DNA from: Cycloclasticus sp. symbiont of Bathymodiolus heckerae
Lineage (GTDB): Bacteria > Pseudomonadota > Gammaproteobacteria > Methylococcales > Cycloclasticaceae
Reading direction: 5' to 3'
DNA length: 64,000 nt
Assembly: GCA_002101235.1 (NCBI GenBank)
Contig: LWTL01000122.1
Coordinates: 1 to 64,000, forward strand
The translations under genes and the position numbers were made by a program. This document shows positions 1 through 64,000 of the stretch, piece by piece. The notes under the pieces were generated by a model. It made no database searches. It saw nothing but the letters and a program-made list of their open reading frames with translations, and was not told where the DNA came from. Position 1 is the stretch's first letter, and every line of letters begins with the position of its first letter.

Positions 1-31
1 GGTTAAATGTTGGTCTGCTTCTTCTCATCAT
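1..31 (-). CDS. Start of an unidentified gene (runs off the left edge)
   Basis: Reading leftwards, ATG codons at 31-29 and 28-26 open a frame of ten codons (MMRRSRPTFN) that leaves the window without a stop. An AGGTGAG ribosome-binding site lies six to seven bases upstream. It begins about 60 bases after the stop of the truncated acyltransferase and has the same orientation, so it is probably in the same polysaccharide/LPS transcription unit. Too little is visible to assign a family. Confidence 0.4.
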   Translation of the reverse strand, partial: MMRRSRPTFN

Positions 32-90
32 GCGCTCACCTTTTTATCTTGAGATGAATAATATCACCTCTAATTAGGTGGCCAACTTAA

Positions 91-381
91 CTATGCCACT
101 ACAAGGGCCAGTAAAGTTATTGTGAGAACTATTAAGGCAGGAAGGATTCTTCGTGCTCTTGCAATATAGAACCTTGATAGCGAGAATGAGTTAGCCTCAA
201 GGTCTTTGACAATAATGGACGTCATTAAAAAACCAGAAATGACAAAGAATATATCAACACCAATGAAACCACCGTCGAGGCCGAATAGCTTAAAGTGGAA
301 AAGTAGAACAGCAACAACTGCCCAAGCCCTAAGGCCATTTATATCGTTACGAAATTTAACGCGAGATGATAAGTGGGCCAC
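91..381 (-). pseudogene. Truncated acyltransferase-3 (OafA/YrhL-type O-acyltransferase) remnant
   Basis: The 96-residue product has the N-terminus of the acyltransferase-3 membrane family, which acetylates sugars of LPS or other polysaccharides. The motif RNDINGLRAWAVVAVLLFHF, with the conserved Arg and His about ten residues apart, is followed by GGFIGVDIFFVISGFLM and the positively charged RARRILPAL segment. Three membrane helices are visible. Family members have about ten helices and at least 350 residues, so this one stops after roughly a quarter. No continuation is seen between the TAG at 91 and the next gene at 31. The start is GTG, with an AAGGA site overlapping the TAA of the upstream glycosyltransferase. 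It is probably non-functional. Confidence 0.7.
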
Positions 382-387
382 TGTTCC

Positions 388-1476
388 TTAAGCTCTTCTG
401 GTAATGAGTTCAAGCCACTTTTTTTGATAGCAAGGTTCGTCAAAGTTTTTAAGTAAACGCTTATGTAGTGCATTGCCTATATGCTCTCGTTCATATGAAG
501 TTAATTGAGCTTGCTCAATCATTTTTTGGCTCAATGAATGCGGGTAATTATTGGGCGCAACTAGCTCTCCTAGTTCCCCCAATACATATGGTATACCACC
601 TGTATGTGATGCAATAATGGGGAGCTTTGCAGCCATTGCTTCAAGAAGCACCATGCCAAAGCCTTCTTTCATAGAAGGGAGGACAAAAACATCGAAGGCT
701 TTAATATAATCGGCTGCATTATTGATATGCCCCGCCAGCGTTATGTTCTTTTGCAGATTGTTTGCAAATATATAATTTTCGAGTTCAGTGCGTGATCTGC
801 CTTCACCAATAATAACTAAATGGCAATTAGGTTGTATTTGAAGAACAGTTTCAAATGCTTTGATTAGATGTATGTGCCCTTTTAATGGAATGAGACGGCC
901 GATAGTTCCAAAGGTGAATGCATGTTTGTCTATGCCTATAATTGATCGACTTTGTTGTTTTGTTTTTAAGCTTCTTGTAATGGTAGCAACATTGATAGAG
1001 TTGTTGATAGCCGTGACTTTGTTAGAGCTTAGGCGAGAAAGATAGTTTGCAACAGCGCCAGAAACAGCTACAAATTGCCAACTTTTAGCCCCTAAAAGTT
1101 TTAATATAAGGCGCCTATAGTGGCGAGAAAAGTCGCCGAACCCGTGTATGACGGAAATGCAGATAGGCACGTTTAAAAATCTATTAATGATTAGCATTAA
1201 GTAAAGAGGTTTGAAGCGATGTGTAATGATCACGTCAAATTGTTCTTGGCGGCAGTACTTGAATATTTCCCAAAGAGCTTTGAGGCGAAGGCCTTGAGTT
1301 TCTTTTTTACTGAAATTGAAAAACTTAGTTGTAGGTGAAAAAGAGGGCGTACTTGTTGGGTTTAGGTACGCTGAAATGACTTTAAAGTCCCCGCCGGGAA
1401 AACTTTTTTCTATTGACTCGGCGATCTGTTGAACGCCAGGGGAGTCAGAGGGGAGGAGTTGAAGTATTTTTATCAT
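388..1476 (-). CDS. Glycosyltransferase family 4 protein
   Basis: The 362-residue product is a GT-B fold retaining glycosyltransferase, probably transferring a sugar to the LPS core or another surface glycan on the cytoplasmic face of the inner membrane. The N-terminal acceptor domain contains SVIHGFGDF and VAVSGAVANYL. The C-terminal donor-binding domain has IGRLIPLKGHIHLIKAF and the GT4 EX7E signature in KEGFGMVLLEAM. It lies downstream of msbA on the same strand, 62 bases away, and its stop abuts the acyltransferase remnant. In the Pseudomonas core cluster the comparable gene would be the GT4 wapH, but the donor and acceptor cannot be read from sequence. Confidence 0.8.
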   Translation of the reverse strand: MIKILQLLPSDSPGVQQIAESIEKSFPGGDFKVISAYLNPTSTPSFSPTTKFFNFSKKETQGLRLKALWEIFKYCRQEQFDVIITHRFKPLYLMLIINRFLNVPICISVIHGFGDFSRHYRRLILKLLGAKSWQFVAVSGAVANYLSRLSSNKVTAINNSINVATITRSLKTKQQSRSIIGIDKHAFTFGTIGRLIPLKGHIHLIKAFETVLQIQPNCHLVIIGEGRSRTELENYIFANNLQKNITLAGHINNAADYIKAFDVFVLPSMKEGFGMVLLEAMAAKLPIIASHTGGIPYVLGELGELVAPNNYPHSLSQKMIEQAQLTSYEREHIGNALHKRLLKNFDEPCYQKKWLELITRRA

Positions 1477-1538
1477 TAAGTCTGTATTCCTTTACATGTT
1501 TTTTTATGGCTGCGAGTTTCTTTATAGTTGGCTAGCGA

Positions 1539-3299
1539 TTAGCTTAAGGGGGCGGTTTTTTTAAACTGCGTACTATGTAAATGTGAGTAAATTTTGCCGT
1601 TAGACAGTAAACTTTGATGTGCCCCTTGTTCTATTATTTCTCCCTTTTCCATGACGAGAATAGTGTCAGCATTTTCAATGGTCGATAGCCTGTGGGCAAT
1701 GACTAGGGTTGTTCTGCCCTTCATTGCTACTTCAAGGGCTTCTTGTATTTTACTTTCTGACTCGGTGTCTAGTGCTGAAGTAGCTTCATCTAAAATAAGT
1801 AATGGTGCATCTTTTAATAGTGCGCGAGCAATGGCAAGGCGTTGTCTTTGACCACCAGAAAGTTTCAAGCCATTTTCACCGATTAATGTATCAAGTCCTT
1901 CTGGCAGCTCTTCAATAAACTCCATAGCGTGTGCTTTTGTTGCGGCTTCAATGACTTGCTCTCTGGAGAATGTGCCGAGGGAACCATAGGCTATGTTGCG
2001 TTCAATGGTGTCGTTAAAGAGGGTTACGTGCTGAGTAACAAGGGATATGTGGCTGCGTAGGTTGCTAAGCTCATAATCATTAATCTCGACACCATCCAAT
2101 AATATTTGGCCATCTTTGTGGTCGTAGAAACGAGGTATAAGGTTGGCTAGAGTGGTTTTCCCGCTGCCAGAGTGGCCGACTAATGCAATGGTTTGCCCTG
2201 CTTTAACAGTGAACGATATATTGTTAAGAACTTGTTTTTCAGTTCCTTTGTATTGATAGCAAAGGTTTTTAAATTCAATAGTACCTTTTGCGCGCTCAAT
2301 GCAGTGGTTGCCTGTGTTTTTTTCAGTATTTTCATCGAGAACTTCAAATATACTTTCAGCGGCTGCAATACCTTTTTGAATGGTGGCGTTAACCTCACTT
2401 AACTGCCTGATAGGTTTAGGGATAAGTCCGGCAGCGGTAATGTAGGCAATAAATTCACCGGTCGATGCGTTTTCCATTAAGAGTAAGGACAGGAATATAA
2501 GTGTGCCAAGCGCAATGCTAATAATTAATTGCAATACAGGTGTTTGAATGGCAGAGGTTTTAACCATTCGCATGGCTTGCTGGAAACTGTATTTACTGGC
2601 GTTATGGAAGCGTTCTTGCTCATACGCTTCGCCCCCAAAACTTTTTACTACACGGTTGCCAACGACCATTTCCGATGCAATGTGAGTTAGGTCGCCCATT
2701 GAGTTCTGTATTTTTTTACTGATACTGCGAAAGCGCTTAGTAGCGATTTTAACGACAATGCCAATTAATGGTGCGATAGCAATAAAAATGAATGATAGCT
2801 TCCAGTTCATGTAAAACAGGTAACCAAATAACCCGATAACGGTGAAACCTTCGCGAGCAATAACTTTGATAGCATCGGTTGCAGCGCCAGTGACTTGTTG
2901 GACATTGTAGGTGATGCGGGAGATTAAATGTCCTGAGTTATTATCATCAAAGAAATGGCTAGGTAGTAGCGTGTAGCGATCGAATAACTGGGTGCGCAAG
3001 GTGTGTACAACACTGTTTGAAACCAATGCGATAAAGTAACTGCCAAGAAAAGATCCCGCTCCTCGAACAATGACGATGCCAACGGTGGCTAGAGGTATCC
3101 AGTAAATAGCTTCGCGTTCGTTGGCGTTTAATGAATCGACCATGTACTTCATTAAAGCGGCAAACATGGGTTGTGTGGCTGCGAAAATCAAGAAGCCCAC
3201 CAAGCTAAGGCTGAATATTTTCCAATGCGGCTTAACGTAATCTAGAAGGCGAAGGTAGATATTTAAACTAGATGTTGAGGGTTCGTTAGCGTTTATCAC
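1539..3299 (-). CDS. msbA: Lipid A-core flippase MsbA (ABC transporter)
   Basis: The 586-residue half-transporter fuses an N-terminal six-helix ABC exporter domain (about residues 20-320) to a C-terminal ATPase. Visible motifs are Walker A (GHSGSGKTT, around residue 380), the Q-loop (LVTQHVTLFN), the ABC signature (LSGGQRQRLAIARALL), Walker B (PLLILDEATSALD) and the H-loop (IAHRLST). As a homodimer it flips lipid A-core from the inner to the outer leaflet of the inner membrane. The length matches E. coli MsbA (582). The start is GTG with only a weak GAA-rich site upstream. It is divergent from waaG, which supports an LPS role over a generic exporter. Confidence 0.92.
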   Translation of the reverse strand: MINANEPSTSSLNIYLRLLDYVKPHWKIFSLSLVGFLIFAATQPMFAALMKYMVDSLNANEREAIYWIPLATVGIVIVRGAGSFLGSYFIALVSNSVVHTLRTQLFDRYTLLPSHFFDDNNSGHLISRITYNVQQVTGAATDAIKVIAREGFTVIGLFGYLFYMNWKLSFIFIAIAPLIGIVVKIATKRFRSISKKIQNSMGDLTHIASEMVVGNRVVKSFGGEAYEQERFHNASKYSFQQAMRMVKTSAIQTPVLQLIISIALGTLIFLSLLLMENASTGEFIAYITAAGLIPKPIRQLSEVNATIQKGIAAAESIFEVLDENTEKNTGNHCIERAKGTIEFKNLCYQYKGTEKQVLNNISFTVKAGQTIALVGHSGSGKTTLANLIPRFYDHKDGQILLDGVEINDYELSNLRSHISLVTQHVTLFNDTIERNIAYGSLGTFSREQVIEAATKAHAMEFIEELPEGLDTLIGENGLKLSGGQRQRLAIARALLKDAPLLILDEATSALDTESESKIQEALEVAMKGRTTLVIAHRLSTIENADTILVMEKGEIIEQGAHQSLLSNGKIYSHLHSTQFKKTAPLS

Positions 3300-3413
3300 G
3301 GTTCTTTTTTTTCATTAAAGGGGTTATATTTTAACGCATGCTTGCGTATGAAGTTGATGGAATAAGGGTAAAATGAAAACTATTAACCCCTTGTTTTCAT
3401 GGTATTAAAACGT

Positions 3414-4532
3414 ATGCGTTTAGCTTTTGCTCTTTATAAATATTTTCCTTATGGCGGTTTGGCGCGAGACTTTGTACGTATTGCAAAGCTGTGTGTTGAA
3501 AAAGGGCACTCTGTTGACGTGTATGTAATGGAGTGGCAGGGCGATCTTATGCCTGACTTTAACGTGCACATATTGTCTGGTAAGGGTTGGAGTAATCATG
3601 CGAAAGTCGGCGACTTTCATCAGCGGTTAAATGAAAAGTTAACAGCAGAAAATTATGGCGTTGTTATTGGTTTTAATAAAATACCTGATGTGGACGTCTA
3701 CTATGCGGCAGATCCTTGTTATATCGACCGGTTTAAAAAGAAGTCCTTGTTGCAAACACTGAACCCACGATTTAGATTTTATGCGGCTGTTGAGCAGGCC
3801 GTTTTCGGCATTAAAAGTAAAACGCTATGTTTGATGATTTCCGATGTGCAAACCACATTGTTTAAAAAACACTATGAAATAACGGATGATAGATTGGTTA
3901 TGCTCCCGCCAGGGATCGATGCGGATAGGCGTAAACCAAAGAACGCTGCGGAAATACGAAAAAAATTCCGTGTAGAACACCAGTTTGATGAACAAGATTT
4001 ACTCATTTTAATGGTAGGGACAGGGTTTAAAACTAAAGGTGTGGACCGAGCCGTAAATGCCTTGGCATCATTGCCGAGTGGATTGCGGAATAAAACATAT
4101 TTAATTGTTGTGGGCGAAGACGACATTGCTTCGTACGAGCGATCGGCAGCTGAAAAAGGAGTCGCTGACCATGTTCTATTTATGGGAGGGCGTAGTGATG
4201 TGCCTGGCTTTTTATTAGGCTGCGATATGTTGTTGCATCCAGCAAGAAAAGATAATACGGGTACAGTAATTTTAGAAGCAATGGTGGCGGGATTGCCCAT
4301 GTTGGTGACAAGTGTCTGCGGGTATGCAAAACATGTGCTGAAATCGGGAGCGGGTGACGTATTAAGTGCGCCATTTTCTGAAGGTGAGTTAAATGAAAAG
4401 TTACAAACCATGCTGTCTTCCGACAAGAGTGAATGGGTAGCTAAGGCTTTGAAGTACGCAGATGAAGAGGATTTATACAGCATGCCAGAGAAAGCAGTAA
4501 AGGCGATAGAAAGCATGGCTGGGAGCCGGTAA
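3414..4532 (+). CDS. waaG: LPS core glucosyltransferase I (WaaG/RfaG)
   Basis: This GT4 enzyme adds the first hexose to HepII of the inner core. The N-terminus LAFALYKYFPYGGLARDF and the segments VVIGFNKIPDVDVYYAAD and MLPPGIDADRRKP follow E. coli WaaG closely. An upstream in-frame ATG at 3399 exists, but the ATG at 3414 aligns with the E. coli initiator, and neither has a strong ribosome-binding site. The donor-site motif reads KDNTGTVILEAM, so the first Glu of the usual EX7E pair is Asp. The gene ends one base before waaP, so the two are co-transcribed. Confidence 0.93.
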   Translation: MRLAFALYKYFPYGGLARDFVRIAKLCVEKGHSVDVYVMEWQGDLMPDFNVHILSGKGWSNHAKVGDFHQRLNEKLTAENYGVVIGFNKIPDVDVYYAADPCYIDRFKKKSLLQTLNPRFRFYAAVEQAVFGIKSKTLCLMISDVQTTLFKKHYEITDDRLVMLPPGIDADRRKPKNAAEIRKKFRVEHQFDEQDLLILMVGTGFKTKGVDRAVNALASLPSGLRNKTYLIVVGEDDIASYERSAAEKGVADHVLFMGGRSDVPGFLLGCDMLLHPARKDNTGTVILEAMVAGLPMLVTSVCGYAKHVLKSGAGDVLSAPFSEGELNEKLQTMLSSDKSEWVAKALKYADEEDLYSMPEKAVKAIESMAGSR

Positions 4533-4533
4533 T

Positions 4534-5340
4534 ATGCCAATTGAAATAGCAGAAGAATTTAAGTTAGCATGGGGTGAAAAGCCGCCATTGTTTGATGACT
4601 TAATGGCACTTGAGGGTGAAATGTACCGGCAAGTAGCGCGTCGCAAAACATTCAAATTTACGTTAAAGAATAAAGACTACTTTGCAAAAATTCATAAAGG
4701 TGTGGGTTGGGGTGAAATAGTTAAAAACCTTTTACAGGGACGCTTGCCAATTTTGGGGGCTGTAAATGAATACGAAGCCATTAATGCATTAACAAAGCTA
4801 GGTATTAAAACGATGACGCTAGCAGCGTACGGGCAACGAGGCGTTAACCTTGCTGAATTGGAATCGTTTGTTATTACTGAGTCTTTAGAACCAGCGCTTA
4901 GTTTGGAAGATTTATCGATAGATTGGGCGAGGAACAAGCCTGATTTAAAGCTAAAAAGAGCGTTAATAAAACGGGTTGCTACGATCACCCGCCAATTACA
5001 CGATAATGGTATTAACCATAGGGACTTGTATATTTGCCATTTCTTATTAAAAGAGTCTGATTTCGAATCTATTCAACAGGCAGAGAAATTGCCGTTGTAT
5101 TTGATTGATTTACATCGGGTGCAGATGCGTAAAGAGATACCGGAAAGATGGAGAGTTAAAGATTTAGCAGCATTATACTTTTCTAGTATGGGTATTGGCT
5201 TTACACAGCGAGATTTTTATCGTTTTATCCAAGTGTATTCAGGTAAAAGCTTAAATGAGGAACTTGAATTGAATGGAAGTCGTTGGGCTAATGTTTTTGC
5301 CAAAGGGCAAAAATTAAATTCAAAGCCAATAAAAGACTAA
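4534..5340 (+). CDS. waaP: LPS core heptose(I) kinase WaaP/RfaP
   Basis: The 268-residue protein has an atypical kinase fold and phosphorylates heptose I of the inner core, which stabilises the outer membrane through divalent cations. It carries the ATP-binding Lys (FAKIHKG, residue 52), the catalytic HRD loop (NHRDLYICHF, Asp164) and the metal-binding Asp in LIDLHR (about 192). E. coli WaaP has 265 residues and the same arrangement. It lies directly after waaG. Its TAA interlocks with the stop of the convergent downstream kinase gene (CTAA), so there is no space for a terminator between them. Confidence 0.93.
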   Translation: MPIEIAEEFKLAWGEKPPLFDDLMALEGEMYRQVARRKTFKFTLKNKDYFAKIHKGVGWGEIVKNLLQGRLPILGAVNEYEAINALTKLGIKTMTLAAYGQRGVNLAELESFVITESLEPALSLEDLSIDWARNKPDLKLKRALIKRVATITRQLHDNGINHRDLYICHFLLKESDFESIQQAEKLPLYLIDLHRVQMRKEIPERWRVKDLAALYFSSMGIGFTQRDFYRFIQVYSGKSLNEELELNGSRWANVFAKGQKLNSKPIKD

Positions 5341-6149
5341 CGGTTTTGTATTTTTGGCGGGCGTTTAGCTAAATGTTTTTGAATATCAAAAAACAATTTC
5401 CGAGCTTCCTTTTTAGTGGCAGACTTGCCTAGGTATAAATACAACATACGGTAAAGCTGGGAATATGAAAAAAAGCTCAGTGCTTTTCGAGAGAGGCCGC
5501 TTAGCTCTGCAACTTTTAGTCGATAATTAAAGAAACGGCGCTGAATGCCCCGTGGGCAATCTATCCATATGGGTGTTAGAACACCGTCTTTTTGCTGAAT
5601 TAAGATATTTCTCCACTTTAAATCCAAATGAAAAATACCTTCATTATGAGCAAGCCTTATTTGTGTAAATAACTTTTCGTTTAAGTCTTTAAGCATGACG
5701 CGCTGTTCGTTAGAAGGTGCTTTTAAAAGAGTGTTTTTGTAAAAGTCATCGAGCTGAGTTGTGTTTTTCAGCTCTTCGGTAACAATACATGCGGCTTCTA
5801 GTCGCCCAAAAGAACGAGTTTCGTACAGCGCTAAAGTGTTTAATGTAGGAATGCCTACTTCTTTGAAATGTTGATAGTTCAATAATTCATTGGCAGCCTT
5901 ACTGCGGCGCAGGAAGAATTCCCAAAGGTTCTTTTTATAGTGATAGCGCTTGAAGTAAATGCACTTATCCGCTAATTGAACTTTTAGACAGGTGGTTGTC
6001 CCGTTAGAAAGAACTTCTCCTTCATTAAAGGGTATCCAAGCGTCTGGGTTGCTTAGTCCAAGCTCATGCAAGAATTGCTTTGCTTCAGGTTTGATATTTA
6101 ATCGAGTGCCATGGAATATATATCGATATAATAAATTGCTAGATGACAT
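5337..6149 (-). CDS. Kdo/WaaP-family LPS kinase paralogue (active-site residues present)
   Basis: The 270-residue protein has the lipopolysaccharide kinase (Kdo/WaaP) fold. It keeps a plausible catalytic loop, FHLDLKWRNILI (His174, Asp176), a metal-binding Asp in IWIDCPRG and a Lys in IYFKRYHYKK. It resembles the extra heptose kinases (the wapP/wapQ group) that sit between waaP and the carbamoyltransferase in Pseudomonas, so it probably phosphorylates another inner-core sugar. It is transcribed against waaP and overlaps it by four bases. It is divergent from the next kinase-fold gene, with 28 bases between their starts. The exact substrate is not determinable. Confidence 0.8.
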   Translation of the reverse strand: MSSSNLLYRYIFHGTRLNIKPEAKQFLHELGLSNPDAWIPFNEGEVLSNGTTTCLKVQLADKCIYFKRYHYKKNLWEFFLRRSKAANELLNYQHFKEVGIPTLNTLALYETRSFGRLEAACIVTEELKNTTQLDDFYKNTLLKAPSNEQRVMLKDLNEKLFTQIRLAHNEGIFHLDLKWRNILIQQKDGVLTPIWIDCPRGIQRRFFNYRLKVAELSGLSRKALSFFSYSQLYRMLYLYLGKSATKKEARKLFFDIQKHLAKRPPKIQNR

Positions 6150-6177
6150 TCAATGTGTAGGTTGTTAAAGGAAGTAA

Positions 6178-6942
6178 ATGCATTATATAGCTGAAAAGTG
6201 GCGGGATATACTCGCTTTTAATAATTTAGATTCGCATGAAAAGATATGGGCCTTGCAAGCCGACTGGTTTGAAGAGCCTAATCATCGCCGTGGTGGTTGG
6301 AGTGGTGTTTCTCGCATAGAATTAAAGTTGCCAGAAGGTGGTGTTGTCGGGGTTTTTCTTAAACGCCAAGAAGATCATATTACGCGAACATTTGGAAGCC
6401 CAATTAAAGGGATACTTACGTTTGCGCGCGAGTTTGAGGTTATACGAGCCTTTAATAAGCATAAGGTTCCATCGTTGGATCTAATGGCATTTGACCAATG
6501 GGAAGAAAGCGGCCATCGTCGCGCGTTCATTATGACGGAGGAGCTAGCCGGTTATATTCCCCTATCGTCAGATGAATATCGTATAGGTGGTAAGTTCGTA
6601 GCAAGTACAGAAAGCAAGACGCAACTCTTTCTGAAAATCGCTGAGCTAATGGACATGATGCACCGGCATGATTTTCAGCATGGTTGCTTTTACCCCAAAC
6701 ATATTTTTGCAAAACAGTTGCCAGAAGGTGGCATCGACTTGCGCGTTATCGATTTAGAAAAAGTAAAAAAACGTATTTGTAAAGAGCGCTTGGTTTTTAG
6801 AGATTTAGATACGCTATTGCGACACTCTAGTAGTTGGAGTGTCGATGACAAGCTGGCCTTTTTTAAGATATATCAAGGTGAAGATGAGTTAAAAGCGGCA
6901 TCTAAAAAGCTTTGGAAGAAACTCTGTAATAGAAAAAAATAA
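6178..6942 (+). CDS. InaA/WapQ-like lipopolysaccharide kinase-family protein
   Basis: The 254-residue protein has the InaA-type hallmark EEPNHRRGGWSGVSRIEL, a nucleotide-binding Lys in VFLKRQEDH, TFAREFEVIRAF and a C-terminal VIDLEKVKKR. Where true kinases have HRD, it reads QHGCFYPKHIF (His168, Cys170), so the catalytic Asp is absent. From memory, E. coli InaA has the same HGC pattern, so this looks like a subfamily trait rather than decay. It is probably involved in inner-core modification next to waaP. Activity as a phosphotransferase is uncertain. Confidence 0.77.
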   Translation: MHYIAEKWRDILAFNNLDSHEKIWALQADWFEEPNHRRGGWSGVSRIELKLPEGGVVGVFLKRQEDHITRTFGSPIKGILTFAREFEVIRAFNKHKVPSLDLMAFDQWEESGHRRAFIMTEELAGYIPLSSDEYRIGGKFVASTESKTQLFLKIAELMDMMHRHDFQHGCFYPKHIFAKQLPEGGIDLRVIDLEKVKKRICKERLVFRDLDTLLRHSSSWSVDDKLAFFKIYQGEDELKAASKKLWKKLCNRKK

Positions 6943-7077
6943 CAAGGCAGATTTGGAAAGGTTGCTGTCTTCAAAAGCGAGTGATATAAAAAGCTAATTC
7001 AGTCTTTTTGAATCCTGTAAAATGCGGTGTTTAAGGCCATGTTTAAATGGCGTAATAGTTTATAAGAAAAGGTATTT

Positions 7078-8817
7078 ATGAAAGTTTTAGGCCTATCGGG
7101 TGCAGTAAGTCACGATGCTTCTGCCGCGCTATACATAGATGGAAAATTAGTTGCAGCAGTAGAAGAAGAACGTTTTTTACGGGATAAACATGCGAAAGGT
7201 AAGTTTCCGTATGAGTCTACAAAATTCTGCTTAGAAACAGCCGGTATTCGTCCAGACGAAATTGATGTTGTTGCTTTTCCTTATGCGAAAATAGGTTTAG
7301 AAAGCCCTGCTCGTTGGCATTATGCAAAGCGACATTGGTATGCACCGGATAGAGCGTTAATGGCTTTATTTAAGGGTAATCGCCGTTATGAACGTAACTT
7401 CCAAAGCGTGATGAAGATGCTGGATGATTTAGGTATTGGTTCGCAACGGGTTAAATTCGTCCCAGTTGAACATCACCTAGCGCATGCGAGTAGTGCGTAT
7501 CATTTAAGTGGATTCAAAGAGAAGACGGCCATTCTTGGTATTGATGGCAAAGGCGAATACGCAACGACATTCTTCGGTTACGGCGAGAACGGTAAAATTC
7601 ATAAGATAAAAGAATTTTATGACCCTGATTCACTCGGTGGTGTTTACGGTGCAATTACCGAGTTTTTAGGTTTTGAAATGCTCGATGGCGAATTCAAAGT
7701 GATGGGTATGGCGCCTTACGGTGATCCAAAACGTTTTGATTTCTCAAGACTGATTGATACCGATGGCAAAGATTTCCGTGTGAATACTCAGCTAGTAAAC
7801 TGCTTGGGGCTACGTCGTTATAAAGAAGATGGTAAAGGCTACTTCTTTAGCCCTAAATTGATTGACTGGTTAGGCCCAAAGCGTTCTGGCGATGAAATTG
7901 ACGATCCCTATATTGACTATGCGGCGAGTATTCAAGCATTGCTTGAAAAGGTTGCGCTGGGCTTAATTGATACCTACTTAGGCGATACGCTTAAAGAAAC
8001 AGGCAAGCTTTGTTATGCCGGTGGCGTGGCTCTAAATGTTAAATTGAATCAGCGTATTATTGCCCGCCCAGATGTTAAAGAATTGTTTGTACAACCAGCA
8101 GCCAGTGATGCGGGAACAGCCATTGGCGCAGCCAGTTATGCAGCGAGTGAGCTGGGTGACAGTATTGAGAAAATGGAGCATGTATATTTAGGCCCTAAAT
8201 ACAGCAATGAAGAATGTATACAGGCGTGTTTAGATCACCCGAATAAACCTGAATACGAGATATTGGAAAATACAACGGAATACACCGCCAAGCTATTGGC
8301 AGATGGTCATCCTATTTCATGGTTTCAAGGCCGGATGGAGTTTGGGCCGCGTGCATTAGGCAACCGCAGTATTATTGGTAACCCTAGCAGTAAAGGCGTT
8401 GCCGATAGAATTAATGCGCAAATTAAATACCGTGAGCGCTGGCGTCCATTTTGCCCAAGTATTTTAGATACTGTGGCAGAAGAAATTTTACAAACTGATC
8501 ATCCAAGCCCGTACATGACGTTTACTTTTGATGTGGCTGAAAGTTGGAAAAAACGTATTCCAGAAGTTGTGCATGAAGACGGCACAGCGCGTGCACAAAT
8601 TGTGACAGAGAAGACGAACCCTCGCTATTATTCTTTGATTAGCGAAGTTGAAAAGCTGACAGGAAATGCGGTGGTGTTGAATACATCGCTAAACCGCCGT
8701 GGTGAACCGATGGTGTGTTCACCTACGGATGCGCTTAATATGTTTTATGGTTCGGATTTGGAATATCTAGTGATGGAAGATGTTTTGGTCAAAAAGGTTA
8801 AAGCTGAATTGGGCTGA
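7078..8817 (+). CDS. NodU/CmcH-type carbamoyltransferase, probable LPS-core O-carbamoyltransferase (WapO-like)
   Basis: The 579-residue enzyme has the two-part architecture of O-carbamoyltransferases. The Kae1/ASKHA-like N-terminal part carries the metal-binding HHLAHASSAYH (around residue 130) and YAGGVALNVKLNQRI. The YrdC-like C-terminal part carries RMEFGPRALGNRSI (around 420) and YRERWRPFCPSIL. These enzymes make carbamoyl-adenylate from carbamoyl phosphate and ATP, then carbamoylate a hydroxyl. Lying between core kinase genes as in Pseudomonas (wapO, HepII carbamoylation), it most likely decorates the inner-core heptose. A 135-base gap with no clear promoter precedes it. Confidence 0.85.
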   Translation: MKVLGLSGAVSHDASAALYIDGKLVAAVEEERFLRDKHAKGKFPYESTKFCLETAGIRPDEIDVVAFPYAKIGLESPARWHYAKRHWYAPDRALMALFKGNRRYERNFQSVMKMLDDLGIGSQRVKFVPVEHHLAHASSAYHLSGFKEKTAILGIDGKGEYATTFFGYGENGKIHKIKEFYDPDSLGGVYGAITEFLGFEMLDGEFKVMGMAPYGDPKRFDFSRLIDTDGKDFRVNTQLVNCLGLRRYKEDGKGYFFSPKLIDWLGPKRSGDEIDDPYIDYAASIQALLEKVALGLIDTYLGDTLKETGKLCYAGGVALNVKLNQRIIARPDVKELFVQPAASDAGTAIGAASYAASELGDSIEKMEHVYLGPKYSNEECIQACLDHPNKPEYEILENTTEYTAKLLADGHPISWFQGRMEFGPRALGNRSIIGNPSSKGVADRINAQIKYRERWRPFCPSILDTVAEEILQTDHPSPYMTFTFDVAESWKKRIPEVVHEDGTARAQIVTEKTNPRYYSLISEVEKLTGNAVVLNTSLNRRGEPMVCSPTDALNMFYGSDLEYLVMEDVLVKKVKAELG

Positions 8818-8830
8818 GTTTTTTTCAGCC
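8812..8830. terminator. Possible hairpin between convergent carbamoyltransferase and kinase genes
   Basis: GGCTGA at 8812-8817 (overlapping the TGA stop) pairs with TCAGCC at 8825-8830 across a T-rich loop. The T run is in the loop rather than after the stem, so this is a weak terminator candidate for the plus strand. Confidence 0.25.
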
Positions 8831-8839
8831 AAATGAAAC

Positions 8840-9511
8840 TTATGCCCCTTGGGTGGACGCTAGAATAGATCGAATAGTCTGCTTTATTTGTAGGCTATTT
8901 TCTTCGCTTATTTTGCTGACTGAACGATAGCCAGAGATGAATGAGTCGAAGTGTTTTCGAATTAAGTCTTTATCTTTTTGGTATCGGAGGATATGTTCGA
9001 AGTTTCTTTTGCGTAAATTGACGCCCAGTACGCCGCGTTTTATTTGCATATCGGATATATCGATAAGCCCTAAGTCTCCATTAGGTAATACTAAAATATT
9101 TTTTAAATGGGCTGAGCGAAAGTAAACTCCCTTTGCGTGTAATGTGGCAACAAATTCACCAAATTGTTTAAAAGGTTCCTCTCCAGCTTCAGTTAGTTGA
9201 GATAGAGAGTCACGTAATAACTCGCCTTCTAGTCGTTCGTAAATAACGATATGGCGCTTTATACTGCCACACCACAGAAGCCGATTAATGGTGATGGTGG
9301 GAATGCCAAGCAACGTGAGTTGTTTAGCATTATTAACAAAACGGACGGCGTATGGCTTGAACAGAGCGGTAGAGAAGACTCGCTTACGGCGAAAAAGCTT
9401 AATCATTTCACCTTTATGGGTATCCAATACTTTTACACCAAAGCCATCTTTTTCAATGACTTCAGCGCCTTCAATGAGTTGCTGATATTGTTGCCGGCTA
9501 ATTTTTTCCAT
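8840..9511 (-). CDS. Kdo/WaaP-family kinase-fold protein lacking the HRD Asp
   Basis: The 223-residue protein belongs to the lipopolysaccharide kinase superfamily. The catalytic-loop region reads YFRSAHLKNILVL, with Ser133 where Asp is expected, while the metal-binding Asp (LGLIDISDMQI) and a basic segment around IKLFRRKRVF are kept. The FRSxHLxN pattern occurs in a Pseudomonas subfamily sometimes labelled toluene-tolerance or LPS-kinase-like, so it may be a divergent family rather than a decayed gene. The ATG overlaps the TAA of the upstream YdcH-like gene (TTAATGG), indicating translational coupling. It is probably an LPS core modification protein, substrate unknown. Confidence 0.72.
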   Translation of the reverse strand: MEKISRQQYQQLIEGAEVIEKDGFGVKVLDTHKGEMIKLFRRKRVFSTALFKPYAVRFVNNAKQLTLLGIPTITINRLLWCGSIKRHIVIYERLEGELLRDSLSQLTEAGEEPFKQFGEFVATLHAKGVYFRSAHLKNILVLPNGDLGLIDISDMQIKRGVLGVNLRKRNFEHILRYQKDKDLIRKHFDSFISGYRSVSKISEENSLQIKQTIRSILASTQGA

Positions 9512-9717
9512 TAAGCGTCAATATCGGGGATTAAGTTGCTTTTTAAGTGTTCGATTTGATCTTTAATGAACAGGCGACGCTTCTTTAATCGACGTATGCG
9601 TAATTGGTCAGGCTGTATTTCTTCGGATAAGTGATCGATGATGTAGTGTAGATCTTGATGCTCTTGATGGAGCTCAATAATTCTAACTTCTATTTGATCG
9701 TTTTCACTTAATTCCAT
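9511..9717 (-). CDS. YdcH-family (DUF465) small coiled-coil protein
   Basis: The 68-residue, highly charged protein has the DUF465 pattern: a HQEHQDLHYIIDHL helix followed by DQLRIRRLKKRRLFIKDQIEHL. It is predicted to be all-helical and coiled-coil forming. The family has no established biochemical role. It is the first gene of a two-gene unit with the downstream kinase-fold gene, whose start overlaps its stop by one base. Confidence 0.8.
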   Translation of the reverse strand: MELSENDQIEVRIIELHQEHQDLHYIIDHLSEEIQPDQLRIRRLKKRRLFIKDQIEHLKSNLIPDIDA

Positions 9718-9751
9718 TTGAATTTATAGCGCGCGCATTGAATAAGCTGTC

Positions 9752-10303
9752 ATGGTACAGCATACTTGTGCAATGAATAATGATTATAAAGTGCTACTCA
9801 GGTTATTTTTAGACCTCTGCTTATTAAAGAAAGGCCCTAAGGATGTGCCGGATAGTAAGGCATTGTTGAAATTGGTTTTTTTAAGTTACTTTTTAGCAGG
9901 CACTGTTTTAATTTCAAGTGACGGTTTTATGGTAAATGCCATTATGCAGGCGTTGATAGAGACAGTGTTGGTCGCTATATTTATTTATGCTTTAGTCACT
10001 TTGTTTTCTGTGTCACATCGATTTGACCAAGCTATCACAGCAATATATGGCACTGGAACACTCATAACCAGCTTGAGTATTCCGTTTATATTTTGGGTGC
10101 AAGACCTATCTAATAATGATGAGCCAACAGGGCCAGCGGGTTTAGTGGTGTTCTTGATTGTATGTTGGAGCTTTGTAGTGATGGCGCATATTATTCGAGA
10201 AACAATACAAAAACCCCTTTCGGTTTGTTTGCTACTTACTTTTTGCTATTTGTATTTATCGTATCAAGTGATTAACTGGTTATATCCCATTGAGGCACTG
10301 TAA
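9752..10303 (+). CDS. Five-helix membrane protein of unknown function
   Basis: The 183-residue protein (or 176 from the ATG at 9773) is not one I recognise. Five hydrophobic segments are visible at about residues 39-57, 62-86, 92-113, 129-148 and 155-176, separated by short loops. The loop WVQDLSNNDEPTGPAG is the only long polar stretch in the membrane part. The N-terminal 35 residues are cytoplasmic-looking (LKKGPKDVPDSKALL). The layout loosely recalls Yip1-type proteins, but no diagnostic motif is visible. It lies between the LPS region and rsmA and is convergent with rsmA. Neither possible start has a good ribosome-binding site. Confidence 0.65.
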   Translation: MVQHTCAMNNDYKVLLRLFLDLCLLKKGPKDVPDSKALLKLVFLSYFLAGTVLISSDGFMVNAIMQALIETVLVAIFIYALVTLFSVSHRFDQAITAIYGTGTLITSLSIPFIFWVQDLSNNDEPTGPAGLVVFLIVCWSFVVMAHIIRETIQKPLSVCLLLTFCYLYLSYQVINWLYPIEAL

Positions 10304-10310
10304 GTAATTA

Positions 10311-11096
10311 TTAAGAACGGCTTAGGCAGTTCGTTAAATTCACAAAGTCGTTAATGCTTAAAGCTTCTGCGCGCGAGCTTGGGTTAATGTTTACGGCTTG
10401 AAAAACATCGTCGTCACAAATATTTTTTAATGTGTTTCTGATAGTTTTGCGGCGCTGTGAAAAAGCAGCTTTTACAACCTTTTCAAACAAAATAATATCG
10501 TCGATAGCATACGGGGAAGTTTCATAAGGCGTTAACCGGACGATACTCGACATTACTTTAGGTTTTGGAGTGAAGCACTCAGGGTCTACATCGAATAAGG
10601 CTTCAACCCTGCAATAGAGCTGAATCATAATACTCAGGCGGCCAAATTGTTTACTTCCAGGTTGTGCTTCAAGCCGGTTTACAATTTCTTTTTGCAGCAT
10701 GAAGTGCATGTCTTTTATATGCTTGGCTTGGCTAAGTAAGTGGAACAATAACGGTGTTGAAATATTGTAAGGTAGGTTACCAATAATACGCAGTGGACTA
10801 CCGTTGCCTAATGCAGCAAAGTTAAAGGTTAAGGCGTCAGAGCTGTGCAGTGAAAAACGTTCAATGTCTGCAAAGCGATAATTTAGTTGCTCAACAAGGT
10901 CGCGATCTAATTCGACAACATCAAGTTGGCAATTAGAATCGAGTAGTGGTTCTGTAATAGCGCCTTGCCCTGGACCAATTTCAACGACATGATCGCTGGG
11001 TAATGGGTCGATAGCCATTACGATTTGATGAATGATTCGGCTGTCTTGTAGGAAATTTTGGCCGAAACGTTTACGTGCTTTGTGTGGTTTATTCAA
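10311..11096 (-). CDS. rsmA: 16S rRNA (adenine1518-N6/adenine1519-N6)-dimethyltransferase RsmA (KsgA)
   Basis: The 261-residue Rossmann methyltransferase dimethylates two adjacent adenines near the 3' end of 16S rRNA late in 30S assembly. Motifs are the N-terminal KARKRFGQNFLQD, the SAM site EIGPGQGAITEPLL, the catalytic NLPYNIST and FTPKPKVMSSIVRL. The only usable start is TTG at 11096, five bases after the pdxA stop and without a clear ribosome-binding site, so translation probably depends on coupling from pdxA. Confidence 0.95.
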   Translation of the reverse strand: MNKPHKARKRFGQNFLQDSRIIHQIVMAIDPLPSDHVVEIGPGQGAITEPLLDSNCQLDVVELDRDLVEQLNYRFADIERFSLHSSDALTFNFAALGNGSPLRIIGNLPYNISTPLLFHLLSQAKHIKDMHFMLQKEIVNRLEAQPGSKQFGRLSIMIQLYCRVEALFDVDPECFTPKPKVMSSIVRLTPYETSPYAIDDIILFEKVVKAAFSQRRKTIRNTLKNICDDDVFQAVNINPSSRAEALSINDFVNLTNCLSRS

Positions 11097-11100
11097 AATA

Positions 11101-12078
11101 TTATTTGAGTGTGAGCTGTATGGCCATATTTAGGGCTGATTCTAGGCTGCCATGGTTTGCTTGCCCTTTTCCAGCAAGATCTAGTGCGGTGCCGTGGTCT
11201 ACGGATGTTCTGGTGATGGGTAGGCCAAGGGTGATATTAACAGCTTCACCGAAGCCTGCGTATTTTAGTGTGGGCAAACCTTGGTCGTGATACATAGCGA
11301 GAACAATATCATGTTCTGCAAGAATAGATGGGTTAAAAGCCGTATCAGCAGGTAGTGGCCCTGTTAGCTGTATGCCTTTTTTTCGTAATAACTCCAACGT
11401 AGGTTGAATCGTTTCTATTTCCTCATTACCTAAGTGCCCACCTTCACCGGCGTGTGGGTTAAGTCCGCATACGGCAATACGTGGAGAAGAAAGACCAAAT
11501 TTCTCTTGCAGGTCATGATGCAAAATGGTGATCACTTTCTTAAGCAAAGAGCGGGTAATTGATTTGCTGATATCTTTTAGCGGTAAGTGTGTTGTCACTA
11601 AAGCTACCCTTAATTTCTTAGTTGCTAACATCATGACTGGGTAGCCACCGCAATAATCAGCAAAAAACTCGGTATGCCCAGAAAATTTAATGCCGGCATC
11701 GTTAATAATGCTTTTTTGTACAGGGCCGGTAACAATAGCTTGTGCATCGTTATCCATGCAAAGCTGTGCGGCAGTTTCTAATGTGTTGACGATGTATTGG
11801 GCGTTATTAACATCTAGCTTGCCACAAGTTTCTTGGGTAGCTAATTCAACGGGGTATACGATCATACTGCCCATAGAATGTGGGTAAGCAGGTTGTGAGA
11901 AGTCGGCTATTTGGAAGTTAATTTCTAAGCCGAGTAGCTTAGCTCTGCGTTTTAGTAATTCCGGATTAGCGATAAAAATGATTTCGCAGGGCCAGTCCTG
12001 AGCGCAAATTTGTAAACAAATATCAGGGCCAATGCCCGCTGGTTCGCCAGGTGTAATAACAATTCGTGGAGTATTCAT
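11101..12078 (-). CDS. pdxA: 4-hydroxythreonine-4-phosphate dehydrogenase PdxA
   Basis: The 325-residue NAD-dependent dehydrogenase acts in DXP-dependent pyridoxal phosphate synthesis. The motif TPGEPAGIGPD is at the N-terminus. The metal-binding His motifs SGHTEFFADY, NPHAGEGGHLG and MYHDQGLPTLKY occur in the expected order. It lies in the classic lptD-surA-pdxA-rsmA order, 30 bases after surA. Confidence 0.95.
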   Translation of the reverse strand: MNTPRIVITPGEPAGIGPDICLQICAQDWPCEIIFIANPELLKRRAKLLGLEINFQIADFSQPAYPHSMGSMIVYPVELATQETCGKLDVNNAQYIVNTLETAAQLCMDNDAQAIVTGPVQKSIINDAGIKFSGHTEFFADYCGGYPVMMLATKKLRVALVTTHLPLKDISKSITRSLLKKVITILHHDLQEKFGLSSPRIAVCGLNPHAGEGGHLGNEEIETIQPTLELLRKKGIQLTGPLPADTAFNPSILAEHDIVLAMYHDQGLPTLKYAGFGEAVNITLGLPITRTSVDHGTALDLAGKGQANHGSLESALNMAIQLTLK

Positions 12079-12108
12079 CCTGAGAGGTTATGAAACGGTG
12101 AGAATTAC

Positions 12109-13407
12109 TTAGTTATTTAGGCGATATTCTACGTAAGCTTCGTCGCGTAATTTAGTTAGCCAAACTTCAATAGCCGCATCTGCTTTACGTTTTTGTAACT
12201 GCGCACGGGCTTGCGCTTTACGCATTAACTGAGTGTTATCTTGTTGCTTCCGACCCAATACTTGGATTAGATGCCAGCCGAATTGACTTTGAACAGGTTG
12301 GCTAATTTCATCAATACCTAAGTCATTCATGGCTTCCTCAAAAGGGCGAACAAGTGCGCCAGGCTGTACCCACTTTAAGTCACCACCACTAATGGCTGAA
12401 CCTCTATCTTCAGAGTGTGCGCGAGCGAGTGTAGAAAAGTCTTCGCCGTTTACGATGCGTTGTTTTAAGCCAAGTAAACGCTCTTGTGCGATTTTATCGC
12501 TAACCAATGCATTGATTTTAATTAGGATGTGGCGAACATGTGTTTTAGTCACTAAGACTTTTTCTTGGCCGCGGGTGTCAAATAATTTGATGATATGGAA
12601 TCCGCTGGGGCTTTGAATAGCATGGGAAACGTTACTGGGGGACATCTTTTCAACATAGGGTTTAAGCAGAGACGGCATTTGGGGTAACTTAAGCCAGCCT
12701 AAATCACCACCTTCAAGAGCATTGCTGGCATCAGAATGTGCGATAGACTGGGTGGAAAACTTTTTACCGTTAGTTAAGGCACTAATAATGTTGTCTGCTT
12801 TGTTTTTAGCTTTTTTTATTTCTTGAGGTGAGGCATTTTCTGGCGTGGCGATAAGAATATGACCGACATGATATTCAGTCGATTGATCGCCGCCGCTTTG
12901 TTCTAAAAGTTTTAAGAAACTTTGTACTTCCTGTTCAGAAACTTTAACTTCATGATGAACAAAGCTGGATTGAATACGCCGAACAAGCATTTGATTGCGG
13001 ATGGATTTTTTGAATGACTTTAATGTAATGCCGTCTTTTTTAAGTACAGCTAGGAATTCTTTGGCAGACAGCTTATTTGCTTTTGCAATACGATCAATAG
13101 ATGCATTAATTTCAGCCTCTGGAATGTTGATGCCACTGCGTCGAGCAATTTGCAGCTGTAATTCAGTAATGACCATCCTTTCTAGGACGCGCTTTTCGAT
13201 ATCGGAGCGAGAGATTGAGGCTCGTTGTTCAACGGGTAAGCGTTGATACATTTGTTTTACTTGCTCATCGAGTTGGTTTTGTAAAATAACGCCTTGATCA
13301 ACGATAGCAACGATACGGTTAACGGAGTTTGTTGCGAGAGCACCGTTAGATATGGCGATAATTAGTAGAAAGCTAGTGATTAAAACTGAATACTTAAGTG
13401 ATGTCAT
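12109..13407 (-). CDS. surA: Periplasmic chaperone / peptidyl-prolyl isomerase SurA
   Basis: SurA escorts outer-membrane beta-barrel proteins, including LptD, through the periplasm to the BAM complex. The product is about 432 residues: signal peptide LITSFLLIIAISNGALA, an N-terminal chaperone region with VDQGVILQNQLDEQV, then two parvulin domains, each recognisable by a HILI core and a GGDLGW/GGDLKW segment. I prefer the ATG at 13407 to the in-frame TTG at 13416 because it gives a standard signal peptide. It lies directly downstream of lptD. Confidence 0.95.
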   Translation of the reverse strand: MTSLKYSVLITSFLLIIAISNGALATNSVNRIVAIVDQGVILQNQLDEQVKQMYQRLPVEQRASISRSDIEKRVLERMVITELQLQIARRSGINIPEAEINASIDRIAKANKLSAKEFLAVLKKDGITLKSFKKSIRNQMLVRRIQSSFVHHEVKVSEQEVQSFLKLLEQSGGDQSTEYHVGHILIATPENASPQEIKKAKNKADNIISALTNGKKFSTQSIAHSDASNALEGGDLGWLKLPQMPSLLKPYVEKMSPSNVSHAIQSPSGFHIIKLFDTRGQEKVLVTKTHVRHILIKINALVSDKIAQERLLGLKQRIVNGEDFSTLARAHSEDRGSAISGGDLKWVQPGALVRPFEEAMNDLGIDEISQPVQSQFGWHLIQVLGRKQQDNTQLMRKAQARAQLQKRKADAAIEVWLTKLRDEAYVEYRLNN

Positions 13408-13480
13408 AATGTCCAATGGGATAGTAAATCCGCTACGACTCAGGGTGACTGGTCATTTTTCGGATTATTTAGTGAGTTTG

Positions 13481-16147
13481 TTATTGCTCGGGTATTTGGT
13501 AGCCCAAAATACCTTCTTCTAAGAAGGAATCGAGCTTTTCGCCAAAGCTAGTTAAACCTTTTAGTTCGAACTGGAAGAAGATGCCTTGTTTAGGCTCTTC
13601 ATCGAACGCATCGTTAACGTAGCGTCTTGCGATGACTCTTAAGCGCCAGCAACAGGTATCTTTTTCTAAGCCGACAAAGGTATCAAGTGATAGGTTGTGC
13701 TCTTCAGAATAGTTCCAACGGCCAACGGTGCTCCATTCCTTACTGATAGGCCACTTAAATGACAGATCTGTTTGCTCAATGTCGTTAGAGTTTCCGTTAC
13801 TATCCAGTGTTCCTTCATAACGCGAACGATATGTTGCATTAAATAAACGATTAGCGCCGTCACGATAATGGAGGCCTAAGGTTGACTTTTGAGTTTTACC
13901 AGCGTGTGGGTCGTACTGTAATGCTGAGCGGGCAGACCAGTTTTGAGTTATTTTGGCAGATACTTCTGCGACAAGGTCAGAGGTGTTTTTTGTAATAGGT
14001 GTGCTGGTTGATGTTAGGCCAACATCAAGGTCATCAAAGTAAACAATAGTACCTACACTCGCTCTTAAGCGTTCGCTACCTGTTTCAGGCTCAATGAATC
14101 GCGAGGTTACAGCTAAGGTCAGCTGGTTAGCATCGGCCACCCTATCTGTACCAGAGAAACGGTTTTCTCTAAACAACTGGTTAAAGCTAAAGTCGTATTC
14201 TGATGTGTCGAATAGTGGAATGTCATCTTGGTTCTTATGAGGAACGTATAAATAGTACGCACGTGGCTCAAGTGTTTGAATCATGCCACCAGCAAAATTC
14301 AGGTCTCTTTCAAAGAATAGACCTGAATCAATAGATAAAAGGGGAAGCGTTCTACTTTGCTGACTATTTACATCTGATGGCTGGTTGTTTAAACGATATT
14401 CTGTATGCCTAACACTGAGTCTTGGTGTAACAAAACTGGCTGGTGTACGGAAAGGAAAGCTGATACCGGGATGTAGATCAACACGCTTACCTTCTGTATC
14501 TGCGCTGTGTTCAAAGTAAACAAACTCATTACGCATATCGATTTTTGCAATGCCGAATGCTTCTGTTTCACGTAGGTTGAAAAGAACTTGAGGTAAGCGG
14601 CGATGCGGTCTGTCACTGCTGGAAATAGATTCATCAATAGAATCGTAGTTATCTAATTTTGTTAGTAAACTCCAGTTATCAGCGCGATAATTTAAACTGG
14701 CTTGGCTTCTTAAATAACGGTTACTGCTGATACTGAGACTGTTACCAAAGTCCTCAAAATAGTCTTCGTCTGAAATGTAATTCAGGTCTACATCAGAACT
14801 TAAGCGCGAGCTAATTTGTGTTTTGTCTTGGAAACTAAATTGCCCTCTAATATCATTTGTTTCGATATCACTTAGAATTTCAGCTACGACTTGGCCTTCG
14901 CTTCCTTCCGTTAAATAACGGAACTCACCGCCGAGCATTAAGCCACGATTGCTCATAATACGAGGTGTGATGGTTGCATCGTAGTTTTCAGCGATATTCC
15001 AGTAATAAGGTATGGATAGGTCGGTGCCAGTAGTGTCAGAGTTACCAAATGTGGGTGCTAAAATGCCCGACTGGCGTCTATCATCAATTGGGAAGCTGAT
15101 ATAGGGCGTATAAAGTAAAGGAATGTCGAATACTTCTACCCACACGTCACGGCCTGTACCGCGCCCCGTTTCTTTATTTAGTTCTAATGTTTTTGCTTGA
15201 AGTTCCCAGTCAGTAAGACCCGGTGCGCATGTGGTGTATGTAACGTGAGTTGATTGGGTGATATTACGGTTTACGAGCTTCGTGATGCGAGTTGTGCCGC
15301 GCGCATGCGTATTTTCAAAAATGAACTGGTTGTCTTTGAATTGCCCTGTGTCTTCGCTCAGTTGTAACTGCCCCTGACTACTGTGTAAGGCGAACCCTTT
15401 TTCTTGGTAGAAAACATCGCCAGATGCAGATGCCGTTTCTTGTTCGTTATTGTAAGTAACACGGTCAGCAGTAATAGATTGATCCGCACGTTTTATGAGC
15501 ACGTCACCCGTAAATTGTGCGTCACTTTTATTAAGAACTTCAGCGTAATCAGCTTGAATGTCGACGTCGGCATTTAAGCGGCTTTGTTGGATGCTATTTC
15601 GGCTTTCTCGTAGAGTGTCTGTTGTTACTTCGCAAGTATCCCAAGGGTTGGCAGCTAACTGATTCACCATTTGGTTGAAGAGGGCGTCATTCCTAATGCG
15701 ATCGGCATTGCTGTTATCAAATAAAGGGTCGTCGGCGATGCTCGCTACTGTTGTAGGTAGTGGTGCGCTGGTTTGAGCGCAATCCCATGTTCCATTGAGG
15801 CCTGCTTGGCAGTCCCAAGAGCCTGTATTGTTTAACGTTGAAACGTTAGTAGGTGTTTTGGCCGCTTTTTGCGGAGCAATTTGACGTGCAAGTTGCACAC
15901 GAGGAACTGGCGGTTTAGCTGATTTTCTAGATTCTGAGGTTGCAACTTGTGCTTTGTTATCAGTGGCGTTGGTTGTATCTTCAGCTTCAGGTGCTTTTGC
16001 TAACGGTTTTGTTGATGCAGAGCAATCCCATGTTTCACCATCGTTTGCCAGCTTACAATCCCATTGAGAGTTGCTATAGCCAATGGACTGTGAAGAAACG
16101 AATAATAGAGCCAATCCGGCAAGAAAATATTTATACGAACAGTTGAT
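13481..16147 (-). CDS. lptD: LPS-assembly outer-membrane protein LptD (probable ATC start)
   Basis: LptD forms, with LptE, the translocon that inserts LPS in the outer leaflet. The product of about 888 residues has an OstA/LptD jellyroll (about 170-310: NADVDIQADYAEVLN, FTGDVLIKRADQSITADRV), then a long beta-barrel. The disulfide cysteines WDTCEV, YTTCAPG and the adjacent pair DTCCWRL (near 830) are kept. An unusual N-terminal region has two copies of a paired WDC motif. The first ATG/GTG/TTG in frame is TTG 16114, which removes the positive part of the signal peptide. ATC at 16147, preceded by AAAAAGGCG at good spacing, gives NCSYKYFLAGLALLFVSS, a complete signal. An in-frame TAG at 16177 bars a longer gene. 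Confidence 0.93.
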   Translation of the reverse strand: MNCSYKYFLAGLALLFVSSQSIGYSNSQWDCKLANDGETWDCSASTKPLAKAPEAEDTTNATDNKAQVATSESRKSAKPPVPRVQLARQIAPQKAAKTPTNVSTLNNTGSWDCQAGLNGTWDCAQTSAPLPTTVASIADDPLFDNSNADRIRNDALFNQMVNQLAANPWDTCEVTTDTLRESRNSIQQSRLNADVDIQADYAEVLNKSDAQFTGDVLIKRADQSITADRVTYNNEQETASASGDVFYQEKGFALHSSQGQLQLSEDTGQFKDNQFIFENTHARGTTRITKLVNRNITQSTHVTYTTCAPGLTDWELQAKTLELNKETGRGTGRDVWVEVFDIPLLYTPYISFPIDDRRQSGILAPTFGNSDTTGTDLSIPYYWNIAENYDATITPRIMSNRGLMLGGEFRYLTEGSEGQVVAEILSDIETNDIRGQFSFQDKTQISSRLSSDVDLNYISDEDYFEDFGNSLSISSNRYLRSQASLNYRADNWSLLTKLDNYDSIDESISSSDRPHRRLPQVLFNLRETEAFGIAKIDMRNEFVYFEHSADTEGKRVDLHPGISFPFRTPASFVTPRLSVRHTEYRLNNQPSDVNSQQSRTLPLLSIDSGLFFERDLNFAGGMIQTLEPRAYYLYVPHKNQDDIPLFDTSEYDFSFNQLFRENRFSGTDRVADANQLTLAVTSRFIEPETGSERLRASVGTIVYFDDLDVGLTSTSTPITKNTSDLVAEVSAKITQNWSARSALQYDPHAGKTQKSTLGLHYRDGANRLFNATYRSRYEGTLDSNGNSNDIEQTDLSFKWPISKEWSTVGRWNYSEEHNLSLDTFVGLEKDTCCWRLRVIARRYVNDAFDEEPKQGIFFQFELKGLTSFGEKLDSFLEEGILGYQIPEQ

Positions 16148-16209
16148 GGTAACGCCTTTTTGTTTGTGTCTAACCTAGGTTGTATAAAATCGCATAGAAT
16201 GATGAATTC

Positions 16210-16239
16210 TTCAACGATACTTTTATAGTTTTTTACTAT
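16210..16239 (+). promoter_or_regulatory. Possible sigma70 promoter for amgK-murU
   Basis: TTCAAC (16210-16215) and TACTAT (16234-16239) are separated by 18 bases, in the lptD/amgK divergent gap. Each hexamer is an imperfect match, so the call is tentative. Confidence 0.3.
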
Positions 16240-16292
16240 ATTAACACGCTACTTTCGGTGTGCGTAAATTTGGATCACATGAGTGTTTTTTT

Positions 16293-17315
16293 ATGGCGGT
16301 AGATGAACGTAAACAACTTTTAGTTGAATGGCTAGAGGAGGTTTTTGAAACAAATAATTTTAGTTGTGAGCCCGCATCAAGTGATGCGAGTTTTAGGCGT
16401 TATTTTCGGGTTATTTTAGCGGGTAAATCTTTTGTGGTGATGGATGCGCCGCCTGCAAAAGAAGACTGCACTTCATTTGTTTGTATTGCGAATTTACTTT
16501 TTGAGCAAGGTGTCAATGCGCCGCAAATTTTTCATCAATCGTTAGAGCAGGGTTTTTTGGTGCTGAGCGATTTAGGTAATGAAAGTTACCTAGATGGTTT
16601 AACAGATAGAACAGCTGGTTTACGTTATAGAGATGCAGTTGATTCGTTGCATAAAATGCATCAGTTGTCGTTGGATGAAGTGGTTATCCCACATTACGAT
16701 TTGCCTTTATTGCAGCAAGAAATGGGTTTGTTCGAAGAATGGTTTGTTAAGCAGTTATTGGGTGTTAGCTTATCGCTAGAAGATCACCGAGTATTGGTAA
16801 ATGCGAAAAGTGCATTGGCTGATTCAGCATTAGAGCAACCTCAAGTATTTGTTCATAGAGATTACCATTCTAGGAATTTAATGCTGACAGAAGAAAATAA
16901 CCCAGGGGTTATTGATTTTCAAGATGCGGTGATTGGGCCTGTAACATACGACCTTGTATCCTTATATAGAGATTGCTACATAGCCTGGCCAGATGAAAAA
17001 ATATACGCTTGGCTGGATGATTTTCTTAGCCAAAGAAAAGAAAGTGGCTGCGGCGATACTTTTGATAAAGCAACGTTTTATAAATGGTTTGACTGGATGG
17101 GCGTGCAGCGACACCTGAAAGTACTGGGTATTTTTTCGCGCTTATCGTTGCGGGATGGGAAATCAAATTACTTAAATGATATTCCGCTCACGTTATCGTA
17201 TGTGCTGGGTGTTTGTCGTCGTTATGATGCGTTAACCCCTCTAGCAGAGCTAATAGATAAGCACGATATGGTGAATAAGTTCGAGCATTACCGTAAAGCC
17301 TTGGTACTGAAATGA
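16293..17315 (+). CDS. amgK: N-acetylmuramate/N-acetylglucosamine anomeric kinase AmgK
   Basis: The aminoglycoside-phosphotransferase-fold kinase phosphorylates MurNAc at C1 in peptidoglycan recycling. Visible are the catalytic loop VFVHRDYHSRNLML and the metal-binding PGVIDFQDAVIGPVTYDLVSLYRD. I chose ATG 16293 (AVDERKQLLVEWLEEVF, 340 residues) over GTG 16260, because the shorter form matches the family N-terminus. murU starts within its stop codon (ATGA). The same amgK-murU pair adjoins lptD in Pseudomonas, which supports the assignment over generic APH enzymes. Confidence 0.88.
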   Translation: MAVDERKQLLVEWLEEVFETNNFSCEPASSDASFRRYFRVILAGKSFVVMDAPPAKEDCTSFVCIANLLFEQGVNAPQIFHQSLEQGFLVLSDLGNESYLDGLTDRTAGLRYRDAVDSLHKMHQLSLDEVVIPHYDLPLLQQEMGLFEEWFVKQLLGVSLSLEDHRVLVNAKSALADSALEQPQVFVHRDYHSRNLMLTEENNPGVIDFQDAVIGPVTYDLVSLYRDCYIAWPDEKIYAWLDDFLSQRKESGCGDTFDKATFYKWFDWMGVQRHLKVLGIFSRLSLRDGKSNYLNDIPLTLSYVLGVCRRYDALTPLAELIDKHDMVNKFEHYRKALVLK

Positions 17316-17974
17316 AAGTTATGATTTTAGCCGCTGGGCGCGGTGAACGGATGGGGCGGTTAACGGAGCATTGTCCGAAACCGTTGTTACAAATTGCTGG
17401 CAGAAGCCTTATTGAACATCATATTCTGACCTTAAAGGAACAAGGTTTTAGTGAATTTGTAATTAATGTCGCTTATTTAGGCAATCAAATTAAACAGGCG
17501 TTAGGCGATGGTACGAAGTGGGAAGTGCAAATTGAATATTCTGATGAAGGTGATCAAGCCCTAGAGACGGGCGGTGGGATATTGAATGCTTTGCCGCAGT
17601 TGGGTGAGGAACCTTTTCTTGTTGTTAATGCAGACGTTTGGACGGATGTTTCGTATGCGAGTTTGCGGGATGAAGTAGATAAAGACATTCACTTGGTGCT
17701 CGTTAATAACCCGAAACATAACCCGACAGGTGATTTTAATTTATTGGACGGTAATGTTACTCAGTCGGGCGGTGAATGTTATACCTACAGTGGTATAGGT
17801 ATATTTAATCCGCGAATTTTTGCTGGAAAAAATGCCGGAATATTCCCTTTAGCACCGCTTATTCGTGATGCTATTACCGAGCAACAAGTTAGTGGTGAGT
17901 TGCATGTCGGCACATGGATTGACGTAGGTACGCCTGAGCGCTTAACCGATTTAGAAGCAGCGTTACATGTTTAG
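17312..17974 (+). CDS. murU: N-acetylmuramate alpha-1-phosphate uridylyltransferase MurU
   Basis: The 220-residue nucleotidyltransferase converts MurNAc-1-phosphate and UTP to UDP-MurNAc, bypassing the MurA/MurB de novo steps (the route associated with intrinsic fosfomycin tolerance in Pseudomonas). It has the signature [21 protein letters not shown] split around residues 6-26, the metal-binding [10 protein letters not shown] and a [12 protein letters not shown] end. It is translationally coupled to amgK. Its TAG interlocks with the TAA of convergent lipA (TTAG). Confidence 0.88.
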
Positions 17975-18945
17975 TCAATAACGCCAGACGCTTGTTGGTC
18001 AGCATGGTATGACGAACGCACCATTGGTCCACTGGCAACGTGTGAAAAGCCCATTTTATTGCCGAGTCTGGCTAATTCATCAAATTCTTCAGGGGTAACA
18101 TAACGTTCAACAGCTAAGTGGTCTTGGCTAGGTTGCAGGTATTGTCCTAGGGTTAACATGTTGCAATTATGTGCGCGAAGGTCACGCATAACGTCTAACG
18201 TTTCTTCCATTGTTTCGCCTAGCCCAAGCATGATGCCTGATTTGGTAGGAATGTTTGGGTGTGCTTCTTTGTAGCGTTTTAATAGGTTGAGCGACCATTG
18301 ATAATCTGAACCTGGTCGTGCTTTTTTGTATAAACGTGGAATGGTTTCTAGATTATGATTGAACACGTCAGGTGGCGTTTCAACTAATACCTCAACGGCT
18401 AAATCCATGCGGCCTCGAAAATCAGGTACGAGTACTTCAATTTGTATTGTTGGGTTCTTTTCGCGAACGGCTCTAATGCATTGAGCAAAATGATCGGCGC
18501 CGCCGTCACGTAGATCATCACGATCGACTGATGTAATCACGACGTAGCGTAACTTCATGTCTTTAATGGTCTCGGCAAGTTTTTTTGGCTCATCTTTATC
18601 GAGAGGTTTAGGTCTGCCATGTGCCACGTCGCAAAATGGGCAGCGTCGCGTGCAAATGTCACCCATAATCATAAAAGTGGCAGTGCCATTGTTAAAACAT
18701 TCACCTAAATTCGGGCAAGCGGCTTCTTCGCAAACTGAATATAAACCGTGATCGCGTAGTGCCTTTTTAATGGCGTTAACGCGAGGGCCACTGGGAACTT
18801 TTGCACGAATCCAATGTGGTTTACGTAAGATATCGGCCTTTTTTTCTACCTTAATAGGTATACGAGCGAGTTTTGTTTCGTTACGTTGATGTGTTTCTGG
18901 CGTAGCTCGTGAAGGGGCTTTTAAAGTTTCGGTGTCTTGAGTCAT
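17971..18945 (-). CDS. lipA: Lipoyl synthase LipA
   Basis: The radical-SAM enzyme inserts two sulfurs into protein-bound octanoyl groups. The auxiliary cluster motif [12 protein letters not shown] and the radical-SAM motif CTRRCPFC are both present, with the C-terminal RSSYHA segment whose Ser ligates the auxiliary cluster. I use ATG 18945 ([11 protein letters not shown], 324 residues), four bases after lipB. An upstream in-frame ATG at 18975 would overlap lipB by 26 bases. Confidence 0.95.
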
Positions 18946-18949
18946 AGTG

Positions 18950-19624
18950 TTAAACGTGTAATGTATTAGGGCCAAGCATGAGCTGTGCGTAAGGGAGCTG
19001 TTCTTTTAATTCGTGCAATAAGATAGCTGAAAAATCTGAGAGCTGGCATTTTACGCCATGTTCGGATAATTGGGTAATTTCAAGCCCTTGGTAACCGCAA
19101 GGGTTAATGTAGCTAAATGGTGTTAAGTCCATGTCGATATTGACGCTGAGGCCGTGATAGCTGCAACCTTTTTTTACCCTTAAACCCAATGATGCGATTT
19201 TTTTATCGTTAAGGTAAACGCCGGGAGCATCTTTACGTGCACAGGCCTTCAAGCCATATTGTTTTAAGCCAAGAATGGTAATGTTTTCAAGAATGTCCAC
19301 GAGGTTGCGAATGCCGATGTTTAAGCGACGAAGGTCGAATAAAACATACATCACTAGCTGTCCAGGGCCATGGTAGGTAATTTGTCCGCCACGATCGGAC
19401 TGTACGATAGGAATGTCGCTATTCGTTAAAATGTGTTCGGGTGTGCCGCTAACGCCTTGAGTGAAGACAGGGGGGTGCTCAACAAACCAAACTTCATCAG
19501 CTGTATTTTCTGTACGAGTTAAGCAGAAATCCTTCATGGCAAGCCATGTTGCTTGGTAGTCTTGTTGCCCTAATTGCCGAATTTTTAGTGTGAGGTCGTT
19601 AGGGGTGTCTGGTGCTGTTTTCAC
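18950..19624 (-). CDS. lipB: Octanoyl-[ACP]:protein N-octanoyltransferase LipB
   Basis: The 224-residue enzyme transfers octanoate from ACP to lipoyl domains, supplying LipA. Motifs are [20 protein letters not shown], the catalytic-Lys region [15 protein letters not shown] and the catalytic Cys in [13 protein letters not shown]. The GTG start overlaps the TGA of the upstream ybeD homologue (GTGA), indicating coupled translation. Confidence 0.95.
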
Positions 19625-19905
19625 AAGGACATAAGGACGTGTTCACAATTAAACAAGTCTTGATAAATAGCGTCCATTTGTTGTTTGCTTTGTGCGGTGA
19701 TGGTGACGCTCAATGAAATATATTTTTTAGATTTGCTGAACTTTGATTGGACGGCATTTTCAGAAATATCTGGAGCATGACGGCGAACGATATCAACGAC
19801 GATAAGGTCAAGTTCAATATGTGCGTACCCCATGGTTTTGATAGTGAATTCGCACGGGTAGTCCATCAACTCATTGTGTAATTCATCAGGAGTTTTGTTA
19901 GCCAT
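19621..19905 (-). CDS. ybeD: YbeD-family (DUF493) protein
   Basis: The 94-residue protein matches the YbeD family: YPCEFTIKTMGYA near the start, a predicted ferredoxin-like ACT-type fold and SVTITAQSKQQMDAIYQDL near the end. The function is unknown, but the gene is nearly always beside lipB, as here. A regulatory role in lipoylation is often suggested and unproven. Confidence 0.88.
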   Translation of the reverse strand: MANKTPDELHNELMDYPCEFTIKTMGYAHIELDLIVVDIVRRHAPDISENAVQSKFSKSKKYISLSVTITAQSKQQMDAIYQDLFNCEHVLMSL

Positions 19906-19906
19906 A

Positions 19907-20770
19907 TTATTGTGCTCTCAGCGTCTCTTTAAATTGGCTGTAGCTAATAGAGACACGTTGCCAGAAAGAACCAGGTTGGCCGTTACCTACCGCTTGTCTG
20001 TTTAATTCAATAACAGGCATAATCTCTTTAGTAGAGCTGGTAAGCCAAATTTCATCGGCATTAAATAACTCTTGCTCAGAAATTTCACGTTCGATGCAGT
20101 CAATGCCTTCTTTAATGGCAAGCTCTAGAACTAAATCGCGTGTAATACCGGGTAATAAATTGTGGCTTTTCGGCGGTGTGATCAGTTGTTTATTTTTTAC
20201 GATAAATAAGTTGCTAGCCGATCCCTCTGTTGCAAAGCCATCGCGCAATAGAATCGCTTCGGTACAGTTTTGATCGCTGGCTTGCTGTTTTAATAGAATG
20301 TTACCGAGTAAAGCGACTGATTTAATGTGACACCAATCCCAGCGAATATCATCCAATGTGATCGCGCTAATACCTTTAGCGATCGTGCTTAAGCTATCGG
20401 TAACGATGCTTTGGCACATGGCAAACGTGGTGGCTTGGTAATCACTGGGGAGTTGATGGTCTCTATTGGCTCCTGCACCACGTGTGACTTGCACATAAAC
20501 GGACTGGTCTGACTGGCTGTGTGGTTCAACAAGTTCAGTGAGTACGTCTGTCCATTGCTGATCACTCATCACCGGTGGCATACGAATGGCCGATAAGCTG
20601 CTGTTGAGACGGTCTAAGTGTTGCTGTAGGCGAAAGAGTTTTCCAGCGTATGCGGGAATGACTTCATAAACGCCGTCGGCAAACAAAAAGCCTCGATCAA
20701 GCACAGAGACCTTTGCTTCGGTGAGAGGAAGAAAATCACCATTAAGGAAAACAGTAGAATTAAATGACAC
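19907..20770 (-). CDS. dat: D-amino-acid transaminase (class IV aminotransferase)
   Basis: The 287-residue class IV PLP enzyme has N-terminal RGFLFADGVYEVIPAY, the Schiff-base Lys in WCHIKSVALLGNILLKQ and EGSASNLFIVKN. The pattern favours D-alanine aminotransferase, which interconverts D-Ala and D-Glu, over branched-chain aminotransferase. The location just after dacA fits recycling of D-Ala released by carboxypeptidases. The start is GTG. An aminodeoxychorismate lyase assignment is possible but less likely. Confidence 0.82.
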   Translation of the reverse strand: MSFNSTVFLNGDFLPLTEAKVSVLDRGFLFADGVYEVIPAYAGKLFRLQQHLDRLNSSLSAIRMPPVMSDQQWTDVLTELVEPHSQSDQSVYVQVTRGAGANRDHQLPSDYQATTFAMCQSIVTDSLSTIAKGISAITLDDIRWDWCHIKSVALLGNILLKQQASDQNCTEAILLRDGFATEGSASNLFIVKNKQLITPPKSHNLLPGITRDLVLELAIKEGIDCIEREISEQELFNADEIWLTSSTKEIMPVIELNRQAVGNGQPGSFWQRVSISYSQFKETLRAQ

Positions 20771-20780
20771 GACGTTACCT

Positions 20781-21905
20781 TTATTCCAACATTAATAATG
20801 CGTCGTCTTTAAGTCTATCCATTAACGAACCTTCGCTTATTTTATGTAAGGCGATTAATGGGCGCGTAGCAATGATTTCACCTTTTAGTTTTATAACGGC
20901 GGAACCTACTTTTTGACCTTTGTTGATAGGTGCCATCAATCTAGGTTTGATCTCTAAGCTGGCGTCTAAAGCTTTGTATTGGTTGCGTGGAATGGTTAAG
21001 TAAAGATTTTTAGCCAAACCGACAGGCAATGTTTTTTGAGCACCTTTCCAAACGCGCGTACTGCTCAAAGACTGCTGAGCTTTGTACAATAAATGTGTTT
21101 TGTAAAAGCGGTAACCGTAATTGAGTAAAGCTTGGTTCGTGTTGTTACGCGCCTCAATACTCTCGGTACCCATTACGACTGAAATAAGGCGCATGTTGTT
21201 GCGTACGGCGGATGATACTAAACAGTAGCCAGCATCTTCAGTATGACCGGTTTTAACACCGTCCACGGTGCTGTCACGCCATAAAAGTTTGTTTCTGTTT
21301 TGCTGTGTGATGCCGTTGAACGTGAACTCTTTAATCGCATTAATTTTATATAGCTCGGGTGATTCGATAATTAAGGCGCGGGTAAGGATGGATAGGTCTT
21401 TTGCTGTGGTGTAATGGTCGTCGTCAGGTAGGCCTGAACTGTTCATGAAGTGGCTGTTGATCATGCCTAATTCTTTGGCGACTTGATTCATGAATTGTGC
21501 AAATGTAGCTTCATCACCGGCGATATGTTCAGCTAGGGCGACGGTGGCGTCATTCCCCGATTGCACGAGCATGCCGTGTAATAAATCATCAACAGAAACA
21601 AATTTGTCTACTTCGATAAACATTCTGGAGCCCGGCATTCTCCATGCCTTTTCGCTGATTCTAACGTTTTCACTTAAGCTTAAGTTACCGTGGCGCAATT
21701 CACGGAAAACAATTAGGGCCGTCATGATTTTTGTCATGCTGGCAGGCGCTAGTTTAAGGTCGGCATCTTTTGATGCTAAGACAGTGCCGCTGTGGAAGTC
21801 AGTTAAATGGTAGCTGCGAGCTTTTAAGTTGGGTGCAGAGGGAATAGGTAATGCACTCGCGTGCGTTGAAATAAAAACACAAAGAATAAAAATAATTCGT
21901 TTCAT
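20781..21905 (-). CDS. dacA: D-alanyl-D-alanine carboxypeptidase (PBP5/6 family)
   Basis: The 374-residue penicillin-binding protein trims the terminal D-Ala from peptidoglycan stem peptides in the periplasm. It has a signal peptide (IIFILCVFISTHASA), the active-site SMTK, the SGN triad and KTGH in order, then a PBP5 C-terminal beta domain. The C-terminal amphipathic tail SLMDRLKDDALLMLE probably anchors it to the inner membrane. It is the last of the cell-wall genes before the lipoate genes. Confidence 0.94.
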   Translation of the reverse strand: MKRIIFILCVFISTHASALPIPSAPNLKARSYHLTDFHSGTVLASKDADLKLAPASMTKIMTALIVFRELRHGNLSLSENVRISEKAWRMPGSRMFIEVDKFVSVDDLLHGMLVQSGNDATVALAEHIAGDEATFAQFMNQVAKELGMINSHFMNSSGLPDDDHYTTAKDLSILTRALIIESPELYKINAIKEFTFNGITQQNRNKLLWRDSTVDGVKTGHTEDAGYCLVSSAVRNNMRLISVVMGTESIEARNNTNQALLNYGYRFYKTHLLYKAQQSLSSTRVWKGAQKTLPVGLAKNLYLTIPRNQYKALDASLEIKPRLMAPINKGQKVGSAVIKLKGEIIATRPLIALHKISEGSLMDRLKDDALLMLE

Positions 21906-21949
21906 ATGGCTGCTTAACTCAAGATGGATCAGGTTTCGAAGAAAAACGA

Positions 21950-21958
21950 ATTATATCA
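21950..21958 (-). promoter_or_regulatory. Extended -10 element upstream of dacA
   Basis: Read leftwards, TGATATAAT is an extended -10 (TGn-TATAAT) in the 119-base rlpA-dacA gap. No good -35 is visible at 16-18 bases, as is common for extended -10 promoters. It would start transcription about 40 bases before the dacA ATG. Confidence 0.45.
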
Positions 21959-22024
21959 CGCAAGAAGCAAAAGAACGGCCTCGTAAATAAGTGATGTAAA
22001 GAGAATATTTAGGGGTGAACGGAG

Positions 22025-22873
22025 TTATTCAGTGGCGTAAACAATGTTGTTAAACCCAAGTTCTTGTAGTTGTAATCGGACGGCGTCAGCTTTTGTGAGT
22101 CGAATGTAAGGGCCCACACGAACTAGGTATAACGGGTTGTATAGAGAAGCGCTTGGCGTGACAGTGACAGGAGACTTGAGTGCGTTGGTTAACTCGCGTT
22201 TTAGCTTGGTGGCGTTATCCAAAGACTCAAATGCACCGACTTGTATAAACAGGAAGCCTTTGTTGTTGGAATTAATTGCGGGTACGCTTATTTTTTTGTC
22301 GATAATATTTGTCTGCGCCAATAATTGATTCGGTGGTGACTCTAAAGGCGTAATGGTTTGAGTTCGAGGGTTAATCACTCTTATTTCAACATGTGACGTG
22401 CCGTTTTTTAGAGTGCCGAGTTTAGTGGCTGCAGCATAAGATAAGTCGATTATACGCCCGTCGTGAAAAGGACCTCGGTCATTAACCCGAACCACTATCT
22501 TTTTGCCATTGTTTAAATTGAGGACTTCAACATATGAGGGGATTGGTAAGGTTTTATGTGCGGCTGTCATCGCGTACATATTGTACGTTTCACCGTTTGC
22601 CGTTTTATTACCGTGAAATTTTGTACCGTACCAGGAGGCAATGCCGCGTTGAACAAAGCCTTCGCTGCTAGGGAGTACATGGTACGTTTGGCCGAACACC
22701 TCGTAAGATGGGCTGTTTCCTCCGCGGCTTTTAGGCTCAACACGGGGGATAGCATCCGGAGTCAATTCAAGATTTACAGGGTGAACTGAGGGCGCGCTGT
22801 CGCTAATAAAAGGCTTTTGAACTCCGCATGCGGCGAGCAATAAAATGACGATGGATATTAAAACGAGGCGCAT
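22025..22873 (-). CDS. rlpA: Septal-ring lipoprotein / lytic transglycosylase RlpA
   Basis: The 282-residue lipoprotein has lipobox LLAAC (Cys16). The double-psi beta-barrel domain (about 75-165) contains GIASWYGTKFHGNKTANGE and the catalytic region VVRVNDRGPFHDGRIIDLS. The C-terminal SPOR domain (about 205-282) contains GFLFIQVGAFESLDNATKL and binds denuded septal glycan. It lies three bases after mltB, within the rod-shape operon. Confidence 0.93.
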   Translation of the reverse strand: MRLVLISIVILLLAACGVQKPFISDSAPSVHPVNLELTPDAIPRVEPKSRGGNSPSYEVFGQTYHVLPSSEGFVQRGIASWYGTKFHGNKTANGETYNMYAMTAAHKTLPIPSYVEVLNLNNGKKIVVRVNDRGPFHDGRIIDLSYAAATKLGTLKNGTSHVEIRVINPRTQTITPLESPPNQLLAQTNIIDKKISVPAINSNNKGFLFIQVGAFESLDNATKLKRELTNALKSPVTVTPSASLYNPLYLVRVGPYIRLTKADAVRLQLQELGFNNIVYATE

Positions 22874-22875
22874 GT

Positions 22876-23877
22876 TTATTTGTTACTTTCCAGAAAGCCT
22901 TTTTTGATCTCCTGCCCAAGTTGGTACACGGCCATTGCATATAAATGGCTGTGGTTATAACGAGTGATAACGTAAAAATTATGGAAGGTTAGCCAGTATT
23001 CTGAGTGGTCTTTTTGATTGAGTTTCAAGAGCTTGACTATGGTGTCATCAGGGATATCTGCTGGTGTCTTAACTTGTTTCTGAGCTAACTGTTTTAATGT
23101 ATTTTTTGGTTTTAAAGAGCGGCTTAATAAACTTTTATGAGTATCGCCTTTAACAGTTGTTTGTTGAGTAACGAGGGTCGAATTTTTCCAACCGTGTTTA
23201 GCAAAGTAATGCGCGACACTGTTAATAATGTCGGCATGGCTGTTCCATAAATCTCGCTTATTGTCGCCATCACCATCGACGGCGTAAGCCCTGTAACTAC
23301 TGGATATAAACTGTGATTTACCCATAGCGCCAGCATATGAGCCTTTTGGTTCATATGGGTCAAAGCCTTCTTCACGACATAATAATAAAAAGTGCTCTAA
23401 TTCGCTTTTGAAGAATTTAGCGCGTTTTGGGAAATGGAACCCCAGAGTGGTTAGTGAATCAAGGACTTTATAAGAACCAGTATTCCCACCATAGCGTGTT
23501 TCAACTCCAATGATGGCTACGATTATCTCTGCGGGCACGCCATATTTTTTAGAGGCAGCGTCTAGCAAGGCCTTATTTTCGGCCCAAAACTTTATACCGC
23601 CATTAATACGGTTAGGTTTTAGAAAAATCCGACGGTAACTGTGCCATTCCAAACGTCTTTCAGCGGGGGATGACATGGCCTTAAGGATGCTTTCTTTTAC
23701 AACAGCTTTGTTTAATAAAGCGCTGAGTTCATCACGGTCGAATTGGTGTTCTGATACCATTTTTTCGATAAAGTCATGGTAAATATCAGGCTTGGCTGAC
23801 GGTTTTGTTGCGCACGCGCTGAGTGAAGTAAAAGTGATCAACGTGGCTAATAGTAGTCGAATAAAATTGAGTTGCAT
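22876..23877 (-). CDS. mltB: Membrane-bound lytic murein transglycosylase B (MltB)
   Basis: The 333-residue outer-membrane lipoprotein has lipobox LSAC (Cys22) and cleaves glycan strands to 1,6-anhydro ends. The catalytic Glu is in IIGVETRYGGNTGSYKVLD. The substrate groove is marked by GAMGKSQFISSSYRAYAVD and the Ca-binding-like DGDGDNKRDLW. It lies nine bases after rodA. Anhydro-sugars produced here would feed the amgK-murU recycling path in this same window. Confidence 0.94.
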   Translation of the reverse strand: MQLNFIRLLLATLITFTSLSACATKPSAKPDIYHDFIEKMVSEHQFDRDELSALLNKAVVKESILKAMSSPAERRLEWHSYRRIFLKPNRINGGIKFWAENKALLDAASKKYGVPAEIIVAIIGVETRYGGNTGSYKVLDSLTTLGFHFPKRAKFFKSELEHFLLLCREEGFDPYEPKGSYAGAMGKSQFISSSYRAYAVDGDGDNKRDLWNSHADIINSVAHYFAKHGWKNSTLVTQQTTVKGDTHKSLLSRSLKPKNTLKQLAQKQVKTPADIPDDTIVKLLKLNQKDHSEYWLTFHNFYVITRYNHSHLYAMAVYQLGQEIKKGFLESNK

Positions 23878-23886
23878 AACCTATCC

Positions 23887-25023
23887 TTAGGAAGAAAGTA
23901 ATTTACGGTGAGTGTGTATGGACATCAAAATACCAAAGCCGATGAGCAACGTTACCATGGATGTTCCACCATAACTCACTAACGGTAAGGGTACACCAAC
24001 GACCGGTAAAAGACCCGTAACCATAGCAACGTTTACAAACAAATAAATGAAAAAAGTGAACGATAAGCTGCCGGCTAATAGTCTTGAAAAGGTATCTTGC
24101 GCTTGGATTGCGATGTAAATTGAACGGACGAAAATTAGTAGGTAGATAGTTAGCAATACGATGCAACCGATTAAACCGAACTCTTCGGAGAACACGGCAA
24201 AAATGAAATCAGTCGAGCTTTCCGGTAAAAACTCTAGTCGAGCTTGAGAGCCATTCATCCAGCCTTTGCCATATACCCCGCCAGAACCGATGGCGATTTT
24301 TGATTGGATAATATGGTAACCCGCGCCTAATGGGTCGTCTTCTGGGCTGATGAAAGTTAATACGCGTTGCTTTTGGTACTCTTTCATGAAGCTCCAAAGT
24401 ACGGGAGCAAGCCCTGCGCCGACGGCTATAACACCCATGATTAAGCGCCAAGAAATACCGGCTAGGAAAAGTACGGCCAAGCCCGAACTAGCAATTAAGA
24501 TAGCGGTTCCCAAATCGGGTTGTTTGGCAATTAAAACAGTAGGAATGGCGATAAAAACCGTGGCGAAAACAATATGTTTAATGCTAGGTGGTAAGCGCCG
24601 TTCTGCTAGATACCAAGCAACCATCATTGGCGTGGCGAGTTTTAGGAGTTCCGATGGTTGAAAGCGGAAAAAACCTAAATCTAACCATCGCTGAGCACCT
24701 TTCCCTATGTCGCCCATAAAAAGCACGCCCAGTAGCAAGAGCGTGCCAACTAAGAATAACCAAGGCGCGAATATCTTTAAAGCATGAGGTGGTATTTGCG
24801 CCACAACTAACATCGCAAAAAAGGCGATGCCTAAACGGGTTGCTTGACGTTGAAGTAGGCCAATGTCTTCATGGCCTGAACTCATTAAAATCAAAATACC
24901 GATAGACGATAGGCTAATGAGTAAAATAAGTAAGGTGGCATCGATATGTAGACGTTGTAATAAGCCGCTTTTGCGCTGGTGGTAGTGACTTATAGGTGTT
25001 GTTCGTTGGAATGACCAGCTCAT
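23887..25023 (-). CDS. rodA: Rod-shape SEDS peptidoglycan glycosyltransferase RodA
   Basis: The 378-residue SEDS polymerase has ten membrane helices and makes lateral-wall glycan with PBP2. Characteristic segments are GKGAQRWLDLGFFRFQPSE, KQPDLGTAILI, FLPESSTDFIFAVFSEEFG and the C-terminal GVPLPLVSYGGTS. The ATG overlaps the mrdA stop (ATGA), so the pair is translated together, matching their complex. Confidence 0.95.
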   Translation of the reverse strand: MSWSFQRTTPISHYHQRKSGLLQRLHIDATLLILLISLSSIGILILMSSGHEDIGLLQRQATRLGIAFFAMLVVAQIPPHALKIFAPWLFLVGTLLLLGVLFMGDIGKGAQRWLDLGFFRFQPSELLKLATPMMVAWYLAERRLPPSIKHIVFATVFIAIPTVLIAKQPDLGTAILIASSGLAVLFLAGISWRLIMGVIAVGAGLAPVLWSFMKEYQKQRVLTFISPEDDPLGAGYHIIQSKIAIGSGGVYGKGWMNGSQARLEFLPESSTDFIFAVFSEEFGLIGCIVLLTIYLLIFVRSIYIAIQAQDTFSRLLAGSLSFTFFIYLFVNVAMVTGLLPVVGVPLPLVSYGGTSMVTLLIGFGILMSIHTHRKLLSS

Positions 25024-26849
25024 GATGGTGGTGTTATGTATTGATCAAAAATGGCGCGCGCAATAGGTGCTGCTACTGAGCCGCCGTGGCCGCCGTTTTC
25101 TACGATAACAGCGACTGCCAGTTTGGGGTTTCTAGCGGGTGCGAAAGCGATGAATAATGCATGATCTTTTAGATGTTCTTTCACGTTTTCTTCATCGTAT
25201 TTTTCGTCTTGCTTCACACTGAATACTTGAGCAGTCCCTGTTTTACCTGCGATTTTATATGGTGCGCCTAGTTTGATTCTTCGAGCTGTTCCACGTGCGC
25301 CGTTTACGACATCGTACATTGCGTCGATGATTAAGTCCCAATGAGTATCATTTTTTAAAGTGATGGGCGTTGTGGATTGAGGTTGGATGAGAGTATCGTC
25401 AATACTGGCAACAAGGATTGGTTTGAATGCTGACCCTTTGTTGGCAAGAATAGCCGTTGCGTGCGCTAATTGCAGCGGTGTTGTTAAGTTGAAACCCTGA
25501 CCAATACCGGCAATTAAGGTCTCACCTGGATACCAAACTTGATTACGAGCACGGCGTTTCCATGCGCTAGAAGGTAGTAACCCGCTTTTTTCACCTAAAA
25601 GGTCAATGCCGGTTTTTTGTCCAAAACCAAACTTATCTAAAAAGGTATGCATGCGGTCAATTTTTAGTTCATGTGCCAAAATATAAAAATAGACGTCGCA
25701 TGACTGAACAATTGAATCGTGCAAAGTCGTCACTCCGTGGCCGCCTTTTTTCCAATCGCGGTATTTATGTTCTTGTTTAGGTAGTTGATAAAATCCAGGG
25801 CAGTGAATCTTTTGATTTGCTGTTATCGTGCCGTAATCAAGACCTGCCAAGCCAAAAAAAGGTTTGAGCGTTGATCCTGGTGGGTATTGCCCCCGTAAAG
25901 ACCTATTGAATAATGGTCGTTTAGTGGATGTTTGTAACGCTTGATATGAGGCTAGGTCAATTCCTTTGGCGAATAAGTTTCCATCAAACCCGGGTTTGCT
26001 AACGAGTGCGCGTACTGCGCCGGTTTGGGTGTCTATTGCAGCAACAGTACCGGTAAAGTCGCCTAGCGCATCGTAAGCTATTTTTTGTAAAGCAATGTCA
26101 ATGTTTAAGGTCAGGTTGCTGCCGGATAAAGGCGCGGCGTGACTCAGAACTTTTATTGACCGGCCTTGCGCGGTATTTTCGGTTTGTTGGTAGCCAACAT
26201 TGCCATGTAATTCGTTTTCGTACGTTTTCTCTACACCCGTTTTGCCAATAAAACGAGAGCCACGGTAGTTAACGGGATTGATGATTTTCAATTCTTTTTC
26301 ATTGATAGCGCCAACATAGCCAATAACGTGGGATGTTAATTTAGGAAATGGGTAATGTCTTAATGGGCGGGCTTGAATTTCAACGCCGGGAAATAAATGG
26401 CGGTTAGCAGAAAATATGGCGACTTCGGTATCATTGAGACGATTCCTCAGGGGGGTGCTTGCGAAACGTTTATGTTGTTTCCGTTTCTTTTCGAAGCGCT
26501 TTATGTCGCTTTCAGAAATAGGCAGTAGCTCGCTTAATCTCTGAATGGTTTCGTTCATGTCCTTAATTTGCTCGGGTACTAATTCAAGGCTATAGCTGGG
26601 ATTGTTCTCTGCTAACACTTGGCCGTGGGTATCGAAAATAAGGCCTCTAACAGGAGCGATCACGGATAATTTAACACGGTTATTTTGAGCTAAATCGGTG
26701 TATTTATCGTGAGTTTCTACTTGTAAATAAGTTAGCCTTGCGATGAGTGCGAAGAATAATAAAAAAACAAAAATAATTAATGTGATTGAACGGGATAGAA
26801 AGAGCCTGTTTTCTTGTAGAGAACTTTTGAGATCAAAACTTGTTTTCAT
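25020..26849 (-). CDS. mrdA: Penicillin-binding protein 2 (MrdA)
   Basis: The 609-residue class B transpeptidase cross-links lateral-wall peptidoglycan. One N-terminal membrane helix (about 20-40) precedes the pedestal domain (RGLIFDTHGQVLAENNPSYS). The transpeptidase has the active-site PPGSTLKP, SCD in VQSCDVYFYILA and KTGTAQVF. The length is close to that of E. coli PBP2 (633). It lies between mreD and rodA. Confidence 0.95.
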   Translation of the reverse strand: MKTSFDLKSSLQENRLFLSRSITLIIFVFLLFFALIARLTYLQVETHDKYTDLAQNNRVKLSVIAPVRGLIFDTHGQVLAENNPSYSLELVPEQIKDMNETIQRLSELLPISESDIKRFEKKRKQHKRFASTPLRNRLNDTEVAIFSANRHLFPGVEIQARPLRHYPFPKLTSHVIGYVGAINEKELKIINPVNYRGSRFIGKTGVEKTYENELHGNVGYQQTENTAQGRSIKVLSHAAPLSGSNLTLNIDIALQKIAYDALGDFTGTVAAIDTQTGAVRALVSKPGFDGNLFAKGIDLASYQALQTSTKRPLFNRSLRGQYPPGSTLKPFFGLAGLDYGTITANQKIHCPGFYQLPKQEHKYRDWKKGGHGVTTLHDSIVQSCDVYFYILAHELKIDRMHTFLDKFGFGQKTGIDLLGEKSGLLPSSAWKRRARNQVWYPGETLIAGIGQGFNLTTPLQLAHATAILANKGSAFKPILVASIDDTLIQPQSTTPITLKNDTHWDLIIDAMYDVVNGARGTARRIKLGAPYKIAGKTGTAQVFSVKQDEKYDEENVKEHLKDHALFIAFAPARNPKLAVAVIVENGGHGGSVAAPIARAIFDQYITPPS

Positions 26850-26855
26850 TTGCTG

Positions 26856-27341
26856 TTATTGAACTCTAAATCGTCTTCTAGTGAGCCGTAGGGTAGCAAA
26901 AACAAAAGGCCAGATGATGGCGCTAGAAAGAGCTTGTAACCAATATTCAATACCTACTTCAAAATGGTAGCTGAATTGACTAATCCAAAGTGAAAGCAGC
27001 TGCATCAGTAATAAAAAGAAGAGGATAATTATGGCTTGCTGCCAAACAAGGTAGTTTCTCAAACGAGAATACAAGGTATGGCTGAGGAAAGAAGCGATGC
27101 TGAAAATTAACGCATTTTGCCCTAGGGCAGCCCCGCTTAGAGTGTCAAAAAGCAAGCCAATAACGAAGCCTGTGCCAATGCTTATTTTATGAGGTAAAGC
27201 AATATTCCAGTACATAAGTACTAAAAGTGTCCAGTTAGGCATAAAGCTAGCTATATGATTGGGCCATGGTGCTATATCCATGCACATAGCGATGAACAAG
27301 GACAGGTAGATGACAATGCCGCCTGATGATCTAGCGTGCAC
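26856..27341 (-). CDS. mreD: Rod shape-determining protein MreD
   Basis: The 161-residue protein has five predicted membrane helices. It has the family N-terminus YLSLFIAMCMDIAPWP and the conserved GFVIGLLFDTLSGAALGQNAL. It bridges MreC to the cytoplasmic elongasome. The start is GTG, overlapping the 3' end of mreC by 11 bases. Confidence 0.92.
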   Translation of the reverse strand: MHARSSGGIVIYLSLFIAMCMDIAPWPNHIASFMPNWTLLVLMYWNIALPHKISIGTGFVIGLLFDTLSGAALGQNALIFSIASFLSHTLYSRLRNYLVWQQAIIILFFLLLMQLLSLWISQFSYHFEVGIEYWLQALSSAIIWPFVFATLRLTRRRFRVQ

Positions 27342-28215
27342 TGGGTGTTAAATGTTCTGGTTCAGTGGGAGCGCCTGTTAATAGTGGTATAGGCTCTTGT
27401 TTGCTCCACACTAATAAAATATCGCGTATACGCTCGATGTGGGCGATAGTTTCTGCTTCAGCGTACATAAAAGCCTCGCCGGCTAGAGGTGTTAACTTGG
27501 AGATGTTTGCGACGGGGTAGCCTTTAGGGAATACGCCACCTAACCCGGAGGTGGTGAGTAAGTCGCCAACTTGGATGTCGGCATTATGGGGCAGGTAAGG
27601 GAGCGTTAATGTGTTTTGAACGCCGTTACCAACGGCGATGGTTCTAAGCCCTGTTCGATTTACCTCAATAGGAACGGCGTGGTTAGGGTCGGTAATTAGC
27701 ATGATGGACGACGTTAAAGGGTGTACGCTGATGATTTGACCAATAACGCCATCTTCATTGAGCGCTGTTTGCCCTGCGTAAAGGTTAAAACGACTCCCTT
27801 TGTCGATAACAATATGCTGAGTGTTCGAGTTTTGGTTAACTTCAATCAATGATGCTGAGATGAATTGCTCGCCTAGTTTAAAAGAGGATTCTAATAAACT
27901 GTGTAGGCGTGTATTTTCTTTTTCAAGAGACTCAAATTTCTGAAGTTTAGCTTTGAGTAGCAAAGACTCGGATTTTAATTGACGGTTTTCTTCAAGTAAT
28001 TCAGCATGATCAGAGGTGCTTTCGGTTAACCACTGATAAAGGTTATTCGGTAAATCGACTGCAACAAGAACAGGGTGAACAATGAATGAAAGGCTGTCTT
28101 TAAAGCGAGAGAGCTGATTGGTTTGTTGCGCAAGTAATAACAATAAAATTGAAATAATAGCAGCCGCTATAAAGCGGGTGCTTGTTGATGGCCCTTTTGA
28201 AAATAGGGGTTTTAT
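27331..28215 (-). CDS. mreC: Rod shape-determining protein MreC (probable ATA start)
   Basis: The periplasmic scaffold activates PBP2/RodA: a membrane anchor, a coiled coil (ELLEENRQLKSESLLLKAKL) and two beta domains (VIDKGSRFNLYAGQ, GLGGVFPKGYPVANI). The first ATG/GTG/TTG in frame is TTG 28143, which deletes most of the membrane anchor (IAAAIISILLLLLA). The upstream codons, back to the mreB stop, read ATA at 28215 then KPLFSKGPSTSTRF, aligning residue for residue with E. coli MKPIFSRGPS. An AAAAAAGG site lies nine bases before the ATA. From there the protein has 294 residues. Confidence 0.92.
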   Translation of the reverse strand: MKPLFSKGPSTSTRFIAAAIISILLLLLAQQTNQLSRFKDSLSFIVHPVLVAVDLPNNLYQWLTESTSDHAELLEENRQLKSESLLLKAKLQKFESLEKENTRLHSLLESSFKLGEQFISASLIEVNQNSNTQHIVIDKGSRFNLYAGQTALNEDGVIGQIISVHPLTSSIMLITDPNHAVPIEVNRTGLRTIAVGNGVQNTLTLPYLPHNADIQVGDLLTTSGLGGVFPKGYPVANISKLTPLAGEAFMYAEAETIAHIERIRDILLVWSKQEPIPLLTGAPTEPEHLTPSAR

Positions 28216-28233
28216 GACGAGTAACCTTTTTTC

Positions 28234-29316
<1,083 letters not shown>

Positions 29317-29403
29317 TTAACAACCCTTTACCCCTTTGGGCAAGGCGCGAATTGTGTTAATTTGCACGGTTTTAAAGAATGAATTAACTAAAGGGGGCAT
29401 TTT

Positions 29404-29691
29404 ATGTCAATTCAGTCGGAAGATGTACTGAAAATTGCACATTTGGCGAGACTCGGTATCGAAGAAGGGCAAGTTGAGTCTTATGCGTCAGATTTATCTA
29501 ATATTATGAAGTTAGTTGAGCAAATGAATGAAGTTGATACCTCGGGTATTGAGCCGATGGCGCACCCCTTAGATCAGTCTCAACGTTTAAGAGCCGATGT
29601 TGTGTCGGAAACCAATCAGCGCGAAGAGCTGCAAAAGAATGCACCGGAAATAGAAGACGGTTTGTTCTTAGTGCCTCGAGTCATAGATTAA
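29404..29691 (+). CDS. gatC: Asp-tRNA(Asn)/Glu-tRNA(Gln) amidotransferase subunit GatC
   Basis: The 95-residue linker subunit wraps around GatA and stabilises the GatAB complex. Family features are LKIAHLARLGIEEGQVESYASDLSNIM and the C-terminal EIEDGLFLVPRVID. It opens the gatCAB operon. Confidence 0.95.
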   Translation: MSIQSEDVLKIAHLARLGIEEGQVESYASDLSNIMKLVEQMNEVDTSGIEPMAHPLDQSQRLRADVVSETNQREELQKNAPEIEDGLFLVPRVID

Positions 29692-29729
29692 AATCCCATT
29701 AAACGTATTAGTAATTAGAATTTAAAAGA

Positions 29730-31193
29730 ATGTATAACAAATCATTAAAAGAACTATCGACTAGTCTGCGAAACAAAGACTTTTCAAGTGTCGAACTGAG
29801 TCAGTATTTTCTAAATCGAATTAAACGTTTTGATGGCGAATTGAACAGCGTTATCACCTCTAACGAAAAGGCTGCATTAGTAGCGGCAGTAGAAGCAGAT
29901 AAACGACTCCAGTCTGGCGATGGGAATTTATTAACCGGCATACCTTTGTTACATAAGGACATCTTTTGCACGGCAGGATTAAGAGCCAGTTGTGGCTCTA
30001 AAATGTTAGATAATTTTATAGCGCCGTATACAGCTACAGCGGTTAGTAAGCTTGAGCAAGTCGGCGTCGTGATGTTGGGTAAAACCAATATGGATGAATT
30101 TGCGATGGGTTCATCCAATGAGACCAGTTTTTATGGTGGCGTTAAGAATCCTTGGGATTTAAATACGGTGCCTGGCGGTTCATCGGGTGGTTCAGCTGCT
30201 GCAGTTGCAGCACGCTTAGCGCCTATTGCTAGTGGTACGGATACCGGTGGGTCTATTCGTCAGCCAGCCGCTTTTTGTGGCGTTACCGGCATCAAGCCTA
30301 CGTATGGCCGCGTGTCGCGTTATGGGATGATTGCGTTCGCATCCAGTTTAGATCAAGCCGGTACGTTTGCAAAAAGTGCAGAAGATGCAGCCATTATGCT
30401 GCAAGCGATGTCGGGTTTTGATGAAAAAGACTCCACCAGTGTCGATAGGCCTGTGGATGATTTACTGGCTAATTTGGGTGATTCAATTAAAGGGTTAACC
30501 GTTGGCCTGCCAAAAGAATTCTTTACTGATGACCTTGATGCTGGAATTCGTGAAAAGGTTGAAGAAGCGATCGATACGATTAAGTCGGCTGGTGCCAATA
30601 TTAAAGAAATCAGTTTGCCGAATATCAACCTGTCAGTGCCAGCTTATTATGTTGTTGCACCAGCGGAATGTTCTGCCAACTTGTCACGTTTTGATGGTGT
30701 GCGTTACGGCTACCGTTGTGACTCGCCCAAAGATTTGGAAGATTTATATAAGCGTTCACGCGGTGAAGGTTTTGGTGATGAGGTAAAACGAAGAATCATG
30801 ATTGGCGCGTATGTTTTATCAGCCGGTTACTACGATGCTTATTATAAAAAAGCGCAGCAAGTACGCCGCCTAATTAAGAACGACTTTGTAGAAGCGTTTA
30901 AAGAAGTGGATATTATTGCTAGTGCAACAGCGCCATCAGTTGCGTTTTCAGCGGGTGAGAAGAAGGATGACCCTGTGTCGATGTACTTGTCGGATATTTT
31001 CACTATTGGCGTTAATTTAGCCGGTTTGCCGGGTATGTCTGTACCGTGTGGTTTTGTTGATAACAAGCCAGTTGGCATGCAGCTGATTGGTAATTACTTT
31101 GCAGAGTCGCGTTTGTTAAATGTGGCGCATCAGTATCAACAGCTCACCGATTGGCATCTCGCGGTGCCAACTGGATTTGGAGAGGAGGCTTAA
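29730..31193 (+). CDS. gatA: Asp/Glu-tRNA amidotransferase subunit GatA
   Basis: The 487-residue amidase-signature protein releases ammonia from glutamine for tRNA-linked amidation. The Ser-cisSer-Lys triad is visible: Lys in PLLHKDIF, and the serines in the Gly/Ser-rich [16 protein letters not shown] and [13 protein letters not shown]. It lies 38 bases after gatC and two bases before gatB. Confidence 0.96.
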
Positions 31194-31195
31194 GT

Positions 31196-32629
31196 ATGCA
31201 ATGGGAAACAGTGATCGGGCTTGAAATACATGCTCAACTAGCAACAAAATCTAAAATTTTCTCAGGCGCTTCAACAGCCTATGGTGCAGACGCTAACACG
31301 CAAGCTTGCGCGGTTGACCTTGCGTTGCCGGGAACATTGCCCGTGCTTAATGAGCAGGCTGTTCGTTTTGCGGTTAAGTTTGGTCTTGCGATTGGTGCGC
31401 ACATTGCGCCGTATTCTGTCTTTGCGCGTAAAAACTATTTTTACCCTGATCTGCCAAAAGGTTACCAAACGAGTCAATTCGATAAGCCGATTGTTGGCTT
31501 AGGCGAATTAGATATCGTGGTGGACGGTAAAGTGAAAACCATTGGTGTAACGCGAGCGCATTTGGAAGAAGATGCTGGTAAATCGTTACATGAAGATTAT
31601 CAAGGCATGACTGGGGTGGATTTAAACCGCGCGGGCACGCCGTTGCTAGAAATCGTTTCCGAGCCGGATATGCGTTCAGCAGCAGAAGCGATCGCTTATG
31701 TTAAAAAGCTACATACATTGGTTCAGTATTTGGGTATTTGCGATGGCAATATGCAAGAAGGTTCGTTTCGTTGCGATGTGAATGTATCGGTCAGGCCAAT
31801 GGGCCAGGAAGAGTTTGGCACACGCGCAGAAATTAAGAACTTGAACTCATTTCGCTTTATAGAAAAAGCCGTTGCACATGAAGTTGAACGTCAAATTGAT
31901 GTGATTGAATCTGGCGGTTCAGTGGCTCAAGAAACTCGTTTGTACGATGCGAATAAAGATGAAACACGCTCTATGCGCTCAAAAGAAGAAGCGAACGATT
32001 ACCGTTATTTCCCGTGCCCCGATTTATTGCCGGTTGAAATTACCGCAGAGTTATTGGATGAAATGCAGCGTGAATTGCCTGAATTGCCAGAAGCAAAAAA
32101 TCAACGCTTCCAAACGCAATACAAGTTGAATGGCTACGATGCGGACGTACTAACAACGCAACGTGCTATGGCTGATTATTACGAAGCAGCTGTGAAAAGT
32201 TCCGGCGGCGAAACAAAGTTAGTTGCTAACTGGGTGATGGGTGAATTAAGTGCGGGACTAAATAAAGAGAACCTTGCAATTGAAGCGGCGCCTGTTTCGG
32301 CTGAGCGTTTAGGCGGGTTGGTGAAGCGAATAGCGGATCAAACTATTTCAGGAAAAATAGCGAAGCAAGTGCTTGAGCTTATGTGGAGTAGTGACGATAA
32401 CGCTGATACGGTAATAGAGCGGGAAGGCTTAAAACAAATTTCTGATACAGGCGCGCTTGAGAAAATGATTGACGAACTGATGGCTCAAAATATGCTGCAA
32501 GTAAAGCAATATAGAGCGGGTAAAACGAAGATGATAGGGTTCTTTGTTGGGCAGCTTATGAAGCAAACTCAGGGCAAAGCGAACCCGCAGGAATTGAACA
32601 AGTTGTTGCAGGAAAAACTAAAAGGTTAA
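31196..32629 (+). CDS. gatB: Asp/Glu-tRNA amidotransferase subunit GatB
   Basis: The 477-residue kinase/amidotransferase subunit binds the mischarged tRNA and activates its carboxylate. N-terminal [36 protein letters not shown] and the C-terminal YqeY-like tail ([15 protein letters not shown]) are seen. The ATG at 31196 is right; an in-frame start at 31151 would overlap gatA by 43 bases. Confidence 0.96.
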
Positions 32630-32649
32630 AGCTTGTAAACGGTAAGTGA

Positions 32650-32676
32650 AATGAGCGTGACTATTCCTCGCTCATT
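32650..32676. repeat. Inverted repeat between gatB and the JAMM peptidase gene
   Basis: AATGAGCG (32650-32657) and CGCTCATT (32669-32676) form an eight-base stem with an 11-base loop between convergent genes, partly inside the 3' end of the minus-strand gene. Neither strand has a T run after the stem, so it may be an RNA 3'-end stabiliser rather than an intrinsic terminator. Confidence 0.35.
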
Positions 32677-33083
32677 CTCAGCACAACTTCAACGATGTTT
32701 TCATCGTGTAATAATTTAAAGCAGCGCATTTCTAGCACGCCTTTTGTATTTAAAGAAATAATTAAATAGTTTGTGTCTGGATAAGTCGCTTGTTCGATAT
32801 CGGTTGCAGAAGGTATCGCTGGTGTAGTTGGATGTGAATGATAAATAGCAAAAAGCTCTTCGTCATTATCACGCATCGTTTTGATAGCGTTGATTTGCTC
32901 TTCTGGTGCCATTAAAAAACGCGTATCGGGTGTGTCGGCAACATTATTTACGGGGTAACGCGTAAAGCCTCCAGAGCTTTTTTTTCCAACAAATCCGCAT
33001 ACTTCGTGTTCTTGAGATAGCTGTGCATGATGGAGTAGTTCATTAACCAGTTTTCGCGGAAGTTCGATTTCTTTTTGATACAT
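32661..33083 (-). CDS. JAMM/MPN+ (Mov34, M67-type) zinc metallopeptidase
   Basis: The 140-residue single-domain protein has a complete JAMM motif: Glu in HEVCGFVG, then HSHPTTPAIPSATD, which fits HxHPx6Sx2D. Bacterial single-domain members (Mec, QbsD) cleave after or trim the C-terminus of ubiquitin-like sulfur carriers such as CysO or ThiS/MoaD relatives. It is the last gene of hemA-prfA-prmC-JAMM, a place where Pseudomonas has the E1-like moeB, a functional partner class. No E1 or carrier gene is visible beside it. The substrate is unknown. Confidence 0.85.
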   Translation of the reverse strand: MYQKEIELPRKLVNELLHHAQLSQEHEVCGFVGKKSSGGFTRYPVNNVADTPDTRFLMAPEEQINAIKTMRDNDEELFAIYHSHPTTPAIPSATDIEQATYPDTNYLIISLNTKGVLEMRCFKLLHDENIVEVVLRMSEE

Positions 33084-33098
33084 ATTTAACCTTTGAAA

Positions 33099-33944
33099 TT
33101 AAGATTTTATTCCCAGTGTGGCACGCGTGTGGCCTTGTATATCTTGGAACTGTTCAATTGCTTTAAAGCCGGATGATTCTAACAAACTTTGTACTTGCTC
33201 GCCTTGTTGATAGCCGTGTTCAAATAACAATATACCGTCGGGCTTTAGGAAGTGGGGCGCTTTTGCGGCGATGACCTCAAAATCTTGTAGGCCACTGTGT
33301 TTAGCGATAAGCGCAGAGGGCGGTTCAAAACGAACGTCGCCTTCATGTAAGTGGGGATCATTGCTGCAAATGTAGGGGGGGTTACTGACAATGAGGTCGA
33401 ATGTTTGGTTCGGTATGTTACTAAACCAATTGCTATTAATGAATTCGACATTTTTGGCGTTAAGCTGGAAGGCGTTTTCTTGGGCAATACCTAGGGCAGC
33501 TGAGCTAGAGTCAGTGGCGGTAATACGGGCATTGCTTAATTCTAAAGCGAGAGTGATGCCAATAACGCCGCTACCAGTGCCCATATCCATAAACGTAATA
33601 GGGTGGGGCGATTTGAACTTCTGCAAAACAACCTCAATTAATAACTCTGTGTCGGGTCGCGGTATTAAAACATCGGCTGATACTTTAAAGGGACGAGACC
33701 AAAATTCACGCTCGCCAATTAAGTAAGCGATAGGTGTTCCCGCGAGCCGCTTTTCTATTAATTGGGTAAAGGAGTTGTGATCGTTAGCGGATAGCATCTT
33801 TTCAGGCCACGCCCTAAAGTGGCTACGACGTTTATTTAAGACGTGTGCGAGAAGCACTTCGCTATCAAGGTTGGGGCTGTCACTGTTAAGCAGTGTGTTT
33901 GCGGCATCCGACAGTGCCTTTTTAATTGTTGTAGGGCTGTTCAC
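33099..33944 (-). CDS. prmC: Release factor glutamine methyltransferase PrmC (HemK)
   Basis: The 281-residue SAM methyltransferase modifies the Gln of the GGQ motif in RF1/RF2. It has an N-terminal helical substrate domain, the SAM site FMDMGTGSGVIGITLAL and the catalytic LIVSNPPYICSND. The start is GTG. It lies 18 bases after prfA, its substrate gene. Confidence 0.95.
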   Translation of the reverse strand: MNSPTTIKKALSDAANTLLNSDSPNLDSEVLLAHVLNKRRSHFRAWPEKMLSANDHNSFTQLIEKRLAGTPIAYLIGEREFWSRPFKVSADVLIPRPDTELLIEVVLQKFKSPHPITFMDMGTGSGVIGITLALELSNARITATDSSSAALGIAQENAFQLNAKNVEFINSNWFSNIPNQTFDLIVSNPPYICSNDPHLHEGDVRFEPPSALIAKHSGLQDFEVIAAKAPHFLKPDGILLFEHGYQQGEQVQSLLESSGFKAIEQFQDIQGHTRATLGIKS

Positions 33945-33962
33945 AACTAAAATTAGAACTGC

Positions 33963-35051
33963 TTATTCGTCTGAACTCAGTTGAGTGAGTAGCTCTGCTT
34001 GATGTTCTTGAATGAGCGGGTTGATGACTTGATCTAACGCACCTTGCATCACTTCATCTAGCTTGTATAACGTTAAATTAATGCGATGATCCGTTACACG
34101 GCCTTGCGGGTAATTATAGGTTCTGATTCTTTCAGAACGATCACCACTGCCGACTTGTGAACGACGGGACTCGGCTTGTTCAGCGTCAATTTTCTCTTGC
34201 TCAGCTGCTAAAATTCTTGATTTTAGCAATGCCATGGCGCGGGCTTTGTTCTTATGTTGCGAACGTTCATCTTGGCACTCTACAACAGTGCCGGTGGGTA
34301 AATGCGTTAAGCGAACGGCTGAATCAGTTTTGTTAACGTGCTGCCCGCCGGAGCCAGATGCGCGAAAGGTGTCAACTCGCAGATCGCTAGGATTGATGTC
34401 GATATCATCTTTTTCATCAGCCTCGGGCATAATCGCAACCGTGCAAGCTGATGTGTGTACACGGCCTTGCGATTCGGTGTCAGGTACGCGTTGAACACGG
34501 TGAGCGCCGGACTCGAATTTAAGTTGCGAGTACACGTCGTTGCCTGAAATTCGGGCAATCACTTCTTTGTAGCCGCCATGGTCGCCTTGGCTTTCGCTGA
34601 TGATTTCAAAGCCCCAGCGTTTCTTTTCTGCAAAACGTAAATACATGCGGTATAAATCGCCCGAGAAAATAGCGGCTTCTGCGCCACCTGTTCCTGCGCG
34701 GATCTCAAGGAAGGCATTTTTTCCGTCATTGGGGTCTTTGGGTAACAATAGAATTTGTAATGCTCGTTCTAGTTCTTCTAATGCTTGCTGCGTTTCCTTC
34801 AGTTCGTCTTTTGCCATGGCTTTAATGTCAGGGTCGCTGTCATTTAGCATGGCTTTCGCCGCATTTTTGTCTTCCAATGTTGAAAGGTAATTTTGATGGG
34901 TACTGACGATAGGGTCTAGCTGAGAGTATTCTTGGCTCAGCGAACGAAACTTATTTTGATCGCTTTGTACGCTAGGTTCTGCGAGGAGTCCGGCGATTTC
35001 TTCAAAGCGCTCACCGAGCGTGTCTAGCTTATGTAGAATGGTTATATTCAC
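33963..35051 (-). CDS. prfA: Peptide chain release factor 1 (RF1)
   Basis: The 362-residue factor reads UAA and UAG. The catalytic GGQ lies in [19 protein letters not shown], and the C-terminal [20 protein letters not shown] is typical of RF1. The start is GTG, one base after the hemA stop, so the two are probably translationally coupled. Confidence 0.96.
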
Positions 35052-35052
35052 G

Positions 35053-36303
35053 TTATTTTTTTAAATTAAAAAGTTGTTGGGCGGCGATGAGTAATGCTTG
35101 ATCGCCTTCTGATGCAGCTTGTTTTAAGCTGCTGCTAGGTGCGTGCAAAATTTTATTGGTTAGGTCATTGGCTAAGCGCTCAAGTACTTGCTCCGGCGAT
35201 TGGCCATTAGTAAGTGAAAGGAGCGCCTTTTGAAGCAGATCCGCGCGCGTTTTGTCGGCTTGTTGTCTGAGTTGGTAGATTGTTTCAGAAGCGCTTTGAG
35301 CACGAATCCATGTTTGAAAATGTGAGACCTGGATATCGATAATGTCTTCCGCTTGTTCAGCTGCTTCGCGACGCGATTGCAAGCCATCATCAACAATATT
35401 TTTCAGATCATCTACGCAGTAAAGGTATACATCACTCAAGGTGCCTACTTCTTTTTCAATATCATGTGGAACGGCTAAGTCCATCATAAACATCGGCTTG
35501 TGTTTGCGTTTTAAAATAGCGGTCTCAACGCTGCCTTTTCCAAGAATGGGTAGCTGGCTAGCGGTAGACGAGACGATGATGTCCGCGTGGGCAAGATGTT
35601 CTGGAATATCTTTTATTTCAATGGCGTAACCATTGCCTTGAGAAGCAATAGCGTGTGCTTTCTCCAATGTTCTATTGGCAACAATAAGTTGGCCGATACC
35701 TTGCTCTTTCAAGTGCTGAGCCGATAACTCGATGGTTTCCCCTGCGCCGATTAATAAGGCGGTTTGGTTTTCAAGGTCGCCGAAGATTTGTTGAGCCAGT
35801 TTAACGCCAGCAAAGGCGATAGAAACAGGGCTTGAGCCAATAGCGGTATCAGTGCGTACCTTTTTGGCGACTTGAAACGTATGTTGAAATAAACGACCTA
35901 GATACTTGCCTAATGTGCCGGCATCATTCGCATGCTGATATGCAGTTTTCATTTGCCCAAGAATTTGCGGTTCGCCCAGCACCATAGAATCTAAACCACA
36001 CGCCACTCGAGACATGTGTTTAATAGAGGCGTGATCGGTATGGCTATAGAGATATTCTCGAATGCTTTTTTCATTGAGCTGATGTTGATCAGCCAGCCAA
36101 GCAATAATTTCTTCGGTTTGATGACTGGCAATATCGCAGTATATTTCAGTGCGATTGCAAGTAGACAATATAGCGGCTTCTTCTACGGAAGAAAGCTCGG
36201 TTAATGATTGCAGCGAATGACTCAGGTGCTCAGGCGAAAAAACGAGTTTCTCTCGAATCTCGATAGGCGCTGTGTTGTGGTTGAGTCCGAGCGTGAGTAG
36301 CAT
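35053..36303 (-). CDS. hemA: Glutamyl-tRNA reductase HemA
   Basis: The 416-residue enzyme makes glutamate-1-semialdehyde, the first committed step of C5 tetrapyrrole synthesis. The nucleophilic Cys lies in [13 protein letters not shown], followed by [17 protein letters not shown] and an NADPH-binding domain ([16 protein letters not shown]). It heads the hemA-prfA-prmC-JAMM unit. A minus-strand TATAAT at 36341-36346 could be its -10, giving a leader of about 30 bases. Confidence 0.96.
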
Positions 36304-36457
36304 GCGCTTTTTGTTTGTTTTACTTTAATATAAATCGGGTATTATAAGCTTTTTGTGTCGGCGTATGTTCCATTGTTAGAAGCGTTGCTTCCGAACTGGT
36401 TTTGCGAAATTGTGTGCGTTGTCGTTATTGCAAGTATTTAAGAGTATAGAGAGTCGT

Positions 36458-38194
36458 ATGTATTTAAGGTTGTTATTGGTCGTTGTGGTGATGTTGTCGT
36501 TTGGCTGTGCTCATGTGAGTAATGATAAGGCAGTGTTGCCAAATGATATGGCTAAGAGCCAACAATTGGATGAACAGAAAAACGATGTGACGGTCGATGA
36601 GAAAATTGAGCCTAGTCAATTAGATTCAGCTTTGTTGTACAGCTTGCTGGGCGGGGAAATAGCAGGGCAGCGAGGAAAGGTTGAGATGGCCTCTGCATTT
36701 TATGTTGATGCGGCTGAGCGATCACGTGATCCGCAGATCGCGCTTAGGGCTGCTCAAATAGCGCTATATAATAAAGATATTGTTGCCGCTAAATCGGCGA
36801 TTGATATTTTATTAGAAGATGGGCGCTTGTCGGCGCAGGCGTATAGGCTTGCGTTAACGATTTATTTGCGTTCGGGGGATGTGCCAAAAAGTTTGGCTCA
36901 AATAGATTATTTACTTGAAGAAACGAGTATTCCAAAACGCAATGCGTTGTTATCGGTTGGCGATATTGTGCGACGTAATGCATCCAAAGCGGTAGCGGTA
37001 GAAGTAATGGAGCATTTGATTGTTGATTACCCGGAAGAATCGGGCGTTTATTTGGCGCATTCGCAGATTATGGCGCACGTGGGGGAGTTGGAGTCGGCTC
37101 TCAATAGTGCACGAAAAGCAGTAGAGATAGGCCCATTATGGGCAACGGGTTATGTACAGCTGGCGCTGGTTCTTGAAAATAAAGGTGATTCGGAGCAAGC
37201 GCTAGCCACTTTGAAAGAGTCGAGCGAGAGGTTGCAGGCTAAGCAGTTAGTAATGGGCTACGGACAGTTGTTAGCTAAGCATGAGCATTATCTTGAGGCT
37301 AAAGAGCAGTTTTTAAATTTAGCGACATCAGAAAAAGACTACCCAGAGGCGCGATTTGCTTTGGGGCTTGTTTATTTAAAGCTAAATGATGCAAAAAATT
37401 CGAAAGAGGTGTTTGAAAATCTGCATAAGGAAGGAAGGTTTCCTTCTAAAGCCGCGTTTTACTTAGGGCGCATCAATTATCATCAAAAAGAATATAAAGA
37501 AGCATTGAAATGGTTTTCAGAAGTTGACAGAGGCGTTAATTATGTAGAGTCTCAAGCTAATATGGCGATGATTAAGTCGGAAACAAATGATCTTCAAGGG
37601 GCAAGGTCTATACTGCAAACATTGCGCCTTGATTCTCCTAAAAGTGCCACACGATTTTACCTATTGGAGGCCGAGTTGTTAATGAATGGTCAGCATAACA
37701 AAGAGGCTTACTTACTGTTAACGAAAGCGGTTGAAGAAAGCCCAGCTGATTTGGCGTTAAGGTATACGCGTTCTATCGCTGCTACAGAGGTAGATGACAT
37801 AGCGATGGCTGAAAAGGATTTGCTGCATGTGCTACAAGCAACACCTAAAGATGCTAATGCCCTTAATGCTTTAGGCTACACCTTGGCGAGTAAAACGTTT
37901 CGTTTTAAAGAAGCGCGCCAATATTTGACTGAGGCGCTGTCGTTACGTCCGAATGATTCGGCAATTTTAGATAGCATGGGTTGGTTAAATTACCGAGAAG
38001 GGAAGTACGAAAAGGCGTTGATTTTGCTTGAAAAGGCTTACGATATAACTCCGGGAGGGGAGATTGCTGCGCATCTTGGTGAGGTGCTTTGGGTGTTGGG
38101 CAGGCAAAAAGAAGCTAAGGTTGTGTGGGAGCAAGCCTTAAAGCGAGATGCGGATAATCGGTACTTAATAGAGGTTTTGTTGAGGTTGAAGTGA
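36458..38194 (+). CDS. TPR-repeat outer-membrane lipoprotein (PA4667-like)
   Basis: The 578-residue product is a lipoprotein (YLRLLLVVVVMLSFGC lipobox) made almost wholly of tetratricopeptide repeats, for example YVQLALVLENKGDSEQALAT, ARFALGLVYLKLNDAKNSKE and ILDSMGWLNYREGKYEKALI. It is presumably a periplasmic scaffold at the membrane; no enzymatic domain is seen. I use ATG 36458, which starts the lipoprotein signal and has GAGAG before it, not the upstream TTG at 36410. It is always beside lolB and divergent from hemA in Pseudomonas, as here. Confidence 0.88.
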   Translation: MYLRLLLVVVVMLSFGCAHVSNDKAVLPNDMAKSQQLDEQKNDVTVDEKIEPSQLDSALLYSLLGGEIAGQRGKVEMASAFYVDAAERSRDPQIALRAAQIALYNKDIVAAKSAIDILLEDGRLSAQAYRLALTIYLRSGDVPKSLAQIDYLLEETSIPKRNALLSVGDIVRRNASKAVAVEVMEHLIVDYPEESGVYLAHSQIMAHVGELESALNSARKAVEIGPLWATGYVQLALVLENKGDSEQALATLKESSERLQAKQLVMGYGQLLAKHEHYLEAKEQFLNLATSEKDYPEARFALGLVYLKLNDAKNSKEVFENLHKEGRFPSKAAFYLGRINYHQKEYKEALKWFSEVDRGVNYVESQANMAMIKSETNDLQGARSILQTLRLDSPKSATRFYLLEAELLMNGQHNKEAYLLLTKAVEESPADLALRYTRSIAATEVDDIAMAEKDLLHVLQATPKDANALNALGYTLASKTFRFKEARQYLTEALSLRPNDSAILDSMGWLNYREGKYEKALILLEKAYDITPGGEIAAHLGEVLWVLGRQKEAKVVWEQALKRDADNRYLIEVLLRLK

Positions 38195-38775
38195 AGCGTT
38201 ATCTTTTATGTGTGGTATTGGTGACGCAGCTTTTTGCGTGTGCATCGGTTGATTCGTTAAAGCAAAAAGCATTGCCAATTGCTAGTCATAGTCATGTGGA
38301 AAGTATTTTGGCAGTTAAGCAATGGCGCTTACTTGGGCGCTTGTCGGTTCGTAATACTAAAGAATCGTGGTTAACAAAATTAGAATGGCGACATAACGAG
38401 CTGATAGATGGCTTGATTCTTAGCACGTCATTAGGTGGTGTTGTTGCTAAATTAGAATATTCGGATAGTGTCATTGCCTTGTCTAATATAGAAGGAGAGA
38501 CTCGGTTAGTCTCTGAGCAAGAGCTAAGAGAGTTGTTGGGTTATTCGCCGCCATTGTCGCATTTGAAATTTTGGGTTAGGGGTGTTGCTAACCCGCGGTT
38601 TACGGTGCAAGCGATGCCATCTCCTAGCTTACATGTGAAAGCATTTGAGCAAGATGGCTGGCAGGTGAGTTTAAGTAAATTTCATCGAGAGGGTGGCTTG
38701 GTGTTGCCAAGCAAAGTGTCCCTTGAAAAAGAAGGGTTAAAAATAAAATTAGTGGTGGATCAGTGGTTAATGTAG
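38191..38775 (+). CDS. lolB: Outer-membrane lipoprotein receptor LolB
   Basis: The 194-residue lipoprotein (lipobox LFAC) accepts lipoproteins from LolA and inserts them in the outer membrane. It has the LolB-type WRLLGRLSVRNTKESWLTKLEW core and LSHLKFWVRG. The GTG start overlaps the TPR gene stop (GTGA). Its identity is supported by position between the TPR lipoprotein and ispE. Confidence 0.9.
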   Translation: MKRYLLCVVLVTQLFACASVDSLKQKALPIASHSHVESILAVKQWRLLGRLSVRNTKESWLTKLEWRHNELIDGLILSTSLGGVVAKLEYSDSVIALSNIEGETRLVSEQELRELLGYSPPLSHLKFWVRGVANPRFTVQAMPSPSLHVKAFEQDGWQVSLSKFHREGGLVLPSKVSLEKEGLKIKLVVDQWLM

Positions 38776-38777
38776 GA

Positions 38778-39656
38778 ATGAGTCATCATCAGTGGGCGGA
38801 TCATTGGTGGCCGGCACCGGCAAAGTTAAATTTAATGCTGAATATAACGGGTCAAAGAGCGGACGGTTATCATGAATTACAGACAGTATTTCAGTTGGTT
38901 GCTATGTCGGATTGGTTGAATTTTATTCCGACAACGGACGGTAAGGTTAGCTTGAGCTGCAGTGCTAATAATATTGCTGATCCAGATAACCTTGTGTTGC
39001 GTGCGGCTAATCTTTTAAAGGAGCGTAGTGGAACAGCGCAGGGTGCGAGGATTATACTTAAAAAAATATTACCTATGGGTTCGGGGTTAGGTGGCGGTAG
39101 TTCCGATGCGGCTACAACGTTAGTGGTACTCAATGATGTGTGGGCGCTTGGTTATTCTGAGAAAGAGCTGCGAGATATTGGGCTTGAATTAGGCGCGGAT
39201 GTACCTGTTTTTGTGTTAGGTCGTTCAGCGTGGGCAGAAGGTGTGGGTGAGAAACTTGAGGTTATAGATTTGCCGGAAGAGTGGTTTGTAGTCGTGAACT
39301 CAGATTATCATTGCTCAACAAAAGAAGTTTTTCAGCATAACAGTTTGACACGGGATAATTCAGCCATCACAATACGCGACTTTCTAAACGGGCAAACAAA
39401 AAATGATTGTTTGTCAGTTGTTAGGCAGATGAGCCAGGAGTTGGACGATGTGTACCGACGGTTTTCTGGATTTTCTGAGGTTTATTTAACGGGTACTGGT
39501 TCGAGTATGTTTGCTAAATGTTGCACTCGAGAAGAAGCAGTATCTTTGTCAGATCGACTACCAGCTGATTGGAGTAAGTGGGTTGTAAAGGGTGTGAACG
39601 AATCGCCATTGCATAAGTCGCTTAAACAGTTTTCTAATCAGGTAAATCAGGTATAA
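38778..39656 (+). CDS. ispE: 4-diphosphocytidyl-2-C-methyl-D-erythritol kinase IspE
   Basis: The GHMP kinase of the MEP isoprenoid pathway has WPAPAKLNLMLNITGQRADGYHEL split at residues 9-30 and the ATP loop PMGSGLGGGSSDAATTL. A GTG at 38763 is an alternative start that would overlap lolB. The ATG at 38778, two bases after the lolB stop, gives 292 residues and matches family N-termini. Confidence 0.94.
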   Translation: MSHHQWADHWWPAPAKLNLMLNITGQRADGYHELQTVFQLVAMSDWLNFIPTTDGKVSLSCSANNIADPDNLVLRAANLLKERSGTAQGARIILKKILPMGSGLGGGSSDAATTLVVLNDVWALGYSEKELRDIGLELGADVPVFVLGRSAWAEGVGEKLEVIDLPEEWFVVVNSDYHCSTKEVFQHNSLTRDNSAITIRDFLNGQTKNDCLSVVRQMSQELDDVYRRFSGFSEVYLTGTGSSMFAKCCTREEAVSLSDRLPADWSKWVVKGVNESPLHKSLKQFSNQVNQV

Positions 39657-39657
39657 T
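39652..39657 (+). promoter_or_regulatory. -10 element for tRNA-Gln, overlapping the ispE stop
   Basis: A perfect TATAAT overlaps the ispE TAA (39654-39656). The region around -35 (39629-39635) is only T-rich. Transcription would begin about eight bases before the mature tRNA 5' end. The tRNA is then probably co-transcribed with prs, 46 bases downstream. Confidence 0.45.
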
Positions 39658-39671
39658 CTGCAATCAAAGTT

Positions 39672-39746
39672 TGGGGCGTGGCCAAGCGGTTAAGGCACGG
39701 GGTTTTGATCTCCGCATCCCAGGTTCGAGTCCTGGCGCCCCAGCCA
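39672..39746 (+). tRNA. glnU: tRNA-Gln (anticodon TTG)
   Basis: The 75-base sequence folds as a cloverleaf: acceptor TGGGGCG pairs with CGCCCCA, the T-arm has GGTTCGAGTCC, and the anticodon loop holds TTG within GGTTTTGATCT. The terminal CCA is encoded. It begins with T, as E. coli tRNA-Gln does. The position between ispE and prs is the usual gammaproteobacterial one. Confidence 0.95.
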
Positions 39747-39792
39747 TTCTTTGTTTTTTTTAAATTCAGTTTTCTTTAGTTAGGAGTTCAAT

Positions 39793-40746
39793 GTGCTAGA
39801 TAGTCGCATCATGGTGTTCACTGGCAATGCAAATAAACCCTTAGCTAAAGATGTCGCGCGTTATTTAAATATCAATTTAGGCAAGGTCAGTGTTGAGCTA
39901 TTCAGTGATGGCGAAGTTATGGTTGAGATTGCTGACAACGTGCGAGGCAAAGATGTGTTCATTATTCAGCCAACGTGTGCGCCGACAAATAACCATGTGA
40001 TGGAATTGCTGGTTATGATCGATGCGTTTAAACGAGCGTGTGCCAACCGTATTACAGCTGTTATCCCTTACTATGGTTATGCGCGACAAGATCGCAGGCC
40101 CCGTTCTGCACGTGTGCCGATTACATCTAAATTAGTAGCGAAAATGATTGAGACGGCAGGTGCTGATCACGTGTTAACAATAGATTTGCATGCTGATCAA
40201 ATCCAAGGTTTTTTTGACATCCCTGTGGACAATGTTTATGCGTCACCATTATTGTTGAGTGATATCTGGAAGCGTAAAACAAAAGATTTAATGATAGTCT
40301 CCCCTGATGTGGGTGGTGTGGTTCGTGCAAGAGCCATTGCTAAACGTTTGGATGATGCGGATTTGGCGATTATTGATAAGCGTCGCCCAAAGCCCAATGA
40401 ATCACAAGTAATGAATATTATTGGCGATGTGAGCGGGCGAGAATGCGTCATCGTTGATGACCTCGTGGATACTGCGGGCACTTTGTGTTTGGCAGCTAAA
40501 GCGCTTAAAGATAGCGGTGCAATTAGTGTTAGAGCGTACTGTACTCACCCTGTATTGTCTGGCAAAGCGATCGATAATATTTCCAATTCTGTGCTCGATG
40601 AGTTGGTTGTGACCGATACGATCCCTTTGAGAGATAATGCGTTGGCATGTGAAAAGATTCGTCAATTAAGTGTGGCGGAAATGTTGGCGGAAACAATTCG
40701 TCGAATGATTTCAGGTGATTCGGTCAGTTCGCTATACGTAGATTAA
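39793..40746 (+). CDS. prs: Ribose-phosphate pyrophosphokinase (PRPP synthetase)
   Basis: The 317-residue enzyme makes PRPP for nucleotide, His and Trp synthesis. It has [20 protein letters not shown], the flexible-loop [19 protein letters not shown] and the PRPP loop [18 protein letters not shown]. The start is GTG 39793, seven to eight bases after TAGGAG; an ATG two bases earlier is immediately followed by an in-frame stop. Confidence 0.95.
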
Positions 40747-40803
40747 AAAATATGGCAAAATATGCTGTTTAGTGTAATTAATTTTTATTTTGGAGAAAGT
40801 TAG

Positions 40804-41460
40804 ATGAGTACCAGTTTTGAATTGGCGGCATCGATTCGTAAGGATCTAGGCAAAGGCGCAACGCGTCGTTTGCGCAAACAAGAAATGGTTCCGGCTGTTA
40901 TTTATGGGGCAGGGAAAGATCCTGTTTCAATAACTTTGGGTCATAATCAGTTAATGCACAGCACTGAGAATGAGGCTTTCTTCTCACATATTTTGTCGAT
41001 TGATGTTGACGGCAAGAAAGAAAAGGTCATTATTAAAGCGCTTCAGCGTCACCCTGCTAAGTCTGTATTGATGCATGCTGATTTCTTACGTATCAGTATG
41101 AAAGAGAAGTTAAAAGTGCATGTCCCTATCCACTTCGTTGGTGAAGATGTGGCTCCGGGTTCTAAAGCAGGTGGTGTGGTAACGCATGATTTGGTTGATA
41201 TTGAAGTGTCGTGTTTACCGAAAGATTTACCTGAATTCGTTGAGGTTGATATTTCAGCGCTTGAGATTGGTGAAAGCTTACATTTATCTGATATTAAGTT
41301 AGCCAAAGGTTTGGAGATTGTTGCGTTAACACACGGCGATGGTCATGATCCGCAGGTTGTGGCAATTCAGGCGAATAGAGCGGTTGAAGAAGAATTGGAA
41401 GTTGATGCTTCTGAAGGTGCTGAAGGTGCTGAAGAGTCAGAAGAGGAGTCAGGCGAGTAA
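40804..41460 (+). CDS. rplY: 50S ribosomal protein L25 (Ctc family, long form)
   Basis: The 218-residue protein binds 5S rRNA. The N-terminal L25 domain (RKDLGKGATRRLRKQEMVPAVIYG) is followed by the Ctc/TL5 C-terminal beta domain (HVPIHFVGEDVAPGSKAGGV) and an acidic tail with a tandem EGAEGAEE repeat. The Ctc long form is longer than E. coli L25 (94). It ends three bases before pth. Confidence 0.94.
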   Translation: MSTSFELAASIRKDLGKGATRRLRKQEMVPAVIYGAGKDPVSITLGHNQLMHSTENEAFFSHILSIDVDGKKEKVIIKALQRHPAKSVLMHADFLRISMKEKLKVHVPIHFVGEDVAPGSKAGGVVTHDLVDIEVSCLPKDLPEFVEVDISALEIGESLHLSDIKLAKGLEIVALTHGDGHDPQVVAIQANRAVEEELEVDASEGAEGAEESEEESGE

Positions 41461-41463
41461 GTT

Positions 41464-42042
41464 GTGATTTCTTTGATTGTCGGTCTGGGTAACCCAGGCG
41501 ATGAGTATAAAAAAACCCGGCATAATGCCGGGTTTTTACTGTTAGATGCTTTGAATGATGGCGTGTCAGGTTGTTTTTCATATGAGTCGCGTTTCAAAGC
41601 TGAGCTATCAAAGTGCGTTATAGCTCGAAAAACAGTGCGCTTATTGAAACCGCAGGCATATATGAATAAAAGCGGTTTGTCGGTATCTTCTTGTGCAAAA
41701 TATTTTGATATACCGGTTGAAGAGATTTTGGTCGTTCATGATGAGTTGGATCTTGAGTCTGGCGTGGTTCGGTTAAAAAAAGCTGGCGGACATGGTGGGC
41801 ACAATGGGTTAAAAGATATTGTTAGTCATTTATCGTCAAAAGATTTTTATAGGTTGAGAATAGGCGTTGGGCACCCGGGTAGTCGAGATGATGTGGCTAA
41901 TTACGTGTTGAGTGCTCCAAATAAGTCAGATGCGGCTCTGGTCGGCATAGCTATCGACTTGGCAGTGGCTGAGATACCTGAAATTTGTCGAGGCGAGTAT
42001 CAGGCGGTTATGCGACGAATGCATACAGAAAAAAATCTTTAG
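41464..42042 (+). CDS. pth: Peptidyl-tRNA hydrolase Pth
   Basis: The 192-residue enzyme recycles peptidyl-tRNA from aborted translation. The catalytic His lies in YKKTRHNAGF, then QAYMNKSGLSV, VVHDELDL and KKAGGHGGHNGLKDI follow. The start is GTG with no strong ribosome-binding site, so coupling to rplY is likely. Codons for KKTRHNAGF form a terminator-like hairpin (see separate entry). Confidence 0.95.
   Translation: MISLIVGLGNPGDEYKKTRHNAGFLLLDALNDGVSGCFSYESRFKAELSKCVIARKTVRLLKPQAYMNKSGLSVSSCAKYFDIPVEEILVVHDELDLESGVVRLKKAGGHGGHNGLKDIVSHLSSKDFYRLRIGVGHPGSRDDVANYVLSAPNKSDAALVGIAIDLAVAEIPEICRGEYQAVMRRMHTEKNL
41511..41537 (+). terminator. Intrinsic-terminator-like hairpin inside the 5' coding part of pth
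   Basis: AAAAACCCGGC (41511-41521) pairs perfectly with GCCGGGTTTTT (41527-41537) around a five-base loop. The shape is canonical: a GC-rich stem followed by five Ts. It lies about 50 bases downstream of the rplY stop and within codons about 16-25 of pth. It could end rplY transcripts or attenuate pth. Confidence 0.6.
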
Positions 42043-42060
42043 TTAGCAAGTGTTTCCTTG

Positions 42061-42089
42061 TTGACAGCTAAATTCAAATGCAAGACAAT
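42061..42089 (+). promoter_or_regulatory. Sigma70 promoter of the tRNA-tuf-S10 operon
   Basis: TTGACA (42061-42066) and GACAAT (42084-42089) are separated by the optimal 17 bases. A G/C-rich discriminator (GGTCGGC) follows, typical of stringently controlled stable-RNA promoters. The start would fall just before tRNA-Tyr. Confidence 0.65.
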
Positions 42090-42103
42090 GGTCGGCTAAT
42101 TTC

Positions 42104-42188
42104 GGAGGGGTTCCCGAGCGGCCAAAGGGATCAGACTGTAAATCTGACGGCTCAGCCTTCGGAGGTTCGAATCCTCCCCCCTCCACCA
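42104..42188 (+). tRNA. tyrT: tRNA-Tyr (anticodon GTA)
   Basis: The 85-base class II tRNA has a long variable arm. Acceptor GGAGGGG pairs with CCCCTCC before the encoded ACCA, the anticodon loop ACTGTAAATC contains GTA, and the T-arm is GGAGGTTCGAATCCTCC. It is first of a Tyr-Gly-Thr tRNA trio. Confidence 0.95.
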
Positions 42189-42212
42189 TTTTTTGTTGGG
42201 CCAAAGATTACC

Positions 42213-42286
42213 GCGGGTGTAGTTCAATGGTAGAACGTCAGCCTTCCAAGCTGAACACGCGGGTTCGATTCCCGCCACCCGCTCCA
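42213..42286 (+). tRNA. glyT: tRNA-Gly (anticodon TCC)
   Basis: The 74-base cloverleaf has acceptor GCGGGTG/CACCCGC, anticodon loop CTTCCAA with TCC, a GGGTTCGATTCCC T-arm and an encoded TCCA end. It lies 24 bases after tRNA-Tyr. Confidence 0.95.
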
Positions 42287-42303
42287 TAGCAGGTGGGGTA
42301 TAG

Positions 42304-42378
42304 GCCCATATAGCTCAGGGGTAGAGCACTTCCTTGGTAAGGAAGAGGCCATCGGTTCAATTCCGATTATGGGCTCCA
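42304..42378 (+). tRNA. thrT: tRNA-Thr (anticodon GGT)
   Basis: The 75-base cloverleaf has acceptor GCCCATA/TATGGGC, anticodon loop TTGGTAA with GGT, a CGGTTCAATTCCG T-arm and an encoded TCCA end. It lies 72 bases upstream of tuf, reproducing the tyr-gly-thr-tufB order of enteric bacteria. Confidence 0.95.
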
Positions 42379-42450
42379 GCTTTTAGAAGTAATTGGTATT
42401 CGTAGGTAAAGTGGTTTTAATTTAAATTTAGTTTTTATAAAGGTGCGCAA

Positions 42451-43641
42451 ATGTCAAAAGAGAAATTTGAAAGAAATAAGCCCCATGTAAACGTTGGTAC
42501 AATTGGCCACGTTGATCACGGTAAAACAACATTAACAGCAGCGTTAACGAAAGTTATGGCTGAAGCTCTAGGCGGCGAAGTTAAAGCGTTTGATGAGATT
42601 GATAATGCACCTGAAGAGCGTGAGCGTGGCATTACCATCGCAACATCACACGTTGAATATGAGTCAGAAAACCGCCACTACGCACACGTAGATTGCCCAG
42701 GTCACGCTGATTACGTTAAAAACATGATTACAGGCGCTGCTCAAATGGACGGTGCTATATTAGTATGTTCAGCTGCTGACGGCCCAATGCCTCAGACACG
42801 TGAGCATATCCTCTTGTCGCGCCAAGTAGGTGTTCCTTACATCGTCGTGTTCATGAACAAAGCGGACATGGTTGATGATGACGAGCTACTTGAGCTTGTT
42901 GAAATGGAAATCCGTGAATTACTAGACATGTACGAATTCCCAGGTGACGACACACCCGTTATCATCGGTTCAGCGCTTAAAGCACTAGAAGGCGATACAT
43001 CAGATATCGGCGTACCGTCAGTACTTAAACTAGTAGAAGCGCTAGACGCATACATCCCATTACCAGAACGCGCAATTGATGGCGACTTCCTAATGCCAGT
43101 AGAAGATGTGTTCTCAATCTCAGGTCGTGGAACGGTAGTAACAGGCCGTATCGAACGTGGTGTAGTTAACGTTGGTGAAGAAATTGAAATCGTTGGTGTG
43201 AAAGATACAGTAACAACAACGTGTACCGGTGTTGAAATGTTCCGTAAACTGCTTGACCAAGGTGAAGCAGGCGATAACGTTGGTATCTTATTACGTGGCA
43301 CAAAACGTGAAGACGTAGAACGTGGTCAAGTATTAGCAAAGCCAGGTTCAATTAACCCGCATACACACTTCGAAGCTGAAGTATATGTATTAGGTAAAGA
43401 TGAAGGTGGTCGTCATACGCCATTCTTCAACGGTTATCGTCCGCAGTTCTATTTCAGAACAACAGACGTAACAGGAGCATGTGATTTACCAGAAGGTATC
43501 GAAATGGTTATGCCTGGCGATAACGTCAAGATGACCGTAAAATTAATCAACCCTATCGCCATGGAAGATGGTCTGCGTTTCGCTATTCGCGAAGGTGGCC
43601 GTACTGTTGGTGCTGGTGTTGTTGCTAAAATTATTGAGTAA
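42451..43641 (+). CDS. tuf: Translation elongation factor EF-Tu
   Basis: The 396-residue GTPase delivers aminoacyl-tRNA to the ribosome. G1 is GHVDHGKTT, the switch II segment is [12 protein letters not shown], and G4 is NKADM; the C-terminal barrel domains are complete ([20 protein letters not shown]). Codon use is richer in C-ending codons (TAC, GAC, ATC, TTC) than the ribosomal genes beside it, as expected for a top-expression gene or a copy homogenised by conversion. rpsJ starts only six bases downstream. Confidence 0.97.
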
Positions 43642-43647
43642 CTGATT

Positions 43648-43959
43648 ATGTCTAAACAATCTATTAGAATTCGTTTAAAAGGTTTTGATCATCGTTTAAT
43701 TGATCATGCTGCTCGTGAAATCGTTGAAACTGCAAAAAGAACAGGCGCTCAAGTTATGGGGCCAATTCCTTTGCCAACTAAAAAAGAGCGTTTTACAGTG
43801 CTAATTTCTCCGCATGTTAATAAGGATGCGCGAGATCAATATGAGCTTCGTACGCACAAACGTATGATGGATATTGTTGAGCCAACTGATAAAACTGTTG
43901 ATGCGTTAATGAAGCTGGATTTATCAGCTGGTGTTGACGTTCAAATTAAGCTGAATTAA
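43648..43959 (+). CDS. rpsJ: 30S ribosomal protein S10
   Basis: The 103-residue S10/NusE also joins the antitermination complex. It has [16 protein letters not shown] and [15 protein letters not shown]. It is the first gene of the S10 block but sits six bases after tuf, so the usual untranslated S10 leader is missing. Confidence 0.97.
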
Positions 43960-43992
43960 TTCAGTTAGAAAATAAAGAACAAAGGATAAATC

Positions 43993-44631
43993 ATGTCTTT
44001 AGGATTAGTAGGCCGTAAATGCGGAATGACGAGACTGTTTACAGAAGAAGGGGTTTCTATTCCTGTTTCTGTTGTGCAGATTTTGCCAAACCGAGTTACT
44101 CGTGTTTTAAGTCAAGAGTCTGATGGTTATTCTGCTGTGCAGATAACAACAGGTAAAGTTAAAAATTCCAGAGTTAATAAAGCGAAGGCGGGTCAATTCA
44201 CAAAGGCAGGCGTAGAAGCAGGCAGAAGTTTGTGGGAATTTAGACTTGAAGCTAATTCTAACCTTGAAGTTGGTTCGGAGCTTCCGTTAGATCTTTTTGA
44301 AGCGGGTCAGAAAGTTGATGTTCGTGGTCAGAGCAAAGGTAAGGGTTTCGCAGGTGTTATTAAGCGTTATAACTTCCAAATGCAGGACGCTACTCACGGT
44401 AACTCCATTTCTCATCGTGCTCCAGGTTCTATTGGTCAATGTCAAACGCCAGGTCGAGTCATTAAAGGCAAGAAAATGGCTGGCCACATGGGTGCTGAAA
44501 GAGTGACAACTCAAAATCTTGAGATTGTAAGAGTTGACGCTGATAAATCAGTTGTTCTTATTAAGGGTGCGATTCCGGGATCAAAAAATGGCGATATCGT
44601 CATTACTCCGGCAATCAAAATTAACAAATAG
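43993..44631 (+). CDS. rplC: 50S ribosomal protein L3
   Basis: The 212-residue early-assembly protein near the peptidyl-transferase centre starts [18 protein letters not shown] and has the methylated-Gln region [20 protein letters not shown]. It lies 33 bases after rpsJ. Confidence 0.97.
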
Positions 44632-44639
44632 GCATGAAA

Positions 44640-45239
44640 ATGAATATTCAATCGCCTGTCGTGGGTAAAGATGTGTCAGAAGCCGTATTTGGTCAAGACT
44701 ATAATGAAGGAATCATACACCAGCTTGTCGTAACCTATATGGCAAACGCAAGAGCAGGAACGCGTGCTCAAAAAACACGTTCGGAAGTCAGTGGTGGTGG
44801 TGTTAAACCCTGGAAGCAAAAAGGGACGGGTCGTGCTCGTGCTGGGACGATTAGAAGTCCTATTTGGCGTACAGGTGGTGTTACTTTTGCTGCAAAACCA
44901 CAAGATCACAGTAAAAAGCTGAATAAAAAGATGTATGCGGTTGGTATGCGATCTATTTTGTCGGAGCTTATTCGTCAGGAGCGTTTGGTCGTTATTGATG
45001 GGCTTTCTATTGAAGAGCCAAAAACAAAAATTCTTAGCTCGCTATTAGCAGAGAATGGTCTGACTAGTACTTTATTTGTGCTTGCGGCTGAAGATGAAAA
45101 TTTAGATTTGGCAAGTCGCAACCTGCACAAGGTTGGTGTATGTACAGCGTACGAAATAGACCCTGTCTCTTTGTTAGCATATGAAAAGATTTGTATGACA
45201 GCGGATGCGATTGCGCTAATTGAGGAGCGTTTAAAATGA
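44640..45239 (+). CDS. rplD: 50S ribosomal protein L4
   Basis: L4 lines the exit tunnel with the extended loop [20 protein letters not shown]. In E. coli it also represses the S10 operon by acting on the S10 leader, which is absent here. I prefer ATG 44640 (AGG seven bases upstream) to ATG 44634, which is one base from that AGG. The 3' end overlaps rplW. Confidence 0.95.
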
Positions 45240-45529
45240 ATCAAGAATTCTTATTGCAATTAATTATGGCGCCAGTTGTGACGGAAAAAAGTTCCTTAGC
45301 TGCCGACAATAACAATCAATATGTATTTAAAGTTAGAAATAGCGCAAATAAAACTGAAATTAAAGCAGCTGTTGAAAAGTTGTTCGACGTAAATGTTGAA
45401 TCAGTTAAGACTTTAAATGTTAAAGGTAAGGTCAAACGTTTTGGCAAAGGTTTCGGTAAGCGATCTGATGTTAAAAAAGCGTATGTCCGTATTAAATCAG
45501 GGCAAGAAATAGAATTCGTTTCTGCTTAA
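45236..45529 (+). CDS. rplW: 50S ribosomal protein L23
   Basis: The 97-residue protein at the tunnel exit is the docking site for trigger factor and SRP. It has [20 protein letters not shown] and [20 protein letters not shown]. The ATG overlaps the rplD stop (ATGA). Confidence 0.96.
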
Positions 45530-45548
45530 TTGGAAGATATATAATCTT

Positions 45549-46376
45549 ATGGCTATTGTAAAATCAAAACCAACTTCACCTGGCTCACGTTTTGTTATAA
45601 GAGTTAAGAACTCTGACTTAAGCAAAGATGCGCCTCACGGCCCATTATTGGTTAAAAAAACAAAAACGGGTGGTAGAAATAATAATGGACGTATCACAAC
45701 AAGGCATCGTGGTGGCGGACATAAGCAGCATTATCGAATTATTGATTTTAAACGAAATAAATTAGATATAGCTGGAAAGGTAGAAAGTCTGCAATATGAT
45801 CCAAATAGGACTGCTAATATTGCGCTGATACTATATAATGACGGCGAAAGACGATACATCATTGCACCTAAAGATTTAAGTGTTGGCGATGAGATTATTT
45901 CTTCAGAAGTAGCCCCGATTAGTACAGGTAATTGTTTGCCAATGCGAAATATTCCCGTTGGTACGCAAGTTCATTGTGTTGAGCTAAAGCCAGGCAAAGG
46001 TGCGCAAATTGCACGTAGTGCTGGCACTGTTGTTCAAATTGTAGCTAGAGATGGTGATCACGTGACGCTGAGATTGCGTTCTGGAGAAATGCGTAAAGTA
46101 TTATCTGGCTGTCGTGCGGTTATTGGTGAGGTGGGTAACTCTGAGCATAGCCTGATATCTTTAGGAAAAGCGGGTGCTAAACGCTGGAGAGGTGTTCGTC
46201 CTACAGTTCGTGGTGTTGCCATGAATCCTGTTGATCACCCGCATGGTGGTGGTGAAGGTAAAACATCCGGTGGTCGACACCCTGTTTCACCTTGGGGTAT
46301 GCCAACAAAAGGTTATAAGACGCGTAAAAATAAACGCACTGACAAGTTAATTGTCAGAAACAGAACAAAACGTTAA
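45549..46376 (+). CDS. rplB: 50S ribosomal protein L2
   Basis: The 275-residue protein is needed for subunit joining and peptidyl transfer. It contains [20 protein letters not shown] and the His-bearing loop [19 protein letters not shown]. Confidence 0.97.
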
Positions 46377-46385
46377 GGATATATT

Positions 46386-46658
46386 GTGCCAAGATCCCTA
46401 AAAAAAGGGCCGTTTATTGATCTTCACTTAGTGAAGAAAGTAGAGGCGGCAGTAGAGAGTAATAATCGCAGACCAATTAAAACATGGTCTAGACGTTCAA
46501 TGATTTCACCATCAATGGTTGGCTTAACAATTGCCATCCATAATGGTAGGCAGCATATGCCGGTATTAATTACTGAAAATATGGTTGGTCATAAGTTAGG
46601 TGAGTTTGCGTTAACGCGTACTTACCGTGGCCATATCGTTGATAAGAAATCAAGATAA
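46386..46658 (+). CDS. rpsS: 30S ribosomal protein S19
   Basis: The 90-residue protein of the 30S head starts [20 protein letters not shown] and has [20 protein letters not shown]. The start is GTG. Confidence 0.97.
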
Positions 46659-46672
46659 GAGTTGGTGTAGTG

Positions 46673-47008
46673 ATGGAAGTTAGAGCTAAATTAAAAAATG
46701 CAAATTTCTCTGCTCAAAAAGGGCGTTTGATTGCAAACCAAATCCGCGGAAAGGATGTAGAAGGTGCGCTAAATCTTTTAGGTTTTAGTACACGTAAAGC
46801 AGCTGATAGTTTCAAGAAGCTCCTTAATTCTGCAATTGCTAACGCTGAGCATAATGAAGGTGCTGATGTTGATGAGTTATATATTTCGACTGTATTTGTC
46901 GATGAGGCGCCAACATATAAACGTTTTAAAGCACGTGCTAAAGGCCGTGGTAATAAAATCCTTAAAAGAAACTGCCATCTAACTATTGAAGTTAGTGATA
47001 CTAAATAA
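46673..47008 (+). CDS. rplV: 50S ribosomal protein L22
   Basis: The 111-residue protein has the tunnel beta-hairpin region [20 protein letters not shown] and [18 protein letters not shown] 46673 is preferred to the GTG one codon earlier by comparison with E. coli L22. Confidence 0.96.
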
Positions 47009-47020
47009 GAGTAAATAGAT

Positions 47021-47698
47021 ATGGGTCAAAAAGTACATCCAACTGGTATACGTCTTGGGATTGTGAAAGATTGGAATTCACGTTGGTACGCGAGTTCAAA
47101 GGCTTATCCTGAAATGTTAAGACAGGATTTAGTTGCAAGAGATTTTCTTAAAAAGAAGTTAATGTCTGCTTCTGTTAGTAAAATCCAGATCAATCGTCCA
47201 GCTGGAAATGCGCAGATAACAATTCATACGGCTCGTCCTGGAATTGTTATTGGTAAGAAAGGTGGTGATGTTGATTCGCTGCGAGCTGAAGTTAGTAAAA
47301 TAATGGGTGTTCCTGTTCAGATCAATGTTGAAGAGATTCGCAAGCCTGAATTGGATGCTTTGTTGGTTGCTGAGAGCGTTGCCCAGCAATTAGAGCGTCG
47401 TATAATGTTTAGACGTGCTATGAAGCGTGCCGTTACTAATACAATGCGCTTAGGTGCGGAAGGTATTAAGATTAAAGTAAGTGGTCGTTTGAATGGTGCG
47501 GATATTGCGCGTAACGAATGGTATAGGGAAGGCCGTGTTCCTTTGCATACGCTTCGTGCCGACATTGATTACGGTTTTACGGAAGCGTTAACAACATACG
47601 GAATTTTGGGCATTAAGGTTTGGATCTTTAAAGGTGAGGTTTTTGATGAGAAATCAGCTCTTCCTGTTATGGATTCAAAGGAAGTAACGGGAGAATAG
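47021..47698 (+). CDS. rpsC: 30S ribosomal protein S3
   Basis: The 225-residue mRNA-entry protein has N-terminal [20 protein letters not shown], the KH-domain GXXG in [13 protein letters not shown] and [20 protein letters not shown]. Confidence 0.97.
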
Positions 47699-47707
47699 GT
47701 ACTTAAG

Positions 47708-48121
47708 ATGTTACAACCAAAAAGAACGAAATATAGAAAAGCGCATAAAAATAGAAACACAGGTTTGGCGCATCGTGGCAGTTCAGTTAGCTTCGGTGAG
47801 TTTGGTTTGAAATCTATTGAGCGCGGAAGAATGACAGCGCGTCAAATTGAAGCGGGTCGTAGAACGATTACGCGTCATATTAAGCGTGGTGGTAAGGTTT
47901 GGATCCGAGTTTTCCCTGATAAGCCGATTACTAAGAAACCATTAGAAGTACGTATGGGTAAGGGTAAAGGTAGTGTTGAATTTTGGGTTGCGCAGATCAA
48001 GCCAGGAACTATGTTATTTGAACTGCAAGGGGTTTCTAAGGAGATCGCTACTGAAGCATTTAGACTAGCAGCTGCAAAACTTCCTTTTAAAACAAAATTT
48101 GCTGAACGGACAATAATGTAA
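47708..48121 (+). CDS. rplP: 50S ribosomal protein L16
   Basis: The 137-residue protein starts [20 protein letters not shown] and has [20 protein letters not shown]. The hydroxylated-Arg region [17 protein letters not shown] is intact. The last base of its TAA is shared with the rpmC ATG. Confidence 0.97.
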
Positions 48122-48318
48122 TGAAGGCTTCAGAATTAAGAGAAAAGACAGCTCAAGAGCTAAACGATTTATTACTTGAGCTTAGAAAAGAACAGTTTAA
48201 TTTGCGTATGCAAAGTGCAACTGGTCAATTAAATCAAGTTCATCAATTTGGTGTTGTGCGTGTTGATATTGCCCGCGTTAAAACTATATTGAATGAGCAA
48301 GCAGGTGAGTCTAAATGA
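48121..48318 (+). CDS. rpmC: 50S ribosomal protein L29
   Basis: The 65-residue helical-hairpin protein at the tunnel exit has [20 protein letters not shown] and [15 protein letters not shown]. It overlaps both neighbours by one to four bases. Confidence 0.96.
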
Positions 48319-48575
48319 GTACTGAAGAGCAAACACTACGGACTATTTCTGGTGTAGTAACCAGTAATAAAGGTGATAAATCTATTACTGTTAATGTCAC
48401 TCGCCAAGTTAAGCATCCTTTGTATGGCAAAGTGATTAAACGAACAACAAAATATAATGCGCATGATGAAGCCAATGAGTGTTCAGAAGGCGACATCGTG
48501 TCTTTAGTTTCTTGTCGTCCGATTTCTAAGACAAAGACTTGGAAGTTGCACGAAATTATTGAAAAAACAAAATAG
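48315..48575 (+). CDS. rpsQ: 30S ribosomal protein S17
   Basis: The 86-residue OB-fold protein has [20 protein letters not shown] and [19 protein letters not shown]. The ATG overlaps the rpmC stop. Confidence 0.96.
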
Positions 48576-48593
48576 AGTTAGTTGGAGTAAGTA

Positions 48594-48962
48594 ATGATTC
48601 AAATGCAAACAAGACTTGATGTGGCCGATAATAGCGGTGCTCGCAATGTTATGTGTATTAAAGTGTTGGGCGGTTCGCATAAGCGTTATGCAAGAATTGG
48701 CGACATTATTAAAGTAAGTATTAAAGACGCTATTCCTCGCGGCAAAGTGAAGAAGGGTGATGTTGTGAATGCAGTGGTCGTTAGAACTAAAAAAGCAATT
48801 CGCCGTCCAGATGGTTCGGCTATTCGCTTTGATGGCAATGCTGCTGTTTTATTGAATGCTAATTTACAACCAATAGGGACTAGAATTTTTGGCCCTGTGA
48901 CGCGTGAGTTACGAAATGAAAAGTTTATGAAGATTATTTCATTGGCTCCTGAAGTTATTTAA
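48594..48962 (+). CDS. rplN: 50S ribosomal protein L14
   Basis: The 122-residue protein of the subunit interface and RsfS site has [20 protein letters not shown] and the C-terminal [20 protein letters not shown]. It starts the spc block. Confidence 0.97.
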
Positions 48963-48980
48963 CGAAATTTAAAGTTAATT

Positions 48981-49298
48981 ATGAATAAGATTAAAAAAGG
49001 CGATGAAGTTATTGTTTTAACGGGTAAAGATAAAGGTAAAAGAGGTCTTGTTATATCTGTCGTTTCTGCTGAAAAAGTTTTAGTAGAAGGTGTTAATTCG
49101 GTTAAAAAACATCAGAAGCCTAATCCAAATAAAGGTATCGAAGGCGGAATTGTTGATAAGCAAATGCCTATTAATGTTTCTAATGTTGCGATTTATAATG
49201 CTCAGACAAAAAAAGCAGATCGAGTGGGCTTTAGAGTTTTAGAAGACGGAAAAAAAGTACGTTTCTTTAAGTCAAATAATGAAGTGCTTGACGCTTAA
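48981..49298 (+). CDS. rplX: 50S ribosomal protein L24
   Basis: The 105-residue KOW-motif protein, an assembly initiator, has [34 protein letters not shown] and [16 protein letters not shown]. Confidence 0.96.
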
Positions 49299-49313
49299 AT
49301 ACAGAGAATAGAT

Positions 49314-49859
49314 ATGTCAATTTTAGAAGAACGTTATAAGAAAGAGATTATTCCTGCTTTAATGAAGGAAATGAATTTCAAATCAATAATGGAAGTTCCT
49401 AAGATCACTAAAATCACGCTTAATATGGGTGTTGGTGAAGCGGTTGCGGATAAAAAAGTAATTCAAAATGCTGTTTCTGATTTGCAACAAATTTCAAGTC
49501 AAAAACCAATTATTACCATCTCAAAAAAATCTATTGCTGGATTTAAAATTCGTGACGATATGCCTATAGGTTGTAAAGTCACACTAAGAAATGACCGTAT
49601 GTACGATTTCTTGCAGCGTTTGATCTCTATTGCAATCCCAAGAATAAGAGACTTTCGTGGATTAAGTGATAAGTCGTTTGATGGTAGAGGTAATTATTCA
49701 ATGGGTGTGACAGAGCAAATCATTTTCCCTGAAATTGATTATGACAAGATTGATACATTGCGTGGTTTGGATATTGCTATCACTACAACTGCGAAAAATG
49801 ATGAAGAAGGTCGTGCTTTGTTGAAGGCTTTCAATTTCCCTATTAAAAAACAAGGTTAG
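49314..49859 (+). CDS. rplE: 50S ribosomal protein L5
   Basis: The 181-residue 5S rRNA-binding protein has [40 protein letters not shown] and [19 protein letters not shown]. It lies three bases before rpsN. Confidence 0.97.
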
Positions 49860-49862
49860 AAT

Positions 49863-50168
49863 ATGGCTAAGAAATCAATGATGGCTAGAGAAGCTAAGCG
49901 TATTCGCTTGGTTGCTAAGTATGCTGTTAAAAGAACAGCGCTTAAAGAAATTATTAGAAACCCAAAATCTACTTATGATCAAGTAGCTGATGCGCAAACT
50001 AAATTGGTGAAATTACCGAGAGATTCTAGTCCAAGTCGCATTCGGAATCGTTGTAACATTACTGGTCGTCCACACGGCTTTTATAGAAAATTTGGTCTAG
50101 GTCGTAATAAATTACGAGAAGCAACTATGCGCGGTGATGTGCCTGGTTTATCTAAGGCTAGTTGGTAA
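49863..50168 (+). CDS. rpsN: 30S ribosomal protein S14 (zinc-independent form)
   Basis: The 101-residue long form lacks the CXXC zinc pairs of the short form; it has [20 protein letters not shown] and the C-terminal LPGLSKASW-like end (VPGLSKASW). Confidence 0.96.
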
Positions 50169-50183
50169 AAGAGGAATATACAT

Positions 50184-50582
50184 ATGAGTATGAGTGACCC
50201 TATTGCAGATATGTTAACTCGCATTCGTAATGCGCAGTCTGCTGGAAAAACAACAGTTAATATGCCTTTTTCAACTAAGAAATTAGCGCTGGCTAATATT
50301 CTGGAAGATGAGGGTTATGTTGCTGGTTCGAACAAAGTTGAAGATTCAAATGGTAAACCTGCCTTACAGATCGAGTTGAGATATTTTCAGGGCAAACCTG
50401 TTATTGAAACGATTGATCGTGTTAGTAAACCAGGACTTCGTATTTATAAATCAAAAGATGAGCTTCCTAAAGTGAAAGGTGGTCTGGGCGTTGCAGTTAT
50501 TTCGACTTCAAAAGGGTTGTTAACTGATCGTGCAGCACGTGCAGCTGGCCATGGTGGCGAAGTTCTTTGTTACGTCAGTTAA
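50184..50582 (+). CDS. rpsH: 30S ribosomal protein S8
   Basis: The 132-residue protein starts [17 protein letters not shown], with AGAGGAAT at good spacing before ATG 50184, and ends GGEVLCYVS. In E. coli S8 represses the spc operon by binding within the rplE region. Confidence 0.97.
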
Positions 50583-50595
50583 ATCAGGTTTAATT

Positions 50596-51129
50596 ATGTC
50601 AAGAATTGCAAATAGTCCAGTAAAATTGCCAGCCGGCGTTGAATTTAAAAATGCACAAGGTCAGGTTGTTGTTAAAGGTAAAAATGGCGAACTTACGTGT
50701 AAACACATAAGTTGTGTTGATATTGAAGCTAAAGATAATGTTATTTCTTTTAAAGCTAAAATAGATAATAAGTCATCAATTGCTTTGGCAGGAACGATGC
50801 GTTCACTTGTTAACAATATGGTTATTGGTGTGACGACAGGTTATGAAAAGAAACTAGAGCTTCGTGGTGTAGGTTATAGAGCTCAAGTTAAAGGTAAATC
50901 ACTAAATTTAACGTTAGGTTTTTCTCACCCAGTTGAATACGCAGTTCCAGAAGGGATGACAATTGAAACGCCCAGTCAAACTGAAATTGTTGTGAAAGGC
51001 TGTGATAAACAACAAGTGGGTCAAGTTGCTGCGGATATTCGTGCTTATAGATCACCTGAACCTTACAAAGGTAAAGGTATTCGTTATGTAGGTGAGCATG
51101 TTGTTATGAAAGAAGCTAAGAAGAAATAG
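50596..51129 (+). CDS. rplF: 50S ribosomal protein L6
   Basis: The 177-residue protein at the factor-binding site has [16 protein letters not shown] at the start and the duplicated L6 fold with [16 protein letters not shown] near the end. The frame is open further upstream to 50530, but ATG 50596 follows the rpsH stop and matches the family start. Confidence 0.96.
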
Positions 51130-51137
51130 GTAAAAAA

Positions 51138-51491
51138 ATGGATAAGAAGATTTCGCGTTTGCGTAGAGCAACTAAAACAAGATCGCGCATTAAAGAGAGT
51201 GGTAAAGTGCGTTTGAGTGTTTATAGATCCCCACGCCATATTTACGCGCAAGTGACTAGTGGTGATGGATCAGTTGTTATTGCATCAGCGTCTACATTAT
51301 CGAGTGATGTTAAAGACTTGTTTAAAAATGCTGGCAATATTGAAGCGGCAGAGGTTGTTGGAAAGGCAATTGCTGAAAGCGCGACAAAAGCAGGTGTTAC
51401 AAAAGTAGCTTTTGATCGCTCGGGTTATAAATATCACGGTCGCGTTAAAGCACTTGCTGACGCTGCTCGTGAAAATGGTTTGGAATTTTAG
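51138..51491 (+). CDS. rplR: 50S ribosomal protein L18
   Basis: The 117-residue 5S rRNA-binding protein has [20 protein letters not shown] and [20 protein letters not shown]. Confidence 0.97.
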
Positions 51492-51499
51492 AGGCAATT

Positions 51500-52009
51500 A
51501 TGGCATCAACACCTAGACAAAATAATCAACAAGACGATTTACAAGAAAAACTAATTACTGTTAGAAGAATTTCTAAAGTGGTAAAAGGTGGTCGTCAATT
51601 TAGATTTTCTGCACTAACAGTTGTTGGTGATGGTAAAGGTCGAGTTGGATTTGGAATTAGTAAAGCACGAGAAGTGCCTGTCGCTATTCAAAAGGCGATG
51701 GATCAAGCTCGTAAAAACATGACATCTGTGAATTTAAGTGGTCATACATTGCAATATCCCATAACGGCAAAGTATGGCGCTGCTGAAATCTTTATGAAGC
51801 CGGCATCAGACGGTACTGGTATTATTGCTGGTGGTGCGATGCGTGCTGTATTTGAAGTTGTTGGTGTTCATGATGTTCTTGCAAAATGTGTAGGTAGTAA
51901 TAACCCTGCAAATGTAGTGAGAGCAACAATCAAAGGTTTGTCAGATATGACAAATGCTGAACAGGTTGCAATGAAACGCGGCAAGTCTGTTGCTGATATT
52001 GTTGGGTAA
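51500..52009 (+). CDS. rpsE: 30S ribosomal protein S5
   Basis: The 169-residue decoding-accuracy protein has the N-terminal dsRBD-like fold ([20 protein letters not shown]) and [20 protein letters not shown]. The spectinomycin-site loop (KVVKGGRQF) looks wild type. Confidence 0.97.
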
Positions 52010-52015
52010 TTAATT

Positions 52016-52201
52016 ATGAGTGATAAAAAAATACAAGTTACGATGATACGTAGTACAAATGGACGTTTAGCATCGCACAAAGCATGTGCGATTGGTCTTG
52101 GTTTGCGTAAAATGCATCAAACAGTTGAGGTTATTGATACTCCTGAAAACAGAGGAATGATCAATAAAATTCATTATATGCTACAGGTTGAAGAGGTTTA
52201 G
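52016..52201 (+). CDS. rpmD: 50S ribosomal protein L30
   Basis: The 61-residue protein has [20 protein letters not shown] and [14 protein letters not shown]. It is small but unmistakable between rpsE and rplO. Confidence 0.95.
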
Positions 52202-52203
52202 GC

Positions 52204-52641
52204 ATGACAATGTTATTAAATACAATTAGACCAGCTGCAGGCAGTAAAAAGCCAGCAAAAAGAGTCGGCCGTGGTATTGGTTCGGGTTTTGGAAAGACTT
52301 GTGGTCGAGGTCATAAAGGTCAAAAATCTCGTTCAGGCGGTATGCCTAAAATTGGTTTTGAAGGCGGTCAGATGCCTATCCAACGTAGATTGCCTAAAAT
52401 CGGCTTTAATTCTGCTAAGAAACGTTTGACTTCAGAAGTTAGATTGAATGAATTAATGAATTTATCAGCTGATGAAATAACTATTGATGTTTTGATTAAG
52501 GAAAATATTGTTCCTGAATTTACAAAAAGAGTAAAAATTATTCTTTCTGGTGAAATTACTACAGCTGTCAAACTGCAAGGCATAGTAGCGACAAGTGGCG
52601 CTTCTAAAGCCATTGAAGCTGCTGGCGGAAGTTTAGCTTAA
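52204..52641 (+). CDS. rplO: 50S ribosomal protein L15
   Basis: The 145-residue protein has the Gly-rich [20 protein letters not shown] and [15 protein letters not shown]. It lies two bases after rpmD and three before secY. Confidence 0.97.
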
Positions 52642-52644
52642 TTT

Positions 52645-53976
52645 ATGTCTTCGTTAGGTGCTTCAGCTGGTGCTTCTGGCGGATTAAGTAATTTACCTGA
52701 ATTACGGAAAAGACTTTTTTTCGTACTGGGTGCTTTATTTGTATTTAGAGTAGGTGCTCACATACCTGTGCCTGGAATCGACCCCAAAGCGTTGTCGCTA
52801 ATGTTTGAGCAGCAAGGTGAATCCATATTAGATATGTTTAATATGTTTTCTGGTGGGGCGCTTAAACGTTTAAGTGTTTTTGCTTTAGGCATAATGCCCT
52901 ATATTTCAGCATCAATTATTATTCAATTGATGACGTCGGTTGTTCCTAAGTTTGAACAATTGAAGAAAGAAGGTGAGTCAGGAAAAAGAAAGATAACTCA
53001 GTACACGCGGTACTTTACGGTTGTACTTGCCACATTCCAAGCTTTTGGTGTTGCGACAGCCATCCAAGGGCAGTCTGCTGGTGGATTACCTGTTGTTTTC
53101 AACCCAGGATTTGCTTTTATGTTTACAGCGGTTGTTACTTTGGTAACGGGTACGTTGTTTTTGATGTGGCTTGGAGAACAGGTTACTGAGAGAGGTATCG
53201 GTAACGGTATTTCCATACTAATTTTTGGCGGCATTGTTGCAGGGTTACCTTCTGCAATAGGTGGAACACTTGAACTTGTAAGAACCGGTGAAATGAATGC
53301 CATTATGGTTCTGATGCTATTTGTTGTTGCGATTGCAGTAACAGCTTTTGTTATATTTGTTGAGAGAGCACAGCGTCGTATTACAATTAACTATGCCAAG
53401 CGTCAACAAGGAAATAAGATGATGGCTGGGCAGGCTAGCTTTTTGCCATTGAAATTGAATATGGCAGGCGTTATTCCTCCTATTTTTGCTTCTAGTATTA
53501 TCTTGTTTCCATCAACTATAGCGGGTTGGTTTGGTAATAATGAGGGTATGGCATGGTTGCAAGATATGTCCAGTTTGCTTTCACCAGGGCAACCTATATA
53601 CGTGATGCTATATGCTGCAGCGATTATTTTCTTCTGTTTCTTTTATACAGCATTAGTATTTAACTCTAGAGAAACATCTGACAATTTAAAGAAATCTGGC
53701 GCTTTTATTCCCGGTATTAGACCAGGTGAGCAAACAACTAAATATATTGACGGGGTTATTACAAAGCTAACACTTATTGGTGCTATGTATATAACGGCTG
53801 TTTGTTTGTTGCCAGAATTTTTAATTGTGTATTGGAATGTGCCATTTTATTTTGGTGGTACATCGTTGTTGATTATCGTTGTTGTTGTTATGGATTTTAT
53901 TGCACAAATGCAATCACATCTTATGTCCCAACAGTATGAAGGTTTAATGAAAAAGGCAAACCTTAAGAATAAATAA
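52645..53976 (+). CDS. secY: Preprotein translocase subunit SecY
   Basis: The 443-residue channel of the Sec translocon has ten helices. It shows [20 protein letters not shown], plug-region [20 protein letters not shown], and the SecA/ribosome-binding loops [20 protein letters not shown] and [14 protein letters not shown]-like segment ([20 protein letters not shown]). Confidence 0.97.
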
Positions 53977-54002
53977 GTTAAGGTTTTAGTAGGAGTTTAA
54001 TT

Positions 54003-54116
54003 ATGAAAGTTCGAGCATCAGTAAAGAAAATTTGTCGTAACTGTAAAATCGTAAAACGTAACAGAGTTGTGCGTGTTATCTGCAAAGATGGACGCCATAA
54101 ACAACGTCAAGGCTAA
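54003..54116 (+). CDS. rpmJ: 50S ribosomal protein L36
   Basis: The 37-residue zinc-ribbon protein starts [20 protein letters not shown] and ends [11 protein letters not shown]. The zinc ligands (three Cys and one His) are all present, so it is the zinc-dependent form. AGGAG precedes the ATG. It is short and easily missed. Confidence 0.95.
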
Positions 54117-54125
54117 TACTTTAGC

Positions 54126-54154
54126 TTGTAGTTATTCACAATAAAGATTAAAAT
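54126..54154 (+). promoter_or_regulatory. Possible internal promoter before the alpha block
   Basis: TTGTAG (54126-54131) and TAAAAT (54149-54154), 17 bases apart, lie in the 76-base rpmJ-rpsM gap, one of the few gaps in the ribosomal block. The -35 is poor. The same gap could hold an S4-binding leader, but no pseudoknot could be confirmed by eye. Confidence 0.3.
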
Positions 54155-54192
54155 TGCCGGTTTTCTACTGGCTAAAATAACGGAGAGAATTA

Positions 54193-54549
54193 ATGGCACG
54201 TATTGCTGGTATTAATGTACCTGATAATAAGCACATTGTTATTTCACTGACTTCAATTTATGGCATTGGTTCTACACGATCAAAAGCTATATGCGCAGCA
54301 GTTGGAATTGATACAGCGTCTAAAGTACGAGAACTATCTGAAGATCAGTTAGAGCTTGTGCGTACTGAAGTTGGTAAATACTTAATAGAAGGCGATTTAC
54401 GTCGCGAAGTCTCTATGAATATTAAGCGTTTATTAGACCTAGGTTGTTTCCGTGGTATTCGTCATCGTAGAAGCTTACCTGTTCGTGGTCAACGCACTAA
54501 AACAAACGCTAGAACCCGTAAAGGTCCGCGTAAACCCATTAGAAAATAA
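54193..54549 (+). CDS. rpsM: 30S ribosomal protein S13
   Basis: The 118-residue 30S-head protein has [20 protein letters not shown] and the basic tail [20 protein letters not shown] that contacts P-site tRNA. Confidence 0.97.
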
Positions 54550-54573
54550 GATTTAATAAAGGATACTTGTAGT

Positions 54574-54960
54574 ATGGCTAAACCAAGTCGTAGTAAAAAG
54601 AAAGTTAAAAAGAATGTAGTTGATGGCATTGTTCATGTGCATGCTACATTTAATAATACAATTATTACAATTACTGATCGTAAAGGTAACGCTCTATCTT
54701 GGGCAACTGCTGGTGGATCAGGATTTAGGGGCTCACGTAAGAGTACACCTTTTGCAGCGCAAGTTGCAGCTGAGCGTGCTGGTGAAACGGCTAAAGATTT
54801 TGGCATGAAAAACCTTGAAGTTAGAATTAAAGGTCCAGGCCCTGGTCGTGAGTCAGCTGTACGAGCATTGAACAACATTGGTTTCAATATTACGTTTATC
54901 GAAGACGTAACACCAATTCCACATAATGGTTGTCGACCACCTAAAAAACGACGCGTTTAA
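54574..54960 (+). CDS. rpsK: 30S ribosomal protein S11
   Basis: The 128-residue platform protein has [20 protein letters not shown] and ends [13 protein letters not shown]-like ([14 protein letters not shown]). Confidence 0.97.
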
Positions 54961-54973
54961 CTAGGAAATAACA

Positions 54974-55600
54974 ATGGCTAAATATACAGATTCAAAGTGT
55001 CGTTTATGTCGTCGTGAAGGCGAAAAACTATTTTTAAAAGGCGAGAAATGCTACACAGCTAAATGCGCAATGGAAAAGAGAGCTTATCCTCCTGGGCAGC
55101 ACGGCCAACGTCGTACGCGTCTCTCCGACTATGCATTACAGTTACGTGAAAAACAAAAATTACGTCGCATTTATGGTGTATTAGAAAAGCAATTCCGTGC
55201 ATATTACTCAGAAGCAGCAAGAATCAAAGGTTCAACGGGTGAAAACTTGTTACAACTTTTGGAATGCCGTTTGGATAATGTTGTTTATCGTATGGGCTTT
55301 TCGTCATCACGTTCTGAAGCAAGACAATTAGTCCGTCATAACGGAATTATTGTTAATGGCGTCCGTGTGAACATTCCTTCATTTCAAGTAAGTGCAGATG
55401 ATGTTGTAGAAGTTAACGAGTCAGCTAAAAACCAAAACCGTATTAAGTCTGCTTTGGAATTTGTAGAGCAACGCGGTATCCCTGAGTGGATCGAGCTTGA
55501 TCTTAAGAAGATGCAAGGCATTTTTAAAGTTAAACCAGAACGGTCTGACTTGCCTGCTGAAATTAATGAACATTTAGTTGTTGAGCTTTACTCTAAGTAA
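54974..55600 (+). CDS. rpsD: 30S ribosomal protein S4
   Basis: The 208-residue primary 16S-binding protein, translational repressor of the alpha operon in E. coli, has [20 protein letters not shown] with paired Cys, and the S4 domain [20 protein letters not shown]. Confidence 0.97.
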
Positions 55601-55618
55601 TCTTAAAGAGGAAATATA

Positions 55619-56623
55619 ATGCAAAATTTACTTTCAGGTTTTTTACAGCCTAAAGTTACAGGAGTTCAATCCATAACTCCTACTTGTTCTAAAGTTACTA
55701 TCGAGCCGATGGAGCGTGGTTACGGCCATACTCTTGGTAATGCTCTAAGACGTGTTTTATTGTCTTCAATTTCTGGTTGCGCAGTTACTGAGATCAAAAT
55801 TGAAGGCGTTCTTCATGAGTACACTACTATTGATGGTGTTCAAGAAGACGTTATTGATATTATGCTTAACCTTAAAAACTTAGCAGTTACTTTAAATGCT
55901 AAAGATGAGGCTATTCTGACAATCGAAAAGTCAGGTAAAGGTGAAGTAACAGCGGCTGATATCCAAATTGACCATGATGTTGAAATTATCAATCCTGAAT
56001 TAGTTATTGCTAATTTAACAGCGAATGGCAAGCTTTCAATGTCAATCAAAGTTGAACGCGGTTCAGGTTATCAAACAGCGGCTTCTCGTAAACAAGAAGA
56101 TGAAGATCTGCCTATTGGCACATTATTATTAGATGCATCGTTTAGTCCAATTAAACGTATTTCTTATAATGTTGATACAGCTCGTGTAGAGCAACGTACT
56201 AACTTAGATAAGTTAATTATTGAACTTGAGACGAATGGAACTGTTGATCCTGAAGAAACAATCAGAGCTGCAGCAACAATACTTCATCATCATATTGCTG
56301 TGTTTGTAGACTTAAAAGATATTGTTGATGAGCCAGAGCTGCCTAAAGAGCCTGAGTTTGATCCGATTCTTTTACGCCCAGTTGATGATCTTGAATTAAC
56401 TGTTCGTTCAGCAAATTGCTTAAAAGCAGAGCAAATTTTCTATATTGGTGACTTAATACAACGTACTGAAGTTGAGTTGTTGAAAGCACCTAATTTAGGT
56501 AAAAAATCATTAACCGAAATTAAAGATGTATTAGCTTCAAAAGGTATGTCTTTAGGTATTCGTCTTGAAAACTGGCCGCCTTCTAGTTTAATTACTAGTT
56601 ATAGAGCGGTTGCTTCAATCTAA
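55619..56623 (+). CDS. rpoA: RNA polymerase alpha subunit
   Basis: The 334-residue protein has an N-terminal assembly domain ([20 protein letters not shown]), a linker and the C-terminal DNA/activator-binding domain ([40 protein letters not shown]). Confidence 0.97.
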
Positions 56624-56638
56624 TTTAAGGATTTAAAT

Positions 56639-57028
56639 ATGCGTCACCGTAAATCAGGAAAGCAGCTTAATCGTAATAGCAGCCACCGTAAAGCGATGTT
56701 TAAAAACATGGCAAACTCATTGATCGATCATGAAGTGATTCGTACTACTTTGCCTAAAGCAAAGGAATTACGTCGTTTCATTGAACCTCTTATTACTGCC
56801 TCTAAAGTTGATTCAGTTGCTAAAAGGCGTTTAGTATTTTCTCGTTTAAGAGATCGTGACAGTGTTACTAAACTTTTTAATAAATTAGCACCCCGTTACA
56901 TAGACCGTCCAGGTGGATATCTGCGCATTCTTAAATGTGGCTTTAGAACTGGAGATGCTGCGCCAATGGCATTTGTAGAGTTAGTTGATCGTGAGCAATC
57001 TACATCGGAAGAAGTAACAGAAGCTTAA
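56639..57028 (+). CDS. rplQ: 50S ribosomal protein L17
   Basis: The 129-residue protein has [20 protein letters not shown] and [20 protein letters not shown]. It is the last gene of the block, followed by the palindromic terminator. Confidence 0.97.
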
Positions 57029-57042
57029 TCATTTATAAATAG

Positions 57043-57080
57043 CCATTAAAAAAGCCCGGTTAACCGGGCTTTTTTAATGG
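57043..57080. terminator. Bidirectional intrinsic terminator (rplQ / fdxA)
   Basis: A perfect 38-base palindrome: CCATTAAAAAAGCCCGGTT followed directly by its reverse complement. The GC-rich core AGCCCGGTTAACCGGGCT is flanked by A and T runs, so it terminates in both directions between the convergent rplQ and fdxA. Confidence 0.92.
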
Positions 57081-57096
57081 CGGTATTGTTAAAATA

Positions 57097-57420
57097 TTAG
57101 CGTTCCAAATGATCTAATTTATTATCTTTGCTTGCCCATTCATCAGCATCTTCTGGGGCATCTTTAACATCTGTGATGACTGGCCACTTTAATGACAAGT
57201 CAGCGTTAATCTTAATAAATTCTTCTTGTCCTTCTGGCAATTCATCTTCTGAGTAGATAGCCTCTACTGGGCATTCAGGTTCGCATAAAGTGCAGTCAAT
57301 ACATTCGTCTGGATCGATAACTAGAAAGTTAGGACCTTCATGAAAACAATCGACGGGACATACATCTACGCAGTCAGTGTATTTACACTTGATGCACGAT
57401 TCGGTTACTACGAAAGTCAT
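57097..57420 (-). CDS. fdxA: Seven-iron ferredoxin FdxA
   Basis: The 107-residue electron carrier matches Azotobacter ferredoxin I. The [20 protein letters not shown] and [15 protein letters not shown] motifs bind one [3Fe-4S] and one [4Fe-4S] cluster, and the end is KLDHLER. AAGGA lies before the ATG. Confidence 0.95.
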
Positions 57421-57455
57421 TTTTATTCCTTCTTAAAATTTAAGTTACTGTAGAT

Positions 57456-57461
57456 ATTATA
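57456..57461 (-). promoter_or_regulatory. -10 element of fdxA
   Basis: Read leftwards, TATAAT lies about 36 bases before the fdxA ATG. The -35 region (ATTAAA at 16 bases) is weak. Confidence 0.4.
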
Positions 57462-57523
57462 AGCAATATTAGCCTGCTTTAATTGATTATTGCGGCGAAC
57501 TTTTCAGCGATTTAGCTTTATGA

Positions 57524-58285
57524 TCATATAGAAAATTTAAGTCCAATCAAAAGAAGAATACTGGCTACGGTATATTTTAAAATATTTTCAGGTATTTTTT
57601 CACCTACTAATGTGCCGATATATATGGCGGGTAGTGAGCCAGCTATTAAACTAATTAATAAATTAAAGTCGATATGTCCTAATTGAAGGTGACCGAGACC
57701 TGCGATTGCGGTTAAAGGTACAGCGTGAGCGATATCTGTGCCGACAATAGTACGAGTTCTTAGGCTTGGGTATAACAATAATAGTAGCGCGCTTCCTATG
57801 GCTCCTGCGCCAACAGATGATAATGTCACTAAAGCACCTAGCGCAGCACCTAATGTAATGATGGTGTATTTACTTGGTTTATAATTTTTTGGTTTATCAA
57901 GTAAGTTATTCAGTCTATCTTTAAAAAATATAACTATAGATGTCAATATCAACATTAAGCCTAAAGTAAACGAGATTATTTGTTCAAAGGTTTCGCTTGA
58001 TAAGTCAAAAAACTGAATCGCTATAATACAAGTGACGGAACCAGGGATGCTTCCCATGCTCAAGTTCCGAACGATTGACCAATTTATATTGTGAAATTTT
58101 TGGTGTGACCATACGCCGCTAGCTTTAGTGATGGCTGCGTAAAGTAAATCTGTTCCCACTGCGATGGCTGGCTGGATATTGAAGCCCAGTACGAGTAAAG
58201 GCGTCATAAGCGATCCGCCGCCAACACCCGTTAGCCCAATAATAAATCCGACTGCAGCACCTGCTGAAATGTAAAAAAGATCCAA
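57524..58285 (-). CDS. TauE/SafE-family sulfite/organosulfonate exporter-like membrane protein
   Basis: The 253-residue protein has about eight membrane helices. It carries the family repeats GAAVGFIIGLTGVGGGSLMTPLL (split about residues 9-31) and ALGALVTLSSVGAGAIGSAL. The family transports sulfite, sulfoacetate or related anions. Its location divergent from cysB and near cysH supports a sulfur role. The only fitting start is TTG at 58285 (DLFYISAGAAVG follows), with no strong ribosome-binding site. Confidence 0.85.
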   Translation of the reverse strand: MDLFYISAGAAVGFIIGLTGVGGGSLMTPLLVLGFNIQPAIAVGTDLLYAAITKASGVWSHQKFHNINWSIVRNLSMGSIPGSVTCIIAIQFFDLSSETFEQIISFTLGLMLILTSIVIFFKDRLNNLLDKPKNYKPSKYTIITLGAALGALVTLSSVGAGAIGSALLLLLYPSLRTRTIVGTDIAHAVPLTAIAGLGHLQLGHIDFNLLISLIAGSLPAIYIGTLVGEKIPENILKYTVASILLLIGLKFSI

Positions 58286-58312
58286 TGCGTAAGCCCAAGA
58301 ATAAAAATGAGC

Positions 58313-58340
58313 TTGAAATATAGAGGAAATCCCTTATAAT
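58313..58340 (+). promoter_or_regulatory. cysB: Sigma70 promoter of cysB
   Basis: TTGAAA (58313-58318) and a perfect TATAAT (58335-58340), 16 bases apart, lie upstream of cysB. The leader would be about 43 bases and includes a ten-codon open frame (58361-58393) overlapping the cysB ATG. Confidence 0.6.
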
Positions 58341-58389
58341 AAAAAGGAATATATATTTCTATGTTTATAACTAAAGAAAATAAGAGATC

Positions 58390-59364
58390 ATGAAACTACA
58401 GCAGCTACGCTATATTTGGGAAGTGTCGAAAAACAATTTAAATGTCTCTGCAACAGCTGAGACTATTTATACCTCGCAGCCAGGTATAAGTAAACAAATT
58501 CGTATTTTAGAAGATGAACTTGGGATCCCTATTTTTACCCGTAATGGTAAACACTTAACCGATATGACACCTGCTGGGAAAAAAATAATTGCCATTGCTG
58601 GTGATATATTAATGCAAGCCGCCAATATTAAGAATATTGCGAAAGAGTACCTTGATGAGAGTCGCGGCACTATGTCTATTGCAACAACTCATACGCAAGC
58701 ACGTTACGCGCTTCCTAAAGTCATTAAATCTTTTATGAATGATTTTCCGGAGGTAAGTTTAGATATTCAACAAGGAACGCCGGTACAGATTTCGGAGATG
58801 GTTTCGCAAGGTAAAGTTGATCTTGCTATTGCAACGGAAGCTATCGAGTTATTTGATAATTTGGTGATGTTACCTTGTTACTCCTGGGACCGTTGTATTC
58901 TCGTACCTAAGGGGCATGCGTTAACGAAACTTGAAAGTGTTGGCCTTGCTGATATTGCTGAGCACCCGCTAATAACATATGTATTTGGTTTTACAGGGCG
59001 TTCAAAACTTGATGATGCCTTTTCGGCTGAAAATTTAAGTCCTGATGTGGCACTTACCGCTGTGGATGCGGATGTGATTAAAACCTATGTCCGTTTGGGT
59101 TTAGGTGTAGGTATTGTAGCGCGTATGGCATATGACGATCAGGTGGATGGTGATCTTGTGGCAATTGATGCAAGTCATCTCTTCGGTCAAAGCATTACTA
59201 AAATTGGTATACGCAAAGATACTTTTTTAAGGGGCTATATGTATGAATTTATTCGTTTGTTTGCGCCACATTTAACGAAGGATCTTATAGACAAGGCTAT
59301 GCAATTAAAAGATAAGTCTGCTATTAATGATTTATTCGAGAATATTTCTTTACCGCATTTCTAA
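58390..59364 (+). CDS. cysB: LysR-type sulfur regulator CysB
   Basis: The 324-residue protein has an N-terminal winged helix (KLQQLRYIWEVSKNNLNVSA, TSQPGISKQIRILEDELGI) and a periplasmic-binding-like sensor domain (about 90-300) with TTHTQARYALPKVIKSF, characteristic of CysB/Cbl. It activates sulfate assimilation genes with O-/N-acetylserine. Its neighbours, the TauE-type transporter and cysH, are likely targets. Confidence 0.93.
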   Translation: MKLQQLRYIWEVSKNNLNVSATAETIYTSQPGISKQIRILEDELGIPIFTRNGKHLTDMTPAGKKIIAIAGDILMQAANIKNIAKEYLDESRGTMSIATTHTQARYALPKVIKSFMNDFPEVSLDIQQGTPVQISEMVSQGKVDLAIATEAIELFDNLVMLPCYSWDRCILVPKGHALTKLESVGLADIAEHPLITYVFGFTGRSKLDDAFSAENLSPDVALTAVDADVIKTYVRLGLGVGIVARMAYDDQVDGDLVAIDASHLFGQSITKIGIRKDTFLRGYMYEFIRLFAPHLTKDLIDKAMQLKDKSAINDLFENISLPHF

Positions 59365-59417
59365 TCAATGATGCTTTAGGTCTATTACCGAATAGAGAGG
59401 CTGCCTACAAAAAAATG

Positions 59418-60149
59418 CTACTTAGGCGTGGCGCTAGCGGGTTTTATTATACTGGTATGAAGACCACACTCTTTGCTTTCTGCTTCTTCCCACCACCAAC
59501 GCCCTTCTCTAGGGTCTTGGTGAGGTAAAGTAGGTCGGGTGCAAGGCTCGCATCCAATGCTAATAAAACCACTGTCGTGTAGTTTATTATATGGGACATC
59601 AAGTGCACGTATATATGACCATACATTTTCAGATGTCCAGTCACATAAAGGGTTAAATTTAAATAGATCACCGTTTTCTCCAGTAAAAGCACTGTCAATT
59701 TCTGCAACCTTCAAGCTATTTCGAGTGGCCTTGCTTTGATCTTTACGTTGACCTGTTATCCAGCCAGTCAAGCTGTTTAAGTGACGCTTTAGAGGTTCTA
59801 CTTTTCTGATGCCGCAGCATTGTGAGTGACCGTCTTGATAAAAACTAAATAAGCCTTTCTCTTGAGTGAATGTTTGTAATGTTTTGCTATCAGGCGATAA
59901 CACGGTTATTTCAATTTTGTAATGATCCGTAACCGATTGAATGAATTGGTAAGTTTCAGGATGCAACCGCCCGGTATCTAAGGTGAAAACTTTGGGGTTA
60001 AGTCCTAATTTACAGGCCATATCAATAAGAACAACGTCTTCTGCACCACTAAATGAGATGGCGAGGTTATCCATATGTGAATAAATAGCATTAAGTATTT
60101 CTCGAGGCTGTTTATTGTCGAGCTCTCGTTGAATGGTTTGAAGGTTCAT
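59418..60149 (-). CDS. cysH: Assimilatory adenylyl-sulfate (APS) reductase, CysH family
   Basis: The 243-residue enzyme reduces activated sulfate to sulfite. [18 protein letters not shown] binds the nucleotide. The cluster cysteines QCCGIRK and GCEPCTRP mark the [4Fe-4S] APS-reductase type found in Pseudomonas, not the cluster-free PAPS type of E. coli. The catalytic Cys is in KECGLHT near the end. It lies beside cysB. Confidence 0.92.
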
Positions 60150-60286
60150 TACATTAATCTGACATCTAGTTGGTTAATGAGTGTAACAAATATGCTGAAG
60201 TTCAAGCATTCAAAAATGAGATAACAATATAAGCAATCGTATGCCTCTAATATTTTAGAAGCCTAATTGTTGTGCATAGGGGCGGA

Positions 60287-61864
60287 CTAGGTTTGAGAGA
60301 AATAACGTTCTAAGAATTGTTCAAAGGATAAAGTATCGCTTGCTTCGATATCTTGCTGATCTTTGATGGACTTTGAACTGGCTTGTTTGAAACAAGACGA
60401 TTGTTCATTGCTTAAGCTGCTGTTGTTGAAGTGAATTTTATGCTTGCTAGCTTGGTGCATAGCAAACCGGAAGAAGGGTAAGTTTTGTTCCTTCATGCAT
60501 GTTAATACTTTTGCTGAAGGGGTCAGCTCAACGTTATTAAGTTTAGCGATTTGGGCATTAAGAGCAGAGAGATAAGGTTGCTTTGGATTGTCAGCATCAA
60601 GGATATTGCACAGTGTTGACATTTCTCGACATATTTCTTGTCCCCATTGTGCTAATTCAATAGAGTCATTGTTTCTGCGAAGCAATAGCCCTGGTTTGCG
60701 GCCTTCTAATGCGACGAGGGTTAAGTTTTTATCTACGCAAGATTTTTCTTCTGCTGAAAGCGCAGGGCTGTCTGCCAATAAGCAGAAAATCATGAATGAC
60801 TCTAAAAAATATAATTGTTCTTCGCTAATGCCTGCAGCGTCAAAAGGGCTTATATCGACAGAGCGTAACTCAACATAGCGAACGCCTCTTTTTTTAAGAG
60901 CTTCACTGGGGCGTTCGCCAGATTGAGCGATTTGTTTGGGGCGAACATTACTGTAATATTCATTTTCAATTTGTAAAACATTGGGGTTAAGTTGCTGATA
61001 TTGGCCATTATCGCTTTTCACCCCTATTTCTTCGTAATCAGGAAAAGGTGTTTGAGTTGATGTGATTAATCGGCTGACATAATCATTTAGATTGTTATAT
61101 GAAATATTAATATCAGATTGGCTATCATTTTTATAACCAATGTCGCTCATTCTTAATGAGGTGGCAAATGGCTTGTAGAGTGTGCCGACGTCGAATTCTT
61201 CAAAATCATGTTGTTGGCCTTTAACAAATGATTTGCAAATAGCGGGCGAGGCACCAAATAAATATAAAATAAGCCAACCATAACGGTGCAAATTGCGTGT
61301 CATATCCATATACGACTGTGAAATAAATTCTTGCTCAGTTTGCGTATTTTCTTCGAGCGCTTGATAACTTGGCCAAAACTCTTTGGGTAAAGAGTAATTG
61401 AAATGTATGCCCGCAATCGCTTGCATACTTCTACCATAGCGATGCCATAAGCCAATGCGGTAGACATGCTTCATTTTGCCAATATTAGATGTGCCGTAGT
61501 CAGCAATCGGGATGCTCATGTCGCCATCTACGATACATGGCATACTTGTGCTCCATAGTAGTTCATCATCAATGTGCTGGTAAGTATAGGTGTGCACAGC
61601 CTCCATAAAGTTGAGCGCATCAGCGCATTGACTAAAGGGGGGCGTGATGAATTCTAGTAAGGCTTCAGAGTAATCGGTGGTAACGTAGGGGTTGGTTAAA
61701 GCCGCGCCCAAGTCTTTAGGGTGGGGGGTTTGAGCTATTTTTCCTTGTGAACTGACGCGTAAACTTTCTTTCTCAATGCCTTTAAGGCCGCCACACAATA
61801 GTTGGCTCTTTTGAGAATGGGTGAGTTTGTCTAGCCTGCTTCGGATACGTGAATACAAGGACAC
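60287..61864 (-). CDS. gshA: Glutamate-cysteine ligase GshA
   Basis: The 525-residue first enzyme of glutathione synthesis is the gammaproteobacterial type (E. coli 518). It has LCGGLKGIEKESLRVSSQGK, DYSEALLEFITPPFS, GIHFNYSLP and RYVELRSVDISPFDAAGIS. The start is GTG with AGGCAAG before it. The position near cysH and cysB links cysteine supply to glutathione. Confidence 0.94.
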   Translation of the reverse strand: MSLYSRIRSRLDKLTHSQKSQLLCGGLKGIEKESLRVSSQGKIAQTPHPKDLGAALTNPYVTTDYSEALLEFITPPFSQCADALNFMEAVHTYTYQHIDDELLWSTSMPCIVDGDMSIPIADYGTSNIGKMKHVYRIGLWHRYGRSMQAIAGIHFNYSLPKEFWPSYQALEENTQTEQEFISQSYMDMTRNLHRYGWLILYLFGASPAICKSFVKGQQHDFEEFDVGTLYKPFATSLRMSDIGYKNDSQSDINISYNNLNDYVSRLITSTQTPFPDYEEIGVKSDNGQYQQLNPNVLQIENEYYSNVRPKQIAQSGERPSEALKKRGVRYVELRSVDISPFDAAGISEEQLYFLESFMIFCLLADSPALSAEEKSCVDKNLTLVALEGRKPGLLLRRNNDSIELAQWGQEICREMSTLCNILDADNPKQPYLSALNAQIAKLNNVELTPSAKVLTCMKEQNLPFFRFAMHQASKHKIHFNNSSLSNEQSSCFKQASSKSIKDQQDIEASDTLSFEQFLERYFSQT

Positions 61865-61924
61865 CTTGCCTGTTATGATAAATCTTTATGAGTGCTTAAT
61901 TATAGGCTAAAGAATGTTAAAAGC

Positions 61925-62683
61925 ATGATATTTGATCATATTAAACGGTTTAGAATGAGCCGGTTGGTGATGGGCTTCTTTGTGTTAGCTTTTGTTTGTA
62001 GCGTTTCTTTAGCTGGTGAAACAATACGCGTTATTAGAGTTATTGATGGTGATACGGTTGTACTACAAACGGGGCAAAGGGTTCGTTTGTTAGGAATTAA
62101 TGCGCCGGAAATAGGTTATAAGGGAAAGGTAAGCGAGATAGGGGCAAAAGCTGCTCAGAAGTATCTAAAAAGCAAGGTGCTGAACAAGAACATCACGCTA
62201 GAAATCGATATTGAGTATGAGGATAAATATACGCGAAGATTAGCGCATATTTTTTTAGAAAATGGCTTACATATAAATGAAGACATGTTGCGTAGAGGCT
62301 TGGCCGTACTAAGTCTTCATCCGCCAAATTTAAAATACCAGACAGACCTCATGTTAGCCCAAGGCTATGCTGAAGAAGAACAGGTAGGTTTGTGGTTACT
62401 TGAAGATTATCAGTTAAAGCCAATTAGGTTGGTTGAAAGGTCTAAAAGGAAAAAGTGGGGTCGCTATAGCGCTACAGTTCGTAAAGTGACGTTGTCGAAG
62501 AAAGGAGCAAAGCTTTGGTTAACGAAAGAAAGCTATATTTGGGTCAGCTCAAATAGTTATCCTTACTTTACGAATTTAAAAGCTTACGTAGGGAAGACGA
62601 TTGAAATACGCGGATGGCCACGGAAATGGGGCAAGCATTGGTCCATTCAGGTCATTCATCCGAGTCAAATGATTGTTCGTTAG
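61925..62683 (+). CDS. Secreted thermonuclease-family protein with a C-terminal OB-like extension
   Basis: The product is about 252 residues. After a signal (LVMGFFVLAFVCSVSLAG), the SNase domain shows RVIDGDTVVLQTGQRVRLLG, INAPEIG and DKYTRRLAHIFL, keeping the residues equivalent to the catalytic Arg, Glu, Arg; one Ca-ligand Asp is Asn (NAPE). The C-terminal 85 residues (YSATVRKVTLS, IEIRGWPRKWGKHWSIQVI) look like a second small beta domain. I use ATG 61925; ATG 61955 is also possible. The substrate is probably nucleic acid in the periplasm or outside. Confidence 0.82.
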   Translation: MIFDHIKRFRMSRLVMGFFVLAFVCSVSLAGETIRVIRVIDGDTVVLQTGQRVRLLGINAPEIGYKGKVSEIGAKAAQKYLKSKVLNKNITLEIDIEYEDKYTRRLAHIFLENGLHINEDMLRRGLAVLSLHPPNLKYQTDLMLAQGYAEEEQVGLWLLEDYQLKPIRLVERSKRKKWGRYSATVRKVTLSKKGAKLWLTKESYIWVSSNSYPYFTNLKAYVGKTIEIRGWPRKWGKHWSIQVIHPSQMIVR

Positions 62684-62700
62684 GACGTGTTGTTTTAAAT

Positions 62701-63969
62701 TTAAAACAAGCCTATAAATGGTTGAACAGTGACCCACTCGCCTTCTTGTATGGATGACCGTTCGTGCTCAAGAATGATGAATGCATTAGCTATGCTCATA
62801 GAGCGTAAAATCCCTGAGCCTTGCTTGCCAGTTGTAGCAACCTGCCATTTTCCACTGTCACTTTGTGATAATACGCCACGTTGAAACTCTGTTCGCCCAG
62901 GTATTTTACGAATAGGGCTAGTGCATTGAGCTTTGATAGTAGGCGCGATGAGAGGTTGGGTGAGCCCCATCATTTTTTGTAGGCAGGGCAACGCAAATTG
63001 ATAAAAGGTGACCATAACGGCAACTGGGTTCCCCGGCAAACCGAAGAAAACAGCATCGTCTACATGGCCAAAGGCAACAGGGCGGCCTGGTTTCATTGCC
63101 ACTTTCCAGAAATTAATAGAGCCAGTTTCAGAGAGTACTTGTTTCGTGTAATCAGCTTCACCGACGGATACACCACCAGATGTAAAAATAACGTCAGCGC
63201 TACTTGCTGCTTGCTTGAATGCAATACGGAGTTTGTTTGGGTCATCGGCAATAATGCCCATGTCTAGTACGTTGCATCCCAATTTTTTGAGTGCCGCAAT
63301 TATGCTGTAGCGATTGCTGTCGTAAATGCAACCTTCTTTTTGGGCTGAGCCAATACTTAATATCTCGTCACCGGTTGAGAAAACAGCTATTGTTAACGGT
63401 GTTTTAACGCGAATTTCAGCAATACCTAGAGAAGCAATTAAACCGATTTGGGGCGGTGTTAATTTAATGCCTGCGTTTAAAACGACTTGTCCAGTTTGAA
63501 TGTCTTCACCGGCTTGGCGAACATTTTGCCCTGCTGTATGGCGACCATCTAAGCGAATGCAATTGTTTTCAACTTCAACGTGTTCCTGCATGATGACGGT
63601 GTCGGCCTGGTCGGGCATTTGTGCCCCCGTCATTATTTGAATGCAATCGCCTTTTCTTAACTGACCTGTAAATGGATGACCTGCGACAACGCGGCCCATA
63701 ATATTAAGGATTTGAATGTCGTCGCCCACGGGCAAATCAGTTTGCATTATGGCGTAACCATCAACAGCTGAATTACGGTGTGAAGGCACATTGATGGGTG
63801 AGGTGATGTCTTGTGACAAAATTCGATCGACGGCATCCGTTAAATGAATTTGCTCAGAACTCGTTCTTTCTGAAATGCTCCCCAGCATATTTTGTAATGC
63901 ATCTTTTACGGTAAGTGTTCCTTGCTCATTCTCATCGCCGCAACTGCTTTGAATCTTTAGTGTGCTCAT
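62701..63969 (-). CDS. moeA: Molybdopterin molybdenumtransferase MoeA
   Basis: The 422-residue enzyme inserts molybdate into adenylylated molybdopterin. It has NSAVDGYAIMQTDLP, DCIQIMTGAQMPDQADTVIM, the catalytic-domain FTSGGVSVGEADYTKQVL and GLPGNPVAVMVTFYQF. A TATAAT (read leftwards, 63977-63982) lies only eight bases before the ATG and no ribosome-binding site is visible, so the mRNA may be leaderless. Confidence 0.94.
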   Translation of the reverse strand: MSTLKIQSSCGDENEQGTLTVKDALQNMLGSISERTSSEQIHLTDAVDRILSQDITSPINVPSHRNSAVDGYAIMQTDLPVGDDIQILNIMGRVVAGHPFTGQLRKGDCIQIMTGAQMPDQADTVIMQEHVEVENNCIRLDGRHTAGQNVRQAGEDIQTGQVVLNAGIKLTPPQIGLIASLGIAEIRVKTPLTIAVFSTGDEILSIGSAQKEGCIYDSNRYSIIAALKKLGCNVLDMGIIADDPNKLRIAFKQAASSADVIFTSGGVSVGEADYTKQVLSETGSINFWKVAMKPGRPVAFGHVDDAVFFGLPGNPVAVMVTFYQFALPCLQKMMGLTQPLIAPTIKAQCTSPIRKIPGRTEFQRGVLSQSDSGKWQVATTGKQGSGILRSMSIANAFIILEHERSSIQEGEWVTVQPFIGLF

Positions 63970-64000
63970 TTTAATTATTATATTTAGAGGTGTTTAGCAC

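Follow-up and report, generated by a model that had tools for sequence, protein, structure and literature searches.

A conserved hairpin in the first codons of pth as the probable intrinsic terminator of the upstream rplY transcription unit

Terminator-type hairpins within the reading frames of translation-maintenance genes have been described for arfA of E. coli and brfA of B. subtilis (PMC3989581, PMC8012679). In these genes, as in the pth gene analyzed here, the hairpin can be broken by synonymous changes and the terminated mRNA is, or in the case of pth would be, stopless. According to those reports, the arfA and brfA hairpins are placed late in the frame and leave an active truncated protein under tmRNA control, whereas the pth hairpin occupies codons 16-25 of 192 and the truncated product could not be an enzyme; the combination that marks the arfA/brfA type (a hairpin toward the 3' end that leaves an active truncated protein) is not found in pth. 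RNase III cleavage contributes to the arfA system (PMC3989581), whereas nothing suggests such cleavage for pth. The pyrBI-type attenuator, as outlined in PMC4824070, is an intrinsic terminator that, like the one proposed for pth, falls within ∼135 bp of the start of a translated frame, in this instance upstream of a gene; the pyrBI-type frame encodes a leader peptide and its coupling is set by a pause, whereas the pth frame is an essential gene. In the E. coli W48 reporter from the same paper, the tR2 terminator is 30 bp after the start codon and resembles the pth hairpin in its placement with respect to both the preceding stop codon and the new start codon; the reporter is artificial, whereas the pth hairpin is natural and conserved. 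According to that reporter work, terminators in the first 100 bp of a coding region are efficient in E. coli because the first ribosome has not yet caught up (PMC4824070). Ordinary intergenic rplY terminators, found for example at loci L063, L069, and L172, resemble the pth hairpin in its proposed role of ending the rplY unit and in the AAACCCGC..GCGGGTTT style, and differ in lying between the genes rather than inside the pth frame. Our searches of open-access papers yielded no report of a hairpin or terminator in pth, and in the accessible part of a study of P. aeruginosa 3' ends (PMC8297930) peptidyl-tRNA hydrolase is mentioned only within the reference list.

The window, by which we mean the whole 64-kb stretch of DNA that was analyzed, belongs to a genome of 2.13 Mb and carries the gene order prs - rplY - pth - three tRNA genes - tuf, in which prs and tuf are presumptive names given by recognizing their sequences. 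An initial sequence-only reading had placed a terminator-type hairpin within the early codons of pth, downstream of rplY, and had assigned pth a GTG start; the coordinates and profile matches (TIGR00447, NF004130) agree with this placement, and the GTG, at 41464, is 3 nt beyond the rplY stop codon (41458-41460). The nearest named Pth, with 68% identity, is that of the gammaproteobacterium Cycloclasticus (locus L060).

Table 1. Features of the rplY-pth junction in the window.
Feature	Coordinates	Strand	Remarks
rplY (ribosomal protein bL25)	40804..41460	+	NCBIfam NF004130, 270.9 bits (cut-off 199); mRNA proposed to end at the hairpin
pth (peptidyl-tRNA hydrolase)	41464..42042	+	TIGR00447, 198.2 bits (cut-off 100); GTG start, 192 aa
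Terminator-type hairpin	41511..41537	+	pth codons 16-25: A5 CCCGGC, loop ATAAT, GCCGGG T5
Conserved 7-bp core ACCCGGC / GCCGGGT	41515..41533	+	codons ACC CGG CAT AAT GCC GGG plus T of TTT
U-rich exit, codons TTT TTA CTG	41533..41541	+	T count above synonymous expectation

The hairpin consists of a 5' arm, AAAAACCCGGC (41511-41521), a loop at 41522-41526, and a 3' arm, GCCGGGTTTTT (41527-41537), and its stem is formed by the pth codons AAA AAA ACC CGG CAT AAT GCC GGG TTT TTA. The 11-base stem and its position were thus as originally read, whereas the T5 that had been taken for a separate tail is the outer portion of the 3' arm, as in A-tract/T-tract terminators, and is followed by ACTGTT. The outer A and T of the loop are also able to pair, giving a 12-bp stem with a loop of 3 nt; its 6 G-C pairs provide the GC-rich stem of an intrinsic terminator, and TTTTTACTGTT after GGG provides the U-tract. 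A terminator scan requiring a T run 3' of the stem did not call the pth hairpin because its T run falls within the stem, and none of the 5 matches of Rfam 15 over the window was above the gathering score at 41511-41537. The 64 kb contain just 2 perfect inverted repeats with arms ≥10 bp long and 3-8-nt loops, where Markov resamples predict 0.67 (or 0.07 if arms must reach 12 bp), and the folding z was -4.75 for 121 nt. The suspected rarity of two of its codons was borne out: among the 54 window ORFs, CGG accounts for 51 of 911 Arg codons (5.6%) and GGG for 139 of 1246 Gly codons (11.2%). On the basis of window codon use, the joint probability of the four codons required by the core (ACY, CGG, GCY, and GGG) is ∼0.0014.

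Several other structures were observed in the window. The only perfect inverted repeat longer than the pth hairpin in the 64 kb is an 18-bp repeat at 57042-57081 with A6 and T6 runs, similar in terminator style to the pth hairpin. The gene upstream is presumably rplQ, recognized from its sequence, and because the repeat is placed between rplQ and a convergent ferredoxin-like ORF it is likely a two-way terminator of the alpha operon. A borderline Rfam match to Alpha_RBS, the translational control site of the alpha operon, was seen at 54120-54225 (38.1 bits vs a gathering score of 38). Folding also revealed a further hairpin upstream, across the GLGNPG codons of pth. Read on the minus strand, the pth hairpin runs into a T7 tract that is complementary to the A7 of the Lys codons (41504-41516), and it could thus also stop antisense transcription; the opposite-strand tail in core-bearing loci is less T-rich on average (5.5 vs 6.6 of 9).

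The hairpin was compared with a null in which the codons around TRHNAG were redrawn at each locus from its own codon use while the protein was kept. We examined 273 loci, mostly from draft genomes and counted only when the TRHN motif was present: 57 from the order, 76 from a named set, and 140 from the class (140 of 150 listed rows, among 239 matching genomes of 369). The complete 7-bp core was present in 106 of the 273, namely 52 of 57 in the order, 47 of 140 in the class among the matches listed, and 7 of 76 in the named set, where the null gives 0.46, 1.05, and 0.54, respectively, an excess of ∼100-fold in the order and 45-fold in the class among the matches listed. When 64 synonymous columns were ranked by constraint in the 51 order loci selected as core-bearing, the leaders were GGG (100%, 15% expected), CGG (98%, 17% expected), GCC (94%, 23% expected), and ACC (100%, 32% expected). 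Class loci without the core, among the matches listed, gave no peak of synonymous constraint at the hairpin codons, and many loci without a complete core show little structure there. The sequence-only reading had named hairpin-breaking synonymous changes in close relatives as grounds for refutation, and none emerged from the 16 loci of the window's genus with the TRHN motif, all of which retain the core; the exception is a 17th same-genus locus, L016, in which the core is lost via a Thr-to-Asn replacement plus codon changes. The comparison indicates that the hairpin is real and no accident of codon use, with selection acting at synonymous sites via the minor codons CGG and GGG.

A hairpin in a one-base-shifted register (ACCCGC or ACCCGT, a 6-nt loop, and GCGGGT) was observed at the same codons in loci devoid of the main core (L169-L171, L165, L208, L221, L234, L264, and L206). 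The ACCCGC/GCGGGT register, which uses common codons, occurs in 13 class and named loci where 5.4 are expected (9 class loci among the matches listed, 3.6 expected, and 4 named loci), and 12 of the 13 have a positive terminator score. A pan-bacterial hairpin was not supported by either the phylum sample or nine named records. The motif pattern was matched in 96 of 398 genomes of the phylum sample and, by eye among the matches listed, the core was complete in 5 rows, four from the window's class (G000, G146, G424, and G620) and one from another class (G652). None of the 9 named records checked had a complete core: partial stems were present at the site in the Paenibacillus and Nocardia records, and the hairpin was absent from those of Enterococcus, Bacteroides, E. 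coli, Aeromonas, Halomonas, Acinetobacter, and Acetoanaerobium. As a database observation, the PLSDB records behind L280, L282, L284, and L287 are labelled plasmids; the multi-megabase size of these records and the pth that they carry suggest that they are chromosomes or chromosome parts mislabelled as plasmids.

The 106 complete cores comprise 95 of the CGG/GCC form, 5 of the CGA/GTC form, and 6 with one or more G-U pairs. In the CGA/GTC form the Arg codon and an amino acid (Ala to Val) change together and the pair is restored. Among loci with ACC..GGG, CGA is accompanied by GTC in 5 of 6, the exception being L033 (CGA/GCC), in which the pair is broken. In the outer stem, A opposite the Phe codon occurs with TTT at 61 loci and with TTC at 14, and G opposite it occurs with TTT at 2 and TTC at 20. 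This association has a Fisher value of 8e-10 in core-bearing loci, vs p 0.26 in non-core loci; such values, uncorrected for kinship, are overstated, since 26 transitions in core state are reconstructed on a fast Pth+bL25+Prs tree. On that tree the outer-stem covariation is supported by 5.9 independent pairs with 0 against (sign test, ∼0.03).

Termination was assessed with a score of the d'Aubenton-Carafa type. By this formula the pth hairpin scores 39.4 vs 44.3 for the terminator after rplQ, and the score is above zero in 105 of 106 core-bearing loci vs 6 of 154 others. The number of T residues in the 9-nt exit of core-bearing loci exceeds the synonymous expectation in the order (6.85 vs 6.23), the named set (6.86 vs 6.03), and the class among the matches listed (6.19 vs 5.71). 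Where the third codon after GGG encodes Phe, it is TTT in 86% of order loci (54% expected, n=37) and in 92% of class loci among the matches listed (44% expected, n=38), and this enriched codon is outside the stem; the first Phe codon showed no enrichment in the class set among the matches listed (TTT 51% vs 47% expected). In many GC-richer genomes the U-tract is weaker, consisting of just TTCTGGTTT.

The tie of the hairpin to rplY is supported comparatively, with rplY directly upstream in all 106 core-bearing loci and the complete core in none of the 16 loci lacking rplY upstream (Fisher 3e-4, likewise uncorrected for kinship); one of the latter, L119, carries the hairpin in the shifted register. 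In core-bearing loci the distance from the rplY stop to the end of the GC stem is 68-267 nt (median, 91). A simple detector found a terminator in the rplY-pth gap of 43 of 76 core-less loci with a gap >60 nt, of 1 of 63 core-less loci with a shorter gap, and of 2 of 106 core-bearing loci; 36 of the 43 are from the named set and are largely Burkholderiales. The same detector fired at the pth codons of 100 of 106 core-bearing loci and 1 of 154 others. From these counts we conclude that the termination signal tends to be placed either between the genes or within pth, with neither in many lineages; the function appears dispensable in many lineages, since short-gap core-less loci mostly show a terminator at neither site (62 of the 63 have none in the gap). 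A wider scan of 985 kb of ORFs gave, besides 94 hits at the pth site, 49 sense hairpin-plus-T hits inside ORFs, several of which are the pth hairpin read on its opposite strand. Independent-pair tests were not significant for gap length (3.2 for, 0.8 against), for TTT, or for the rplY neighborhood, the last on a Pth-only tree with few supported branches.

Other explanations were weighed against these data. TRHNAG is partly palindromic, and the stem might be a by-product of protein coding that arises from chance and codon bias. In favor of this account, core-less loci still form weak stems, and the shifted register with its common codons is just ∼2-fold above expectation, but the main core far exceeds the synonymous null in the order and, among the matches listed, in the class, CGG and GGG are minor codons, and changes in the stem are paired; synonymous resampling rules the by-product out for the main register, and we find it scarcely credible. 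Hardly more probable is a protein-bound DNA palindrome. The repeat ACCCGGC-N5-GCCGGGT is palindromic and the core is nearly constant, but the changes from CGG/GCC to CGA/GTC and the G-T pairs that 6 loci show within the core are better suited to RNA pairing, and a binding site would leave the U-tract and the gap terminators unexplained; a DNA-binding palindrome is thus disfavored.

The hairpin could also act as RNA in another role, by stabilizing the 3' end of a processed rplY mRNA, pausing the polymerase, or slowing ribosomes. Retention of the stem even with a weak U-tract is consistent with such roles, but the U-tract enrichment outside the stem, the tie to rplY, and the gap terminators of long-gap loci favor termination, and we regard these roles as unlikely. 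A stronger form of the terminator explanation, in our view rather unlikely, is the mechanism put forward in the sequence-only reading, a translation-coupled attenuator that terminates only when the first pth codons are free of a closely following ribosome, such that pth transcription would report pth initiation or reinitiation from rplY. The hairpin is within the frame and the 3-nt spacing permits coupling; moreover, in E. coli ribosomes can suppress intragenic terminators such as those of narY and rsxC (PMC5021804). Against this stands the efficiency of the early coding-region terminators in the reporters of PMC4824070, which suggests that terminators so placed escape the ribosome.

We consider it probable that the hairpin is an intrinsic (Rho-independent) terminator of the rplY transcription unit, built into the start of pth; the terminator proposed in the sequence-only reading is in this respect well supported. 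Comparison of the loci shows selection on both the hairpin and its U-rich exit, compensatory changes in the stem, linkage to a closely spaced rplY, and the use of an ordinary gap terminator instead at many long-gap loci. From these patterns we infer that RNA would end at the hairpin, that some extent of read-through would occur, and that ribosomes might have an effect on pth. The terminator would lie inside pth because rplY and pth are only a few bases apart. Polymerase leaving rplY would make a stem that starts ∼50 nt past the rplY stop codon, where the last rplY ribosome could no longer reach it and a pth ribosome would probably not yet have arrived, and would often halt on the U-rich codons after the stem; this arrangement gives efficient termination in E. 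coli reporters (PMC4824070). Read-through would supply pth. Because the signal is inside pth, any pth mRNA begun upstream would have to read through it, and pth output would be capped at a fraction of rplY output; a promoter between rplY and pth would not escape it either, since the signal is inside the frame. Terminated RNAs would carry the pth start without a stop codon, and any peptide made from them could not have enzyme activity.

A more far-reaching reading of the terminator, which we think quite unlikely, is that pth carries a conserved coding-embedded attenuator by which Pth supply depends on translation itself, and that termination, ribosome rescue, and Pth form a feedback loop. Ribosomes on stopless pth mRNA would then give non-stop complexes holding short peptidyl-tRNAs, the type of product that Pth helps to recycle, and the need for RNA pairing would limit codon choice, as well as the choice between Ala and Val, in a conserved enzyme motif.

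If the terminator assignment is true, a natural and widespread transcription terminator would be concealed early in the coding sequence of an essential gene, and the 3' end of rplY and a conserved motif of Pth would be encoded by the same bases. The assignment predicts a route to different expression levels of rplY and pth within one operon and cautions against careless synonymous recoding of pth, and the rplY-pth pair would be a ready system for asking whether ribosomes govern terminators early in coding regions.
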